Positions 1-64,000 of a stretch of DNA of 64,000 nt are shown here, in pieces. The stretch comes from Mycobacterium sp. Root265 (lineage in GTDB: Bacteria; Actinomycetota; Actinomycetes; Mycobacteriales; Mycobacteriaceae). The stretch spans positions 168,182 through 232,181 of the forward strand of contig NZ_LMJA01000002.1 in NCBI RefSeq assembly GCF_001428895.1, read 5' to 3'. The notes under the pieces were generated by a model, which searched no databases, was not told the origin of the DNA, and saw only the letters and a list, made by a program, of their open reading frames with translations. A program made the position numbers and the translations under genes. The stretch's first letter is position 1, and each line of letters begins with the position of its first letter.

Positions 1-822
1 AAGGACGGTTTCGCCAACACGGCCCGCAAGGTGCTCGGCGACGACCGCGGGTACGCGCTGGCCCGCCGCAAGAACATCGCCAAACAGCGCGGGGTGTACA
101 CGTTCTGCCAGAAGTACCCGACCGCCGCGCGTTGGCTGATCCGCCGGATCAACGCCGGCAAGCTGCCCGACGGTTACCCCGTCGACCTGCACTTCAGCCC
201 CAGCTACAACCCGTGGGATCAGCGGTTGTGCGCAGTGCCCGACGGTGATCTGTTCGCGGCCATCAGCAACGGCAGCGCGTCGGTGGTCACCGACCGGATA
301 GCCACCTTCACCGAGAACGGTGTCCTACTGGAGTCCGGTCGTGAGCTCGACGCCGACATCATCGTCACCGCTACCGGATTGAATGTTCAGCTCTTCGGCG
401 GGATCACCCTCACCGTCGACGGCGAGCCGGTCGACTTCGCGCAGACCGTGGCCTACAAGGGCATCATGCTCAGCGGAATCCCCAACTTCGCCTTCGCCTT
501 CGGCTACACCAACTCGTCGTGGACGCTGAAGGTCGGGCTGCTGTGCGAGCACTTCTGCCGGCTGCTCAGCTACATGGATGATCACGGGTTCGACAGTGTG
601 CGGGCCGAACTCGATGATCCGGCGATGCCCACCAAGCCGCTGCTGGACTTCGCGGCCGGGTACGTGCAGCGTGCGATCAACGAGATTCCTCGCCAGGGAG
701 TGCAGGGTCCGTGGCAGATGACGATGAACTACACCGTCGACGCCGATGTGCTGCGCAACGGTCCGGTGCAGGACGCGGCCCTGAAGTTCGCTGCCGTCAG
801 CCGAATTCCAGCCGCGTTGTGA
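1..822 (+). CDS. Flavin-containing (Baeyer-Villiger type) monooxygenase, C-terminal part
   Basis: The frame is open from base 1, so the start lies to the left; 273 codons remain of a protein usually near 490 residues. The segment reads like EthA-type FAD/NADPH monooxygenases: a YNPWDQRLC block followed by VPDGDLF, a VVTD motif, and the ADIIVTATGL stretch that closes the second nucleotide-binding fold of this family. Such enzymes insert oxygen into ketones or oxidise sulfur and nitrogen using a flavin hydroperoxide. The FAD motif GxGxxG must lie off the window. The last 26 bases overlap the convergent methyltransferase gene. The family is clear; the substrate cannot be told. Confidence 0.85.
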   Translation, partial: KDGFANTARKVLGDDRGYALARRKNIAKQRGVYTFCQKYPTAARWLIRRINAGKLPDGYPVDLHFSPSYNPWDQRLCAVPDGDLFAAISNGSASVVTDRIATFTENGVLLESGRELDADIIVTATGLNVQLFGGITLTVDGEPVDFAQTVAYKGIMLSGIPNFAFAFGYTNSSWTLKVGLLCEHFCRLLSYMDDHGFDSVRAELDDPAMPTKPLLDFAAGYVQRAINEIPRQGVQGPWQMTMNYTVDADVLRNGPVQDAALKFAAVSRIPAAL

Positions 823-1630
823 CCCCGCGCAGCTGATCTATCACCGGTAACCGGTAGGACGCCCAGATCAAGGCGTTGAGCACCGTGCCACGTCCGGTCG
901 GCAGCTCCACGTCGTGCACCGCGCGTACGCCGGGGATGGTGTTGACCAGGTCGGCGGCCTGTGACACCGAAAGGCTGAACGGCATCGGCGGCACCCGGTA
1001 GCGCAGCGACGGGCGCAGCAGGCCCTGGCGGGCCCACCACGCGAACCAGTAGGGCGGCAGGTCGAACATCATCTGCCCACCCGGAAAACGTTTGGCGCAT
1101 TCGGTGATCAGCGCGAGCGCCTCGGTGGGTTGCAGGTACATCAGCAGGCCCTCGGCAGTGATGAAGACGCCGCGGGAATCGTCGATGTCATCCATCCAGC
1201 TGTAGTCCAGCGCCGACTGGGCGCTGCTGGAAACCCGCGCCGAGGGCGGTAGCAGCTTGTCGCGCAATGTGACGATGGGCGGCAGATCAACCGTGTGCCA
1301 ACGGAACGTGTCACTGATGCCGGACGCCTCGAGCCGGTAGAAGCTGGTCTGCAAACCCTCGGCGAGAGCCACCACGGTGGCCTCGGGGTGATCGCGCAGA
1401 TAGGCACCGGTCTCCCGGTCGAAGGCCAACGCCCGCAACGCCATGTCCTGACGGTTGGCGAAACCGAACTTTCCGAAATCGAAGTCGATGGAGTCCACCA
1501 GGCCGACTGCCACCGGGTCGTCGATGATCCCGTCGGCCCGGCGCGCTTCGGTCGCGCGGACCAGCAGCGTCAAGAGTGCGGTCTCGGAAACTCCGGTCAG
1601 GGTGCTGGCATCGGCTCTGGGGGAGGTCAC
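797..1630 (-). CDS. Class I SAM-dependent methyltransferase, leucine carboxyl methyltransferase (LCM) family
   Basis: A 277-residue protein with the layout of actinobacterial LCM-family O-methyltransferases: N-terminal ATEARRADGIIDDPVAV, a motif I region (VVALAEGLQTSFYRL, about residues 93-107), the acidic VDLPP segment, and EGLLMYL in the middle. Motif I departs from the usual GxGLDTR, as it also does in the paralogue at 2160-2990, which marks the two as one subfamily. It transfers a methyl group from SAM, but the acceptor is unknown. The downstream end overlaps the monooxygenase gene by 26 bases. Its start lies just before the stop of the DUF1697 gene, so it probably belongs to one operon with the two genes upstream on the minus strand. 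Confidence 0.8.
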   Translation of the reverse strand: MTSPRADASTLTGVSETALLTLLVRATEARRADGIIDDPVAVGLVDSIDFDFGKFGFANRQDMALRALAFDRETGAYLRDHPEATVVALAEGLQTSFYRLEASGISDTFRWHTVDLPPIVTLRDKLLPPSARVSSSAQSALDYSWMDDIDDSRGVFITAEGLLMYLQPTEALALITECAKRFPGGQMMFDLPPYWFAWWARQGLLRPSLRYRVPPMPFSLSVSQAADLVNTIPGVRAVHDVELPTGRGTVLNALIWASYRLPVIDQLRGVTTRLEFG

Positions 1631-2159
1631 CGTTCCGAATGTACCGATGCGAGGACTTTGTCCAGGGTGCGCAGGTTGCGGGTGGTGGTCGAGGACTTGT
1701 AGCGCTTCTTGCCCATCGTCTTGCCGATCGCCGAGTTCAGCGTCGAGGATCGGGCCACCTGCCAGTAGAGCACTCCGTTCCCGCGGGCGGCGGTCTCGCC
1801 GGCATCACCGGCCAGCGTCGTCAGTTCGGCGAGCACATCGGCATCGCTGACGAAGGTGACATAGGAATGGTGGTCGGGAACCTCGCGTTCGAACGGATAG
1901 TTGTCCGATATCTCGCGGACGGTGTCCATCGGATACGCCAGCACCCAGGCGTCGTAGCCGAAGCTCTCCCGCAGCGCGGTCTCGGCCGTCGTACGTACCG
2001 CGGCCGTCGACGACGAGCTGTTCAGCAGCACGTTCCCACTGGCAAGAATCGTCTTCACATCGGTGAAACCGGCCGCGCTGAACACCGCCGCCACGTCGGC
2101 CATCTTGAGGGTGACCCCGCCGACGTTCACACCGCGCAGGAATGCGGCGTATCGGGTCA

Positions 2160-2160
<1 letters not shown>
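1627..2160 (-). CDS. DUF1697 family protein
   Basis: 177 residues starting MTRYAAFLRGVNVGG, the family hallmark; the body has KTILASGNVLL, and the end carries the typical SAIGKTMGKKRYKSSTTTRNLRTL. The function of DUF1697 is not established. The ATG overlaps the TGA of the upstream methyltransferase (TGATG), so translation is probably coupled. A start further upstream is possible in frame, but it would lie inside the neighbouring gene and adds non-conserved sequence. The gene sits between two related methyltransferase genes. Confidence 0.82.
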
Positions 2161-3465
<1,305 letters not shown>

Positions 3466-3471
3466 CAGGGC

Positions 3472-3483
3472 TAGGCTGTCGGT
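3472..3483 (+). promoter_or_regulatory. Leaderless promoter of the DUF5302 gene
   Basis: TAGGCT at 3472-3477 is followed by 6 nt and the ATG at 3484, with no Shine-Dalgarno. The element begins 7 nt after the stop of the PPOX gene, so the small gene may have its own transcript. Confidence 0.45.
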
Positions 3484-3657
3484 ATGGCCGACGAGACTCC
3501 CGAAGATGACACCAAACGCAAGTTCCGGGAGGCGCTGGAGCGCAAGAAGACGCAGACCGCGGACGGCGTGTCACATGCCGAAGCCGGTCGCAAGCAACCG
3601 CGGGGCGCGCACGGGCCCGTCGAGAACCGCCGGGAGTTCCGCCGCAAGAGCGGTTAA
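3484..3657 (+). CDS. DUF5302 small basic protein
   Basis: 57 residues beginning MADETPEDDTKRKFREALER, then an Arg/Lys-rich tail ending REFRRKSG. This is the pattern of DUF5302, a short, charged, probably partly disordered protein of mycobacteria and relatives with no assigned function. The acidic first ten residues followed by a helix of alternating basic and acidic residues suggest a nucleic-acid or protein-binding peptide, but that is inference. It ends in a 4-base overlap with the convergent acyltransferase gene. Confidence 0.8.
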   Translation: MADETPEDDTKRKFREALERKKTQTADGVSHAEAGRKQPRGAHGPVENRREFRRKSG

Positions 3658-4928
3658 CGGGCCAGACTGCGTGCGCCGACGAGCGCGGCAAGCATCAGCG
3701 CGACAAAGTACAGCCCGAGATCTTTCAGGCCCCATCCCACCGAGGCCAGGGTGGCAGCGCCCGCGACGCACAACAGCGCTCCCACCATGGCACTGCGCAC
3801 GCCGGGATGGCTGACCGTGCCGCCGTCCCAGAACGGCAGCGGGTTGTTCTCCAACGGGCGCAACGCCACGAACAACGCCGCGACCAACACGGCCGTGATG
3901 ACGAGCTGGACGATGCTGAGCGCGAGGAAATGCGGTTGCCCCGGGTAGCGGGGCAGTCCGATCAGATCGAAGGCCAGGTGCACGGCGAGCAGCGCCGGGA
4001 TATGCCACAGGTACAACGTCATCGCGCCACTGTTGCCGACGGCGGTCAACCACCACACCCGCGGTCTGCGGGCCCACCGGCCGATAGCCGCTGCAGCGGC
4101 AATCGCGAACGCGCACATCATGATTGCGTGGCCGGCCAACAGCAGTGACGGCGGCGACATATTCTTGAGCTGTTGGCCGTCGATGCCCACCAGGCTGGGC
4201 TCGTACGGGCCGAACCGCACCAGCGCGACATTCACCGCCAGCATCACCGCCCCGAGGATCGCCGCACTCGATGACGTGATCAGCCGGTACCGGTAGGCGA
4301 CGCCGAACATGCCGGGCACCAGCCACACCGCGAGATTGGCGTAACCCAGCCAATTCCAGCCCGGATCACTGATCCGAAGGACGTCGACGGCCGCGACGAT
4401 CGCATAGAGCGCCGCGACGGCGGCGACCAGCCGGCCTCTGGTGTTGATCCGGATCAGCAACGGAACCGCCGCCAGCACAAGGACATAGGCGCCGAGGAAC
4501 CAGAGCAACTGAACCGAGATACCCGCCAATGGCTCGTACACGTGCACCGGAAGCACCCGGTTCGCGACCATCAGCGCGGCCGCCCAGAACGCCAGGTAGG
4601 AGAACACCGGCCGGTACAGGCGGGTACAGCGTTTGAGCAACCAGCCACCCCACGGTCCGCTGCGTGACGAGACTGAGGCGGCCACCCCGGCGAAGAAGAA
4701 CAGCGGCATGATCTGGAACACCCAGGTCAGGGCCTGGAACACCACCGATGTGGTGAGCAGGTTCTCCCAGTAGAAGACGTTGTCGCGGATGATGCTGGTG
4801 GCCATCACGGTGTGCCCGATCACCACTCCCACCAGGGCGGTGATGCGGATGACATCGATGGCCCGGTCCCGCTCGGGCGGAGTGCTCGCCGCAACGTCGG
4901 CGACCGTGGGGAACGCTGCGATGGCCAT
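3654..4928 (-). CDS. Membrane acyltransferase, family 3 (OafA/Acyl_transf_3)
   Basis: 424 residues with about ten hydrophobic helices. The first helix carries RDRAIDVIRITALVGVVIGH, with the conserved Arg and His of acyltransferase family 3, followed by FFFAGVAASVSS at the second. These integral membrane enzymes move acyl groups onto sugars or lipids of the envelope; the acceptor here is unknown. The ATG at 4928 is preceded by TACATT with a 6-nt gap (leaderless). It lies downstream of, but separate from, the MFS gene. Confidence 0.85.
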   Translation of the reverse strand: MAIAAFPTVADVAASTPPERDRAIDVIRITALVGVVIGHTVMATSIIRDNVFYWENLLTTSVVFQALTWVFQIMPLFFFAGVAASVSSRSGPWGGWLLKRCTRLYRPVFSYLAFWAAALMVANRVLPVHVYEPLAGISVQLLWFLGAYVLVLAAVPLLIRINTRGRLVAAVAALYAIVAAVDVLRISDPGWNWLGYANLAVWLVPGMFGVAYRYRLITSSSAAILGAVMLAVNVALVRFGPYEPSLVGIDGQQLKNMSPPSLLLAGHAIMMCAFAIAAAAAIGRWARRPRVWWLTAVGNSGAMTLYLWHIPALLAVHLAFDLIGLPRYPGQPHFLALSIVQLVITAVLVAALFVALRPLENNPLPFWDGGTVSHPGVRSAMVGALLCVAGAATLASVGWGLKDLGLYFVALMLAALVGARSLAR

Positions 4929-4940
4929 GGTCCGAATGTA
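4929..4940 (-). promoter_or_regulatory. Leaderless promoter of the acyltransferase gene
   Basis: TACATT (4940-4935 on the minus strand) is 6 nt from the ATG at 4928 and there is no Shine-Dalgarno. It supports this start over an upstream one that would add 16 poorly conserved residues. Confidence 0.45.
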
Positions 4941-4956
4941 GATGCGGTGGCCGGGA

Positions 4957-6156
4957 TCAGGCCTGAGTAGAACCACTCAATCGGGCCGGGCGCCTGGCCT
5001 GCACGAGGATCGCGACCAGGCAGCCCAGCGCCAGCACCGCCACCGCGGCGGCAAAGCTCACCCCGGCGGTGCGCAGACCCCAGGCCTGCGCGGCCAGTCC
5101 CACGCCGACCACCGGCACCGAGATCGCCACATAGGCCACCACGAAATAGGTGGAACTGATCTCACCGCGCTGCGCGGCCGGCACCTGTTCGACCACCGCG
5201 GCCAGGCCGCGGCTGAAGCTGATGCCCTGCCCGGTGCCGGCCACCAGGGCTGCGACGATGATCCCCGCCAGCGACGAAAATGTCAGGGCGACAGCCAGAA
5301 TCACCATGCCGGCCACCAGGATCGCGCAGCCGGCGGCGACGGCCGTCGCCGGGACGATGCGGCGCCCGGCGAGCTGAGCCACAGCGGAAGCCAGGAATAT
5401 GGACCCCGCGATGGCTCCGGCGACGGCGTGGTTGGCGACCCCGACGACGTCGCTGACGAAGGACGGGGCGATCGCGGCGAACAGGCCCGTCACGGCGAAG
5501 CCGGCGAACGCAGCGGTGGCCGCGGTGATGAACACGGCGCGTACCTCGGCGGGAACGGAAAGACGTTGCAGACCGATTCGGCCGGTGCGTGCCGAGGTTT
5601 CCGGAGCGATGAGCACCGACACCACCGCCAGCGCGGCAAGGCCGATGTGCACGGCGAATGGCAGCGTCAGGGGGTGCGGCACGTACTGGGCGAGCACACC
5701 GGCCAACACCGGACCGATACCCAGGCCGCCGATGTTGGCGATGGTGGCCACCATCGCGGCGCGTTCGCGCTGCGTGTCCGGCAGCGCCTCGACCACCGCC
5801 GCGGTCGCGGTGCCGGTGAACAGACCGGCCGACAGACCGGACAGCAGACGTCCCACGAGCAGCAGTGCCACGCTGTCGGCGATCAGGAACACCGCCGCGC
5901 TGGCGATCGCGAAGACCAGGCCGGCCAGCAGTACCGGGCGCCGCCCGACGGCGTCGGACCACCGCCCGAAGAGCACCAGCGCGCCGAGCACCCCGAACGC
6001 GTAGACCGCGAAGATCACCGTCGTCGTGACGACGGAGAAGTGCATCTGCTCGGCATAGAGCGCGTACAACGGCGTCGGGAGAGTGGTGCCGACCATGACG
6101 GCGGCGAAAGCGTAGGACAGCGCGGCGAACGCAAAGGACCGGCGGCGGGTGCTCAC
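4957..6156 (-). CDS. Major facilitator superfamily transporter
   Basis: 399 residues with twelve predicted membrane helices. The loop between helices 2 and 3 has GRWSDAVGRRPVLL, the MFS signature A motif (G-x3-D-x2-GRR). Helix 1 reads TTLPTPLYALYAEQ, common in drug or metabolite exporters of the 12-helix type. It is a proton-coupled transporter, probably an exporter; the substrate cannot be told. The GTG start at 6156 is preceded by TACTGT with an 8-nt gap. Neighbours are a symporter and an acyltransferase, without clear functional linkage. Confidence 0.85.
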   Translation of the reverse strand: MSTRRRSFAFAALSYAFAAVMVGTTLPTPLYALYAEQMHFSVVTTTVIFAVYAFGVLGALVLFGRWSDAVGRRPVLLAGLVFAIASAAVFLIADSVALLLVGRLLSGLSAGLFTGTATAAVVEALPDTQRERAAMVATIANIGGLGIGPVLAGVLAQYVPHPLTLPFAVHIGLAALAVVSVLIAPETSARTGRIGLQRLSVPAEVRAVFITAATAAFAGFAVTGLFAAIAPSFVSDVVGVANHAVAGAIAGSIFLASAVAQLAGRRIVPATAVAAGCAILVAGMVILAVALTFSSLAGIIVAALVAGTGQGISFSRGLAAVVEQVPAAQRGEISSTYFVVAYVAISVPVVGVGLAAQAWGLRTAGVSFAAAVAVLALGCLVAILVQARRPARLSGSTQA

Positions 6157-6170
6157 TCGTGTGAACAGTA
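6157..6170 (-). promoter_or_regulatory. Leaderless promoter of the MFS gene
   Basis: TACTGT (6170-6165 on the minus strand), then 8 nt and GTG at 6156. No Shine-Dalgarno is visible. Confidence 0.4.
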
Positions 6171-6198
6171 CCGCCGCCGGCCCGAGTGCTCCGAGTGA

Positions 6199-7827
6199 CT
6201 AGTGCGCGACCGCCTTCTCGGCGCCCACACCCGTCAGCGACCGCACTTCCATCTCTGCGTTGATCGCCGGGTCACCGGTGTCCTTGGAGGTGAGCGTGCC
6301 GATGATGCCGAGCGCGAACGCCAGCGGGATCGACACGATGCCGGGGTTGGCCAGCGGAAACCAGGCGAAGTCCGCACCCGGGATCATCGAGGTCTTCGCA
6401 CCCGACACGGCGGGGGAGAAGACGATGAGCACCAGCGTGGAGATCAGGCCGCCGTACATGCTCCACAGCGCACCCCGGGTGTTGAACCGCTTCCAGTACA
6501 GCGAGTACACGATGGTCGGCAGGTTGGCCGCCGCAGCGATGGCGAAGGCCAGTGCCACCAGGAAGGCGACGTTCTGGCCGTTGGCCAGGATGCCGAGACC
6601 GATCGCGACGACGCCCAGCACCACCGCGGTGATGCGGGAAACCTTCACCTGCTCGTCCTCGGTCACCTTGTGCTTCTTCCAGACGCCGGCGTAGATGTCG
6701 TGCGCGAAGGACGCCGACGCGGTGATGGTCAGACCGGCAACAACCGCCAGGATGGTGGCGAAGGCGACCGCGGAGATGATGCCGAGCAGCACCACACCGC
6801 CGAGTTCGAGTGCCAGCAGCGGGGCCGCGGAGTTCACACCGCCCGCCGCGCTCAGGATGCGGTCCGGACCGACCAGGGCCGCTGCGCCGTACCCGAGCAC
6901 CAGCGTGAACAGGTAGAACGCGCCGATCAGGGCGATCGCCCACACCACTGACTTGCGGGCTTCCTTGGCGGTCGGGACGGTGTAGAACCGCATCAGCACG
7001 TGCGGCAGACCGGCCGTGCCGAGCACCAGCGCCAGGGCCAGCGAGATGAAGTTGATCTGCGAGGTCAGCGATCCGCCGTACTGGGCGCCGGGGGCCAGCA
7101 CATCGCGTTTGGCCACCCCTTCGGTGGTGGCGCCGGAGATCGCCGTCTGGGCCGAGCCGAGGATCTCCGAGAAGTTCATCCCGAATTTGGCCAGCACCAG
7201 GACCGTCATGAATCCGGCGCCGACGATCAGCAGCACGGCCTTGATGATCTGCACCCAGGTGGTGCCCTTCATGCCGCCGACCAGCACGTAGACGATCATC
7301 AACAGGCCGACGACGGCGATCACGATCGACTGGCCGCTGCGGCTGTTGATGTTCATCAGCAAGGCCACCAGGCCACCGGCGCCGGCCATCTGTGCCAGCA
7401 GGTAGAACAGCGACACCGTCAGCGTCGACGTAGCGGCCGCCACCCGGACCTTGCGCTGATTCAGCCGGAAGCTCAGCACGTCGGCCATGGTGAATCGGCC
7501 GGTGTTGCGCAGCAATTCGGCGACCAGCAGCAGGGCCACCAGCCAGGCGACCAGGAAGCCGATGGAGTAGAGGAAGCCGTCGTAGCCGTAGACGGCGATG
7601 GCGCCGGCGATGCCGAGGAAGCTGGCGGCCGACAGGTAGTCACCGGCGATCGCGATGCCGTTCTGCGGGCCGGAGAAGGCCCGGCCGCCGGTGAAGAACT
7701 CGTCGGCGGTGGCGTTCTTCTTGCTGGCCCGAATCACCACGATCATGGTGACGACGACGAAGAGGCCGAAGATGCCCATGTTGGCGGCCGGGTTGCCGAC
7801 CGTCTCGGTTGCTGCCAGGAGGTTCAC
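6199..7827 (-). CDS. actP: Cation/acetate (monocarboxylate) symporter, SSS family
   Basis: 542 residues, about 13 membrane helices. ADEFFTGGRAFSGPQNGIAI and AGDYLSAASFLGIAG are the hallmark of the ActP/MctC branch of sodium:solute symporters, and GTAGLPHVLMRFYTVP is a second family block. It imports acetate or related short monocarboxylates with a cation. Its ATG overlaps the TGA of the upstream DUF485 gene (ATGA), the same pairing as yjcH-actP in enterobacteria. A Crp-like site lies ahead of the pair. A second, more divergent member of the family is at 11147-12877. Confidence 0.88.
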   Translation of the reverse strand: MNLLAATETVGNPAANMGIFGLFVVVTMIVVIRASKKNATADEFFTGGRAFSGPQNGIAIAGDYLSAASFLGIAGAIAVYGYDGFLYSIGFLVAWLVALLLVAELLRNTGRFTMADVLSFRLNQRKVRVAAATSTLTVSLFYLLAQMAGAGGLVALLMNINSRSGQSIVIAVVGLLMIVYVLVGGMKGTTWVQIIKAVLLIVGAGFMTVLVLAKFGMNFSEILGSAQTAISGATTEGVAKRDVLAPGAQYGGSLTSQINFISLALALVLGTAGLPHVLMRFYTVPTAKEARKSVVWAIALIGAFYLFTLVLGYGAAALVGPDRILSAAGGVNSAAPLLALELGGVVLLGIISAVAFATILAVVAGLTITASASFAHDIYAGVWKKHKVTEDEQVKVSRITAVVLGVVAIGLGILANGQNVAFLVALAFAIAAAANLPTIVYSLYWKRFNTRGALWSMYGGLISTLVLIVFSPAVSGAKTSMIPGADFAWFPLANPGIVSIPLAFALGIIGTLTSKDTGDPAINAEMEVRSLTGVGAEKAVAH

Positions 7828-8171
7828 TTCAGGGGTCCTTCCAGCTCTTCGCGGATGGCCGCCGAACGCGGATCCAGCTCACGGTTGGCGAAGCGCACGT
7901 AGAGGCCGGTGATGACGAACGTCGTCAAGAACTGGCCGAGTCCGATGATCAGACCGACGTTGACGTTGCCGAACACCTGGGTGGCCATGAAGTCGTGCGC
8001 GAACGCGCCGAGCAGGACGTAGATGCCATACCAGACGAGGAAGAATCCCGTCATCGGGAAGACGAACTTGCGCAGCCTGCTGCGCAACTCCTGGAACTCG
8101 GGACTGGCCTGCATGGCGAGGAACTCCTCGCCGGTGGGCGCAGGCCGCGCGGGTAGATCGGTTTCGGGCAC
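7824..8171 (-). CDS. DUF485 small membrane protein (YjcH-like)
   Basis: 115 residues. After a polar N-terminus, SPEFQELRSRLRKFVFPMTG leads into two hydrophobic helices (VWYGIYVLLGAFA and VGLIIGLGQFLTTFVITGLY), the DUF485 pattern. These proteins are encoded next to acetate-type symporters and are thought to assist or regulate them. The GTG at 8171 was chosen because AGGAG lies 8 nt upstream; a longer ATG-started frame lacks such support. It overlaps the symporter start by four bases. Confidence 0.85.
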   Translation of the reverse strand: MPETDLPARPAPTGEEFLAMQASPEFQELRSRLRKFVFPMTGFFLVWYGIYVLLGAFAHDFMATQVFGNVNVGLIIGLGQFLTTFVITGLYVRFANRELDPRSAAIREELEGPLK

Positions 8172-8219
8172 CGGAGACTCCTGACGTCGACTGTGAACCA
8201 GTTGGGTACTGAACCTAAT

Positions 8220-8235
8220 TGAGATGTGGGTCACA
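8220..8235. promoter_or_regulatory. Crp/GlxR-like binding site
   Basis: TGAGATGTGGGTCACA matches the palindrome TGTGA-N6-TCACA with one mismatch in the half sites. It lies 49 bp upstream of the DUF485 GTG. Mycobacterial Crp and corynebacterial GlxR use this motif, and acetate transport is a known type of target in bacteria. Binding is inferred. Confidence 0.5.
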
Positions 8236-8279
8236 AACCGAGGTCAAACGCCGAAGTCGGGCAGGGGTGCGGTGAGCGG

Positions 8280-9659
8280 TCAGTCAGCGGCGGTGAGCGG
8301 TTGCAGCGCTCCAAGCAGTTGGTTGAATGCCTCGGTCATCGAGGGGTGGGTGTAGATCGAATCCCGCAGCGCGGTGGCGGTGATGCCGTGGCGCATGGCC
8401 AGCGCGACGGTGTTGATCACCTCGTGAGAGTCGTAGCAGAGCAGGGCTGCACCGAGGATCAGGTCGGTGTCGGCATCGACGATGACCTTCATCAGACCCT
8501 CGGGTTCACCGACGATGCGAGCCCGCGGGACGGTCGCCATGTCCGCGACGCGCATGGCGGCGACCTTGATGTCGAGCCCGGCCGCCACCGCCTCGCGCTC
8601 GGTCAGTCCCACGCGTCCCAGGGGCGGCGTCATGAACAGCGCGTAGGGCACGGCATCGCGGTCGCCGGTGCTGCGGGCGCCGTCGCCGATGAGCTGGTCG
8701 AGCACGATGCGGTAGTCATCGAGGGAGATGTAGGTGAACTGCGGACCGCCGTTGACATCGCCCATCGCGAAGATGTGCGGCTGGTTGGTCCGCAGGTGCT
8801 CGTCGACGATCACCGCGCCCGAGGGTGTGGTGTGCACGTCGGCCGCGGCGAGATTCAGTCCGGCGGTGACGGGTTCACGCCCCAGGGCGACCAGGATGGC
8901 GTCCGCGTCGACGGTGTGGGACGGCCCCTCGGTCAGGTAGCTGACGGTGCCGTCATTCACCTCGGTCACCTGTGCTTCGGTGATGATGCGGAGGCCCTTG
9001 TTCTGCAGGATGTTCCGCGCGGTGTCGGCGATATCGGCGTCCTCTCGGCCCAGCACCTGGGCGTGGCGTTCCAGGACGGTGACCTCCGATCCGTACGCGG
9101 CGTACATCGCGGCGAACTCCAGGCCGACATAGCCGCCGCCCAGCACCACCAGACGGGCCGGCAGGTGTTCCTCCGTCAGCAGGTCTGTGCTGGTGTGCAC
9201 CCGGGGCGAGGCGGTCAGTCCCGGGATGTCGGGAAGGGTTGGGCGCGAACCGGTTCCGATGACGATCCACTTTGCGGACACGGTGACCCCACCGTCGGCG
9301 GTGGCCACCTCGAGCGTGTGGGGGTCGGTGAAGCGGGCCGCCCCGGTCAGCACGTCGGCAGTGGCGATGCCGTCGATCATCGCGTAGTTCTTGGCGCGCA
9401 GGTCGGCGGTCAACTCGCCGGTGGCGGTGACGGCGCGGGCGTACTCGACTTGATGGGGCTGCCCGGCGGGCAGCTGCTCGGACCGGAACACCATGGATTT
9501 CGTCGGGACGCAGCCGATGTTGATGCAGGTGCCGCCGTACATCTGCGCGGACTGCTCGATCACCGTCACCCGCCAGCCCTTGCGGCCCAGTGCGGCGGCC
9601 AGCGTCTTGCCGCCCTTGCCGAATCCGATCACCGCCAGGTCGACCTGCTGCAGTGTCAC
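8280..9659 (-). CDS. Pyridine nucleotide-disulfide oxidoreductase (mercuric reductase / LPD-like)
   Basis: 459 residues. The FAD fold begins DLAVIGFGKGGKTLAAALG, followed by the redox-active disulfide GGTCINIGCVPTK (CxxxxC), the NAD(P) fold VVLGGGYVGLEFAAMYAAYG, and a FAD motif IFAMGDVNGG. The C-terminal interface domain ends with THPSMTEAFNQLL, in which the catalytic His-Pro is present (the HPT/HPS dyad of the family). It is a homodimeric cytoplasmic flavoprotein that reduces a disulfide or small electrophile; the E. coli RclA type is one candidate. The GTG at 9659 overlaps the TGA of the quinone oxidoreductase (GTGA), so the two are co-translated. Confidence 0.87.
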   Translation of the reverse strand: MTLQQVDLAVIGFGKGGKTLAAALGRKGWRVTVIEQSAQMYGGTCINIGCVPTKSMVFRSEQLPAGQPHQVEYARAVTATGELTADLRAKNYAMIDGIATADVLTGAARFTDPHTLEVATADGGVTVSAKWIVIGTGSRPTLPDIPGLTASPRVHTSTDLLTEEHLPARLVVLGGGYVGLEFAAMYAAYGSEVTVLERHAQVLGREDADIADTARNILQNKGLRIITEAQVTEVNDGTVSYLTEGPSHTVDADAILVALGREPVTAGLNLAAADVHTTPSGAVIVDEHLRTNQPHIFAMGDVNGGPQFTYISLDDYRIVLDQLIGDGARSTGDRDAVPYALFMTPPLGRVGLTEREAVAAGLDIKVAAMRVADMATVPRARIVGEPEGLMKVIVDADTDLILGAALLCYDSHEVINTVALAMRHGITATALRDSIYTHPSMTEAFNQLLGALQPLTAAD

Positions 9660-10654
9660 CGGTGCACCACCACCTTCCCGATCATGCGACCGGATTCCAC
9701 CAGTCGGTGCGCCTCGCGCAGGCCGGCCGCGCTGAAGTCGTCGATCGCGGTGGTGATGGTACTGCGCAGTTCGCCCCGGTCCACCAGATCGGCGGCCGCG
9801 GTCAGCAGGTGTTGCTGTCCGATGAGGTCGTAGGAGTACAGCGGGCGGGTGAACATCAGTTCCCAGTGCCAGGCGATGCTTTTGGCCTTCAGCGGCAGTA
9901 GATCCAGGCCTTCGGGTTCGTCGATCGCGGTGATGTGGCCGAAGGGCCGGGTGATCGCGGCGTAGATCTCGATGTTCCCCGCCGAGTGCGGCGAGAACAC
10001 GTAGTCGACGCCGTCGGGAGCGACCGCACGTGCTTGCTTCTCCAGGTCGTGGTGGTTGATCACCGCATCGGCGCCGAGGCGCAGTGCCCATTCGCGCGAG
10101 TCGTCCCGGCTGGCGGTGGCGATCACCCGCACCCTGGTGCGCTTCTTGGCGAGCTGGATCATGGCCGAGCCGACCCCGCCCGCGGCGCCGAGCACCAGCA
10201 GGTCGCCGGTGGACTCGGCGGTGAGCCCGAACCGCTCGAACAGTGCCTCCCATGCGGTGATCGTGGTCAGCGGAAGCGCGGCGGAATCCTTGAAGGACAG
10301 TGACTTCGGTTTGGGGGACACGATGCGCTCGTCGACGGCGTGGAATTCGGCGTTGGTGCCCGGCCTGCTGACGTCACCGGCGTACCAGACCTCGTCGCCG
10401 ATGCTCAGGGTGCTCACCTCCGGGCCGACGGCCTCGATGGTCCCGGCGGCGTCGAAGCCCAGGATGGCCGGCGTTGCCGACGGGTCCAGGCTGCCGCGGC
10501 GTTTGATGTCGACGGGATTCACCGAGACCGCCTGCACCCGGACCAGGACATCGTGCGGTCGCAGTTCGGGCAGCGGGACCTCGACATCCTGCAGGGCGTC
10601 GGGATGGTCGATGGGCAGACCGGCGAAGGAGCCGATGGCAGTCATGGTGGTCAT
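9656..10654 (-). CDS. Zinc-independent quinone oxidoreductase, MDR superfamily
   Basis: 332 residues. VLVRVQAVSVNPVDIKRR and FDAAGTIEAVG mark the N-terminal GroES-like domain, and LVLGAAGGVGSAMIQLAK is the NADPH-binding AAGGVG motif. No catalytic or structural zinc cysteines are present, as expected for zeta-crystallin-like quinone reductases. It reduces quinones or enals with NADPH. A leaderless start is supported by TAGCGT 7 nt upstream. It is divergent from an HxlR regulator and coupled to a disulfide reductase, which suggests a quinone or electrophile stress response. Confidence 0.86.
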   Translation of the reverse strand: MTTMTAIGSFAGLPIDHPDALQDVEVPLPELRPHDVLVRVQAVSVNPVDIKRRGSLDPSATPAILGFDAAGTIEAVGPEVSTLSIGDEVWYAGDVSRPGTNAEFHAVDERIVSPKPKSLSFKDSAALPLTTITAWEALFERFGLTAESTGDLLVLGAAGGVGSAMIQLAKKRTRVRVIATASRDDSREWALRLGADAVINHHDLEKQARAVAPDGVDYVFSPHSAGNIEIYAAITRPFGHITAIDEPEGLDLLPLKAKSIAWHWELMFTRPLYSYDLIGQQHLLTAAADLVDRGELRSTITTAIDDFSAAGLREAHRLVESGRMIGKVVVHR

Positions 10655-10667
10655 GGGAGCGACGCTA
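10655..10667 (-). promoter_or_regulatory. Leaderless promoter of the quinone oxidoreductase operon
   Basis: TAGCGT (10667-10662 on the minus strand) is 7 nt from the ATG at 10654. The candidate operator at 10702-10717 would lie near position -50. Confidence 0.5.
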
Positions 10668-10701
10668 GACCCGGCACCCCGGTGTCCTGCAAGGTCAGTT
10701 A

Positions 10702-10717
10702 CTTCCCTGCGGGGAAG
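10702..10717. promoter_or_regulatory. Perfect inverted repeat, candidate HxlR operator
   Basis: CTTCCC-TGCG-GGGAAG, a perfect 6-bp inverted repeat in the 112-bp gap between the divergent quinone oxidoreductase and hxlR-type genes. HxlR regulators usually control the adjacent oxidoreductase and bind such dyads. The assignment is inference. Confidence 0.4.
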
Positions 10718-10766
10718 AATTGCAGATCAACGGAATTCATCTGCGGTCCGGGCGGTTGAGCCAGAC

Positions 10767-11150
10767 ATGGCCAGGCCGTGTCCGACCGGACAACACGACG
10801 CACACGATGTCTATGCCGAGCACTGCCCGTGCCGGGCGCTATTGGACCTGCTGTCCAACAAATGGTCGGCGCTGATCATCGGGCTGCTCGAAGAGCGCGG
10901 CGCGCTGCGGTTCAACCAGCTGCAGGCGCAGCTGCCGGGAGTCGGGGCGAAGATGCTGACGCAGACGCTGCGCCGGCTGGAGGCGGCGTCGCTGCTGGAC
11001 CGTGCGGTGTACGCCGAGGTGCCGCCGCGGGTGGAGTACACCCTTACCGAGTTGGGTGTCAGCGTCTCCGCCCCGCTGGCGCAGCTGCGCTCCTGGGTCG
11101 AGGACAACGTCGATCGCGTCCAGGCGTTGAACCGGGACTGGGCCGGCTAA
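10767..11150 (+). CDS. HxlR-family winged-helix transcriptional regulator
   Basis: 127 residues starting MARPCPTGQHDAHDV. The family pattern is CPCRALLDLLSNKWSALIIG at about 20-40, LRFNQLQAQLPGVGAKMLTQ as the recognition region, and RVEYTLTELG in the wing. Cysteines near residues 5, 20 and 22 could serve redox or electrophile sensing, as the conserved N-terminal Cys does in HypR- and QorR-type members. It probably controls the divergent quinone oxidoreductase operon. Its end overlaps the convergent symporter gene by 4 bases. Confidence 0.87.
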   Translation: MARPCPTGQHDAHDVYAEHCPCRALLDLLSNKWSALIIGLLEERGALRFNQLQAQLPGVGAKMLTQTLRRLEAASLLDRAVYAEVPPRVEYTLTELGVSVSAPLAQLRSWVEDNVDRVQALNRDWAG

Positions 11151-12877
11151 CCCTCCGGGAGGCGTTCGACACCCATACCGAGCCGTTCCGGCACATGCAT
11201 CCGGGCGAAGATCTGCGCGACGTTCGGAGTGGTGTGGGTGAATCGGCTGACCACGATCATCGTCGCGAAGGCCACCGGGACGCTCACCGCCGCGGGATAG
11301 CCGACCATCACGGCGGGCCAACCGCCCAGCACGGACTCGTCGATGCCGCCCGTGATCGCCACCAATACTGCACCGCCACAGACGAGTCCGCCGACCGTCA
11401 GACCGCAGGCGGCCCCGGCGGCGGTCAGCCCACGCCACCAGATGCCCAGCACCAGCAGCGGGCACAGGGTGGACGCGGCGACCGCGAACGCCAGGCCGAC
11501 GGTGCGGGACAGCTCGATATCGGCAACCAGCAGTGACAACGGAATCGGGATGAGACCGCCGATCACCGCCGCGATACGGAAGTCGCGGACCCGGCCGCGC
11601 ATCACATCGGTGGCCAGCGCACCGGCGATGCTGACCAGCAGCCCCGATGAGGTCGCCAGGAACGCCGCGATGGCGCCGGCCGCCACCAGGGCGGCCAGGA
11701 ATTGCCCGAACGCTCCGCCGATCGCGGAGCCCGGCGCCAACAGCACTGCGGCATCGGCGGTTCCGGTGATCAGCAGCTGCGGCACGTACAGCCGGGAGAA
11801 CACCCCGAGCAGGACGGGGAAGAGGTAGAAGAACGACAGCAGCGCGATGACGGCGAGTGCGGTCCGCCGCGCCGCCCGGCCGTCGCGGTTGGTGTAGAAC
11901 CGCACCAGCACATGCGGCAGACCCATGGTGCCCAGGAAGGTCGCCACGATGATCGAGATCACCTGGTACAGCGGATGTCCGCCGCCCAGGCCTCCGCCGG
12001 AGACGATCCATTCGCTGCCGGTGCTCGGCGTCCCGGCCACCACCGGGGTGGCGGCCCCGGCGGCCAGGGTGAGGCTGGTACCGGCGCCGACGGTGTGTTC
12101 GCCGGGAGTGCCGAAGGTGGCGTCGCTCACTGTGTTCCCGTCCAGGCGCCCGGTCACCCGGATCCCGGCCGGGTCGATCACCTGGACCACCACATCGGTT
12201 TCGATCTGCACCGTCGTCTCGCGGTCCACGCTCGGCGGCATCGGGCCGCCCAGTTCTCCTCTGTCGGTGACGAACAGGCCGAGCAGCGCGAGTGCCGGGA
12301 TGGCGATCGCGGTGAGCTTCAGCCAGTACTGGAAGGCCTGCACGAAGGTGATCGAGCGCATCCCGCCGCCCACCACGTTGGTGATGACGATTCCACCGAC
12401 CAGCACCGGCCCGATCCAGACCGGCATGCCGAGAAGTGTTTTCAGGGCCAGCCCGGCTCCCTGGTACTGCGGGGCCAGGTAGAACACGCAGATGATCACG
12501 ACGACGAGCATGGCCACCTTGCGCAGCCGCGCCGAGCCGAGCCGGAACTCGGCGAAGTCGGGCACCGTGTAGGCACCCGAACGACGCAGTGGCGCGGCGA
12601 CGAACAACAGCAGGCCGAGGTAGCCGGCGGTGAACCCGACGGGGTACCACAGCGCGTCGGCACCGTATTTCGCGATCAGCCCGGCGACCCCGAGAAATGA
12701 TGCGGCGGAGAGGTATTCACCGGATATCGCGGCGGCGTTCCAGCGCGGTCCGACGCTGCGGGAGGCCACCAGGAAATCCGAGGTGGTACGCGACAGCCGA
12801 ACTCCCCAGCTGCCGATCACCACCGTCGCGACGGCCGCGGCCAGCAGTGCGGCCGCGGTCAACGGTGAGCCGCTCAT
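11147..12877 (-). CDS. SSS-family symporter with large extracytoplasmic insert
   Basis: 576 residues. The core is ActP-like: TSDFLVASRSVGPRWNAAAI, then GEYLSAASFLGVAG, and later GTMGLPHVLVRFYTNRDGRA. Between about residues 210 and 305 it has a hydrophilic, beta-rich, Gly/Thr-rich insert not seen at this size in the other symporter of the window. It probably takes up a short carboxylate with a cation. Its ATG overlaps the stop of the small membrane protein (ATGA), which in turn overlaps a LytTR regulator, so all four genes form one operon. Substrate control by the linked two-component system is inferred. Confidence 0.82.
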   Translation of the reverse strand: MSGSPLTAAALLAAAVATVVIGSWGVRLSRTTSDFLVASRSVGPRWNAAAISGEYLSAASFLGVAGLIAKYGADALWYPVGFTAGYLGLLLFVAAPLRRSGAYTVPDFAEFRLGSARLRKVAMLVVVIICVFYLAPQYQGAGLALKTLLGMPVWIGPVLVGGIVITNVVGGGMRSITFVQAFQYWLKLTAIAIPALALLGLFVTDRGELGGPMPPSVDRETTVQIETDVVVQVIDPAGIRVTGRLDGNTVSDATFGTPGEHTVGAGTSLTLAAGAATPVVAGTPSTGSEWIVSGGGLGGGHPLYQVISIIVATFLGTMGLPHVLVRFYTNRDGRAARRTALAVIALLSFFYLFPVLLGVFSRLYVPQLLITGTADAAVLLAPGSAIGGAFGQFLAALVAAGAIAAFLATSSGLLVSIAGALATDVMRGRVRDFRIAAVIGGLIPIPLSLLVADIELSRTVGLAFAVAASTLCPLLVLGIWWRGLTAAGAACGLTVGGLVCGGAVLVAITGGIDESVLGGWPAVMVGYPAAVSVPVAFATMIVVSRFTHTTPNVAQIFARMHVPERLGMGVERLPEG

Positions 12878-13233
12878 GGCTCGCTGTCGACGACCCGGAC
12901 AAAGTCCTTCTCGCCCTGTTCGGCCAGCCGCACGTAGAGCCGTCCCACACCGTAGAGCAGGGGATAGGCCAGCACCGCCAGCAGCAGCCAGTTCAACCGC
13001 ATTCCGAAGACCGTCAGATCCGGTGCGAGCCCGGTCAGCAACAGGATCGCCGCGACCGCGAAAGCCACCACCGCGCTGAGCCGTAACGCCAGCCCGAGTT
13101 GCGCGCGGACCAGGCCACGCACCAGCGCGTCGCCCACCTGGGTCTGTTCCTGCACCTCGACACGGGTCCGCACCATCCGAGCACCGCGCCGGTGTGCGAG
13201 CACCACCCGTTGGCGTTCCGGTCGTTCATTCAT
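12874..13233 (-). CDS. Small two-helix membrane protein, partner of the SSS symporter
   Basis: 119 residues starting MNERPERQRVVLAHRRGARM. After a basic N-terminus come two hydrophobic segments, LSAVVAFAVAAILLLTGL and LNWLLLAVLAYPLLYGVGRL. It lacks the clear DUF485 N-terminal block but has the same topology and the same place directly upstream of an acetate-type symporter. Its ATG overlaps the stop of the LytTR gene by 8 bases and its stop overlaps the symporter ATG. It is probably an accessory subunit of the transporter; this is inferred from position. Confidence 0.75.
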   Translation of the reverse strand: MNERPERQRVVLAHRRGARMVRTRVEVQEQTQVGDALVRGLVRAQLGLALRLSAVVAFAVAAILLLTGLAPDLTVFGMRLNWLLLAVLAYPLLYGVGRLYVRLAEQGEKDFVRVVDSEP

Positions 13234-14011
13234 CGGAACCCGCCGGCTTGAGGTTGCGCATCGGGTCCCGGACCAACCGGTCACGCAGCTCGCGGGCCTG
13301 GCGCCGGCTCACCGGGAGTTCCACCGCGGGGGAGGCTCCGTTGGCCCGTAGCCGCACCAGCACCGCGCCCTCTCCGGTGCGCAGGCCGGTCACCAGCCGC
13401 AGCGAGACGAGGTAGGACCGGTGGATGCGTTGGAACCCGTGGTCTCGCCAGCGGGTTTCCAACACACTCAATGGAATTCGCACCAGGTGGGCACCGGTCG
13501 CCGAGTGCAGCCGGGCGTAATCGCCCTCAGCCTCCACCCAGCCGATGCTGTCCCGGGGCACCAGATGGGTGATACCGCCGAGTTCGGCCGGGATGACATC
13601 GGACTCGGGAGCATCGGGATCGTCGGACGGCTCGGGCTCGTTGTTGCGCGCGATCGTCACCCGGCGCACCGCCTCGTCGAGCCGGTTCTGCCGGATCGGC
13701 TTCAGCAGGTAGTCGACGGCGCCGACGTCGAAGGCGGCGACCGCCTTGTCGTCGTGCGCGGTCACGAACACCACGGCGGGCCGGTTCGCGAAGTTGCGCA
13801 GCACACCGGCCAATTCGATCCCGGACAGCCCGGGCATGTTGATGTCGAGGAACACCGCGTCGATGGGGTGGGCGTTGAGTTCCCGCAGCGCCGAGGTGGC
13901 ATCGCCGGCGGTGTGCACCGTCGCGATATCGGGGTGCTGCCCCAACAGGTAGGCCAGCTCGTCGAGGGCGGGCGCCTCATCGTCGACGGCGAGGACCGTC
14001 AGACCGGTCAC
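13226..14011 (-). CDS. LytTR-family response regulator
   Basis: 261 residues. An N-terminal receiver domain has the acidic pair D10-D11, phospho-acceptor D56 in VFLDINMPG, the T of FVTAHDD, and K of DYLLKPI. After an acidic linker near residues 130-140 comes a LytTR DNA-binding domain (SIGWVEAEGDYARLH, RIHRSYLVSL, LPVSRRQARELRDRL). It should bind direct repeats upstream of its targets when phosphorylated by the kinase encoded just upstream (ATGA overlap). In E. coli the related YpdB and BtsR switch on transporter genes; here the symporter is in the same operon. Confidence 0.9.
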   Translation of the reverse strand: MTGLTVLAVDDEAPALDELAYLLGQHPDIATVHTAGDATSALRELNAHPIDAVFLDINMPGLSGIELAGVLRNFANRPAVVFVTAHDDKAVAAFDVGAVDYLLKPIRQNRLDEAVRRVTIARNNEPEPSDDPDAPESDVIPAELGGITHLVPRDSIGWVEAEGDYARLHSATGAHLVRIPLSVLETRWRDHGFQRIHRSYLVSLRLVTGLRTGEGAVLVRLRANGASPAVELPVSRRQARELRDRLVRDPMRNLKPAGSDE

Positions 14012-15207
14012 GCCACACCTCCGCTGGCCCGTACACCGGAGCGGAACTTCGGCACCCGCATGATGACCTTGGTCCCCGCTCCGACAGCCGTTTCGACCAC
14101 CAGACCGTAATCGTTGCCGAACGCCGCGCGCAGCCGATGATCGACATTGGTCAGGCCGACGTGTGCGGATTGGTCGGCGGTACGGTCGGCCAGCGCGTCG
14201 CCCTGACCGGAGCGCAGGGTGTCGGGATCCATTCCGGCACCGTCGTCCTCGACGGTGATGACGCAGTCCGAGCCGGTGTCGTTGGCGACGATCTCGACGG
14301 ACCCGCCGCCACGACCGGCCAGCCCGTGTCGTACTGCGTTCTCCACCAACGGTTGTAGCGCCAGGAAGGGCACCACCACATTGAGCACCTCGGGGGCGAC
14401 CTGCAGGCGAACCTTCAGCGCGGTGCCGAACCGGGCGCGCTCCAGGGTGAGGTAGCGGTCGATGTTGCGCAGCTCCTCGGCCAGGGTGGTGTACTGCCCG
14501 GCGGCCCGGAACGAGTAGCGGGTGAAATCGGCGAATTCCAGGATGAGTTCGCGGGCGCGGGCAGGGTCGGTGCGCACGAACGAGGCGATGGTGTTGAGCG
14601 CGTTGTAGATGAAGTGCGGGCTGATCTGTGCGCGCAGCGCCAGCACCTCGGCCTTGTCCAGCCGGGCACGCGAGGCATCGAGCTCGGCCAGTTCGATCTG
14701 GCTGGCGGCATACCGGGCGACCTCGCCGATCGCGCCGAGCATGCCGGGTCCCGGAGCGCGCGTGGTGACGACGACGAGCACGCCGAGGACGTCGCCGGCC
14801 TCGGCGAGCAGCGGCTGCGCCACCACCGTCGAGGTGCGCACATCGTTGAGCACCCGGCGTTCCCCGGCGATCGACTCCGCCGCGGTGGACGCGCAGGTAT
14901 CCGCGATATCGGGCTGCCAGATCGAGTCGTCGGCGGGGTCGGTGGCCAGGAGTTCCCCGTGGCCGTCGAACAAGGCGACCCCGTCGGTGCCGGTGAGTCC
15001 GCGCAGGAAGGGTGCTGCCGTCGCCGCGGATTCGGAGTCCAGGCCCTGGCGCAGCGCACGCGCTGCCAGCGAGGCTGTGTGCAGGGCGGCGTGCACGGCG
15101 CGTTCGGTGGGGGTGGCCACAACGCGGCGGGTGCGCACCACGAGGACGGCGGCCACCGCCGCCAGCAGCAGCGCGACCGCCAGCGTCAGCGCGATCTGAC
15201 CCGACAT
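14008..15207 (-). CDS. LytS-type sensor histidine kinase
   Basis: 399 residues. One N-terminal membrane helix (LTLAVALLLAAVAAVLVV), then a GAF-like region about 65-170 (GVALFDGHGELLATDP onward), then the PF06580 His-kinase block LRAQISPHFIYNALNTIASF with H198, and a HATPase domain with LQPLVENAVRHG, EDDGAGM and GLTNVDHRL. LytS/YpdA/BtsS kinases normally have six or more membrane helices; this one has one helix and a probably cytoplasmic sensor, so it may read an intracellular signal. It is the first gene of a four-gene chain with the LytTR regulator and symporter. A weak Shine-Dalgarno, AAGGTGG, precedes the ATG. Confidence 0.88.
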   Translation of the reverse strand: MSGQIALTLAVALLLAAVAAVLVVRTRRVVATPTERAVHAALHTASLAARALRQGLDSESAATAAPFLRGLTGTDGVALFDGHGELLATDPADDSIWQPDIADTCASTAAESIAGERRVLNDVRTSTVVAQPLLAEAGDVLGVLVVVTTRAPGPGMLGAIGEVARYAASQIELAELDASRARLDKAEVLALRAQISPHFIYNALNTIASFVRTDPARARELILEFADFTRYSFRAAGQYTTLAEELRNIDRYLTLERARFGTALKVRLQVAPEVLNVVVPFLALQPLVENAVRHGLAGRGGGSVEIVANDTGSDCVITVEDDGAGMDPDTLRSGQGDALADRTADQSAHVGLTNVDHRLRAAFGNDYGLVVETAVGAGTKVIMRVPKFRSGVRASGGVA

Positions 15208-15241
15208 CGTGCGGCCACCTTAAACCGGGATCGACGGCCGA

Positions 15242-15538
15242 TTACTGAACCGGGCAGGCGTACTTTCTGGCCACGTCGAAGACCCGCTCCTGCGCGCCGG
15301 GGCCGATGGCGCCCTGCGCGGCCAATTCCAGACCTATGTAACCCGGCAGTCCGCCCACGCACGCCTGATGCATGGCGCGCCAGGCGGTGTCCGGGTTCAG
15401 GTTGTAACCATTGCGCTGCAGGCCGCCCATGTACTCGTCGAACTCCGGGGTGCCCTGCTCGGGGATCGCCGCGGCTGTCCCCGCGAAGGCGATCGAGGCG
15501 GCAACCGCCGCGACAAGCGGTGCAATCACACGTCTCAT
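15242..15538 (-). CDS. DUF732 secreted protein
   Basis: 98 residues. A signal peptide (MRRVIAPLVAAVAASIAFAG, cleavage after AAA) is followed by the DUF732 pattern: TPEFDEYMGGLQRNGYNLNP, a central Cys in HQACVG and a C-terminal ARKYACPVQ, so two cysteines likely pair. DUF732 is a small alpha-helical exported family found in many copies in mycobacteria, of unknown function. AGGAG lies 8 nt before this ATG, which rules out the longer frame. Confidence 0.85.
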   Translation of the reverse strand: MRRVIAPLVAAVAASIAFAGTAAAIPEQGTPEFDEYMGGLQRNGYNLNPDTAWRAMHQACVGGLPGYIGLELAAQGAIGPGAQERVFDVARKYACPVQ

Positions 15539-15634
15539 GTTCACTCCTACGGGTCCTGTGGGCCGTGAGCCACGGGTTATCGCGTCTACGTTGGCATACC
15601 GCACTCACCCAGACCGGTGAGTCGAGCACTCTCG

Positions 15635-15817
15635 TCAGCTGTCGCCGGCCGACCCACCGTCCCCGCAACCGCCGGCACTTGAGCTGTCGTCGCCGCGGGC
15701 ATTACGCTGCGGCCCACGCGATGGGCCGCGTCCGTTGCCCGGCCCGATCCGCCCCACGGCGAACCACACCATGGCGAGCAGCACAACGGAGACTCCCAAC
15801 GGAATCCACTCGCTCAT
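15635..15817 (-). CDS. Short single-helix membrane protein
   Basis: 60 residues starting MSEWIPLG. One hydrophobic helix (LGVSVVLLAMVWFAVGRI) is followed by a polar tail rich in Gly, Arg, Ser and Asp, with a single Cys in AGGCGDGG. GAGGGG lies upstream of the ATG at a fair distance. Not recognised as a named family. It is divergent from the glycosylase gene and upstream of the DUF732 gene on the same strand. It may be a real small protein; the evidence is the RBS and the clear helix. Confidence 0.6.
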   Translation of the reverse strand: MSEWIPLGVSVVLLAMVWFAVGRIGPGNGRGPSRGPQRNARGDDSSSAGGCGDGGSAGDS

Positions 15818-15886
15818 GGTGAGCCCCTCATCTGCGGGCACACGCAGGGACACCGCTGCGACGCATCCGCGATCTTGAAGTCACCT

Positions 15887-15898
15887 TAAACTGGTGAC
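15887..15898 (+). promoter_or_regulatory. Leaderless promoter of the Rv1156-like gene
   Basis: TAAACT at 15887-15892, then 6 nt and GTG at 15899, with no Shine-Dalgarno. It fixes the GTG as the likely start. Confidence 0.5.
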
Positions 15899-16480
15899 GT
15901 GGGAAAACTTCAGCTTGTCCAGGAACCCGCGGCCGACGCCCTGCTCGAGGCCAATCCCTTCGCCCTGCTGGTCGGGATGCTGCTCGATCAGCAGATCCCG
16001 ATGGAGACGGCATTTGCCGGGCCGAAGAAGATCGCCGACCGTATCGGCGCGGTCGACGCCCGCCAGATCGCCGACTACAACCCCGACGAGTTCATCGCGC
16101 TGTGTTCTGAAACCCCTGCCATTCACCGCTTCCCGGGCTCGATGTCCAAGCGGGTGCAGGCGCTGGCCCAGGCGATCGTCGACGACTACGACGGTGACGT
16201 CACCGCTCTGTGGACCGGCGGCGAGCCCGATGGCGCCGAGGTGCTGCGACGGCTCAAGCGGCTGCCCGGATTCGGCGAGCAGAAGGCCAAGATCTTCCTC
16301 GCGCTGCTGGGCAAGCAGTACGGGGTGACACCCAAGGGTTGGCGCACCGCGGCGGGGGACTACGGCAAGGCCGGCACGCACATGTCGGTGGCCGATGTGG
16401 TCGACCCCGGATCGCTGCAGGAGGTTCGGGCCTACAAGAAGAAGATGAAAGCGGCCGCGAAGGCTGCGAAGCAGGCCTGA
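15899..16480 (+). CDS. HhH-GPD family base-excision DNA glycosylase-like protein (Rv1156)
   Basis: 193 residues. FALLVGMLLDQQIPMETAF is the first conserved block of the family, and LKRLPGFGEQKAKIFLALLG is the helix-hairpin-helix (LPGFGxxKA), though the catalytic Lys or Asp of classic glycosylases is not obvious. The C-terminus is Lys/Ala-rich (KKKMKAAAKAAKQA). It is expected to bind DNA and may remove or recognise damaged bases. Gene order (Rv1155, Rv1156, Rv1157c) agrees with M. tuberculosis. Confidence 0.85.
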   Translation: MGKLQLVQEPAADALLEANPFALLVGMLLDQQIPMETAFAGPKKIADRIGAVDARQIADYNPDEFIALCSETPAIHRFPGSMSKRVQALAQAIVDDYDGDVTALWTGGEPDGAEVLRRLKRLPGFGEQKAKIFLALLGKQYGVTPKGWRTAAGDYGKAGTHMSVADVVDPGSLQEVRAYKKKMKAAAKAAKQA

Positions 16481-16509
16481 GCCATCGGCACCGCCAAGGC
16501 TGCGAAAGC

Positions 16510-17163
16510 CTAGAACGCGGGCCCGTCGAACCGCTCCCGGGTGACGAACTCCGAAACCGGTTTGCGGGTCAGCTTGGTGAACTGCTTCACCGGCTTGCCC
16601 AGCGGCACCACCGCGGCGATCGCGTAGTCCGCGGGGATACCGAGCAGTTCTTTCACCGTGGGCTCCTCGGGCACCACCATCGTGGTGAGCACGCCACCGA
16701 AGCCCTCGTTGCGGGCGGCGAGCAGGATGTTCCACACCAGCGGGTAGACCGACGCCCCCGCCACCAGGCCGATGCGATCGAGGTCCTGGTCGAAGGCCGC
16801 CACCACTCCGAGATCGACGCAGATCACCAGCGCCACATCGGCGTCCAGCAATTGAGCCGCGCGCGGGACGCGCACCGCCGCCAGGTCCTCGGCCGACACA
16901 CCCATGGGGTGCAGCGGGTTCCAGGGGCTCTCCCCGTTGCGTTGCTGGGCGATGTAGCGTCGGAACCCGGTGTCGGTGAGTTCGGCGAGAGCCTCCTTGG
17001 TGGCGGGGTCGCGAACCACCACGATATGGGTTCCCTGCCGGTTCCCGCCGCTCGGTGCGAACCGGGCGTTGTCGAGAATCCGGGTCAGCGTTTCGTCGGG
17101 CAACGGTTCGCCGGTGAAGACACGGACCGCCCCAGTTGTGCGCATAACGTGGTAGATGTCCAT
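16510..17163 (-). CDS. Nitroreductase family FMN protein
   Basis: 217 residues. The start MDIYHVMRTTGAVRVFTGEP matches the nitroreductase N-terminus, with ARFAPSGGNRQGTHIVVV as the FMN-binding block and NEGFGGVLTTMVVPEEPTVK near the end. Members are FMN dimers using NAD(P)H. The RTTGAVR sequence replaces the usual RRSxR, so a modified cofactor or substrate is possible. An alternative ATG four codons upstream (17175) exists; the inner one matches family starts better. It is divergent from the DUF1059-like gene. Confidence 0.85.
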   Translation of the reverse strand: MDIYHVMRTTGAVRVFTGEPLPDETLTRILDNARFAPSGGNRQGTHIVVVRDPATKEALAELTDTGFRRYIAQQRNGESPWNPLHPMGVSAEDLAAVRVPRAAQLLDADVALVICVDLGVVAAFDQDLDRIGLVAGASVYPLVWNILLAARNEGFGGVLTTMVVPEEPTVKELLGIPADYAIAAVVPLGKPVKQFTKLTRKPVSEFVTRERFDGPAF

Positions 17164-17195
17164 GCTCACCATCATGCGTATGCGATTGTGGACAT

Positions 17196-17345
17196 ATGGC
17201 TAAGACACATCTGAACTGCCCGTGCGGCGAGGCGATTCAAGGTGAGAGCGAAGACGATCTCGTCGAAAAGGCGCAGACCCACCTTTCGGAGTCTCATCCC
17301 GGCCGTGAATACGACCGGGAGATGATCCTCTTCATGGCGTACTAG
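17196..17345 (+). CDS. DUF1059-like small metal-binding protein
   Basis: 49 residues starting MAKTHLNCPCGEAIQGESED. The pattern CPCG, then DDLVEKAQTHLSESHPG, matches the small DUF1059 family, in which two Cys and two His probably hold a metal. Role unknown. It stands alone between the nitroreductase and a pair of palindromes that probably terminate transcription from both sides. Confidence 0.8.
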   Translation: MAKTHLNCPCGEAIQGESEDDLVEKAQTHLSESHPGREYDREMILFMAY

Positions 17346-17346
17346 C

Positions 17347-17386
17347 GCACCGTCGCGACGGTGCACTCAGATCGCGATCTGAGTGC
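17347..17386. terminator. Two overlapping perfect palindromes, probable bidirectional terminator
   Basis: An 18-bp perfect palindrome at 17347-17364 (GCACCGTCGCGACGGTGC) shares two bases with a 24-bp perfect palindrome at 17363-17386 with centre GATCGCGATC. They lie between convergent genes, 1 bp after the DUF1059-like stop and 25 bp before the stop of the Ala/Pro-rich gene. There is no T tract, which is usual for mycobacterial terminators. A binding site is an alternative reading. Confidence 0.5.
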
Positions 17387-17411
17387 GCGCTCGCATTGAT
17401 CGAGACGCCCG

Positions 17412-18404
17412 TTACGGCACCACCGTCGAACCGATGGTGGGCATGAACTGGCACTGCTTCTCGGTCGTGCTGACCTGACCGAAGATCGTCGACATGATGC
17501 TGCCCGAACCGGTTTCGGCGATGGCGGTCAGCGTGGTCGGTCCGGCGGGGTTGATGTCCGCCTGCGGCTTGAGCGTCGCGGTACCGGACTTGCCGGTGGT
17601 CAGGTTCACCCATGTCACGTTCAGCGGCAGCTTCTGCTCGGCCGCGGGGCCGGGGGTACCGACCGCGGTGAACACGTAGGCGGTCTGGCCGGCGACCGGG
17701 CCGGGCGCGGGGATCTTCGCGGGGCCGGCAACCGAGATCGCCGTGGCCAGCACATTGCCCCCGTCGACGCCGCAGCCATTGCTGATCGACGGGTACATGA
17801 AGTCCTGGGTGGTCGGCGCGTCGGGACCGAAGTCCGGCATCGTGCCGGGGGCGGGCGCCGGCGCGGGACCCGGAGCGGGTGCTGCTTCCGGGGCGGGCAC
17901 CGCCAGCGACGCGGCCTCGGGAGCGGGAGCCGGGGCGGGAACGGCTTCGGGGGCCGGTGCCGGCGCGTCGACCGGCGGGACGACGGCCTCGGGTGCGGTG
18001 GGCACCGCCATGGGCACGGGACCGACGGAATAGGCCGGGTCCACACCTGCGGGCAGATGCGCCTCCACGCCCGCGCCGGCCGCAGGCACATGTGCCTGCG
18101 GCTCGGACACGAACTGGTTCACCGCGGACGCGACATTCAGCGAATCGGACGGCGCCGCCGCGTTTCCGGCGAACGCGGCGGCAGCGGCCATGAGCATCGA
18201 TGCGGCATTGCCCGGATCAGCAGCAGCCTGCTGGATGGCCGGGCCGAGAGTCTCCATCGCCGGGAGCCCCGGTGCCTGCAAACCGTTGATCGGCAGCGGC
18301 ATCGGCGCTGCCGGTTCGGCATGGGCAGGGATCGCGACTCCGCTGCCCAGTGCCACGAGCGCACAGGCCGTGGTGCTGGTCAACATTGTCCGGATCGATG
18401 GCAT
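17412..18404 (-). CDS. Secreted Ala/Pro-rich protein (Rv1157c-like)
   Basis: 330 residues. A signal peptide (MPSIRTMLTSTTACALVALG, cleavage near AHA) is followed by a low-complexity Ala/Pro/Val stretch at about 110-205 and a structured C-terminal part with SISNGCGVDGGNVLATAISV and EKQCQFMPTIG, whose two Cys may form a disulfide. Position and composition match M. tuberculosis Rv1157c, of unknown function, probably exported to the cell envelope. It stands next to a second gene of the same style. Confidence 0.8.
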   Translation of the reverse strand: MPSIRTMLTSTTACALVALGSGVAIPAHAEPAAPMPLPINGLQAPGLPAMETLGPAIQQAAADPGNAASMLMAAAAAFAGNAAAPSDSLNVASAVNQFVSEPQAHVPAAGAGVEAHLPAGVDPAYSVGPVPMAVPTAPEAVVPPVDAPAPAPEAVPAPAPAPEAASLAVPAPEAAPAPGPAPAPAPGTMPDFGPDAPTTQDFMYPSISNGCGVDGGNVLATAISVAGPAKIPAPGPVAGQTAYVFTAVGTPGPAAEQKLPLNVTWVNLTTGKSGTATLKPQADINPAGPTTLTAIAETGSGSIMSTIFGQVSTTEKQCQFMPTIGSTVVP

Positions 18405-18448
18405 GACTTCCCCCTGGTGAGTTGTTCGGTGACGGGTACGGCCGGCGA

Positions 18449-19030
18449 TCAGGGCAGCGCGGAGACCGGCAGGAACATCGGCACCAGTGACTGGGCTGCC
18501 GCGTCGGCGGGCGACGCGGCAGGCACGCCTGGTGCTGCCGGGATGCCCGGCGCCGCGGCCGGGGCAGCAGCACCGGTCTGCGGCAGCAGACCCGCGAGCG
18601 GGGTGCCGGCCGGGATCAGCGATGCCAGACCCTCCGGGACGATGTTCTGCACACCGGCCACGGCCGGTGCGGCAGCCGCCGCGGCGGGCAGCGCGGTGGC
18701 CACGCCCGGCGCCTGCGGCAGGTTCAGCGAGGCGCTGGCGACCGGCGGAGCGGACGGGGTGATGGGATCGACCGGGAGGGTCGACTGTCCACCGCCCCCG
18801 GTGAACGCCGAGGCGAGTCCCTGGATGAGTCCCGGCGCGGCGGCCGGCAGGCCGGCGAGCTGGTTCATGAACGGGATGTTCGGCATGGCGGGCGCGGGTG
18901 CGGGCGGCGCCGGCGGAGCCGGCTCGGCAGCAGCGCTCGGGCTGAGCATCAGGGCGGTGGCGACGGCGCCTGCTCCGGCAATCACGCTGGCGGCAAACGC
19001 TTTTCTGATTGGTGACACGAGTCTCCCCAT
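18449..19030 (-). CDS. Secreted Ala/Pro-rich protein (Rv1158c-like)
   Basis: 193 residues with an N-terminal signal sequence (MGRLVSPIRKAFAASVIAGA, cleavage after AAA) and a mature part dominated by Ala, Pro, Gly and Leu. Cysteine-free. It corresponds in place and composition to Rv1158c. The downstream Rv1157c-like gene follows after 44 bp on the same strand, so the two are probably co-transcribed. Function unknown; an envelope or secreted location is likely. Confidence 0.78.
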   Translation of the reverse strand: MGRLVSPIRKAFAASVIAGAGAVATALMLSPSAAAEPAPPAPPAPAPAMPNIPFMNQLAGLPAAAPGLIQGLASAFTGGGGQSTLPVDPITPSAPPVASASLNLPQAPGVATALPAAAAAAPAVAGVQNIVPEGLASLIPAGTPLAGLLPQTGAAAPAAAPGIPAAPGVPAASPADAAAQSLVPMFLPVSALP

Positions 19031-19128
19031 TTCGTTGACGGCACGTCTCAGACCGAAGGTACGGAGTTACTGGTGTTACTCAAGTGACAAGAGTGGCATT
19101 TATCCAACCGTTACGGAGGTGTGCGCCG

Positions 19129-20388
19129 ATGGTGACCGGAAGGGCGAGCGCCCCGCCGGTCGTTAGAGTCGGACCCGTAGACACCATTCGCGACACCGGT
19201 CCGACGGCACAGCTGTATCGCTGGGCGCCGCTGTTGATGGTGGTCAGCATCGCCGCGCGGCTCGCCTGGACCTACCTGGTCCCCAACGGCGCCAACTTCG
19301 TCGACCTGCACGTCTACGTCGGCGGCGCGGACACCCTGGAGCATCCCGGCGCGCTCTACGACTACGTCTACGCCGAGCAGACGCCGGACTTCCCGTTGCC
19401 GTTCACCTACCCGCCGTTCGCGGCGGTGGTGTTCTACCCGCTGAGCCTGCTGCCGTTCGGCGTGGTGGCCCTCATCTGGCAACTCGGCATCTTCGCCGCG
19501 CTGTACGGCGTGGTGCGGATCAGCCTGCGCCTGCTCGGGCTCACCGATCTGCGCCCGGCGATGCTGTGGACCGCGGTCGGCATCTGGACCGAGCCGCTGC
19601 GCAGCACGTTCGACTACGGCCAGATCAACGTGCTGCTGGTGCTCGCGGTGCTGTGGGCGGTGCAGAGCAGCCGATGGTGGTTGTCGGGGCTACTGGTCGG
19701 GTTGGCCGCCGGCGTCAAACTCACCCCGGCCGTCGCGGGTCTGTACTTCGTCGGTGTGCGTCGGTGGGGTGTGGCGGTGTTCTCCGCCGTGGTCTTCCTG
19801 GCCACCGTCGGCGTGTCGGCACTGGTGGTCGGCGACCAGGCCCGCTACTACTTCACCGATCTGCTGGGCGACGCGCGCCGCGTTGGTCCCATCGGCACCT
19901 CGTTCAACCAGTCCTGGCGCGGCGCCATCTCGCGGATCCTCGGCCATGACGCGGGGTACGGCCCCATCGTGATCGCCGCGTTGGTGCTGACCGCGGTGCT
20001 GGCGCTGCTGGCGTGGCGGGCCATCGGCACCGCGGACCGGCTCGGGGGCATCGTCACGGTCCAGTTGTTCGGGCTGCTGCTCTCACCGATCTCGTGGACG
20101 CATCACTGGGTGTGGCTGATCCCATTGATGATCTGGCTGCTGCACGGGCCGGTGCGAGAACGCCTCGGCGCCCGCGTCCTGGGCTGGGGGTGGCTGGCGC
20201 TGACCCTCGTCGGGGTGCCCTGGCTGCTGAGCTTCGCGCAGCCGACCATCTGGGAGATCGAACGCCCGTGGCACCTTGCCTGGGCGGGCATGGTGTATCC
20301 GGTGGCCACCCTGGCCACCTTGGGATGGCTCGCTACGTGCCGAGCAACTGATCGATGGCCTTCGCCATCTCCAGATCCTGCTCGGTGA
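19129..20388 (+). CDS. pimE: PIM mannosyltransferase PimE (GT-C fold)
   Basis: 419 residues with about ten membrane helices. After the first helix comes the loop [11 protein letters not shown] with D59, matching the essential Asp of M. smegmatis PimE, and [11 protein letters not shown] further on; this is the polyprenol-phosphate-mannose-dependent GT87/GT-C pattern. PimE adds the fifth mannose (alpha-1,2) to phosphatidylinositol mannosides on the periplasmic side. GGAGG lies 10 nt before ATG 19129; a longer frame from 19084 adds sequence unlike the family. The 3-prime end overlaps the convergent pterin dehydratase gene by 56 bases. Confidence 0.9.
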
Positions 20389-20617
20389 TACCGCCGGCGG
20401 AATGCGTGACGAGAGCGAAAGTCACGGTCCGCCAACGAATGTCGATATCGGGGTGATGATCCTTCTGCTCGGCCAACTCGGCGACGCGGCCGACGGCGTC
20501 GACCCCCTCCAAAAACGCCGGGAACTCGATCGAGCGGCGCAGCGCGCCGTCGGCCCGTTCCCAGCCGTTCAGATCGGGCAGTGCGGCGTCGACTTGGTCG
20601 TTGGTTAACACAGCCAT
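20333..20617 (-). CDS. 4a-hydroxytetrahydrobiopterin (pterin-4a-carbinolamine) dehydratase
   Basis: 94 residues, the usual size of the PCD/DCoH family. [20 protein letters not shown] contains the catalytic His pair and Asp, and the end [19 protein letters not shown] is typical. It dehydrates 4a-hydroxypterins; its role in mycobacteria is unclear because pterin-dependent hydroxylases are rare. Position matches Rv1159A. The ATG has no Shine-Dalgarno but has TACCGT 7 nt upstream inside a palindrome shared with mutT2. Confidence 0.9.
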
Positions 20618-20644
20618 GTTCTCGACGGTATACCGTCAACCGCG
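20618..20644. promoter_or_regulatory. Palindromic shared -10 of divergent leaderless genes
   Basis: The 27-bp gap holds the perfect 14-bp palindrome GACGGTATACCGTC (20624-20637). It reads TACCGT on both strands: 7 nt before the dehydratase ATG on the minus strand and 8 nt before the mutT2 ATG on the plus strand. One symmetrical element could therefore drive both leaderless genes. Confidence 0.55.
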
Positions 20645-21034
20645 ATGGCTGGGCGGATCGTCGTTGCGGGAGCACTCATTTCACAGGGTGCGTTGCTGGT
20701 CGCGCAGCGAAAAAGACCGCCCGAGCTGGCCGGTCTGTGGGAGTTGCCAGGTGGCAAGGTCGCCGACGGAGAGAGCGACGCCGACGGGCTGGTACGTGAA
20801 CTCCGGGAAGAACTCGGCATCAAGGTCACCGTGGGCGCCCGCCTGGGAGCCGACGTGGCACTGGCGAACGAGATGACCTTGCGCGCCTACCTCGTCACCT
20901 GCGCGTCGGGCAGTCCACTGCCGCATGACCATCACGCGTTGCGCTGGGTGCGCGTCGCAGAGTTGGACGACCTGTCCTGGGTGCCTGCCGACCGGGGCTG
21001 GCTACCGGATCTGGCCGCGGCATTGCGGGCCTGA
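20645..21034 (+). CDS. mutT2: Nudix hydrolase MutT2
   Basis: 129 residues, the MutT family length. The Nudix box lies at about residues 37-59 (GGKVADGE, then RELREELGI), with RKRPPELAGLWELPGGK before it. MutT2 of mycobacteria hydrolyses dCTP analogues and 8-oxo-dGTP, sanitising the nucleotide pool. Position after the pterin dehydratase gene matches Rv1160. The start is set by the leaderless -10 TACCGT. Confidence 0.92.
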   Translation: MAGRIVVAGALISQGALLVAQRKRPPELAGLWELPGGKVADGESDADGLVRELREELGIKVTVGARLGADVALANEMTLRAYLVTCASGSPLPHDHHALRWVRVAELDDLSWVPADRGWLPDLAAALRA

Positions 21035-21043
21035 GGTGGACGG

Positions 21044-21454
21044 TCACCAACTGCCGATGGGGGCGCCCTGTCGGAACTCGCCGTTGGCCCGGACCCCGAA
21101 CGGGGCCGATGAGGTGCCGGGCACCGCGATCACGCTGTCGCGGATCTCGCCCTGGGCCATGACGCCGCCGCTGCCGGCGCGCCGGTTCTCGGCGCCCGCG
21201 CCGCGGGCCACGCCCTGACCCGACCGCCGAAGGGCGTTCTTGTCGACGAGGACGGCCTGCCGGCTGCTGACGTTGGGCCGCGGGGCGACCTCGGTGACCT
21301 CGGCGCTCGCGGTCGCCACGCCGACGGTCACATATGCCGCGGCGACGGCGGCGGCACCGATGCCGACGACGGTCAGCTTGGTGGCGATACGCGCAAGGCT
21401 CCGGCGGGCAGGAGCGCAGCGACCTGGGGAGTGGTTCCGGGAGGTCACAGGCAT
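21044..21454 (-). CDS. Exported mycobacterial protein of unknown function
   Basis: 136 residues starting MPVTSRNHSPGRC, with a basic N-terminus, one hydrophobic segment (LTVVGIGAAAVAAAYVTVGV), then a polar, Gly/Arg-rich mature part ending FGVRANGEFRQGAPIGSW. It looks like a type II membrane-anchored or secreted protein. No family recognised. A GAAGGG sequence lies 9 nt before this ATG; longer upstream frames are not supported. It lies between mutT2 and a zinc-ribbon protein where M. tuberculosis carries narGHJI. Confidence 0.65.
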   Translation of the reverse strand: MPVTSRNHSPGRCAPARRSLARIATKLTVVGIGAAAVAAAYVTVGVATASAEVTEVAPRPNVSSRQAVLVDKNALRRSGQGVARGAGAENRRAGSGGVMAQGEIRDSVIAVPGTSSAPFGVRANGEFRQGAPIGSW

Positions 21455-21645
21455 CGGCACAAACCCTTCGTCACAGCGGACCGCTCTGGTCGCTCGGTAC
21501 ATCGCGCAGGAGTGCCGAACGTTACCAATTGATTTCTTACGCAAGCGCTTTGGCGGCGTCGCGGCCGGCGGAGAGGCAACGAAAAGTATTGACGTACAAG
21601 TTAATTGAAGGAAGCTGAGAGTTTCCGAAGATTTTCGGCGGCCGG

Positions 21646-21690
21646 TTTGTGGCGTTCTCGTCGGAAAGAGTCCTACGAGAACTCCACAAA
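21646..21690 (-). terminator. Strong hairpin after the zinc-ribbon gene
   Basis: A 16-bp inverted repeat with one mismatch (21646-21661 and 21675-21690) around a 13-nt loop begins 6 bp after the stop of the minus-strand gene at 21696. Such a stable stem in this position is most simply an intrinsic terminator without a strong T tract. Located in an otherwise gene-free stretch (21455-21695) that is AT-richer than its surroundings. Confidence 0.6.
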
Positions 21691-21695
21691 TCGCA

Positions 21696-21962
21696 CTAGT
21701 AGCGGAGTCGGTCACCGACCACGCGTACCGGCTGGCCGCGGTGGCCCGCCGTGTAGATCGGGTGCAACAGCGCCGGATGCCGGCAATGCGGGCAGGAAGC
21801 CTGCGGGTCCCTGGCCGACGACAGCGTCAGATGGTGACATGCGGCACACCGGACGACGTACGCGGCGCCCAGCCAGTTGAGTAAACCGAGATAGATCGCC
21901 GCTGTTGCCGCGAGCGCCAGCACCACGATCACCGTCACTGTGAGCACTTCGTAAACCGTCAT
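21696..21962 (-). CDS. Small membrane protein with C-terminal zinc ribbon
   Basis: 88 residues. One N-terminal helix (VLTVTVIVVLALAATAAIYL) is followed by VRCAACHHLTLSSA and CPHCRHPALLHP: two CxxC pairs with nearby His, a zinc-ribbon pattern. It may be a membrane-tethered metal-binding or redox protein. Not recognised as a named family. GGAGG lies 8 nt upstream of the ATG at 21962. A hairpin terminator follows its stop. Confidence 0.68.
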   Translation of the reverse strand: MTVYEVLTVTVIVVLALAATAAIYLGLLNWLGAAYVVRCAACHHLTLSSARDPQASCPHCRHPALLHPIYTAGHRGQPVRVVGDRLRY

Positions 21963-22044
21963 GACCGATACCTCCAACCACGCCCGGCGGGTATCTCAAC
22001 CGTACGCTCGCCACGGCGTCAGGAACAGGTATCAACCCAGCTCA

Positions 22045-22206
22045 TTACGTCTTTCGGGCGAGCTTGTACACCTTCTCCAGGTCCTTGCCGCGCATTCCGT
22101 TGTGCGCGGCCTTCTGCACCTTGTGCAATACCAGCGGGCACTTCTTGCAGCGCGGCTTGCTGCGGCAACACTTCTTCTTCGGCTTGGCCGACAGCAGCTT
22201 CTTCAC
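22045..22206 (-). CDS. 53-residue Lys/Cys-rich small protein
   Basis: GTG start, 53 residues: KKLLSAKPKKKCCRSKPRCK, then KCPLVLHKVQKAAHNG, ending LEKVYKLARKT. About one third of the residues are Lys or Arg, and the Cys pattern CC-x5-C-x2-C looks like a small metal site. GGAAGG lies 5 nt before the GTG. It is divergent from typA. The combination suggests a nucleic-acid or ribosome-associated metal-binding peptide, but this is inference. The family is not recognised by name. Confidence 0.62.
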   Translation of the reverse strand: MKKLLSAKPKKKCCRSKPRCKKCPLVLHKVQKAAHNGMRGKDLEKVYKLARKT

Positions 22207-22261
22207 TCACGCCTTCCGCTGGATTCACTCGTTTTCGTGATCGGGTACTCGCACTGCGACA

Positions 22262-24175
22262 ATGCCCTACGTGGATTCTCGCCCGAACTTTCGCAACGTA
22301 GCCATCGTCGCGCACGTCGATCACGGTAAGACAACCCTGGTCGATGCAATGCTGCGGCAATCCGGTGCGTTGTCGCACCGCGGTGATGATGCCATCGAAC
22401 GCCTGATGGACTCCGGTGACCTGGAGAAGGAAAAGGGCATCACCATCCTGGCCAAGAACACCGCGGTGCATCGCCAGAACCCCGACGGATCCATGACGGT
22501 CATCAACGTCATCGACACCCCGGGCCACGCCGACTTCGGTGGCGAGGTGGAGCGCGGCCTGTCCATGGTCGATGGTGTCGTGCTGCTGGTCGACGCATCC
22601 GAGGGCCCGCTGCCGCAGACCCGTTTCGTACTGCGCAAGGCGCTGGCCGCGCACCTGCCGGTGATCGTGGTGGTCAACAAGACCGATCGCCCGGACGCAC
22701 GGATCGCCGAGGTCGTCTCCGAGAGCCACGACCTGCTGCTCGATGTCGCCTCTGACCTCGACGCCGAGGCGCAGACGGCCGCCGAGTTCGCTCTCGGTCT
22801 GCCGGTGTTGTACGCCTCGGGACGCGCGGGCATCGCCAGCACCACCGAGCCCGCCAACGGCGAAAACCCCGACGGTGAGAACCTCGACCCGCTTTTCGAT
22901 GTGCTGATGGAGCACATCCCGCCGCCGCAGGGCGATCCGGAGGCCCCGCTGCAGGCGCTGGTGACCAACCTGGACGCATCGGCGTTTCTGGGTCGTCTCG
23001 CACTGGTCCGCATCTACAAGGGCAAGCTGAAGAAGGGCCAGCAGGTGGCCTGGATGCGCGAGGTGGACGGCCATCCGGTCATCACCAACGCCAAGATCAC
23101 CGAACTCCTCGTCACCGTCGGCGTCGAGCGGACCCCGACCGATGAGGCGATCGCCGGCGACATCGTCGCGGTGGCCGGTATGCCCGAGATCATGATCGGC
23201 GACACGCTGGCCGACATCGAGCACGCACACGCGCTGCCGCGCATCACCGTCGACGAGCCCGCGATCTCGGTCACCATCGGCACCAACACCTCGCCGCTGG
23301 CCGGCAAGGTGTCCGGGCACAAGCTGACCGCGCGCATGGTGAAGAGCCGGTTGGACGCCGAACTCGTCGGCAACGTCTCGATCAAGGTCGTCGACATCGG
23401 CCGTCCGGACGCCTGGGAGGTGCAGGGCCGTGGTGAGCTCGCGCTGGCCATCCTGGTCGAGCAGATGCGCCGCGAAGGCTTCGAGCTGACCGTCGGCAAG
23501 CCGCAGGTGGTCACCCAGACCATCGACGGCAAGCTGCACGAGCCGTTCGAGGCGATGACCATCGACACCCCGGAGGAGTTCGTCGGCGCCATCACCCAGC
23601 TGATGGCCGCCCGCAAGGGCCGCATGGAAGACATGACCAACCATGCCGCCGGATGGGTCCGGATGGACTTCATCGTGCCCAGCCGTGGCCTGATCGGGTT
23701 CCGCACCGACTTCTTGACGATCACCCGCGGTACCGGCATCGCCAACGCGGTGTTCGAGGGGTACCGCCCCTGGGCGGGCGAGATCCGGGCCCGTCACACC
23801 GGCTCGCTGGTCTCCGACCGGACCGGCAAGATCACGCCGTTCGCCATGACTCAGCTCGCTGATCGCGGACAGTTCTTCGTCGAGCCGGGCCAGGACACCT
23901 ACGAGGGTCAGGTCGTGGGCATCAACCCGCGTGCCGAGGACCTCGACATCAACGCCACCAAGGAAAAGAAGCTGACCAACATGCGGTCCTCGACCGCGGA
24001 CGTCTTCGAGACGCTGGCCCGCCCGCTGGAGCTCGGCCTGGAGCAGGCCATGGAGTTCTGCGCCGAGGACGAATGTGTGGAGGTCACGCCGGAGATCGTG
24101 CGGGTGCGCAAGCTTGAGCTCACCGCGAGCCTGCGGGCCAGGGCGAAGTCGCGCGCCAAGCAGCAGAACTCCTGA
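22262..24175 (+). CDS. typA: Ribosome-associated GTPase TypA/BipA
   Basis: 637 residues, the standard length. G1 AHVDHGKT (17-24), G3 DTPGH (85-89), G4 NKTD (139-142), then the beta-barrel, EF-G-like domains III and V ([37 protein letters not shown]) and a Lys/Arg-rich C-terminus typical of BipA. It binds the 70S ribosome and is important at low temperature and stress for ribosome assembly. Position matches Rv1165. lpqW follows closely but has its own promoter-like element. Confidence 0.95.
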
Positions 24176-24191
24176 GCTTGGACCGGCCCGA

Positions 24192-24204
24192 TACCCTGAA
24201 TCTC
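24192..24204 (+). promoter_or_regulatory. Leaderless promoter of lpqW
   Basis: TACCCT at 24192-24197, 7 nt before the GTG at 24205, and no Shine-Dalgarno. It argues for the GTG start over the TTG at 24178. Confidence 0.5.
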
Positions 24205-26088
24205 GTGCCGTCAGCCCGACACCGCTTCTTCGTGCTCGTGGCAGTGCTGTCGGCGCTGGTGCTGGCCGGTTGCACGGTGAGTCCGCCGCCGGCGCCGCAG
24301 AGCACCGAGACGGTGTCGACGCCGCCGCCCGCGCCGGCCAAGGCCATGCAGATCATCATGGCCATCGACGCGATCGGCGCCGGCTTCAATCCGCACCTGC
24401 TGTCCGATCAGTCCCCGGTGAATGCCGCGATCTCCTCGCTTGTGCTGCCGAGTTCGTTCCGCCCGACCGCCGATGCGGCGACGCCGACCGGCTCGCGCTG
24501 GGCGATGGACCCCACCTTGCTGGTCTCGGCGGAGGTGACCGGTGAGAACCCGTTCACCGTCACCTACAAGATCCGGCCCGAGGCGGCCTGGACCGACAAC
24601 GCACCGATCGGTGCCGACGACTACTGGTACCTGTGGCGGCAGATGGTCAGCCACCCGGGAGTTGTCGACCCGGCCGGCTATGACCTCATCACCGGTGTGC
24701 AGTCGGTGGAAGGCGGCAAGACCGCGGTCGTCACCTTCTCCCAGCCCTACCCGGCGTGGCGGGAGCTGTTCAACGACATCCTGCCCGCCCATATCGTCAA
24801 GGACGTGCCCGGCGGTTTCGGCGCGGGGCTGGCCCGGGCGCTGCCGGTCACCGGCGGCCAGTTCCGGGTGGACAACATCGACCCACAGCGCGACGAGATC
24901 CTGCTCGCCCGCAACGACCGCTACTGGGGCGAGCCGGCCAAGCCGGATCAGATCCTGTTCCGGCGCGCGGGATCGCCTGCCGCGCTGGCTGATTCGATTC
25001 GCAACGGGGACACCCAGGTGGCCCAGGTGCACGGCGGGCAGGCGGCGTTCGCGCAACTGTCGGCCATCCCGGATGTGCGCACCGACCGCATTGTCGGGCC
25101 GCGGGTAATGCAACTGACGCTGCGCGCCCAGCAGCCCGCCCTGACCGATCTGCTGGTCCGCCGAGCGATTTTCGGCCTGCTCGACGTCGACCTGCTGGCC
25201 GCCGTCGGCGCCGGATCCGACAACACCGTGACCCTGGCGCAGGCGCAGGTGCGCACACCGTCGGATCCCGGTTATGTGCCGACCGCACCGCCGGCCATCA
25301 CCACCGAGGCGGCGCTCGGTCTGCTGGCCGATGCCGGCTACCAGGTGCAGCCGGTGGAGACACCGGAGACGACGACGCCGGGCACCCCGGGGCCGGACGA
25401 GGCCCGCGGCCAGATCACCAAAGACGGTGAGCCGCTGACGATCGTTCTCGGTGTGGCCGCCAACGACCCGACGTCGATAGCTGTGGCCAACACCGCGGCC
25501 GACCAGTTGCGCAATGTCGGCATCGCCGCGTCGGTGTCCGCGCTGGACCCGGTGGCCCTCTACAGCGACGCCATGGTCAACAATTCGATCGACGCAGTCG
25601 TCGGATGGCACAGCGCCGGAGGCGATCTGGCCACCGCGCTGGCATCGCGCTACGGGTGCCCCGCGCTGGAGGCAACCCCGGTGTCCACCGTGACGCCCGC
25701 ACCCAGCGTCACCGCCACCACCACCCCGCCGAAGACTTCGAGCACCGTCACGTCCGCGCCGCCGGCCCCGACGCCGACGACCACCGGCGCCGAGGCCCCC
25801 GAGACACCGGAGAGCACAGGCGAATTGGTGCAGGCCCCGAGTAACCTCACCGGCATCTGTGACCGCAGCATCCAGCCGAGAATCGATGCGGCCCTGCGCG
25901 GCACCGAGGAGATCGGCAAGGTGATCGATGCCGTCGAACCCCGGTTGTGGAATCTGTCGACGGTGCTGCCGATCCTGCAGGACACCACCATCGTGGCCGC
26001 CGGCCCGCGGGTGTCCGGGGTCAGTTTGACCGGTCCGGTACCGGTCGGGATCGTCGGCGACGCCGGGCAATGGGTCAAGCAGCCCTGA
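24205..26088 (+). CDS. lpqW: Lipoprotein LpqW
   Basis: 627 residues. A signal peptide with lipobox LAGC (lipid-modified Cys about residue 23) is followed by a Pro/Thr-rich linker and a substrate-binding-protein fold of the SBP_bac_5 type ([39 protein letters not shown]). A Thr/Pro-rich insertion lies at about 500-555. LpqW is known in mycobacteria to steer mannolipid synthesis between PIMs and lipoarabinomannan, in functional relation to PimE, which is also in this window. The stop overlaps the convergent ClC gene by 14 bases. Confidence 0.9.
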
Positions 26089-27310
26089 CGGTTCGACGCC
26101 ACATCTCGTGGGCGGCGTAGGCCGCGATCGCGAACACCGCGAGCATCCACACCGGTGGATGCGCGAGTTCCCAGACGAAAAGCGCCGCGAACGCCGGCGC
26201 GCGCTGGGTGATCGCCAACACCCCCGCAGCGCAGGTGAGTGCGACCGCGGCGACATTGACATGCAGGTCGGTGAACTCGTTGAGCGCCAGTGCGGCAACA
26301 GATCCCGCCGCGGCGCCGGTCGCCAGCGCCGGGGTGAGCAGCCCGCCCACCGCGCCGGCACGCAGAAACAGTGCCGTCAGTACGGGTTTGAGCGCAAGAA
26401 TCGCCAGCGCGGCGGTGATGGTCAGATCGCTGTCGATACTCACCACCAGGATGCTGTGGCCGTTGCCGGGCAGTTCCGGCCACCAGATGGAGCAGATGCC
26501 GGTGAGCAAGCCGGCGGCGGCGATCCCGGGAATGAGAACCCATGACGCAGCAGGAGTTTTCGCCGTTGCGGTGATCCGGTTGAACGCGATGCCGACGCCG
26601 ACCGCGAGCGGCGCGATGACCAACGCCAGTCCGGCGAACAGATAGGACAGGCTCGCGTCCGGCCAGTGCAGTGAGTGTTCCAGGTGGGTGACCGGAGACG
26701 CGACCGCGACGCCGAGACTCGAGGTGATCAGGGCCGTGCCGACCACCCTCGGATGCCAGCTGTGCAGCAGGATGCTGATGCTGAACAAGGCGCCGCCCAG
26801 CGGCACGCCGTACACCGCGCCCAGGCCCGCCCCGGCCGCGCAGGACAGCAGGATCTCCCGGTCGCGTGCGGTCAGCGCCCACCGGGACATCGCGGCATCA
26901 CCGAAGACGGCGGCCAACTGGCGCGGTGCCCCCTCGCGGCCCAGCGAGGCACCGGCTCCGACGACGACGACCTGCAGGACGGCGTCGATCGCCATCGACA
27001 GCCGGGGCAGCGGCCGGTGCGCGGCGATGGTGGTCGACAGTTTCGGGACGGCCGCGTGCCGGCGCAACAACCACCAGCCCAGCCCGGCCAGTGCGCCACC
27101 GATCATCGGGCCGACGGCACGACGGACGTGCCCGCTGTCATCGACGCCGTCGAGCAGGCTGCCGAAGCTGTAGTGATACGTCAGGTGCTCGATGCCGTGC
27201 AGCAGCAGCGTCGTCGCGATACCCGCGACGCCGGCGAGCAGACCGATCGCGATGACCGCGCAGCCGAATTCCAGTACTCGACGCCTGCTCCTCGCGTCCG
27301 CTGGCGACAC
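26075..27310 (-). CDS. ClC-family chloride channel/transporter
   Basis: 411 residues, ten or more membrane helices. [18 protein letters not shown] carries the selectivity/gating Glu motif (GREGxP), [16 protein letters not shown] and [18 protein letters not shown] are the other pore-lining blocks. The position of the internal proton glutamate after LFS is Ile/Ser here, so it may work as a channel rather than a strict exchanger; this is inference. It occupies the place of the TetR and PE/PPE genes that lie between lpqW and mshB in M. tuberculosis. The GTG start has TAGGTT 6 nt upstream. Confidence 0.86.
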
Positions 27311-27327
27311 ACGGTAAACCTAGGGGA
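27311..27327. promoter_or_regulatory. Overlapping leaderless promoters, ClC gene / mshB
   Basis: Only 17 bp separate the two GTG starts. On the minus strand TAGGTT (27321-27316) is 6 nt from the ClC GTG. On the plus strand TAAACC (27315-27320, one mismatch to TANNNT) is 7 nt from the mshB GTG. The two elements occupy almost the same bases. Confidence 0.4.
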
Positions 27328-28179
27328 GTGGAGACACCGCGGCTACTTTTTGTCCATGCCCATCCCGACGACGAATCGCTGATCACCGGCGCGACCATCG
27401 CGCACTACGCCGCTCAGGGCGCCGAGGTTCGGGTCGTCACCTGCACCATGGGCGAGGAGGGCGAGGTGATCGGCGAGCGCTGGGCCGGCCTCGCGGTCGA
27501 CGCCGCCGACCAACTCGGCGGGTACCGGGTCACCGAACTCACCGCGGCCCTGTCCGCGCTCGGCGCGGGGGAACCGCACTATCTGGGCGGCGCCGGACGC
27601 TGGCGCGACTCGGGGATGCCCGGCACCCCCGCCCGGCACCGGCAGCGGTTCGTGGACGCACCGTTGGAGGAGCCCGTCGCCGAACTGGTCGCCGTCATCC
27701 AGGAGTTCCGGCCGCACGTCGTCGTCGGCTACGACCCCAACGGCGGCTACGGCCACCCCGACCACGTCCGGGTGCACGAGCTCAGCACCGCTGCTGTGGC
27801 CGCCTGCGCGGACCTGGCCTGGGCGGTGCCGAAGTTCTATTGGGCGGTGCTGGCGGCGTCCGGGTTCATCGACGGCTTCCGCAATATCGGCGAGCCCCCG
27901 CAGGACTGGATCGTGATCAAGCCCGAAGATTTCTCCTTCGCGTTCCCCGATGACCGGGTCGACGCGATCATCGATGCGTCGGTCCAGTTGCCGGCCAAGG
28001 CCGCTGCGCTGAGAGCGCACGCCACTCAGGTCAAGGTGGCGCCGGACGGCCGGTCGATGGCGCTGTCCAACAACATCGCGTTGCCGCTGTGGGGCGTCGA
28101 GCACTTCGTGCTGGCCGCAGGGGAGCGAGGCGGCGACGGTATCGAGACCGACCTATTGGCAGGGCTGAATCTCCGATAG
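27328..28179 (+). CDS. mshB: GlcNAc-Ins deacetylase MshB (mycothiol synthesis)
   Basis: 283 residues. The zinc site HAHPDDE supplies H12 and D15, and [13 protein letters not shown] supplies H146; D14 is the catalytic base. It deacetylates 1-O-(2-acetamido-2-deoxy-glucopyranosyl)-inositol, the second specific step of mycothiol synthesis. Length and motifs agree with M. tuberculosis MshB (Rv1170). GTG start, 17 bp from the divergent ClC gene, probably leaderless. It is followed by a possible small gene and the Rv1171-like membrane protein. Confidence 0.93.
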
Positions 28180-28195
28180 CGGGACGCGGACGCGG

Positions 28196-28208
28196 TAAGG
28201 TCTGCGAC
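28196..28208 (+). promoter_or_regulatory. Leaderless promoter of a 35-codon ORF
   Basis: TAAGGT at 28196-28201, then 7 nt and ATG at 28209. Ideal -10 to start spacing for a leaderless mRNA. Confidence 0.5.
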
Positions 28209-28316
28209 ATGGACCCGGATTTGGATCCCAACCTGCAGCATCAACAGGACCGCGCCGACAACTTTCAGTGGGTGGTCGGCTCCTTGGTCGCGCTGCTCGA
28301 CAGCATCCCGACCTGA
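28209..28316 (+). CDS. Possible leaderless 35-residue protein
   Basis: MDPDLDPNLQHQQDRADNFQ, then WVVGSLVALLDSIPT: an acidic N-terminus and a short hydrophobic end. The ATG stands 7 nt after TAAGGT, the best leaderless -10 in this part. The frame overlaps the start of the Rv1171-like gene by 49 bases in another frame, so it may be an upstream ORF coupling translation to that gene. No family recognised. Confidence 0.45.
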   Translation: MDPDLDPNLQHQQDRADNFQWVVGSLVALLDSIPT

Positions 28317-28708
28317 CAGCCGCGCGTCTCGACGGGCCGGCCTGGCTGCCGCCCGTCGTTCTTTCTGTGCTCGCCCTCGATGGCGTGTTGTCCGCTCTGG
28401 CGGCGGCATTTCTGCTGCCACTCCGGCTGGGCTCGGTGCCGTTTCCCATCAGCATGCTGATCAGCGGCGCGCTGAACGCCGCCCTGGTCTGGGCGGCCCT
28501 GCACTGGACCACGTCGACGCGCATCGCGGCGCTGCCGCTGTGGACCTGGTTGATCACGGTGCTCGCGCTGACCTTCGGCGGCCCCGGCGATGATCTGGTG
28601 TTCGGCGGCGTCGGCGTGATGGCCTACGCGGCGCTGCTACTCATCGCGGTGGGGGCGCTGCCCGCCGCCGCGGTGCTGCGATCCGCGGGACCTGTGCGCG
28701 ATCGGTAA
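28268..28708 (+). CDS. Rv1171-like four-helix membrane protein
   Basis: 146 residues from a GTG. Four hydrophobic segments (VVLSVLALDGVLSALAAAFL, ISGALNAALVWAALHW, TWLITVLALTF, YAALLLIAVGALPAAAV) with a negatively charged GGPGDDLVFGG loop. Position between mshB and fbiC matches Rv1171, a conserved membrane protein of unknown function. No Shine-Dalgarno is visible; translation may depend on the overlapping 35-codon frame. The first 20 residues are the uncertain part. Confidence 0.7.
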   Translation: MGGRLLGRAARQHPDLTAARLDGPAWLPPVVLSVLALDGVLSALAAAFLLPLRLGSVPFPISMLISGALNAALVWAALHWTTSTRIAALPLWTWLITVLALTFGGPGDDLVFGGVGVMAYAALLLIAVGALPAAAVLRSAGPVRDR

Positions 28709-28748
28709 CGCTCACCACCCTTACAGATTGCGCACAAATCGCCGAGGG

Positions 28749-29864
28749 CTACTGGTCGGAGCCTGAGCCGGAGTCGTTCTTGGGGCTGGGCTTGGCGTCG
28801 TTCTTCGTATCGGGCTTGGTGTCCGGCTTGGTGTCGGTCTTGTCGTCCGGGTCGCTGTCGGCTTTCGGATCGGGTCCGGGATCGTGCTTCACGGTGTCCG
28901 GCTTCTCGGTGTCCACATCGGCGTCGGCGTCGGTCGTGTCCTCGACGTCCACGTCCTGCTCGGTGTCCTCGTCCGTGAGGTCTTCTTCGTCGGCGGGGTC
29001 GAGGTCGGTAGCGGGTGTCTCCACGGGCTGCTGAGGCTCGACGTCTTCGGGTTCGGTGTCGATCGGGGTCTGTACGGGTTCTCCGGCCGGTGGCTCGGCG
29101 GGCGGCGTCTCGGACTCCTCTTGTGGACCGTCTCCGTCGGTGACCTCACCGGAGAGCGCCGTGTCGACGGCCGCCGGGCCCCGCGCGGCGGTGCGTGCCC
29201 CGGCCAGATTCAGCTCAGCGGTCTGCGCTGTTGTCAGCAGACCGCCACCGATCGGCGGGATAGGCGGCAGTGGCGGCAACCAGAACGCCAATTGGTCGTT
29301 GGCGAAGTAGATGAACGAGTTGATGGTGTCGACGGCGACGTTGCGCAGGCCCTGCACGAAGGACACCGACCCGCCGATCCAGTCGGCGATGTTGAAGGTG
29401 ATGCTCTGGACGATGCGCTCACCCAGGTAGTAGAAGATCATGATCTGCGGGGAGAGCCAACCCACCCAGGGAACCCAGCCCACGGCGTAGGCGGCCACCT
29501 CGAAGCCCCACTCCACCCACGGCTCGACGGCGTTGTAGATGTTCTTGATGCCGCTGCTCAGCGAATTCCCGACGACGACCGGCGGGAACTGCGGGCTGGG
29601 GAACGACGCCGAAGAACTCGGCGGCACCACGATGCGCTGCACGAAGTCGGTGAGAAGATTCGGAAGGTCGGCCACCGATGCCGTGGTCAGTGGCGCGGCG
29701 GCGGCGCTCAATTGCACGGGTTGCGCGACGACCCGCACCTGCGGGGCCGCCGCAACGGAGGCCGGGTGATGGCTGGGTTCGGCAACCGACGGGGCGGCGG
29801 CGATGGCCACGGCCGACACGGCGGCAACCGCTGTGGTGAGGCTAGAGCGAACCGAAAATTCCAT
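28749..29864 (-). CDS. Secreted mycobacterial protein with acidic low-complexity tail
   Basis: 371 residues. A signal peptide (SSLTTAVAAVSAVAIAAAPS, cleavage near VAEP) is followed by a mycobacterial domain with hydrophobic stretches about 110-200 (WVPWVGWLSPQIMIFYYLGE, ITFNIADWIGG), then from about 245 a tail of Asp, Glu, Thr, Pro and Lys repeats such as DTKPDTKPDTKND. The domain occurs in many mycobacterial exported proteins of unknown function. It sits where M. tuberculosis has a PE gene (Rv1172c). GGAGG precedes the ATG. Confidence 0.75.
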   Translation of the reverse strand: MEFSVRSSLTTAVAAVSAVAIAAAPSVAEPSHHPASVAAAPQVRVVAQPVQLSAAAAPLTTASVADLPNLLTDFVQRIVVPPSSSASFPSPQFPPVVVGNSLSSGIKNIYNAVEPWVEWGFEVAAYAVGWVPWVGWLSPQIMIFYYLGERIVQSITFNIADWIGGSVSFVQGLRNVAVDTINSFIYFANDQLAFWLPPLPPIPPIGGGLLTTAQTAELNLAGARTAARGPAAVDTALSGEVTDGDGPQEESETPPAEPPAGEPVQTPIDTEPEDVEPQQPVETPATDLDPADEEDLTDEDTEQDVDVEDTTDADADVDTEKPDTVKHDPGPDPKADSDPDDKTDTKPDTKPDTKNDAKPSPKNDSGSGSDQ

Positions 29865-30059
29865 GGCACCAGCACCTCCGATTCAGAAGTATCGGGAATC
29901 AACTTACGGGACCGTCAGTCGTCCGAAGGGCTATTCGACAGCGGGAAGGGACGTGGCTCGTGTCGCACTGCTCGGCGGCGGCTATCGTGACCCCTATGCC
30001 AGGCGCATCTGTTTCAGATAGTGAGACGCGCGGATGATCCGCGTCCACGCCGGGGTTAC

Positions 30060-32636
30060 ATGGGAGTGGCTCTGAACCCCCAGCACGGCTCCGATCTGCC
30101 CAGCCCGGTGGTCCCGCCGAAGTCCAACCCGGCCGCCCTGCGGCGCGTACTTCGCCGCGCCCGCGACGGCGTCGCCCTCAACGTGGACGAAGCCGCCCTG
30201 GCGATGACCGCGCGCGGCGAGGATCTGGCCGACCTCTGTGCCAGCGCGGCCCGGGTGCGTGACGCCGGTCTGGAATCCGCCGGACGCCGCGGCGCCACCG
30301 GCAGGTTGCCGGTCAGTTACTCCCGCAAGGTCTTCATCCCGGTGACCCACCTGTGCCGGGACACATGCCACTACTGCACGTTCGTGACGGTGCCCGGCAA
30401 GTTGCGCGCCGAGGGCAAGGGCATGTTCATGGAGCCCGACGAGATACTCGAGGTGGCCCGCCAGGGGGCGGAGCTGGGCTGCAAGGAAGCGCTATTCACC
30501 CTCGGTGATCGCCCCGAGGCGCGCTGGCCCGAAGCCAAGCAGTGGCTCGACGAACGCGGCTACGATTCCACGCTGGATTACGTGCGCGCGATGGCCATCC
30601 GGGTGCTGGAGGAAACCGGGCTGCTGCCGCACCTCAACCCCGGCGTGATGAGCTGGACCGAGCTGTCGCGGCTGAAACCCGTTGCGCCGTCGATGGGCAT
30701 GATGCTGGAGACGACGTCGCGGCGACTCTTCGAGACCAAGGGCCTGGCCCACTACGGCAGCCCGGACAAGGATCCCGAGATCCGGCTGCGCACGCTGGAC
30801 GACGCCGGCCGGTTGTCCGTGCCGTTCACCACCGGACTGCTGGTCGGTATCGGTGAGACGCTGCTCGAGCGTGCCGAGACGATGCACGCCATCCGTAAGT
30901 CGCACAAGTCGTTCGGGCATGTTCAGGAAGTCATCGTGCAGAACTTCCGGGCCAAGGACCACACCGCGATGGCCGGTGTGCCCGACGCCGGGATCGACGA
31001 CTTCCTGGCCACCATCGCGGTGACCCGACTGGTGCTGGGCCCCAAGATGCGGATCCAGGCACCGCCGAACCTGGTGTCACGCGAGGAATGCCTGGCGCTG
31101 ATCGGTGCCGGTGTGGACGACTGGGGTGGCGTGTCACCGCTGACCCCCGACCACGTCAACCCCGAGCGGCCGTGGCCCAACCTCGACGACCTGGCGTCGG
31201 TGACCGCGGACGCGGGATACGACCTGGTGCAGCGGCTCACCGCGCAACCGCAGTACGTCCAGGCCGGTGCGGCCTGGATCGATCCTCGGGTCCGCGGGCA
31301 TGTCGATGCGCTGGCCGACCCGGACACCGGGTTGGCACTGGATGTGAATCCGGTGGGCCGGCCGTGGCAGGAGCCCGACGAGGCCGCCGAATCCCTGGGC
31401 CGGACCGATCTGCATGAGGCGATCGATTCCGAGGGGCGGCTCACCGAGACCCGCAGCGACCTCGACAGCGCATTCGGTGACTGGGAGTCGATCCGGGAGA
31501 AGGTCTCCGAACTCGCGGCCCGCGCCCCGGAACGGATCGACACCGATGTGCTGGCCGCGTTGCGGGCCGCCGAACGAAATCCCGGCGAATGCAGCGACGA
31601 CGAATATCTGGCGCTGGCGACGGCCGATGGACCGGCGCTGGATGCCGTTGCCGCACTGGCGGACTCGCTTCGGCGCGACGTCGTCGGCGATGACGTCACC
31701 TACGTGGTGAACCGCAATATCAATTTCACCAACATCTGCTACACCGGCTGCCGGTTCTGCGCGTTCGCGCAGCGCAAGGGCGACGCCGATGCGTTCTCAC
31801 TGTCCACCGGCGAGGTCGCCGACCGGGCCTGGGAGGCCCACGTCGCCGGCGCCACCGAGGTCTGCATGCAGGGCGGGATCGATCCCGAACTGCCGGTCAC
31901 CGGGTACGCCGACCTGGTGCGCGCGGTGAAGTCCCGGGTGCCCTCGATGCACGTGCACGCGTTCTCCCCGATGGAGATCTCCAACGGCGTCACCCGCAGC
32001 GGACTCTCGCTGCGAGAGTGGCTGACCAGCCTGCGCGAAGCCGGTCTGGGCTCGATCCCGGGCACCGCCGCCGAGATCCTCGATGACGAGGTGCGCTGGG
32101 TGCTCACCAAGGGCAAACTGCCCACCTCGGAATGGATCGACGTGATCAGCACCGCGCACGAGGTCGGGCTGCGCTCGAGTTCGACGATGATGTACGGCCA
32201 TGTCGACACCCCCAAGCACTGGGTGGGTCACCTCAATGTCCTGCGCGGCATCCAGGACCGCACCGGTGGTTTCACCGAGTTCGTGCCGCTGCCGTTCGTG
32301 CACCAGTCCAGCCCGCTCTACCTGGCCGGTGGCGCGCGTCCGGGACCCACGCACCGCGACAACCGCGCGGTGCACGCACTGGCACGGATCATGTTGCACG
32401 GCAGGATCTCCAACATCCAGACCAGCTGGGTGAAGCTGGGTGTCGAGCGCACCCGGGTGATGCTCAACGGTGGCGCCAACGACCTGGGCGGCACCTTGAT
32501 GGAAGAGACCATCTCGCGGATGGCGGGTTCGGAGAACGGGTCGGCCAAGTCGGTCGAGGAGCTGACGGCGATCGCCGAGGGCATCGGCCGGCCGGCCCGG
32601 CAGCGCTCCACCACGTACACACCGCTGGCCGCCTGA
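30060..32636 (+). CDS. fbiC: FO synthase FbiC
   Basis: 858 residues: a fusion of two radical-SAM enzymes, CofG and CofH. The first [4Fe-4S] motif is C99-x3-C103-x2-C106 (CRDTCHYC), the second C560-x3-C564-x2-C567 (CYTGCRFC). Together they join tyrosine to 5-amino-6-ribitylaminouracil to make FO, the deazaflavin of coenzyme F420. Order and length match M. tuberculosis Rv1173. ATG 30060 was preferred to an upstream start at 30021; a GTG two codons later is also possible. A hairpin (30025-30045) sits just ahead of the start. Confidence 0.95.
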
Positions 32637-32666
32637 GCTCGTCCAACCCGGTACCCACCCGGTCGC

Positions 32667-32679
32667 TACGATCTTCGCC
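32667..32679 (+). promoter_or_regulatory. Leaderless promoter of the LuxR regulator gene
   Basis: TACGAT at 32667-32672, 7 nt, then ATG 32680 with no Shine-Dalgarno. Confidence 0.55.
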
Positions 32680-35448
32680 ATGTCCATCATGCTGCGCGGC
32701 CGCGACCGTGATCGCGCCGTCCTGGACAACCTGACGGCGCAAGCCCGTTCGGGTAGCAGCCAGGTCCTCGTGCTGCGCGGTGAGGCCGGCGTCGGCAAAA
32801 CCGCACTCCTGGAGTACGTGTCGGAGCAGGCCGCCGGGTTCAACGCGATGCGGGTGGCCGGCGTCCAGGAAGACATGGAACTCGCGTTCGCCGGCCTGCA
32901 ACAGCTGTGCATACCGTTGATGGGCCACCTGGACGTTTTGCCGCAGCCCCAGCGCGAGGCGCTGGACGTCGCGTTCGGGTACGGCGCAGGCCCCGCGCCC
33001 GACCGGTTCCTGGTCGGCTTGGCGGTGCTGAGCCTGATGGCGGCCGCGTCCGCCGAACGTCCGCTGCTGTGCATCGTGGACGACGCGCAGTGGCTGGATC
33101 AGGTGTCGGTGCAGACGCTGGCCTTCGTGGCGCGCCGGCTGCTGGCCGAACAGGTGGCGATGGTCTTCGCCGTCCGGAGCGGCCATCCCGATGTGCTGGC
33201 CGGTCTGCCCGACCACACCGTGAGCGTGCTCTCCGACGCCGCGGCGCGGGAACTGCTGGAATCGGTGCTGATCGGCGGTATCGATCCGTCGGTCCGTGAC
33301 CGCATCGTCGCCGAGACCCGTGGCCTGCCGCTGGCGATCCTGGATGTGCCGCGCAGCGTGTCCTCCACCGAATTGGCCGGCGGGTTCTGGCTCTCCGGCC
33401 GCCGCTCCACGACCACGGCGATCGAGGACGGTTTCGTCGCCCGCATCCAGGCGATGCCCCCCGACACCCGGCAACTCCTCCTGGTCGCCGCAGCCGAGCC
33501 GGTCGGCGATGCGGCGTTGTTCCTGCGGGCGGCAGCCGAGTTGGCGGTGCCCATCGACGCGCTGGCCCAAGCAGAAGCCGCCGGTCTCATCGAATTCGGG
33601 CCCAAGATGCGGTTCCAGCACCCGCTGATGCGCTCGGCCGCCTACCGCGCCGCCGATCTCTCCGAACGCCGCGTCGTCCATCGGGCACTGGCTGCGGCGA
33701 CGGATTCGCAGGCCGACCCCGACCGTCGGGCCTGGCACGCCGCCAACGCCGCGGCCGGCCCCGACGACACAGTGGCCGCCGAGTTGGAGATCTCGGCGGA
33801 CCGGGCTCAGAACCGGGGTGGAATGGCCGCCGCGGCAGCATTTCTGGAGCGCGCCACCGTCCTCACGATCGATCCGCAGTTACGCGGATCACGGGCGATC
33901 GCGGCCGCTCAGGCCAAACGCGAAGCGGCCTCTCCCGATGCGGCCTACGCGCTGTTGGCGATCGCAGAGTCCGCACCGCTCACTGCGCTGCAACAGGGAC
34001 AGGTGGCCCGGATGCGGGCACAGATGGATTTCGTGCGCAGCAGGGCAGGAGCGTCGGGAGCTCCCACCGTCGGGGATGCCAGTGCACAGTTGCTCAGCGC
34101 GGCAAAGCAACTCGACGGCCTCGACGACGAGCTGGCCAGGGAGACCTACCTGGAGGCGCTGACGGGCGCGATGTACGCCGGGCGACTCGGTGCACCGACG
34201 CTGCTGCACGAGGTGGCCGCAGCGGGCGCCGGCGCGGTCGGACGGCTCACCGATCTGCAGCGGCCGATCGACTATCTGCTCCGCGGTATGGCCGCGCGGA
34301 TCATCGACGGTCCCGGCGCCGGATCCGCCGATCTACGTACCGCCCAGGAATTGTGGAACGCCACGGCGCAGCAGAATCCGGGCCGCTGGCTGTACTGGCC
34401 GTTTCCCATCGCGCAGGAATCTGCCGCGCACGAGATGTGGGACGACGAGGTCCTCGAACGCATCGCCACCGGCATCCTGGGCCGGGCCCGAGATGCGGGA
34501 GCACTGGCGGCGCTCCCGCCGGCACTCGGCTATCGGGCCGGCGTGCATTTCTATCGTGGCGAATTCGGTTCCGCAGCAAGGCTCATCGAAGAGTCGGCAT
34601 CGATCACCGCGGCCATGGGCAACGCGCCGGTGCGCTATCACTCGCTGAACCTGGCCGCGTGGAGTGGGGTACCCGAGGACGCTGTTGGCATCATCGAGGC
34701 GGCTGCCGTCGACGGTGCGGCCAGAGGTGAAGGGCGACTGCTCGGGCTGGCCGCGTTCTGCAGCGCCGTGCTGTACAACGGACTCGGTCGTTACGAGGAG
34801 GCGCTGTCTGCGGCCCGTCGCTGTTGCGAATACGAGGATCTCGGGTTTCACAGCTGGTGCCTGTACGAACTGATCGAGGCCGCCGCGCACGTGGGTGACC
34901 GTGACACCGCCGTCGACGCGCTGCCGAGACTGGAGGAACGCGCGGGTGCCAGCGGAACCGATTGGGGGTTGGGGGCGGTGGCGGCGGCGCAGGCTCTACT
35001 GGCGGATGGCGCCGCCGCCGAGGCCAAGTTCGTGGAGGCGATCGAGCGGCTCGAACGTGCTGACATCGCCCTGCACCTTTCCCGGGCGCGACTGTCCTAC
35101 GGCGAGTGGCTGCGCCGGGTCAACCGGCGCAATGACGCGCGCAGCCAGCTGGGCGCCGCCCACGACGCCTTCACGAGGATGGGGGCGCTGGGATTCGCCG
35201 AACGCGCGCGCCGCGAACTGGTGGCGACGGGGGAGAAGATGCGCAAGCAACCCCTGAAATCGGGTGACGGGCTGACGGCGCAAGAGGCGCAGATCGCCGG
35301 ACTGGCCCGCGACGGCCTGACCAATTCCGAGATCGGTGCGCAGTTGTTCATCAGCGCGCACACCGTCGAATGGCATTTGCGCAAGGTGTTCGTGAAGCTG
35401 GGCATCACGTCCCGGCGACAGCTGCGCACCGTGTCCTGGACTGAATGA
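32680..35448 (+). CDS. Large ATP-binding LuxR (LAL) transcriptional regulator
   Basis: 922 residues. Walker A GEAGVGKT at 34-41, Walker B LLCIVDDAQWLD near 130-140, a long helical middle part of tetratricopeptide-like character, and a C-terminal LuxR HTH from about residue 865 (LTAQEAQIAGLARDGLTNSE, HTVEWHLRKVFVKLGI). LAL/MalT-type proteins activate transcription after ATP and ligand binding. It lies in a place where M. tuberculosis carries Rv1174c. Neighbouring DUF2231 and YceI genes downstream on the same strand could be targets, which is inference. Confidence 0.88.
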   Translation: MSIMLRGRDRDRAVLDNLTAQARSGSSQVLVLRGEAGVGKTALLEYVSEQAAGFNAMRVAGVQEDMELAFAGLQQLCIPLMGHLDVLPQPQREALDVAFGYGAGPAPDRFLVGLAVLSLMAAASAERPLLCIVDDAQWLDQVSVQTLAFVARRLLAEQVAMVFAVRSGHPDVLAGLPDHTVSVLSDAAARELLESVLIGGIDPSVRDRIVAETRGLPLAILDVPRSVSSTELAGGFWLSGRRSTTTAIEDGFVARIQAMPPDTRQLLLVAAAEPVGDAALFLRAAAELAVPIDALAQAEAAGLIEFGPKMRFQHPLMRSAAYRAADLSERRVVHRALAAATDSQADPDRRAWHAANAAAGPDDTVAAELEISADRAQNRGGMAAAAAFLERATVLTIDPQLRGSRAIAAAQAKREAASPDAAYALLAIAESAPLTALQQGQVARMRAQMDFVRSRAGASGAPTVGDASAQLLSAAKQLDGLDDELARETYLEALTGAMYAGRLGAPTLLHEVAAAGAGAVGRLTDLQRPIDYLLRGMAARIIDGPGAGSADLRTAQELWNATAQQNPGRWLYWPFPIAQESAAHEMWDDEVLERIATGILGRARDAGALAALPPALGYRAGVHFYRGEFGSAARLIEESASITAAMGNAPVRYHSLNLAAWSGVPEDAVGIIEAAAVDGAARGEGRLLGLAAFCSAVLYNGLGRYEEALSAARRCCEYEDLGFHSWCLYELIEAAAHVGDRDTAVDALPRLEERAGASGTDWGLGAVAAAQALLADGAAAEAKFVEAIERLERADIALHLSRARLSYGEWLRRVNRRNDARSQLGAAHDAFTRMGALGFAERARRELVATGEKMRKQPLKSGDGLTAQEAQIAGLARDGLTNSEIGAQLFISAHTVEWHLRKVFVKLGITSRRQLRTVSWTE

Positions 35449-35455
35449 AACCGCC

Positions 35456-35474
35456 TGAGCCTAGGCTTCCCTAA
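35456..35474. promoter_or_regulatory. Weak IdeR-box-like sequence
   Basis: TGAGCCTAGGCTTCCCTAA matches the IdeR/DtxR consensus TWAGGTWAGSCTWACCTWA at 15 of 19 positions, counting degenerate ones. It lies 97 bp before the DUF2231 ATG. Weak evidence; iron control is not otherwise suggested. Confidence 0.2.
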
Positions 35475-35571
35475 CCGTGCATGAGTGAAATTTGTTGTGG
35501 CGATTTGGCTTTCAGGTGTCTCACGTGCGCTGCTGTCGGTATCTTGGGTTGTCGCCGAACCCAGGAGTGTC

Positions 35572-36036
35572 ATGAATACCATCGCGGGTATCCCTGCCCA
35601 TGCGCTGCTGGTGCACGGTGTCGTCGTGTTGGCACCGTTGACGGCGGTTCTCCTTGTTCTTGACGCATTCTCGCGGGCCGCGCGCAGTCGGTTGGTGTGG
35701 TTGGCGTTGGCGTTGGCGGTTTGCGTTGCAGTGCTCACGCCGATTACAGCATCGGCGGGCCAGTGGCTCTACGACCGCGAGAGCGAACACCGCCCGATCC
35801 TCGAGCTGCATGAGGAGCGCGGCGAATGGATGATCTACTTCGCGGTCGGCCTGCTGCTCGTGGCGATCCTGCAGGCTGTCCAACACCTGAGGGAGTCGCG
35901 GGCCGAGAAACCGGGCAGAGCGCTCGCGGTGGTCGCGGCAGTGCTCGCCGTGGTGGTCGGAGTGTCATCGGTGGTCGGTGTGGTTCTGATCGGCCATTCG
36001 GGAGCGGAAGCGAAGTGGGGCACCATCGCGGAATGA
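35572..36036 (+). CDS. DUF2231 membrane protein
   Basis: 154 residues, four membrane helices. The start GIPAHALLVHGVVVLAPLTA matches the DUF2231 signature (G.P.HP...H...V). HE in LELHEERGEWM and the terminal helix GVVLIGHSGAEAKWG carry His residues that could bind a metal or heme in the membrane. Function unknown. The ATG at 35572 has CCAGGAG 5 nt upstream, which excludes longer starts. Followed by a yceI gene after 71 bp. Confidence 0.85.
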   Translation: MNTIAGIPAHALLVHGVVVLAPLTAVLLVLDAFSRAARSRLVWLALALAVCVAVLTPITASAGQWLYDRESEHRPILELHEERGEWMIYFAVGLLLVAILQAVQHLRESRAEKPGRALAVVAAVLAVVVGVSSVVGVVLIGHSGAEAKWGTIAE

Positions 36037-36039
36037 AAT

Positions 36040-36053
36040 CGGACCATAGTCCG
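36040..36053. promoter_or_regulatory. Inverted repeat ahead of yceI
   Basis: CGGAC-CATA-GTCCG, a perfect 5-bp dyad 54 bp before the yceI ATG and 4 bp after the previous stop. Candidate operator or weak terminator; sequence alone does not decide. Confidence 0.3.
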
Positions 36054-36107
36054 TTTACTCCTGGTGAGGGCGTCGGGAAGGCCGCGCCCGCTGAGCAAGG
36101 AGATCTC

Positions 36108-36656
36108 ATGACCGCAGCAGTAGCCACCGACCTGACCGCAGGTACCTGGGCCCTCGACCCGGTGCATTCCTCGGTGAACTTTGCGGTCCGTCACCTGGTG
36201 GTGAGCAAGGTCCGCGGCACGTTCGACAACTTCGAGGGCGCCGTCACGGTGGCCGAGGACGGGACCCCGTCGGTGACCGCCACCATCGACATCACCTCGG
36301 TCAACACCCGCAACGAGCAGCGCGATGCCCACCTGAAGGCGGCCGACTTCTTCGATGCCGAGCAGTTCCCGACGGCCTCCTTCGTGTCCACCGCGGTGCG
36401 CGCCGACGGTGACGACTACGTGCTCGACGGCGAGTTCACCCTCAAGGGTGTCACCAAGCCGGTCTCGCTGAAGCTGGAGTTCAACGGGGTCAACCCCGGC
36501 ATGGGTCACGGCGAAGTTGCCGGCTTCGAGGCTTCGGTGGTGTTGAACCGCAAGGACTTCGGCATCGACATCGACATGCCGCTGGAGACCGGTGGCGCCG
36601 TGGTCGGCGACAAGGTCACCATCACCCTGGAGATCGAGGCCCTCAAGCAGTCCTGA
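36108..36656 (+). CDS. YceI-family isoprenoid-binding protein
   Basis: 182 residues. TWALDPVHSSVNFAVRHLVV and SKVRGTFDNFEGAV open the lipocalin-like YceI barrel; EQFPTASFVSTAV and VTKPVSLKLEFNG follow. Members bind polyprenyl or amide-type lipids in a long cavity. There is no signal peptide, so this one is probably cytoplasmic. AAGGAGATCTC before the ATG is a strong Shine-Dalgarno. It lies 71 bp after the DUF2231 gene and meets the convergent fadH gene end to end. Confidence 0.88.
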   Translation: MTAAVATDLTAGTWALDPVHSSVNFAVRHLVVSKVRGTFDNFEGAVTVAEDGTPSVTATIDITSVNTRNEQRDAHLKAADFFDAEQFPTASFVSTAVRADGDDYVLDGEFTLKGVTKPVSLKLEFNGVNPGMGHGEVAGFEASVVLNRKDFGIDIDMPLETGGAVVGDKVTITLEIEALKQS

Positions 36657-36657
36657 G

Positions 36658-39294
<2,637 letters not shown>

Positions 39295-39297
39295 CTA

Positions 39298-39329
39298 TGC
39301 AACAAGTTGCAGTGCAGCGGAGTGCATAG
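39298..39329. promoter_or_regulatory. Nested palindromes, candidate PadR operator
   Basis: The perfect 14-bp palindrome TGCAACAAGTTGCA (39298-39311) overlaps a wider inverted repeat CTATGCA (39295-39301) / TGCATAG (39323-39329). It lies about 32-60 bp upstream of the padR start, between padR and fdxC, so autorepression or control of either gene is possible. Inferred. Confidence 0.45.
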
Positions 39330-39533
39330 CGCGCGGCTACTAGGCGTGGTGTATCTGCAACGGCTAGTATCAGCAACCACGCGCCACCCCTACGGGGCGG
39401 CGCGTGAAGTTAGGACACACTGAGACGCACGTCCAGTTACGGGCCATTCATACTGGCCCGTGCGGAAGCTCCCACGAGTCCCGACCCAGAACTGAAAACC
39501 CGACCAGCAGCCCACTGGACAGGAGAAACATCA

Positions 39534-39854
39534 GTGACGTACACGATTGCCGAACCCTGCGTCGACGTGAAAGACAAGGCATGCATCGAGGAATGCCCTG
39601 TCGATTGCATCTACGAAGGTGCACGCATGCTGTACATCCACCCGGATGAATGCGTCGACTGCGGCGCATGCGAGCCGGTGTGCCCGGTCGAGGCCATCTA
39701 CTACGAAGATGATGTCCCCGACCAGTGGAGCAACTACACGCAGATCAACGCGGACTTCTTCAGCGAGCTGGGCTCTCCCGGCGGCGCGTCGAAGGTCGGC
39801 CAGACCGACAACGACCCGCAGGCCATCAAGGATCTCGAACCCAAGGGCGAGTGA
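39534..39854 (+). CDS. fdxC: Ferredoxin FdxC (7Fe-8S type)
   Basis: 106 residues. Cysteines at 9, 17, 21, 25, 40, 43, 46 and 50 (EPCVDVKDKACIEECPVDCI; DECVDCGACEPVCP), the FdxA/FdxC arrangement carrying a [3Fe-4S] and a [4Fe-4S] cluster, with an acidic C-terminal extension. It is a low-potential cytoplasmic electron carrier. GTG start with AGGAG 9 nt upstream. The stop overlaps the GTG of the aminotransferase gene (GTGA), matching Rv1177-Rv1178. A long untranslated stretch from 39267 precedes it. Confidence 0.93.
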   Translation: MTYTIAEPCVDVKDKACIEECPVDCIYEGARMLYIHPDECVDCGACEPVCPVEAIYYEDDVPDQWSNYTQINADFFSELGSPGGASKVGQTDNDPQAIKDLEPKGE

Positions 39855-40945
39855 ACTCACGTAAATCGACGTCACTGCCGGTGTTCCCCTGGGACACCTT
39901 GGCCGACGTCACCACCACCGCGCGCGCTCATCCCGAGGGCATCGTCGACCTGTCGGTCGGCACCCCCGTCGATGACGTCGCCCCGGTGATACGTGAGGCG
40001 CTCGCGGACGCGAGCGCGACGCCGGGATACCCGACCACCGCGGGCACCCCCGAACTTCGCGCGTCGATCCACGCGGCGTTGCAACGCCGCTTCGGCATCA
40101 CCGGTGTGGCCCCGGCCGCGGTGCTGCCGGTCATCGGCACCAAGGAGCTCATCGCCTGGCTGCCGACGCTGTTGGGTCTGGGATCCGAGGACACCGTGGT
40201 GATCCCGGAGTTGGCGTACCCCACCTACGACGTGGGCGCCCGGCTGGCCGGGGCTCAGGTGCTCGCCGCGGACTCACTGACCCAGATCGGCCCGCAGACA
40301 CCGGCGCTGGTGTTCCTGAACTCGCCGAGTAATCCGTCGGGCAAGGTGCTCGGTCTGGACCACCTGCGCAAGGTCGTGGGGTGGGCCCGCGAACGGGGTG
40401 TGCTGATCGCCTCCGACGAGTGCTACCTCGGGCTGGCGTGGGACGCCCAGCCGCTGTCGGTGCTGCATCCGTCGGTGTGCGACGGCGACCACACCGGACT
40501 GCTGGCCATTCACTCGTTGTCCAAGACGTCCTCGCTGGCCGGCTACCGGGCCGGCTTCGTGGCGGGCGACCCCGCCGTGGTGGCCGAGCTGCTGGCGGTG
40601 CGCAAGCACGCCGGGATGATGGTGCCCGGGCCGATTCAGGCAGCCATGGTCGCGGCGCTGAACGACGACGACCACATCGCGGTGCAGCGCGAGCGTTACG
40701 CCAAGCGACGCGCCGTGTTGCTGCCCGCACTACGTGACGCAGGCTTCACCGTCGACCACTCCGAGGCGGGGCTGTATCTCTGGGCCACTCGAGGAGAGCC
40801 CTGCCGCGACACCCTCGGCTGGCTGGCCCAGCGTGGAATCCTGGTGGCGCCCGGCGAGTTCTACGGCCCGGCCGGGGCCCAGCATGTGCGGGTGGCGCTG
40901 ACGGCCACCGATGAGCGCATCGACGCTGCGGCGGCCCGGCTCTAG
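39851..40945 (+). CDS. dapC: PLP-dependent aminotransferase, succinyldiaminopimelate transaminase type (Rv1178)
   Basis: 364 residues. Class I aminotransferase fold: VDLSVGTPVDDV, FLNSPSNPSGKVLGLDHL, and SLSKTSSLAGYRAGF with the PLP lysine K225. The actinobacterial DapC family looks like this; it makes N-succinyl-L,L-diaminopimelate for lysine and peptidoglycan. M. tuberculosis has another dapC candidate (Rv0858c), so a different substrate is possible. dapD and dapE are in this window about 17 kb away. GTG start overlapping the fdxC stop. Confidence 0.8.
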   Translation: MNSRKSTSLPVFPWDTLADVTTTARAHPEGIVDLSVGTPVDDVAPVIREALADASATPGYPTTAGTPELRASIHAALQRRFGITGVAPAAVLPVIGTKELIAWLPTLLGLGSEDTVVIPELAYPTYDVGARLAGAQVLAADSLTQIGPQTPALVFLNSPSNPSGKVLGLDHLRKVVGWARERGVLIASDECYLGLAWDAQPLSVLHPSVCDGDHTGLLAIHSLSKTSSLAGYRAGFVAGDPAVVAELLAVRKHAGMMVPGPIQAAMVAALNDDDHIAVQRERYAKRRAVLLPALRDAGFTVDHSEAGLYLWATRGEPCRDTLGWLAQRGILVAPGEFYGPAGAQHVRVALTATDERIDAAAARL

Positions 40946-40950
40946 ATCTG

Positions 40951-40984
40951 CGCCGAGCGGCCACGTACCGCACATGACTCGGCG
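40951..40984 (+). terminator. Possible terminator after the aminotransferase gene
   Basis: CGCCGAG (40951-40957) pairs with CTCGGCG (40978-40984), closely followed by AAAA on the plus strand. The long loop makes it weak. It lies 6 bp after the stop, in the 293-bp gap 40946-41238, where I see no other gene. Confidence 0.3.
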
Positions 40985-41238
40985 AAAAGCGTGTCTCAAC
41001 TGGCCACTGGGCGGCCAGGTGAGCAGCAAACCGAATGCGATGGTGCACAGGATCGGATCGCCATGGACACCACCGGTGGACTGAGCCCGCAGTCAACCGA
41101 ACGGTGGACACTGTTCAGGCGTGCTGCCAGTTTTGCTGAGGCCGTTGACATCACGCGGCTGGACTGGTTGATTCTCGAAATGACCGTGATTCCGGTCAGC
41201 TCTGCCAACTTCGGTTCGATGAGGAGCCAGTTGCCGAC

Positions 41239-41682
41239 ATGTCAGCCAGCGCACGCCAGATCGAGAATCTGCTGTACACCTACGCCGAGCGAATCGACGC
41301 CGGCGATCTGGCTGGCGTCGCCGACCTTTTCGCCCACGGCCGGATCTGCGGAGTCGAGGACGGTCCACCGGAGACGGTGTTCAGCGGAACCGAACGCGTC
41401 CGGCAGATGTACGACATGGCGACCAGGTTGTATGAGGACGGCACCCCGAAAACCAAGCATCTGACCAGCAATGCGCGCATCGAGGTCGACGAGGCGGCCG
41501 GGACCGCACAGAGTCGGTCCAACTACCTGGTCACGCAGGCGACACCGGATCTGCCGCTGCAGGTCATCGTGACCGGCCACTACCGCGACACCTTCCACCG
41601 ACTCGACGGCCGCTGGTGGTTCGACACGCGGATCATGTTCGTCGATCAGGTGGGCGATGTCAGCCACCACCTGAAGTTCTGA
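41239..41682 (+). CDS. SnoaL-like (NTF2-fold) protein, first gene of the sulfotransferase operon
   Basis: 147 residues. ENLLYTYAERIDAGDLAGVA, FSGTERVRQMYDMATRLY, TKHLTSNARIEVDEAAGTAQ and GRWWFDTRIMFVDQ give the SnoaL_4 pattern of a small alpha/beta cone fold. Such proteins are hydratases, isomerases or dehydratases of steroid- or polyketide-like substrates, or accessory subunits; the active-site residues cannot be fixed here. GAGGAG lies about 12 nt before the ATG. The stop is 5 bp from the start of the sulfotransferase gene. Confidence 0.8.
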   Translation: MSASARQIENLLYTYAERIDAGDLAGVADLFAHGRICGVEDGPPETVFSGTERVRQMYDMATRLYEDGTPKTKHLTSNARIEVDEAAGTAQSRSNYLVTQATPDLPLQVIVTGHYRDTFHRLDGRWWFDTRIMFVDQVGDVSHHLKF

Positions 41683-41687
41683 CCGCC

Positions 41688-42881
41688 GTGCCGCAAGGTT
41701 CACCGTTCGACGCGGCAGACCTCATGGCGGCTGCCCGGGGCAAGGAACGGCTCGACGATTGGGGACCGCTGGCGTTCGAGACGCCGCTTGCGGTGCTGGC
41801 CGACAGCTACGCCGAGGCGGGGCTGAACCAGATCGGGGAGTACATCCTGCGCGCGGGTCTGGTGCACGGCCTGCGGATGCGGTTGCGTGCCCAGGAATGG
41901 ATCCGCCGATACCCCGAGATTCTGGAGGAGGCGATCCTCGCCCCGATCGTGGTGGTCGGGATGATGCGCAGCGGAACCACCCTGCTGCAACGACTGCTGG
42001 CCGCCGACCCACGCTTTCACTGCGCCTACGGCTGGGAGGTGGTGGAGGTCGCCCCGAAGCTCGATTACCGGTGGTCGACGCCCGAGGATCCCCGCATCCT
42101 GATCAGCACGGCGCGGGAGGCGAAATCGCGTGAGCTGGCACCGGAATTGTTCGCGATCCACCCCATGTACGCCCGCGAGCCCGAAGAGGAGATCGTCTTC
42201 CTGTCGGACGCCTTCCTGTCGCATGTACCGGAATCGGGCGCCCATGTGCCCACCTACCGGTCCTGGATCGACGCGCAGGACTTCACTCCCGCGTACGACT
42301 ACCTGCACCGGATGCTGCAGTTCCTGCAGTGGCAGAAGCGCAGGGCCGGCAAGGTCGCGGACCGCTGGGTGCTCAAGACACCCGCGCACCTGGGCTACCT
42401 CGATGCGCTGCGTGCCCGGTTCCCCGATATGCATCTGGTGCACATGCACCGGGATCCGCGCGACACCATCCCTTCCGGTGCGAGCCTGAACGCCACCCTG
42501 CATGCCATGCACGCCGACCATGTCGATCCGGCGCGGGTCGGAGCCCAGTGGCTGGCGCGGATGGGCTGGACCAATGATCGCGCCATGGCGGTCCGGGACA
42601 GCTGGGTCGATGAAGACGAGCGTGCCACCGACATCGAATTCAGCATCGCGGTATCCGATCCGATCGGCCAGGTGTCCCGGGTGTACGACGCGATCGGTCT
42701 ACCGCTGACCGCCGACGCCGAGCGCGCGATGCGGCGCTGGTTGGCCGAACGCCCCCGGGAGGCGGCGCGACCGCCGTATACGGCGGCCACCTTCGGACTC
42801 AGCGACGACCAGATCGGTGAGCGGTTCGCGGCCTACAACAGGCGCTTTCGCGGCGCCGTCCCATCCACCCGAGGAGAATGA
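41688..42881 (+). CDS. Sulfotransferase family protein
   Basis: 397 residues from a GTG. The PAPS-binding loop is APIVVVGMMRSGTTLLQRLL (G91-T98), with the 3-phosphate-binding segment HMHRDPRDTIPSGASLNAT later. The N-terminal 80 residues are helical as in mycobacterial Stf homologues. It transfers sulfate from PAPS to an alcohol or amine; the acceptor is unknown. It is the second gene of a run of five closely spaced or overlapping genes; AGGAG for the next gene lies in its last codons. Confidence 0.83.
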   Translation: MPQGSPFDAADLMAAARGKERLDDWGPLAFETPLAVLADSYAEAGLNQIGEYILRAGLVHGLRMRLRAQEWIRRYPEILEEAILAPIVVVGMMRSGTTLLQRLLAADPRFHCAYGWEVVEVAPKLDYRWSTPEDPRILISTAREAKSRELAPELFAIHPMYAREPEEEIVFLSDAFLSHVPESGAHVPTYRSWIDAQDFTPAYDYLHRMLQFLQWQKRRAGKVADRWVLKTPAHLGYLDALRARFPDMHLVHMHRDPRDTIPSGASLNATLHAMHADHVDPARVGAQWLARMGWTNDRAMAVRDSWVDEDERATDIEFSIAVSDPIGQVSRVYDAIGLPLTADAERAMRRWLAERPREAARPPYTAATFGLSDDQIGERFAAYNRRFRGAVPSTRGE

Positions 42882-44126
42882 ATGTCCGAGCACCCGGTGG
42901 CCACCGCAACCCAACACGAACAGGAGCTCGCGGCGCTGGACCTGTTGGAGCATCCGACGGTGCAGGCCGCCTATCGCAGCGTCGCCGAGACCTGGCTGGG
43001 GCGGGCGAAGGCCTCCGATGCGATGCGGGCGTGTTTCGAGGACGCATTCGCCGAAGTGATGTTCTCGGCGGCGGTGTGGTCCTCCAACCAGGACGCGCTG
43101 CGGCCGAAGGTCAGTTGCATCACCCGGCTGGCGCACCCCGTGCAGGGCCGTGCGATACCCGGGTCACGTTGGGGCATCGACAATCCCGACAGCGTGTACC
43201 GGGTGATCCCGATCTCCGGCGACGAGCGCTACGAGATCCACGGCCGCGTCGGGCAGAACCGGATGACGGAGAACTACTTCACGCTGTGGGACGCGAACAT
43301 GGGCACCGTCGCCGTGCTCAACGGCCGCACCATGGACGTCGAATCCGACGGGTCGTTCACCATCACCGTCGACTCCGATCCCGCGGGCGGCCGACCCAAC
43401 CACGTGCAGTCCACCCCCGAGGCCCACGAGTTCTACATCCGTGATGTCCTGCTCAACTGGGACCGCGACGACCCCAATCACCTTTCGGTGCAACGGCTCG
43501 GCGGCCCACCGTTACGACCGGCCCGCACCCGCGACGAGCAGGCCGACGCCACCGCGGACATGATGGCGTACTTCGCCAACTTCACCGGCAAGCTCAGTCA
43601 CGGTGTCTACAAGATGCCGCCCAACAACTTCAACCTCGCCTGGTCGGCCGACAAGGTCGGCGCGATGCGCAATCAGGTGTACGTCATGGGCCGCTTCGAC
43701 CTCAGCCCCGGTGAGGCGTTCGTCGTCGACGTCGGCGACGGTGGCGCCGAGTACTTCACCGTTCCGCTGAGCAACATCTGGGGCACGACGCTCGACATCG
43801 TCGATCGCACGGGCAGCCTCAACAAGGCGCAGTCGACACCCAACGCGGACGGCTCCTATACCTACGTCATCTCCCCGACCGATCCCGGCGTCGCCAACTG
43901 GATCGACTCCGACGGACTGAACGAGGGCATCCTGACGTTGCGGATGGCCGAATTCGGCGGTGACGGACCCAAAGAGGACCTCGGTGCGCGCGGGCGGGTG
44001 GTGAAACTCGACGATCTCGAACGCGAGGCCCCGACATTGCGCCGGGTGTCCGCGCAGGAACGCGCGACCGAACTCGCCGAGCGCCGTGCGGCGTACCTGC
44101 GCCGCCTACCCGAGGGGACTGCCTGA
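42882..44126 (+). CDS. DUF1214-like protein
   Basis: 414 residues. The C-terminal part (YFTVPLSNIWGTTLDIVDRT, DGSYTYVISPTDPGVANWID, NEGILTLRMAEFG) has the Asn-Asp-Gly-Ser and Pro-x-NW features of DUF1214, a domain of bacterial cell-surface or lipid-related proteins. The N-terminal half is not recognised. There is no signal peptide. The ATG directly follows the TGA of the sulfotransferase gene, with GAGGAG upstream. The stop overlaps the ATG of the SDR (TGATG). Function unknown; the operon suggests work on the same substrate as the sulfotransferase and SDRs. Confidence 0.7.
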   Translation: MSEHPVATATQHEQELAALDLLEHPTVQAAYRSVAETWLGRAKASDAMRACFEDAFAEVMFSAAVWSSNQDALRPKVSCITRLAHPVQGRAIPGSRWGIDNPDSVYRVIPISGDERYEIHGRVGQNRMTENYFTLWDANMGTVAVLNGRTMDVESDGSFTITVDSDPAGGRPNHVQSTPEAHEFYIRDVLLNWDRDDPNHLSVQRLGGPPLRPARTRDEQADATADMMAYFANFTGKLSHGVYKMPPNNFNLAWSADKVGAMRNQVYVMGRFDLSPGEAFVVDVGDGGAEYFTVPLSNIWGTTLDIVDRTGSLNKAQSTPNADGSYTYVISPTDPGVANWIDSDGLNEGILTLRMAEFGGDGPKEDLGARGRVVKLDDLEREAPTLRRVSAQERATELAERRAAYLRRLPEGTA

Positions 44127-44962
44127 TGACCCGCTGGTTGATCACCGGATGCTCCACCGGCATCGGACGCGAGATCGGCCGCGCCGCTTTGGAGGCCGGG
44201 CACTCCGTGGTTGTCACAGCACGGCGCCGGGAGGCGGTGGCCGATTTCGTCGACACGTTCGGTGACCGCGCCGTGGCCGTCGCCCTCGACGTCACCGACA
44301 AGGATCAGATCGCCGCGGCGGTCGCGGCGGCGCACGACGCGTTCGGCGGTATCGACGTCCTGGTCAACAATGCGGGCTACGGCTACATGTCGGCCGTCGA
44401 AGAAGGCGATGACGCCGAGGTGCGGAAACTGTTCGATACCAACTACTTCGGGGTGGTCGATACGATCAAAGCGGTGCTACCGGCCATGCGGGCATCCAAA
44501 TCCGGTCACATCGTCAACATCTCGTCGATGACCGGTCTGGTGGCCAACCCGCCCAACGCCTACTACTCCTCGACAAAGTTTGCGCTGGAGGCGCTCACCG
44601 AGGCGCTCGCTCAGGAGGTCGCACCGCTGGGCATCAAGGTGACCGCCATCGAACCCGGAGCCTTCCGCACCGACTGGGCCAGGCGTTCGATGCAGGAATC
44701 CTCCACGCCGATCGGTGATTACGACGACGGCGTCGGGACCCGTAAGACGTTGATCAAGGAGTTCGCCGACCACTTGCCCGGTGATCCGCGCAAGGTCGCC
44801 GAGGCGGTGCTGACGGTGACGGCGCTGGACGAACCGCCGCTGCGCCTGCTGCTCGGGCGCGATGTGCTGAAGGCGGTGCGGGACAAGATCGCTGCCCTGT
44901 CTGCCTCCATCGACGAGTGGGAAGCCGTGACCAAGGACGTCAACTTCCCGAAGGGCACCTAG
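44126..44962 (+). CDS. Short-chain dehydrogenase/reductase, oxidoreductase type
   Basis: 278 residues. NADP motif TGCSTGIG (7-14), NNAG, a catalytic Ser in ISSMTG and YSSTK. The pattern is the classical SDR with a C-terminal extension containing DEFxxH-like residues typical of the KR/retinol-dehydrogenase-like subgroup. It is coupled by one base to the DUF1214-like gene and to the next SDR (TAGTG). It probably oxidises or reduces a hydroxyl group in a shared pathway. Confidence 0.87.
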   Translation: MTRWLITGCSTGIGREIGRAALEAGHSVVVTARRREAVADFVDTFGDRAVAVALDVTDKDQIAAAVAAAHDAFGGIDVLVNNAGYGYMSAVEEGDDAEVRKLFDTNYFGVVDTIKAVLPAMRASKSGHIVNISSMTGLVANPPNAYYSSTKFALEALTEALAQEVAPLGIKVTAIEPGAFRTDWARRSMQESSTPIGDYDDGVGTRKTLIKEFADHLPGDPRKVAEAVLTVTALDEPPLRLLLGRDVLKAVRDKIAALSASIDEWEAVTKDVNFPKGT

Positions 44963-45783
44963 TGGCCCGGCAGGCAGGCAAGGTGGCTTTCATCACCGGT
45001 GCGGCCCGGGGGATGGGTCGTGCTCATGCCGTGAAGCTTGCCGGCGAGGGGGCCGACATCATCGCGCTGGATGTCTGCGGGCCGTTCGAGTCGACCGACT
45101 ACCCCGGGTCGACATCCGATGACCTGGCGACGACGGTGGAACTCGTCGAGAAACAGGGCCGCCGCATCATCGCCCGCGAAGGCGACGTCCGCGATCCTGA
45201 CGCGGTGGATCAGGTGGTCGCCGCCGGTGTCGCGGAGTTCGGTCGTATCGACATCGTCATCGCGAATGCCGGCATCATCCGGCTGACGGATTCGGACCAC
45301 CGCGCGCAGGTCTTCCGCGACGTCGTCGATGTGAACCTGACCGGCGCGTGGAACACGGTCGACGCGGCGCTCCCCACGATGATCGCCGGTGGACGGGGCG
45401 GGGCGATCGTGTTGGCGAGTTCGACGGCCGGTATCCGAGCGTCCGGTACCGACCGGCCCGGGTTGCAGGCCTATGCGGCATCCAAGCGCGGGTTGGTGGC
45501 GCTGATGCAGGGCTGGGCCAGTGACCTTGCGCGGCATTCGATCCGGGTGAACACCATCCACCCGTCGGGGGTGGCGACCGACATGATCATCAACGAGACC
45601 ACCATCGGGTTGGCGCAGGCGGCCGACCCATGGATGGGCACCCAGCAGAACGCCCTGCCGATTGCCTTGTTGCAGCCCGAGCAGATCGCGAACGCGGTGG
45701 CGTGGCTGGTATCCGAGGAGGCCGAGTTCATCACCGGCGTGGCGTGGCCGCTCGACGCGGGGTTCGGTATCCGGACGTACTAG
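44962..45783 (+). CDS. Mycofactocin-coupled SDR-family oxidoreductase
   Basis: 273 residues starting with GTG. It has TGAARGMGRAHAVKLAGEG, the long loop DVCGPFESTDYPGSTSDDLA, EKQGRRIIAREGDVRD and the catalytic LQAYAASKRG. The extra loop after the second strand is the signature of the SDRs that keep NAD bound and pass electrons to mycofactocin (TIGR03971 type). This suggests that the operon oxidises an alcohol. The start overlaps the previous stop by one base and the end overlaps the convergent regulator gene by four. Confidence 0.85.
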   Translation: MARQAGKVAFITGAARGMGRAHAVKLAGEGADIIALDVCGPFESTDYPGSTSDDLATTVELVEKQGRRIIAREGDVRDPDAVDQVVAAGVAEFGRIDIVIANAGIIRLTDSDHRAQVFRDVVDVNLTGAWNTVDAALPTMIAGGRGGAIVLASSTAGIRASGTDRPGLQAYAASKRGLVALMQGWASDLARHSIRVNTIHPSGVATDMIINETTIGLAQAADPWMGTQQNALPIALLQPEQIANAVAWLVSEEAEFITGVAWPLDAGFGIRTY

Positions 45784-47366
45784 CGGGTGGCGCGCAGGCT
45801 CAGCGACAGCAGCAGGCGAAGTTCGGCATCATCCAATGACGCGGCGATGAGCTTTTCCAGACGGCGCACCCGGTAGCGCACCGTGTTGGGATGCACGTGT
45901 AAGTGCTCGGCGACCGTGGCGATGTCGCCGAAGCAGTCCAGATATGCCGCCAGTGTGTCCGCCAGTACTGGTTGGGTGTCGCGCAGTTGACGGATGCGGG
46001 GGTCGACCAGATGCTCGTCGGCTTCGATCATCGACACGATCTCGTCGAGCAGGACGGTGGTGCGGGCGTCATCGAGTGAGGACACCTGCGCGATGGCACC
46101 GGGATGGCGCTGTGCGCTCTGGAACACCCTGTCGACCTCGGTGCGGGCGGGCGCGATATCGGCAAGCCCGGTCAGTGGGGCCGCGATCACCGCGCGCAGG
46201 CTGAGCCCCAACTCGCGGCGCAATGCGGACACCACGCCCCGCACCCAGGACGTCACCGCTGCCGGTGCACCGATCTTCGGGAACACCACGTAGACCCGGT
46301 CGTCGTCGGCGGTCACCTGCGCGTCGACGCGGAAGGCGCCGGCGCTCAGTGCCAGCACATCCGGTGGGGCGCCCTGGAACGCGACCAATGCCGCGCGGGT
46401 GTCTGCGGCGACGCCCAGGCCCTGGGCCACCGAGGACACGTCGATCTCGGCGCCGGCCAGACCGAGGAGTTGGCGCACCAGGACCGTGTGGGTGGAAGGT
46501 GCCGCCGCCAGCCGGGACATGATCCGGGCCGCCAGCACCGCCGCACCCCGCAGCACATCCTCGACGTCCTCGGCCAACGGTTGCGAACCTTGTTGCAGCC
46601 AAATGGTTCCGGCGAACTCGGCCGCCCGCCGACCATCTGGTGATGCGTGGTGCACGCCGACGGCCAGCCGCGGGCGCAGGCCCAGTTCGGGCCGCGCGTC
46701 GACGCGCACGACATCGGCGGATGCGCGTAACGAGTCGAAAACCCCCCACTGCCCCAGCCATTCGAGGTGGGCGGGCGGACCGGCGCGGCCCATGATGGAC
46801 AGCCGCCGCAAGTCATCGGCCTCGTCGTTGGACGCCGAGTAGGCCAGCACATGGGATGCGGTGTCCTCGATGCTCACCATGCCGCGGGTGCGTTCGGCGA
46901 TCGACTGGGCGAGCCCGAACAGGTCGGTGCCGGAATCCGACTGCGGATCGGCGCGGTCGCCGTGGTGTTCGAAGACGTGGTTGACCAATCGGAACAACCG
47001 TTCCCAGCGGGCTCGTGGTTCGACGGCCACGACGGCGACCCCGGCCTGCGTTGCCCGGGCGATCACCGACGGGTGCGGCTCCTTGACGAAGATCGCGACT
47101 GGCTGTCGGGTTTGGGCGGCCAGCCAGTGCACCGCATCCGCCGGACTGATGCCGAGCAGAAAAAACACATCCGCGGCACCGGCCGCGGCCGCCAGGCCCA
47201 GGCGCACGTCGTCGGCGTCGAGCAATGCCGCCGAGGCCACCGGCAGGTCCAGCCCGCGCGGAGCCTCCACCAGATTGACCAGGGTGGTGTCCAGCGCCAG
47301 CAGCAGCCGGCCGAGTCCCACACCGGTGTCCGACATATTGGCCAATCGTACTAGAAGGTCCATCAA
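45780..47366 (-). CDS. pruC: PucR-family activator of proline use (Rv1186c/PruC-like)
   Basis: 528 residues. After an N-terminal PucR sensory domain and a middle GGDEF-like region (DTRAALVAFQGAPPDVLALS; RVYVVFPKIGAP), the C-terminal HTH_30 reads LAAYLDCFGDIATVAEHLHV, then HPNTVRYRVRRLEKLIA. It is divergent from pruA, and its orthologue activates the proline operon of mycobacteria. The start could also be the ATG at 47336, which has TACGAT 8 nt upstream. A direct repeat at 47338-47383 is a possible binding site. Confidence 0.85.
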   Translation of the reverse strand: MMDLLVRLANMSDTGVGLGRLLLALDTTLVNLVEAPRGLDLPVASAALLDADDVRLGLAAAAGAADVFFLLGISPADAVHWLAAQTRQPVAIFVKEPHPSVIARATQAGVAVVAVEPRARWERLFRLVNHVFEHHGDRADPQSDSGTDLFGLAQSIAERTRGMVSIEDTASHVLAYSASNDEADDLRRLSIMGRAGPPAHLEWLGQWGVFDSLRASADVVRVDARPELGLRPRLAVGVHHASPDGRRAAEFAGTIWLQQGSQPLAEDVEDVLRGAAVLAARIMSRLAAAPSTHTVLVRQLLGLAGAEIDVSSVAQGLGVAADTRAALVAFQGAPPDVLALSAGAFRVDAQVTADDDRVYVVFPKIGAPAAVTSWVRGVVSALRRELGLSLRAVIAAPLTGLADIAPARTEVDRVFQSAQRHPGAIAQVSSLDDARTTVLLDEIVSMIEADEHLVDPRIRQLRDTQPVLADTLAAYLDCFGDIATVAEHLHVHPNTVRYRVRRLEKLIAASLDDAELRLLLSLSLRATR

Positions 47367-47383
47367 AGCTTGGTCAATCGAAC
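47338..47383. promoter_or_regulatory. Direct repeat TTGG(C/T)CAATCG(T/A)AC, candidate PruC site
   Basis: Copies at 47338-47351 and 47370-47383 match at 12 of 14 bases and are 32 bp apart, about three helical turns. They lie at the pruC/pruA divergent region and fit a tandem operator. Inference from sequence. Confidence 0.45.
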
Positions 47384-47420
47384 AACCTATGCGAGCGCTG
47401 GATCAGCCATCGTTGCCGGT

Positions 47421-49058
<1,638 letters not shown>

Positions 49059-49060
49059 CC

Positions 49061-50014
49061 ATGAGTGTCTTCCAGAAGCTGGCGCGGCCCACGATCCTGG
49101 CCGCGAGCAGATCCGACAAGCTGCGGCGCACCGCCGAGCGAATGCCCGTGACGCGCGATGTCGTGCACCGGTTCGTGCCCGGGGAAACCATCGACGACGC
49201 CATGGGTTCAGTTGCTGCGCTGCGGGATTCACGGCGCTTCGTCAGCATCGACTACCTGGGCGAGGATGTCACCGACCAGGACACTGCGGGTGCCACGGTC
49301 GAGGCCTACCTGGGGTTACTGGACGCGCTCGCGCGGCGCGCAGAGTCGACCGGTTCTCCGCGGACCCTGGAGGTGTCGCTGAAGCTGTCGGCGCTGGGCC
49401 AGGCGTTGCCCCGTGACGGCGAGAAGATCGCCATGGAGAACGCCCACATCATCTGTCAGAAGGCCGGTGACGTCGGCGCCTGGGTGACGGTGGACGCCGA
49501 GGACCACACCACCACCGACTCGACACTGTCCATCGTGCGGGATCTGCGTGCCGATTTCGACTGGCTGGGCACGGTACTGCAGGCGTACCTCGAGCGCACC
49601 GCAACAGACTGCCGCGAGTTCGCCGCCTCCGGCGCCCGAATCCGGCTGTGCAAGGGCGCCTACGACGAGCCCGCTTCCGTCGCGTTCCGTGAGCGCACCG
49701 AGGTGACCGACTCCTATCTGCGGTGCCTACGCATCCTGATGGCCGGCAGCGGCTACCCGATGGTGGCATCACACGACCCGGAGATCATCAACGCGGTGCC
49801 CGGGATGGTGTCGGAGTTCGGCCGCGGTGTAGATGATTTCGAGTACCAGATGCTGTACGGCATCCGCGACGACGAGCAGCGCCGACTGGCCGACGCGGGC
49901 CACCACGTCCGCGTGTACGTGCCTTTCGGGACGCAGTGGTACGGCTACTTCGTGCGCCGGCTCGCCGAACGTCCGGCGAACCTCGCGTTCTTCCTTCGCG
50001 CGCTGCTGGATTGA
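49061..50014 (+). CDS. putA: Proline dehydrogenase (monofunctional)
   Basis: 317 residues. The beta/alpha barrel has SIDYLGEDVTD, LEVSLKLSALGQ, GAWVTVDAEDHTTTDSTL, RIRLCKGAYDEP, and the proline/FAD C-terminal part VPFGTQWYGYFVRRLAERPA. It oxidises proline to pyrroline-5-carboxylate with FAD, passing electrons to quinone. Matches Rv1188 (called putA or pruB). The ATG at 49061 begins two bases after the pruA stop. Confidence 0.92.
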   Translation: MSVFQKLARPTILAASRSDKLRRTAERMPVTRDVVHRFVPGETIDDAMGSVAALRDSRRFVSIDYLGEDVTDQDTAGATVEAYLGLLDALARRAESTGSPRTLEVSLKLSALGQALPRDGEKIAMENAHIICQKAGDVGAWVTVDAEDHTTTDSTLSIVRDLRADFDWLGTVLQAYLERTATDCREFAASGARIRLCKGAYDEPASVAFRERTEVTDSYLRCLRILMAGSGYPMVASHDPEIINAVPGMVSEFGRGVDDFEYQMLYGIRDDEQRRLADAGHHVRVYVPFGTQWYGYFVRRLAERPANLAFFLRALLD

Positions 50015-50093
50015 CGACCAGCGGTCAGGGCCTGCTGATCGGTCACGGCACTAGGATGTCCGCTCTCGCTGTCAGTTTCGAGCAGGCGGGCGA

Positions 50094-51757
<1,664 letters not shown>

Positions 51758-51782
51758 CTACGGCGGCGGCGCCACCTCGGAT

Positions 51783-52202
51783 CTAGTTCCCGCGTTCCGC
51801 GCCGACCTGGGTGGTGTCCGGGAACGAGTGGTGTTCGTGCAGGATCTGCCACCTGCCGTCGACCCTGCGCAGGCCCATGGACAGCCGTAGCCGGTTGTCC
51901 GGGTTCTCCGCGAACTCCTTCTCGCCACCGCAGCGCAGCAGTCCGTAGGCGAACGCGACATCGTCGCCGGCCACCACGTCCAGTTCGAGCAACTCGAAAG
52001 TGGCCCCGCTGCTGATGAACTCGAAGAACGGTGGCCAGCTGGCGCGGTAGGCCGTGATACCGCGGATCCCCTCATACGGGGGCGGCACGTCGAACATCAC
52101 GATGTCATCGGCATGCGCACCGGTGACCGCGTCGAGGTCACAGGCCCTGATGCCGTCGACCCAGCGGGTCACCAGCGCGCGGATATCGGTTTCGGCATTC
52201 AT
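51783..52202 (-). CDS. SnoaL-like (DUF4440/NTF2-fold) protein
   Basis: 139 residues. LVTRWVDGIRACDLDAVTGA, HADDIVMFDVPPPYEGIRGI, FAYGLLRCGGEKEF and MGLRRVDGRWQILHEHHSFP give the calcium/calmodulin kinase II association-like fold of small NTF2 enzymes. Role unknown. It stands between rmlB and the permease gene on the minus strand; the gap to rmlB is 91 bp. Confidence 0.8.
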   Translation of the reverse strand: MNAETDIRALVTRWVDGIRACDLDAVTGAHADDIVMFDVPPPYEGIRGITAYRASWPPFFEFISSGATFELLELDVVAGDDVAFAYGLLRCGGEKEFAENPDNRLRLSMGLRRVDGRWQILHEHHSFPDTTQVGAERGN

Positions 52203-52239
52203 AACGGTATGGACCGCGGCGGGCGGGAAAAGTCATCGG

Positions 52240-53877
52240 TCAGCCGCCGCGGGTGGAGAACCTGCCGTCGGTGACCTCATCCCATTTCTGGCACACCGCG
52301 GCGACCTGCTCATCGCCCTGTTCGCGGATCCACGCGCACGTCTCCCGGTCCGTGGACGGGTTGGTGACGATGATGGTGCGCAGTTCGGGCCGGTCCTCGG
52401 CGAGCTGGCGCAACCGCGCCGGCGGCGTCGAAGGATCCGCTGCCCGGAGCGCGTCCAGCGGATCGGGCAGCGCACCGCGCGGGGCGTCATGCGCCGACAA
52501 CTCGCTCTCGTCGGTACCGGTACTGCGGCTGTTGAGCAGCAGGTTCAGCAGGATGGCGGTGAGGGCACCCGCCGAGATCCCGGAATGGAAGATCGTCTGG
52601 AACCAGTCGGGGAATTGGTGATACAGGTCCAGCGAGAGGTTCACCGGGGTGTCGGCCAGCGTGCGGTCGGTGTAGTACAGCTTGGCCTCGGTCAGCATGG
52701 CGACCCCGACCGAGATCGCCACCACCAGGACGTTGGTGTTGGTGAACTTCACCTTGGTCAGCGTCCGGACGCCGCTGGCCGCCACCATGCCGAACAGTGC
52801 CACCCCGGCACCGCCGAGCACCGGCAGCGGGATGCCTTCGACGACGGCGGCCATCTTGGGCAGCAGCCCGAGCAGGATCAAGATGATCCCGGCGACCGTC
52901 GCCACGTGCCGGGTCCGCACGCCGGTGATGGCGACCAGGCCGACGTTCTGGGCGAACGCGGTGTAGGGGAATGTGTTGAAGATGCCGCCGATCACGGTGC
53001 CGAGGCCGTCTGCGCGCAGACCGTCGGCGAGCTTCTGCGGGGTGATCTTCTCGTCCACGATCTCGCCGACCGCGACGATATCGCCGGTGGTCTCGGTCAT
53101 GATCACGATGCCCACGATGAGCAGCGCGATGATCGAGCTGATCTCGAACGTCGGGGCGCCGAACTGGAACGGGGTCACGAATCCGATCCAGGTGTAGTCA
53201 CCCATGTGTTCCCAGTTGGTGCGGCCGAACGGGATCGCCACGACGGTGCCGATGAGCAGACCGAGCAGAATCGACACCCGGCGCAGCGCCTCGGGCGCGA
53301 ACCGCTCGATGACGATGATCGTGGCCAGGGTGAAGAACCCCAGACCGATCGCCGTCGGCGAGCCGAAGTCCGGCCCGGCAGCGGTGCCACCGCCGAACCA
53401 ACCGGCGGCCACCCGCATCAGCGAGACCCCGATGATGAGGATGATGGTCCCGGTCACCAGGGGTGGGAAGAACCGGATGAGTTTCCCGAACACCGGGGCG
53501 AGCAGGACCATGAAGAGACCGCAGGCGATCACCGAGCCGTAGATGGCGGTGATGCCGTGATTGGTGCCGATGGTGATCATCGGGCCGACCGCGGCGAAGG
53601 TGACACCCTGCATGAGCGGCAACCGAACGCCGAAGCGCCAGAATCCAACTGACTGGATGATCGTCGCGATCCCGGCCACGAACAGGTCCGCCATGATCAG
53701 GTGCACGATGTCGGACTGCTCGAGTTGGCCTGCGCCGACCATCGCCCCACCGACGATCAGCGGTACCGCGACCGCGCCGGCATACATCGCCAGCACATGC
53801 TGGATGCCAAGTGGCAGTAACCGTTTCAGCGGCGGAACTTCATCGACCGGGCGGACCGTGGGCGTGGGTGCAGCCAT
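52240..53877 (-). CDS. NCS2 purine/uracil permease with leucine-rich-repeat-variant tail
   Basis: 545 residues. The first about 450 are a nucleobase:cation symporter-2: LGIQHVLAMYAGAVAVPLIV, VGFWRFGVRLPLMQGVTF, IVIMTETTGDIVAVGEIV and GGIFNTFPYTAFAQNVG (NCS2 motif), about 14 helices. It probably imports xanthine, uric acid or uracil. From about residue 470 the sequence DPSTPPARLRQLAEDRPELR followed by TIIVTNPSTD resembles the leucine-rich repeat variant (LRV) repeats of actinobacterial proteins, an unusual addition to a transporter and cytoplasmic by topology. AGGA precedes the ATG. Confidence 0.87.
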   Translation of the reverse strand: MAAPTPTVRPVDEVPPLKRLLPLGIQHVLAMYAGAVAVPLIVGGAMVGAGQLEQSDIVHLIMADLFVAGIATIIQSVGFWRFGVRLPLMQGVTFAAVGPMITIGTNHGITAIYGSVIACGLFMVLLAPVFGKLIRFFPPLVTGTIILIIGVSLMRVAAGWFGGGTAAGPDFGSPTAIGLGFFTLATIIVIERFAPEALRRVSILLGLLIGTVVAIPFGRTNWEHMGDYTWIGFVTPFQFGAPTFEISSIIALLIVGIVIMTETTGDIVAVGEIVDEKITPQKLADGLRADGLGTVIGGIFNTFPYTAFAQNVGLVAITGVRTRHVATVAGIILILLGLLPKMAAVVEGIPLPVLGGAGVALFGMVAASGVRTLTKVKFTNTNVLVVAISVGVAMLTEAKLYYTDRTLADTPVNLSLDLYHQFPDWFQTIFHSGISAGALTAILLNLLLNSRSTGTDESELSAHDAPRGALPDPLDALRAADPSTPPARLRQLAEDRPELRTIIVTNPSTDRETCAWIREQGDEQVAAVCQKWDEVTDGRFSTRGG

Positions 53878-53941
53878 GCCGCCATCCTGGGAGAGTGAGG
53901 TTTCGCGGGGTTTCCCCTGAGATGACCGGTGTATTACGGCC

Positions 53942-54439
53942 CTACGGGGCGGGGAACGCTGCGGCGGGCATCAGCACATTGCCCCGGCATGGACCGCTGA
54001 GGATGTCGGTGTACCAACTGCCCTGCAGGGTGCCGTCGGGCTGGGGTGTGTAGGACACCCAGGACTGCGCCGGGCTGAACACCCGCGGAGTGCTGTCACC
54101 GAGGAAGCACTCCCACTGCCAGTTGTACGCAAAGGTCCACTTCTCGCCGGTCCATTTGTAGCGCTGAGGCTGCGGGATCGTCGGGTTCGAGGGCGCGGGA
54201 CCGTCCAGCACGGTGGCGACGCAGGTACTGCCGGCGCAGGCCGTCGCGAACGTGTAGACGGCGCTCAGATCACCTTCGGCTTGGCGGGCGGCGACGCTGG
54301 TGCCGTTCTTCTGCGAGGCATAGGTCACGACGTTGTAGCGGCCGTTCCATCCCTGGCCGACGGCGGCGGCGGAGGGCATGGGAGCGAGGCCGGCCACGAG
54401 GACGGCTGCCAACGCAGTGCACAGTCGACGGACCAACAT
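53942..54439 (-). CDS. Secreted mycobacterial protein of unknown function
   Basis: 165 residues. A signal peptide (MLVRRLCTALAAVLVAGLAP, cleavage after AAA) precedes a Trp- and Tyr-rich domain: GWNGRYNVVTYASQKNGTS, FATACAGSTCVATV and WECFLGDSTPRVF. Four Cys in the mature part could form two disulfides. The family is mycobacterial; function not known. An AAGGG lies directly before the ATG. Confidence 0.78.
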   Translation of the reverse strand: MLVRRLCTALAAVLVAGLAPMPSAAAVGQGWNGRYNVVTYASQKNGTSVAARQAEGDLSAVYTFATACAGSTCVATVLDGPAPSNPTIPQPQRYKWTGEKWTFAYNWQWECFLGDSTPRVFSPAQSWVSYTPQPDGTLQGSWYTDILSGPCRGNVLMPAAAFPAP

Positions 54440-54586
54440 CCCTTTCCCTATTCAGTCAAAGATCAGCTGACCTAAAGGTAGCGGGGGGCTGTGACAAAAC
54501 CGCTGATCGTCATGTCAGCAGCGTCAATTAGAGACCACATTGTGACGGTGCTCGTCCGCCGTGATGTGCGAACCGCCGCCGACCGA
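54440..54586. other. 147-bp gap between secreted protein and DUF5995 genes
   Basis: No gene seen. It holds short dyads such as GCTGA-N8-TCAGC near 54501 and is somewhat AT-richer than the flanks; probably the promoter region of the gene at 53942-54439. Confidence 0.4.
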
Positions 54587-55348
54587 TCACACCAGAGCGT
54601 CGAGTGCGGTGATGATGGCCGATACGTCGGTGCTTTCCGCCCGTCGGATGTGACGCACCACCGACCCGATGGGTTCAGGCGGCGCGGCGACGACGCGGCC
54701 CAGCAGCTTGGTGCGGGCATCGATCGTCTCGACCAGCAGAGGTCGGATGGTGCGCGGCGTGTGCGCGACCACCGTGGCGGTCCGCCAAGCTTCGTCGCGG
54801 GCCGCCTCCACACTGAAGTCCAGGGCCAGCGCCACATCGGAACCGCCGACGGTGGTCAGTTCGGCCAGTCTCGGGGAGAACTCTTCGATGGCATCGCGGG
54901 CCATGGGGATCACCGACGCCAGAATCTCGTTGATGCGGTCGAAGTCGCGCTGAAAGCTGGGCAGTTTGGTCCGAGCGAACTCGGTGCCGGTCACCACGCC
55001 GAGGTCGAGGTTGATATGGGCATTGATCGCCAACAGGAGGTCCTGCAGGACGATGGTGTCCGCGGACAGGGTTCGCTCGAACGCGAAATGCCATGCGCGG
55101 CTGGCCTTCCTGCCCTTGCCGAACTGTTCGTACGCGGCGAAGTACGCGTTGGCGAACTGCGCATCGAACCGCGACATTCGGGGCCCGTCATCGAAGAGAC
55201 CGTCCTTGATGCCGCGTTTGATACCGAGTGTGACCTGACGGTAGAGCGCGGCAAAGCATCCCAGCGGGTCGGACCGCCTCTTGGTGTCGGCGATGATCGT
55301 CCCGAGGTTGTCGAGGACGTCGTCGATGTTCGTCGCTTTCGTGGGCAT
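54587..55348 (-). CDS. DUF5995 family protein
   Basis: 253 residues. IDDVLDNLGTIIADTKRRSD, FAALYRQVTLGIKRGIKDG, INAHINLDLGVVTGTEF and FDRINEILASVIPMARDAIE follow the DUF5995 pattern; the INxHINxDLG block is conserved and probably forms an all-helical active or binding site with His and Asp. Cytoplasmic, function unknown. GGGGGTGG before ATG 55348 is the RBS; a longer frame to 55501 adds non-conserved sequence. Confidence 0.82.
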   Translation of the reverse strand: MPTKATNIDDVLDNLGTIIADTKRRSDPLGCFAALYRQVTLGIKRGIKDGLFDDGPRMSRFDAQFANAYFAAYEQFGKGRKASRAWHFAFERTLSADTIVLQDLLLAINAHINLDLGVVTGTEFARTKLPSFQRDFDRINEILASVIPMARDAIEEFSPRLAELTTVGGSDVALALDFSVEAARDEAWRTATVVAHTPRTIRPLLVETIDARTKLLGRVVAAPPEPIGSVVRHIRRAESTDVSAIITALDALV

Positions 55349-55409
55349 CTGGCCACCCCCTATACCGCCGACTATGGCGACATCCGGGTGCGGTGACGTG
55401 AGTAGTCGG

Positions 55410-55988
55410 CTACCCGTCTTGGTGGGGATCTCCTCGACGCGGCTGAGCGGGGGTGTCGCGCTGTAACCGCACCATCGTCCACGCGGCGATCGTCTGTGCA
55501 TCGGTGATGTCTCCGTCGCGGATCATCTGTTCGATCTGCGCGCCGGTGAACCAGGCACTGTGCATGTCCTGCTCTTCGTGCTCTCGCTCGTGCTCACCCT
55601 GGGTCAGCCCGGTCGCCAGGAACACCCAGCCGCGCTGGCTGCTCATCCCGGGCGCGACGTCGAGTTGCCCGATCCGGACCAGCGAGTCCGCCCGCAGGCC
55701 CGTTTCCTCGCGTAGTTCACGGGCCGCCAGTTCGAGGGGCTCCAGGTCGGCCCGGTCGGGCGCGGTACCTTGCGGGAACTCCCAGCGCCGCAAACCGATC
55801 GGGTAGCGGAATTGCTCGACGAGATGGAAGAGATCACCGTCGCGCGCGACCACCAGCGCGTAGGTGGGCTTGTCGATCACGCCGTAGATGCCGTGGCTGC
55901 CGTCGGGTCGCCGGATCGCGTCCTCGCGCACCGTCATCCAGCTGTTGCGGTAGACCTCACGACTGGACATCCGCTCGATCGGTCCCAT
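55410..55988 (-). CDS. Nudix hydrolase, ADP-ribose-pyrophosphatase type
   Basis: 192 residues. REVYRNSWMTVREDAIRRPD and YALVVARDGDLFHLVEQFRY open the ADPRase fold; the Nudix box is GTAPDRADLEPLELAARELR with EETG following, carrying an insertion of several residues after the first Gly as in this subgroup. It hydrolyses an NDP-sugar or ADP-ribose. The leaderless start is backed by TACTCT 6 nt upstream. A second in-frame Met is at residue 7. Confidence 0.86.
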   Translation of the reverse strand: MGPIERMSSREVYRNSWMTVREDAIRRPDGSHGIYGVIDKPTYALVVARDGDLFHLVEQFRYPIGLRRWEFPQGTAPDRADLEPLELAARELREETGLRADSLVRIGQLDVAPGMSSQRGWVFLATGLTQGEHEREHEEQDMHSAWFTGAQIEQMIRDGDITDAQTIAAWTMVRLQRDTPAQPRRGDPHQDG

Positions 55989-56011
55989 AGGCCAAGAGTA
56001 GCCTCACCAGG
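55989..56011. promoter_or_regulatory. Overlapping divergent leaderless promoters, Nudix gene / fadD36
   Basis: The 23-bp gap holds TAGCCT (55999-56004) 7 nt before the fadD36 GTG and, on the other strand, TACTCT (56000-55995) 6 nt before the Nudix ATG. The two -10 elements share the central TA step. Confidence 0.5.
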
Positions 56012-57412
56012 GTGTTGCTGACCTCGCTGGACCCGGCCGCCGTGGCCGCCGGGCACGACCTGGCCGACGCGGTGCGTATCGACGGTGTGTCGCTGAGCCG
56101 CAGTGACCTGGTGGGAGCGGGCACCTCTGTTGCCGAACGTGTCGCGCGGGCGCAGCGGGTCGCGATCCTTGCCACACCCACTGCGACGACGGTGCTGGCC
56201 GTCATCGGCTGCCTGATCGCCGGGGTGCCGTTCGTGCCGGTCCCCGCAGACGTCGGGGTCACCGAACGGGCACACCTGCTCAGCGATTCCGGTGTGCAGG
56301 CCTGGCTCGGAGAACTACCTGCCGAAAGCGAAGGACTGCCGCATATCCCGGTGCGGATGCACGCCCGGTCCTGGCACCGCTACGCCGAGCCGCGACCCGA
56401 GTCGACGGCGATGATCATGTACACCTCCGGCACGACCGGTTTGCCCAAGGGCGTCACGATCAGTCGGCGCGCCATCGCCGCCGATATCGACGCGCTGGCG
56501 CAGGCCTGGGAGTGGACTGCTGCGGACACCCTGGTGCACGGCTTGCCGCTGTTCCATGTGCACGGTCTGGTGCTCGGGTTGCTGGGGTCGCTGCGGATCG
56601 GAAACCGGTTCGTACACACCGGGAAACCGACACCACAGGCCTACGCCGAAGCGGCGGGCACGCTGTACTTCGGGGTGCCCACGGTGTGGTCGCGCATCGC
56701 CGCCGATGCCGAGTCCGCTCGGGCGCTCTCGTCGGCACGGCTGCTGGTGTCGGGCAGCGCGGCGCTGCCGACGCCGGTGTTCGAGGATCTGGTGAAGCTG
56801 ACCGGGCATGCGCCGGTCGAGCGATACGGCAGCACCGAATCGCTGATCACCATCAGCACCCGGGTCGACGGCGAACGCCGGCCTGGCTGGGTGGGCCTAC
56901 CGGTGGCCGGGGTGCAGACCCGGTTGGTTGATGACGAAGGTCAGCCCGTGCCGCACGACGGCGAATCGATCGGACAACTCCAGGTGAAGAGCCCCACCAA
57001 CTTCAGCGGGTACCTCAATCGGCCTGATGCCACGGCTGAGGCCTTCGACGCCGAAGGCTGGTACCGCACAGGTGATGTCGCGGTGATCGACGCCGAAGGA
57101 ATGCACCGTATCGTCGGGCGCGAATCGGTCGACCTGATCAAATCGGGCGGATTCCGGATCGGCGCCGGGGAGATTGAAACCGTTCTGCTGGGGTATCCGG
57201 GTGTCGACGAGGTGGCCGTGGTCGGAGTGCCCGATGACGATCTGGGGCAGCGGATCGTGGCTTTCGTCGTCGGCGACGCGGACCCGGACGAACTCATCCA
57301 CTTTGTCGCCGAACAGCTTTCGGTACACAAGAGGCCCAGGGAGGTGCGCAAGGTGGACAGTTTGCCACGCAATGCGATGGGCAAGGTGCTCAAGAAGGAA
57401 CTGGCGAAATGA
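56012..57412 (+). CDS. fadD36: Acyl-CoA synthetase FadD36
   Basis: 466 residues, a compact AMP-forming ligase. P-loop MIMYTSGTTGLPKGV, adenine motif YGSTES, GWYRTGDVA and the C-terminal GRESVDLIKSGGFRIGAGE with the catalytic Lys in MGKVLKKEL. Length and sequence match Rv1193, which resembles malonyl/methylmalonyl-CoA synthetases (MatB). It activates a carboxylic acid to its CoA ester; the exact substrate is not fixed. GTG start, leaderless, overlapping promoter with the Nudix gene. Confidence 0.9.
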   Translation: MLLTSLDPAAVAAGHDLADAVRIDGVSLSRSDLVGAGTSVAERVARAQRVAILATPTATTVLAVIGCLIAGVPFVPVPADVGVTERAHLLSDSGVQAWLGELPAESEGLPHIPVRMHARSWHRYAEPRPESTAMIMYTSGTTGLPKGVTISRRAIAADIDALAQAWEWTAADTLVHGLPLFHVHGLVLGLLGSLRIGNRFVHTGKPTPQAYAEAAGTLYFGVPTVWSRIAADAESARALSSARLLVSGSAALPTPVFEDLVKLTGHAPVERYGSTESLITISTRVDGERRPGWVGLPVAGVQTRLVDDEGQPVPHDGESIGQLQVKSPTNFSGYLNRPDATAEAFDAEGWYRTGDVAVIDAEGMHRIVGRESVDLIKSGGFRIGAGEIETVLLGYPGVDEVAVVGVPDDDLGQRIVAFVVGDADPDELIHFVAEQLSVHKRPREVRKVDSLPRNAMGKVLKKELAK

Positions 57413-57422
57413 GGCGGTGCCC

Positions 57423-57767
57423 ATGCTGAGGCTCAGCCAGATTGCCGTCGACGCACGTGACCCGGCGGCGCTGGGGGCGTGGTGGAGCGAGGTCCTGGGC
57501 TGGCCGTTGCGCGTCGACTCCGACGGTGACGCTTTTCTGACACCCCCGCCGGGGCACGGGGCCGAGTTGTTGTTCCTCGGGGTGCCCGAGGACAAGGTGG
57601 TCAAGAACCGTCTGCACCTGGACTTCACGCCCGAGGATCAGCAGGCCGAGGTCGACCGGGTGCTCGCACTCGGCGCGCGCCGAGTGGACATCGGTCAGGG
57701 CGAGCAGACCTGGGTGGTGCTGGCCGACCCGGAGGGCAACGAGTTCTGCATCCTCGCCGCCGAATAA
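57423..57767 (+). CDS. VOC-superfamily (glyoxalase-like) protein
   Basis: 114 residues. QIAVDARDPAALGAWWSEVL and GWPLRVDSDGDAFLT start the first beta-alpha-beta3 module; LHLDFTPEDQQAEVDRVLA and WVVLADPEGNEFCIL the second. The Glu of EGNEFCI and His of LHLDF may bind a metal as in glyoxalase/dioxygenase relatives. Substrate unknown. GAGGCGG lies upstream; the gene follows fadD36 after 10 bp, so it is likely in the same transcript. Confidence 0.85.
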   Translation: MLRLSQIAVDARDPAALGAWWSEVLGWPLRVDSDGDAFLTPPPGHGAELLFLGVPEDKVVKNRLHLDFTPEDQQAEVDRVLALGARRVDIGQGEQTWVVLADPEGNEFCILAAE

Positions 57768-57781
57768 CCGCTCGGAGCAAG

Positions 57782-58726
57782 CTAGTTGGCGTGCAGCGCC
57801 TCATTCAGGGTGATGCCGGTGCCGTCGCGTTTGACGACCTCGACCGCACCGGACAGTGAGTTGCGGCGGAACAACAGGTTGCTCGAACCCGAGAGTTCCT
57901 TGGCCTTGACGGTCTGACCGTCCGCGGTGCTCACCTTGGTGCCGCCGGTGACGTACAGGCCCGCCTCGACTACGCAGTCGTCGCCCAGCGAGATGCCGAC
58001 GCCGGCGTTCGCGCCCAGCAGGCAACGTTTGCCCACCTTGATGACCTCTTTGCCGCCACCGGACAGGGTGCCCATGATGGAGGCGCCGCCGCCGATGTCG
58101 GAGCCGTCATCGACCACCACGCCCGCCGAGATGCGCCCCTCCACCATGGAGTTGCCCAGGGTGCCGGCGTTGAAGTTCACGAAACCCTCGTGCATGACAG
58201 TGGTGCCGGACGCCAGGTGCGCGCCCAGACGCACCCGGTCGGCGTCGGCGATGCGCACCCCGGTCGGGGTCACGTAGTCGACCATCCGGGGAAACTTGTC
58301 GATGCCGTACACGGTGACCGCCCCGCGGCGACGCAGCTTGGCACGCACCAGCTCGAAGCCCTCGACCGCGGCCGGACCGAAGTTCGTCCACACCACGTTG
58401 GCCAGCAGCCCGAAAATGCCGTCGAGATTGGCCTCGTGCGGCTTGATCAGGCGGTGGGAAAGCAGATGCAGCCGCAGGTAGGCGTCGAACGTGTCGGCGG
58501 GCTTGTCATCCAGCGAGGCGATGGTGGTGCGCACCGCGACGACCTCGACATCACGGTCGGTGTCCGGGCCGGTCAGATCGGCCAGGTTGTCGGTCAGCTC
58601 GGCGACCGACAGCCGCGTGGTGCCCGTGGATCCGTCGCCAGTCAGCTCAGGAGCGGGAAACCAGGTATCCAGGACGGTTCCTTCGGCGGCGATGGTGGCC
58701 AGGCCGAAGCCAGATGCAGCAGTCAC
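57782..58726 (-). CDS. dapD: Tetrahydrodipicolinate N-succinyltransferase DapD
   Basis: 314 residues from a GTG. The left-handed beta-helix hexapeptide region reads [40 protein letters not shown] and [20 protein letters not shown]. It transfers succinyl from succinyl-CoA to tetrahydrodipicolinate in diaminopimelate and lysine synthesis, essential for mycobacterial walls. Matches Rv1201c in length and place. TAGCGT 8 nt upstream indicates a leaderless start; divergent from dapE. Confidence 0.95.
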
Positions 58727-58760
58727 GGGGCTACACGCTACTGGACTAACCTCAGTGCCC
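58727..58760. promoter_or_regulatory. Divergent leaderless promoters, dapD / dapE
   Basis: On the minus strand TAGCGT (58740-58735) is 8 nt from the dapD GTG. On the plus strand TAACCT (58747-58752) is 8 nt from the dapE ATG. The 34-bp gap has no room for 5-prime untranslated regions, so joint regulation of two steps of one pathway is likely. Confidence 0.55.
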
Positions 58761-59828
58761 ATGGGGCTAGACCTGCGCGCCGATCCGATCGCACTGACCG
58801 CCGCGCTGGTGGACATCCCCAGCGAGTCGCGCCACGAGCGGCGCATCGCCGACGAGATCGAGGTGGCGCTGCGTGAGCAGGCGCCGCACTTCGAGGTCAT
58901 CCGTAATGGTGACGCCGTGCTGGCCCGCACCAATCTGGGCCGTTCGTCACGGGTGCTGCTGGCCGGGCACACCGACACCGTGCCGGCCGCCGACAACCTG
59001 CCCACCCGCGTCGAAGACGGCCGGATGTACGGCTGTGGCACCTCGGACATGAAGTCTGGCGATGCGGTGTTCCTGCACCTGGCCGCCACCATCGCCGAGC
59101 CCGCCCACGACCTCACCCTGGTCATGTACGACTGCGAGGAGATCGAGTCCAGCGCCAACGGACTGGGCCGCATCGAGCGCGAGCTCCCGGACTGGCTGAC
59201 CGCCGACGTCGCGATCCTCGGTGAGCCCTCCGGCGGGTTCATCGAGGCCGGCTGCCAGGGCACCATCCGGATCGTTGCGAGCGCAGCCGGAACACGGGCG
59301 CACTCGGCACGATCCTGGCTGGGCGACAACGCCATTCACAAACTCGGTGCCGTACTCGACCGGCTGTCGCGGTACGAGGCCCGCAGCGTGGACATCGACG
59401 GCTGTGTGTACCGCGAGGGACTTTCCGCGGTGCGCATCGATGGCGGTGTCGCGGGCAACGTCATCCCGGATGCGGCGACGGTGACCGTCAACTTCCGATT
59501 CGCTCCCGACCGCAGCGTCGAGCAGGCGATCGCGCACGTGCACGAGGTGCTCGAGGGTCTGGACGTGTCGCTGCAGGTCACCGATTCCGCCGCCGGCGCG
59601 CTGCCCGGGCTGGCCAACCCCGCGGCCGCAGCGCTGGTGGCCGCGGCCGGCGGACAGGTGCGCGCCAAATACGGCTGGACCGATGTGTCACGGTTCGCCG
59701 CGCTGGGCATTGCCGCGGTCAACTACGGTCCCGGGGATCCGAACCTGGCGCACAAGGTCGACGAGCATGTCGACATCGCGGCGATCACCGCCACCACCGA
59801 GACGCTGCGGGCGTACTTAACCGCTTGA
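58761..59828 (+). CDS. dapE: Succinyl-diaminopimelate desuccinylase DapE
   Basis: 355 residues. Peptidase M20 metal ligands: H70 and D72 in [11 protein letters not shown]96 in [10 protein letters not shown]127/E126 in CEEIES and the last His in [11 protein letters not shown]. It removes succinate from N-succinyl-L,L-diaminopimelate with two zinc ions. Length matches Rv1202. ATG 58761 is favoured by the -10 element; an in-frame GTG lies two codons upstream. An ABC-F gene with a regulated leader follows. Confidence 0.94.
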
Positions 59829-59838
59829 CCCGATTCGG

Positions 59839-59851
59839 TAGCATGGTTCAC
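59839..59851 (+). promoter_or_regulatory. Leaderless promoter of the ABC-F leader ORF
   Basis: TAGCAT at 59839-59844, 7 nt, then GTG at 59852, with no Shine-Dalgarno. It would start transcription exactly at the leader ORF. The upstream dapE stop ends at 59828. Confidence 0.5.
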
Positions 59852-59881
59852 GTGCTGGGAATCGACGACATCTCCGGGTAG
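59852..59881 (+). CDS. Leaderless nine-codon upstream ORF of the ABC-F gene
   Basis: GTG CTG GGA ATC GAC GAC ATC TCC GGG TAG encodes MLGIDDISG. An ATG-started version begins three codons earlier (59843) and adds MVH. The GTG is preceded by a TANNNT -10 at 7 nt. Its last codons and stop lie in a hairpin (59870-59891), and it precedes an antibiotic-resistance-type ABC-F gene by 57 nt. The arrangement is that of a translational attenuator leader peptide. Inferred. Confidence 0.5.
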   Translation: MLGIDDISG

Positions 59882-59938
59882 TTCCCGAGATCTCACCTGT
59901 CGTCCGCAAAAGCCTCTCTCTCCATATGGAGTTCCCGC
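59870..59938 (+). promoter_or_regulatory. Candidate attenuator: stop-codon hairpin and SD-sequestering hairpin
   Basis: First stem: ATCTCCGGG (59870-59878) with CCCGAGAT (59884-59891), one bulged C, loop TAGTT containing the leader stop. Second: the perfect palindrome CTCCATATGGAG (59920-59931), in which CTCC pairs with the Shine-Dalgarno GGAG 7 nt before the ABC-F ATG. GGGAA in the leader (59857-59861) can pair with TTCCC at 59882-59886 or at 59932-59936, giving alternative folds. A stalled ribosome on the leader could free the RBS. Confidence 0.5.
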
Positions 59939-61525
59939 ATGTCTATTGTCTGTTCCCATCTGTCGTTCCACTGGCCCGATGACACACCGGTGTTCACGGA
60001 TCTGTCCTGCTCGTTCGGACGCGGCCAGTTCGGGCTGGTGGCGCCCAACGGCGCCGGTAAGAGCACGTTGCTGCGGCTCATCGCCGGTGAACTCACACCG
60101 TCGGCCGGCGCCGTGGTGGTCGACGGGGTGCTGGGGTATCTACCGCAGAACCTGCCGTTCCTGGCCGAGCACACCGTGTCCGACGTGCTCGGGGTGACGC
60201 CGGTGGTCGCCGCGCTGGACGCGCTGGCCGCCGGTGATGCCGGCGAGGCCGTGTTCGCCGCCATCGGTGACGACTGGGATATCCAGGAACGTTCGCGCGC
60301 CGAGCTGGATCGGCTCGGACTGGACCTGGAGTTGGACCGCCCGTTGTCCACGTTGTCGGGTGGTCAGGTGGTGTCGTTGGGGCTGACGGCTCAACTCCTG
60401 CGCCGACCCGATGTCCTGTTGCTCGACGAGCCCACCAACAATCTGGATATCGATGCCCGCCAACGGCTTTACGACGCCTTGGAAGATTTCGGCGGTTGCC
60501 TGCTGGTGGTCAGTCACGACCGGGTGCTGTTGGACCGGATGGACTCGATCGCCGAGTTGCGTGCCGGTGAGGTCTCGTTCTACGGCGGCGGATTCAGCGA
60601 TTACCAGGCGGCGGTGCAGGCTGCCCAGGATGTTGCCGAAAGCAATATCCGCAATGCCGAGCAGGAACTCAAACGGCACAAGCAGCAGATGCAGCAGGCG
60701 CGCGAGCGAGCCGATAAGCGATCGTCGACCGCGAAACGCAATCTCAAAGACGCCGGCCTGCCGAAAATTGTTGCCGGCAAACTGAAACGGGACGCTCAGC
60801 AGTCGGCGGCCAAGGCCGACGATATGCACGCCCGGCGGGTCAGCGACGCCCGGGACCGACTCGATGACGCCGAGCGCGCGTTGCGCGATGACGATGTGCT
60901 GGCCCTGGATCTGCCCGACACCGAGGTTCCTACCGGCCGCGTGATGTTCAGCGGAACCGATTTGGCGTCAAGGACTTTCGCGGGACTCGATATCGATATC
61001 CGCGGGCCGGCACGCATCGCGCTGACCGGCGGTAATGGCGTGGGAAAGTCGACGTTGCTCCGGATCATCTCCGGTGACCTGCCGCCCGACACGGGGGAGC
61101 TGCAGCGCGGTGACGGTCGCATCGCGTATCTGTCGCAGCGGCTGGATCTGCTCGAGGAGCAGGCGTCGGTGGCGGATTGCCTGGCGGCCTACGCCCCGGC
61201 AATGTCGGTGACCCGTCGACGGCATCTGTTGGCGCAGTTCCTGTTCCGGGGCGACCGTATCGATCTGCCGATCGGCGCGCTCTCCGGTGGGGAGCGGTTG
61301 CGCGCGACGTTGGCGTGCGTGCTGTTCGCCGAGCCGGCGCCGCAATTGCTGCTGCTGGACGAACCGACGAACAACCTCGATCTGGCCAGCGTCGCTCAGC
61401 TGGAGTCGGCGCTGAACGCCTATCGGGGAGCGTTCGTCGTGGTGAGCCACGATGAGAGCTTCCTGGCCAACATCGGTGTCCAGCGCAGGCTGCTGCTGGC
61501 CGACGGGGTGTTGGTGGCGACTTAA
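59939..61525 (+). CDS. ABC-F ribosome-protection-type ATPase
   Basis: 528 residues, two ABC domains and no membrane helices. Domain 1: Walker A APNGAGKS (35-42), signature STLSGGQVVS, Walker B LLLDEPTNNLD. A linker of about 80 charged residues (ELKRHKQQMQQARERADKR) is followed by domain 2 with GGNGVGKS, ALSGGERLRA and LLLDEPTNNLD. The family has resistance factors (Msr, OleB, LmrC types) and translation factors (EttA); the first ATPase sequence is closer to the resistance type. It would act on the ribosome exit/PTC region. ATG has GGAG 7 nt upstream, inside a hairpin. Confidence 0.86.
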   Translation: MSIVCSHLSFHWPDDTPVFTDLSCSFGRGQFGLVAPNGAGKSTLLRLIAGELTPSAGAVVVDGVLGYLPQNLPFLAEHTVSDVLGVTPVVAALDALAAGDAGEAVFAAIGDDWDIQERSRAELDRLGLDLELDRPLSTLSGGQVVSLGLTAQLLRRPDVLLLDEPTNNLDIDARQRLYDALEDFGGCLLVVSHDRVLLDRMDSIAELRAGEVSFYGGGFSDYQAAVQAAQDVAESNIRNAEQELKRHKQQMQQARERADKRSSTAKRNLKDAGLPKIVAGKLKRDAQQSAAKADDMHARRVSDARDRLDDAERALRDDDVLALDLPDTEVPTGRVMFSGTDLASRTFAGLDIDIRGPARIALTGGNGVGKSTLLRIISGDLPPDTGELQRGDGRIAYLSQRLDLLEEQASVADCLAAYAPAMSVTRRRHLLAQFLFRGDRIDLPIGALSGGERLRATLACVLFAEPAPQLLLLDEPTNNLDLASVAQLESALNAYRGAFVVVSHDESFLANIGVQRRLLLADGVLVAT

Positions 61526-62286
61526 TCGATCTGGGGACGGGTCGGTGCGGGACGGGCCGGCTGGGGTGCCTCGACGGGTGCGCGACCCGACGGGGAGCTC
61601 GGGCCGGCCTGCGCCTCGTGGACCGGGGCGGGTTCGGACTTTTCGCGCTTGCCGGCCTGGTCTTCGCGCTCACGCTCCGCGTCGCGTTCCTCTTCGGACT
61701 TCTCACCCTCTTTGAGCTTCGCGGCCTGGGCGGCCTGCTGTGAAGCCTGTTGGGTGGCTTGCGCAACGCCCTGCATCACCTGCTGTGCGCCTTGTTGCAG
61801 GCCTTGAGCCAGCCCTTGCAGCGGCGCGGTGACGGACTGGGCGAGTTGGCCGACCTGCTGGCCGACCTGACCCATGATCTGGCCCATCTGACCCATCATG
61901 TCGCCGCCAGCCGCGGCCGGACTGCCCGCGCCGGATGTTCCAGGGGCGCCGCCGCTGCCGCCGGGCTCGCCCCTGCCTTCCAATGCATCGGCGGCGGCCT
62001 GCAGGCGCGAGGCGCCTTCCTCGTCGCCCGCGGCGTACGCGCTGGCTGCTTTCTGCAGCAGATCGGCAATGGTGGAGGCCGATGTCGAGGTGACGCCCAG
62101 GGTGCTGCCGCGTCCGCCGAGGACATTGCTCAGCGCGCCGCTCACGGCCGAGGCGATGGCGCCATGGCTGTTCTGCACGCCGGTGCCTTCGGCACCCGTA
62201 AGCCCGGACAGTCCGGAGACCACCTGGGAGTGCAGCTCTGAGTAGTTCCGCACGCCGTCGGTCTGGACGAAGAGTGGATCGGTCAT
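61522..62286 (-). CDS. Type VII secretion target protein (EspC/DUF2580-like)
   Basis: 254 residues. The N-terminal 100 residues (VRNYSELHSQVVSGLSGL, GVTSTSASTIADLLQKAASA) form a helical hairpin of the T7SS target type and end with AYAAGDEEGA, which fits the YxxxD/E secretion signal. The rest is Gly/Ala/Gln-rich (GQMGQIMGQVGQQVGQL), then a charged Lys/Glu and Pro tail. It is probably exported by an ESX system; no esx genes are near. AGGGG precedes the ATG. The end overlaps the ABC-F gene by 4 bases. Confidence 0.7.
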   Translation of the reverse strand: MTDPLFVQTDGVRNYSELHSQVVSGLSGLTGAEGTGVQNSHGAIASAVSGALSNVLGGRGSTLGVTSTSASTIADLLQKAASAYAAGDEEGASRLQAAADALEGRGEPGGSGGAPGTSGAGSPAAAGGDMMGQMGQIMGQVGQQVGQLAQSVTAPLQGLAQGLQQGAQQVMQGVAQATQQASQQAAQAAKLKEGEKSEEERDAEREREDQAGKREKSEPAPVHEAQAGPSSPSGRAPVEAPQPARPAPTRPQID

Positions 62287-62416
62287 GTGTCAGCCCCTGT
62301 CGTTCGCAGCTAATTCTATGGCCGACGCGGGGGCGTGTTGGGCGGGAGTTTTCGTGCGGGTGCGGGCATTAGGCTGCGGCCCGGGTGGCAACGCCACCCG
62401 GGTTGCGAGCCCAGTC

Positions 62417-62695
62417 CTACGCGGTTGGGTTCGAGGCCGGGATCGAGTAGGCCGAGTGGACCGAGCGAACCTCTCGGACCCCGCCGCTGGGCCCCCTCGG
62501 CCCGTAGGTCGGTTCATTCATCAGCCGAGGGAAGTCGACCGGAAACTCAAATGGCCCGCCGAACGGACCATCATCCGTGACTTCCTGGGTTGGATCCTCG
62601 GTGGGATCCTGGGGTTCGGCCAGGGCTGGTGGTGCGGCGATGAGCGTGCCGGCGGTGATTGCCGCGGCGATAGCACCAATGATGATGTTTTTCAT
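62417..62695 (-). CDS. Small exported protein
   Basis: 92 residues. A signal peptide (MKNIIIGAIAAAITAGTLIA, cleavage near ALAEP) is followed by an acidic, Pro-rich segment (EDPTQEVTDDGPFGGPFEFP) and a basic C-terminus. Not recognised. GGAG lies 6 nt before ATG 62695; TAAAAT at 62736-62731 may be its -10. Upstream region is AT-richer than the rest of the window. Confidence 0.6.
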   Translation of the reverse strand: MKNIIIGAIAAAITAGTLIAAPPALAEPQDPTEDPTQEVTDDGPFGGPFEFPVDFPRLMNEPTYGPRGPSGGVREVRSVHSAYSIPASNPTA

Positions 62696-63255
62696 TTTTG
62701 GCTCCAACTGTCAATAGTTAGCCAACTTTTATTTTACGCCTACATCTCGGGCTTTTCCTCTAGCTGAGGTAACGACATTTCGCGTATGCGGTGATTGCAC
62801 GTTCAAATGTCGCAATCTGCATGTTCCGAGTGATTGCCCGGTTATGGCAATGGTCATGACGCGAGAATGTCGGTGCGAGACCGATCTTGATCGGTCACCT
62901 TGGCTGGGGAGCGAGATTAGCTAACGACGACGTGTCACGGTCGAGGCTGTGCAGCTCGAATCGGTGGGGAACCATCCCGGTACCCGGACCCGTCGATGCG
63001 GAGTCCGGTTCGTCCGTCCGGGCTGGCGTTGCGGTGAACGGCATGGTGGCTGCGATGGCAAAGCTGTGTGCCGTGCCGGCGAGGCGTCATCGCTGACTCC
63101 TTTGGCAAGGGTCACGGTAGGACCCCAAACTGGCGTCTGGCTGGGGAGTGGCGCAGGGTTCGCTGAAAGTGAGCATGCACCCGGTTTCATCTGGTCGGAT
63201 CACAGCGGCCGGCCGCGGACTCTGGCGCCCGAGGTGTTCAGGCATCGCACCGGAA
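62696..63255. other. 560-bp stretch without an intact gene
   Basis: AT-rich near 62700-62880, with an inverted repeat CGACATTT (62773-62780) / AAATGTCG (62805-62812) around a 24-nt loop and two GTGATTGC repeats. A possible remnant of a secreted-protein gene lies at 62895-63090 on the minus strand. I see nothing else to support a gene. Confidence 0.5.
62895..63090 (-). pseudogene. Possible remnant of a small secreted protein
   Basis: An ATG at 63090 has a good Shine-Dalgarno (AAAGGAG), but its frame reads poorly. The next frame, without its own start, reads RLAGTAHSFAIAATMPFTAT and then a polar tail to a stop at 62895, which looks like a signal peptide and short mature part. One base change near the start would join them. 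Speculative. Confidence 0.25.
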
Positions 63256-64000
63256 CTAGCTTGTCGCAGTACCGACATCGGCCGGCCAACCGGGAGTCGC
63301 AGGCAGTACCGGGAAGTCGGATCGCTTATATGTCCGCGCAGGGAAGAATTGGCGATCTTCTGGTGCATTTGGGGCGTGCTTTAGACACTGTTGCTTGTCG
63401 CGAAAGTTATCGGGCCACTCCGCCGTGAGGACATAGCCACCCTGGTGGTTGGTCACGCGCCATTCACCGAAGACATTTGTGAACGGCGCCCGCGAGGGTC
63501 CCTCCTGGGGGGGAAGCTTTTCCTCAATGGCAGGAGCTTTCAGCTCGACTCGAAAAGCGTTGATGCCGCCGTAAACGCCACTTTCGGTGGCCGCCTTGAA
63601 CTTGTCGCCGACGAGCACGCCGCTGTCGTACGTGTAGACGCATCCGTAAATCGTGGCGCCCTGATCGGACTGTTCGACTCGGAGAAGGTCGCCGCCTTGA
63701 ACTTGTCGCCGACGAGCACGCCGCTGTCGTACGTGTAGACGCATCCGTAAATCGTGGCGCCCTGATCGGACTGTTCGACTCGGAGAAGGTGTTGGCGGAA
63801 GGTGCCAACCCATGCGTGTGGTCGCCCATCGCGGAGCGGCCAAAGCTCTTCAGTCCCATCCGGCCCGTCGGGGTTGTTGGCATCGACTGATTGCGCAAAC
63901 CCCGGATACAGGTACTTCTCGTCATCGGTGAGATAAGCGAGATAGTAGGACTCCACATATGCCCGCGCTACAACGGCTGGGCCAGTGGTCAGGTCGATAC
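63256..64000 (-). pseudogene. Mycobacterial secreted-type protein interrupted by a 101-bp tandem duplication; 5-prime end outside the window
   Basis: The frame open at the right edge reads VVARAYVESYYLAYLTDDEK, FAQSVDANNPDGPDG, PHAWVGTFRQHLLRVEQSDQ and GCVYTYDSGVLVGDKFKAAT, then shifts and stops at 63540. The natural continuation ESGVYGGINAFRVELKAP through VTNHQGGYVLTAEWPDNF to the TAG at 63256 is in another frame. The switch is exactly accounted for by the 101-bp duplication at 63590-63790. Removing one copy restores one frame. Function unknown; similar proteins are exported in mycobacteria. It may be a pseudogene, a phase-variable state or an assembly error. Confidence 0.75.
63590..63790. 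repeat. 101-bp direct tandem duplication
   Basis: A 100-bp block at 63590-63689 recurs exactly at 63691-63790 with one base between, period 101 bp. Identity of the copies and a length not divisible by three indicate a recent event that breaks the reading frame of the minus-strand gene. Confidence 0.92.

Follow-up and report, generated by a model that had tools for sequence, protein, structure and literature searches.

Gene and feature layout of the locus

The window, a 64,000-nt stretch of the Mycobacterium sp. Root265 genome (contig NZ_LMJA01000002.1, positions 168,182 to 232,181 of the forward strand), carries a plus-strand gene for an ABC-F ribosomal protection-like protein of 528 amino acids (59939..61525). 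The protein scores 348 bits against NCBIfam NF000355, under the cutoff of 380, and is closest to the ribosomal protection-like ABC-F proteins. Its PDB relatives include PoxtA (lincosamide-streptogramin A resistance protein), Lmo0919 and Lsa(A), and also YheS, YbiT and EttA; orthologues reach at most 69% identity in Micromonospora and at most 67% in Streptomyces. The upstream neighbour on the same strand is dapE (succinyl-diaminopimelate desuccinylase, 58491..59828; NCBIfam TIGR01900, 518 bits against a cutoff of 304), the 3′ end of which falls within the promoter region. The dapE profile match runs from residue 96 onward; the ORF start was assigned mechanically, and the genuine one may be internal to it.

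All leader features described here are on the plus strand, and the positions of the motifs named in the original prediction were confirmed from the sequence. A −10 element, TAGCAT (59839..59844), is the sole TANNNT within 60 nt upstream of a short open reading frame (uORF, 59852..59881) and is separated from it by a 7-nt spacer. The uORF reads GTG CTG GGA ATC GAC GAC ATC TCC GGG TAG, i.e. VLGIDDISG (read as MLGIDDISG), from the GTG at 59852 to the TAG at 59879–59881. The transcription start is tentatively placed at 59852, the first base of the uORF; no consensus sigma-70 promoter was found at the locus. An in-frame ATG at 59843 was rejected as uORF start, as it overlaps the −10 element and as locus L091 (MLGIDDISG) has an ATG at the position homologous to the GTG. 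An inverted repeat, ATCTCCGGG-TAGTT-CCCGAGAT, spans the uORF stop codon (59870..59891), and its arms, ATCTCcGGG/CCCGAGAT, could form a pause hairpin. Further downstream, the Shine–Dalgarno (SD) sequence GGAG of the ABC-F gene (59928..59931), as read from the sequence, lies inside a 12-bp palindrome, CTCCATATGGAG (59920..59931). GGGAA is found at 59857–59861, TTCCC at both 59882–59886 and 59932–59936. Assignment to a known RNA family was discarded, as the three Rfam matches were at chance level, all far under the gathering score, and none fell on the leader.

Near the window end, positions 63586–63790 hold a tandem duplication (two copies of a 101-bp unit, 99% matches) within overlapping minus-strand ORFs. 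The unit is not a multiple of 3, which puts the second copy in a different frame; the repeat may have arisen recently or reflect an error of assembly.

Conservation of the uORF among actinobacteria

In Streptomyces coelicolor the uORF tiaAL (MVGDDDISG) precedes tiaA (SCO0636), and toeprints show that LSAP drugs stall ribosomes at the tiaAL start codon (PMC12421871). A transcriptional tiaA reporter was constitutive and a translational one regulated, indicating translational control, with the authors' caution that the strong ribosome binding site of the reporter may interfere with the transcriptional construct (PMC12421871). Judged from its sequence, the window leader is of the same kind and not the new family that the original prediction had considered possible. 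Its uORF, whose start precedes the ABC-F ORF by 87 nt, conforms to the tiaAL type, namely a short uORF with GDDDISG or something close to it at the end, located before an ARE5-like ABC-F gene; MVGDDDISG and VLGIDDISG occupy the same place before an ARE-type ABC-F gene.

The peptide recurs, as MAGDDDISG, MLGDDISG and similar forms, before ABC-F orthologues of at least 62% identity in Mycobacterium, Micromonospora, Amycolatopsis, Pseudonocardia, Lentzea, Saccharopolyspora, Paractinoplanes, Streptomyces and others. Eleven loci at or above this identity fell outside the first search pattern, and all except L107 have truncated or variant uORFs. Upstream of the poorly placed ABC-F start of L107, at some distance, the stretch GTGCTTGGTGACGACTGA (VLGDD*, with the asterisk marking the stop) follows GGGAG and may be a truncated SD-led uORF outside the mycobacteria. 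Among loci of at most 52% identity the sole match to the pattern is the chance-looking MPGDAG of L044. Three divergent mycobacterial orthologues (58–60% identity), L259, L260 and L261, have the uORFs MDGSNDISA, MAGSSDISV and MDGSNDISA, and show neither of the two start arrangements described below (TANNNT-N6/7 or GAGG[TC]GGG).

Two apparent modes of uORF initiation

The genus search covered 397 genomes, 155 of which gave an ABC-F match at E ≤ 1e-150; 149 of these and three named loci supplied 152 mycobacterial leaders (148 distinct; L001/L157 and L004/L197 look like duplicate genomes). The six most divergent genomes lie outside the 152: three were inspected and have variant uORFs of neither class, and the other three are G413, G416 and G422. 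Classification required the start-codon context together with either TANNNT 5–8 nt upstream or GAGG[TC]GGG within 20 nt upstream, a pattern that 144 of the 152 leaders passed. The remaining eight were anchored by hand and excluded from class counts; those present in the trees were given a class (L101 leaderless-like, the rest SD-led).

On this pattern, 93 of the 144 leaders are leaderless-like, 51 are SD-led and none is both. In the 60 nt preceding the uORF, the 93 leaderless-like leaders contain exactly one TANNNT apiece, which ends 6 nt (41 leaders) or 7 nt (52 leaders) before the start; spacings of 5 and 8 nt, also allowed, do not occur. In SD-led leaders all TANNNT sites lie 35–41 nt upstream (one site in 49 of 51, two in one and none in one). 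The window uORF, with TANNNT ending 7 nt before the GTG and no GAGG[TC]GGG, appears to lack the ribosome binding site of its own and the long 5′ UTR seen in tiaAL, traits that may not define the type, and the leaderless look noted in the original prediction recurs, with a spacing of 6–7 nt, throughout the 93 loci.

Outside the mycobacteria, 25 of 27 close loci were compared (L052 and L107 excluded). By inspection, 24 of the 25 have a purine-rich SD sequence; TANNNT lies 26–59 nt upstream in 23, and one leader has none within 69 nt. L008 (Amycolatopsis acididurans) alone among the 25 places TANNNT at a distance of 7 nt from the uORF start, possibly an independent switch to leaderless initiation.

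The trees were quick ones, built with no bootstrap; in that of 86 ABC-F proteins, 31 of 83 inner branches are strongly supported. Change counts on them are parsimony minima, and supported branches force just 3–4 per group. On the ABC-F tree start mode needs nine changes by parsimony, at least three of them forced by supported branches, so that the initiation mode changed more than once. The leaderless geometry of the mycobacterial leaders looks new.

These data bear on the idea that transcription of the leader begins at a more distant upstream site, or that the leader is a relic, with the ABC-F gene mainly under a WhiB7-type activator. MAB_2355c, a further mycobacterial gene of the ABC-F type, is indeed expressed less when whiB7 is deleted (PMC8373217). 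Against this, the spacing of −10 element and uORF is constant across the 93 loci and the two start regions coevolve (see below), so that we regard such control as very unlikely to be the main explanation. The promoter geometry likewise speaks against the far-upstream transcription start that the original prediction had named among the findings that would refute it. WhiB7 could still act in addition to an attenuator.

Shortening of the uORF and codon choice

The two classes differ in uORF length. At most six codons are found in 54 of the 93 leaderless-like uORFs and in none of the 51 SD-led ones, all of which have at least eight (Fisher's exact p = 1.7e-14, computed without regard to the relatedness of the loci). 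The shortest leaderless-like forms are the start-stop uORFs M* (16) and V* (1), 17 in total, followed by MR* (15) and VR* (2); VL* is also seen. By our own pattern, 23 of 37 uORFs of at most three codons are followed, past the new stop, by clear leftovers of the former ORF in the same frame, e.g. M*VDDVSG, M*ADAISG*, MR*DDDSG, V*VDEVSG and VL*IDDT. On the ABC-F tree, parsimony asks for a minimum of five changes to account for the start-stop form. It was not accepted as a certain reading, as the overlapping GTG+2 frame, a two-codon ORF (VS), offers an alternative start at 16 of the 17 M*/V* loci; in L236 this frame is long. In two SD-led mycobacterial leaders, L120 and L134, the insertions MLGDMDNEEVISG and MLGAMDNEEVISG enlarge the uORF with retention of the flanking motif.

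Codon usage in the 90 full-length uORFs is strongly skewed. The Ser/Thr codon is TCC in 82, ACC in seven and TCT in one, and the Gly codon GGG in 63, GGA in 24, GGT in two and GGC in one; in three window genes taken as reference, TCC accounts for 0.19 of the Ser codons and GGC for 0.39 of the Gly codons. Codon choice is accordingly constrained beyond the amino acid, as far as counts from related loci, which are not independent, can be compared.

The leaders of erm and msrD genes encode arrest peptides that stall ribosomes in the presence of drug, and MLG(x)DDISG might itself stall the drug-bound ribosome in the same manner. The peptide is indeed strongly conserved across genera and has at least eight codons in all 51 SD-led mycobacterial leaders. 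Still, peptide-specific arrest fits poorly with more than half of the leaderless uORFs being cut to six codons or fewer, with a codon choice that reaches beyond the amino acids (TCC 82/90, GGC 1/90, in related loci), and with the toeprints of tiaAL at the start codon (PMC12421871); we rate it, by a small step, the most improbable of the readings considered here. Truncation of leaderless uORFs to M*, MR* and VL*, with remnants behind the stop, suggests instead that arrest happens on the start codon. In leaderless forms the RNA appears to be conserved more than the peptide, which is probably not the sensor. Frequent shortening of leaderless uORFs, including start-stop forms, looks like a new feature.

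Predicted pairing between the two start regions

The leader RNA of the window folds at −32 kcal/mol, compared to −24.7 kcal/mol for shuffled sequences (z = −2.3; 4 of 200 shuffles equally good). The fold pairs GTGC.GGGAA of the uORF start with TTCCCGCAT (in RNA letters UUCCCGCAU) of the ABC-F start region. Fold, duplex comparison and RNAalifold support a helix with its 5′ strand, GUGC-u-GGGAAU, at 59852..59862 and its 3′ strand, which extends into the ABC-F start codon, at 59931..59940. This start–start helix is proposed to be the conserved lock of the leader.

GGGAA had been noted as able to pair with either TTCCC. The second one, near the ABC-F start, is present in 13 of the 14 leaders with the exact peptide, window included (in L119 about 19 nt before the assigned start). 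The first (59882) was dropped as a partner, being found in one of 14.

Alignments of 33 full-length and 18 short-uORF leaders were chosen by hand from the 152. RNAalifold, with no structure supplied, found the start–start contact in both, at −6.3 kcal/mol for the short leaders and weakly, at −1.8 kcal/mol and with no double-sided change, for the full-length ones. In the short set 97.6% of helix cells are paired, falling to 9–64% when the partner is slid by 1–3 columns; twelve cells are double-sided, and covariation amounts to 0.268 versus 0.171 shuffled, each reached by 0 of 500 shuffles. Two of the five measures in this set are no better than shuffles, namely double-sided pairs (2; 140 of 500) and pair types (4; 500 of 500). 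For the full-length leaders, aligned to a single fixed register, 89.5% of cells are paired, and 18–61% after sliding, with covariation not above shuffles (441 of 500 reach it).

For partner swaps and equilibrium folding, 12 of the 152 leaders were excluded for a doubtful ABC-F start or an odd start codon, leaving 140 (116 distinct) for duplex swaps and 138 distinct folded leaders for the equilibrium model. Among the 116, mean duplex energies are −13.90 kcal/mol with the own partner, −14.05 with a partner swapped within the uORF type and −10.92 with one from another type. Type-level permutations were as good as the real pairing in 3 of 20000 cases. The own partner beats swapped ones in eight of ten uORF types; in two one-member types it pairs worse than the partners of others.

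The clearest exchange concerns uORF position +4 and ABC-F position −2, which form C:G in 80, T:A in 13 and other combinations in 23 of the 116 distinct leaders, T:A being found in exactly the 13 distinct start-stop leaders. The nine MW-type leaders have T at +4 and in no case A at −2; their duplexes rely on other pairs. In L129 and L159, a change of GGGAA to GTGAA is accompanied by one of TTCCC to TTCGC. Tested on the tree with four independent pairs located on supported branches, +4/−2 behaves as predicted in 4/4 when restricted to A/G at −2, and gives 3.2 same, 0 opposite and 0.8 no difference without restriction; a sign test on four pairs (p = 0.125–0.25) has 0.05 out of its reach. A covariation of +5/−3 was dismissed, as none appears on the ABC-F tree. 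CAUG is self-complementary, so that four helix pairs come nearly free.

Non-mycobacterial leaders pair as well (own duplex −16.4 versus −15.2 swapped; 86 of 10000 permutations as good), which suggests that the helix may predate leaderless initiation. The near relatives L002, L003 and L098 have a duplex of −24.9. Taken together, the comparison argues that the two start regions coevolve, with the signal coming from the short-uORF leaders and from comparisons between uORF types; the full-length leaders in fixed register give none among themselves. Conservation of ORF and pairing in orthologues, the lack of which the original prediction had named as refuting, holds for the peptide in many actinobacterial genera and for the start–start pairing across leaders. 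The start–start helix looks new.

Other structures and the possibility of transcriptional attenuation

The palindrome CTCCATATGGAG, originally proposed to bury the ABC-F SD sequence, was rejected as the lock: it is private to the source genome, at one of the 14 leaders with the exact peptide. Three of these 14 have a CTCC at 3–10 nt before GGAG that would be able to pair with the GGAG. A different palindrome, of the GAGAGNNCTCTC type, is found at the ABC-F SD sequence of L084, L091, L095, L124, L128 and other mycobacteria, and its 3′ half can pair with the uORF start, too. The closest orthologue, L111, has a run of eight T directly before the ABC-F SD sequence that is absent from the other 13 leaders with the same peptide.

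A stretch of 30 nt around the uORF stop reaches −5 kcal/mol or lower in all 90 full-length leaders, by raw folds without shuffle baseline. Such a conserved hairpin would suit transcriptional attenuation, in which stalling on the uORF averts premature termination in the leader, intrinsic or Rho-dependent. This is the mechanism of several ARE-ABCF leaders (lmrC, vgaA, are5sc) and is predicted for tiaA (PMC12421871). At the locus, however, no terminator-like site was found within 59600–60100 (Rho-dependent termination being beyond the reach of sequence), and the conserved helix extends to the ABC-F start codon. We therefore consider transcriptional attenuation unlikely, albeit less so than the two readings weighed above.

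Proposed mechanism

The tiaA-like ARE-ABCF gene is probably controlled by a translational attenuator that senses ribosomes, with a leaderless uORF and the start–start helix as its lock. Transcription would begin at the first uORF base, and initiation on the 5′ end of the message would be leaderless. In drug-free cells ribosomes would clear the short ORF and, as the comparative evidence suggests, the 5′ end would pair with the ABC-F start region and keep the ABC-F start closed. By analogy with the tiaAL toeprints and from the anatomy of the leader, a drug preventing formation of the first peptide bond is expected to hold the ribosome on the uORF start codon, where it would cover the 5′ strand of the helix and free the ABC-F ribosome binding site. 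The peptide sequence of the repeatedly truncated leaderless forms would then be of little importance. Of the original claim that stalling on the leader peptide frees this site, the release is retained, as the pairing is one that a held ribosome would break; the role given to the peptide probably falls, in view of the M*, MR* and VL* forms.

An equilibrium model lends weak support to the release step. Blocking 16 nt from the uORF start makes the ABC-F start cheaper to open by a mean of 1.2 kcal/mol in leaderless-like and 1.9 kcal/mol in SD-led leaders, compared to 0.1 and 0.4 kcal/mol for control blocks. The gain exceeds 2 kcal/mol in 48 of 138 leaders (controls: nine), and the uORF-start block is the best of all in 60 of 138. 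Individual leaders vary, with gains of 0.67 for the window, −0.24 for L082 and −1.54 for L004, and L094 responds better to control blocks. Co-transcriptional folding and the hairpin over the uORF stop may weigh more than equilibrium opening.

Relation to known systems and implications

Apart from the shared peptide, the window leader differs from tiaAL in its layout. The tiaA 5′ UTR has 194 nt and tiaAL its own ribosome binding site, whereas the window uORF looks leaderless; terminator and anti-terminator folds are proposed for tiaA, whereas the conserved partner in the window is the ABC-F start. The term "mycobacter" has zero occurrences in the main text of PMC12421871 and in the available main text of the uORF4u paper, PMC10219788. 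Likewise, "leader" and "attenuat" have zero occurrences in the available parts of two M. abscessus ABC-F papers, PMC13041422 (MAB_2736c) and PMC8373217 (MAB_2355c). Three-codon uORFs are described for cplR (MRI), vmlR (MIN) and are5sc (MLV) in the accessible portions of PMC10201436 and PMC12421871. These too are very short uORFs linked to stalling by PLSA/LSAP drugs, and cplR combines translational with transcriptional attenuation (PMC10201436); a leaderless or start-stop form and start-codon pairing, in contrast, go unmentioned for them in those portions. Among titles and abstracts of the literature searched, which left preprints and most subscription papers outside its scope, no start-stop or leaderless drug attenuator in bacteria was found.

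Leaderless polycysteine uORFs reportedly serve as attenuators in mycobacteria. They (Canestrari 2020) are likewise leaderless short ORFs acting as mycobacterial cis-regulators and, going by the title of that work, respond to cysteine, whereas the window uORF is predicted to sense ribosome-targeting drugs at its start codon.

In its broadest form, which we put forward tentatively and rate slightly below an even chance, the proposal is that mycobacteria made the tiaAL attenuator nearly peptide-free: a leaderless start codon, minimally AUG-stop, would report drug-stalled initiation by pairing with its counterpart in the resistance gene. If true, drug sensing by a leader would need just an initiating ribosome, and neither an arrest peptide nor a Shine–Dalgarno sequence would be required. 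The natural series of full peptide, truncated and start-stop forms makes the role of the leader peptide directly testable, and TANNNT-N6/7-RTG combined with start–start complementarity provides a searchable signature for further leaderless attenuators. For the mycobacteria themselves, it suggests how their ABC-F ribosome-protection genes stay silent and then become induced.
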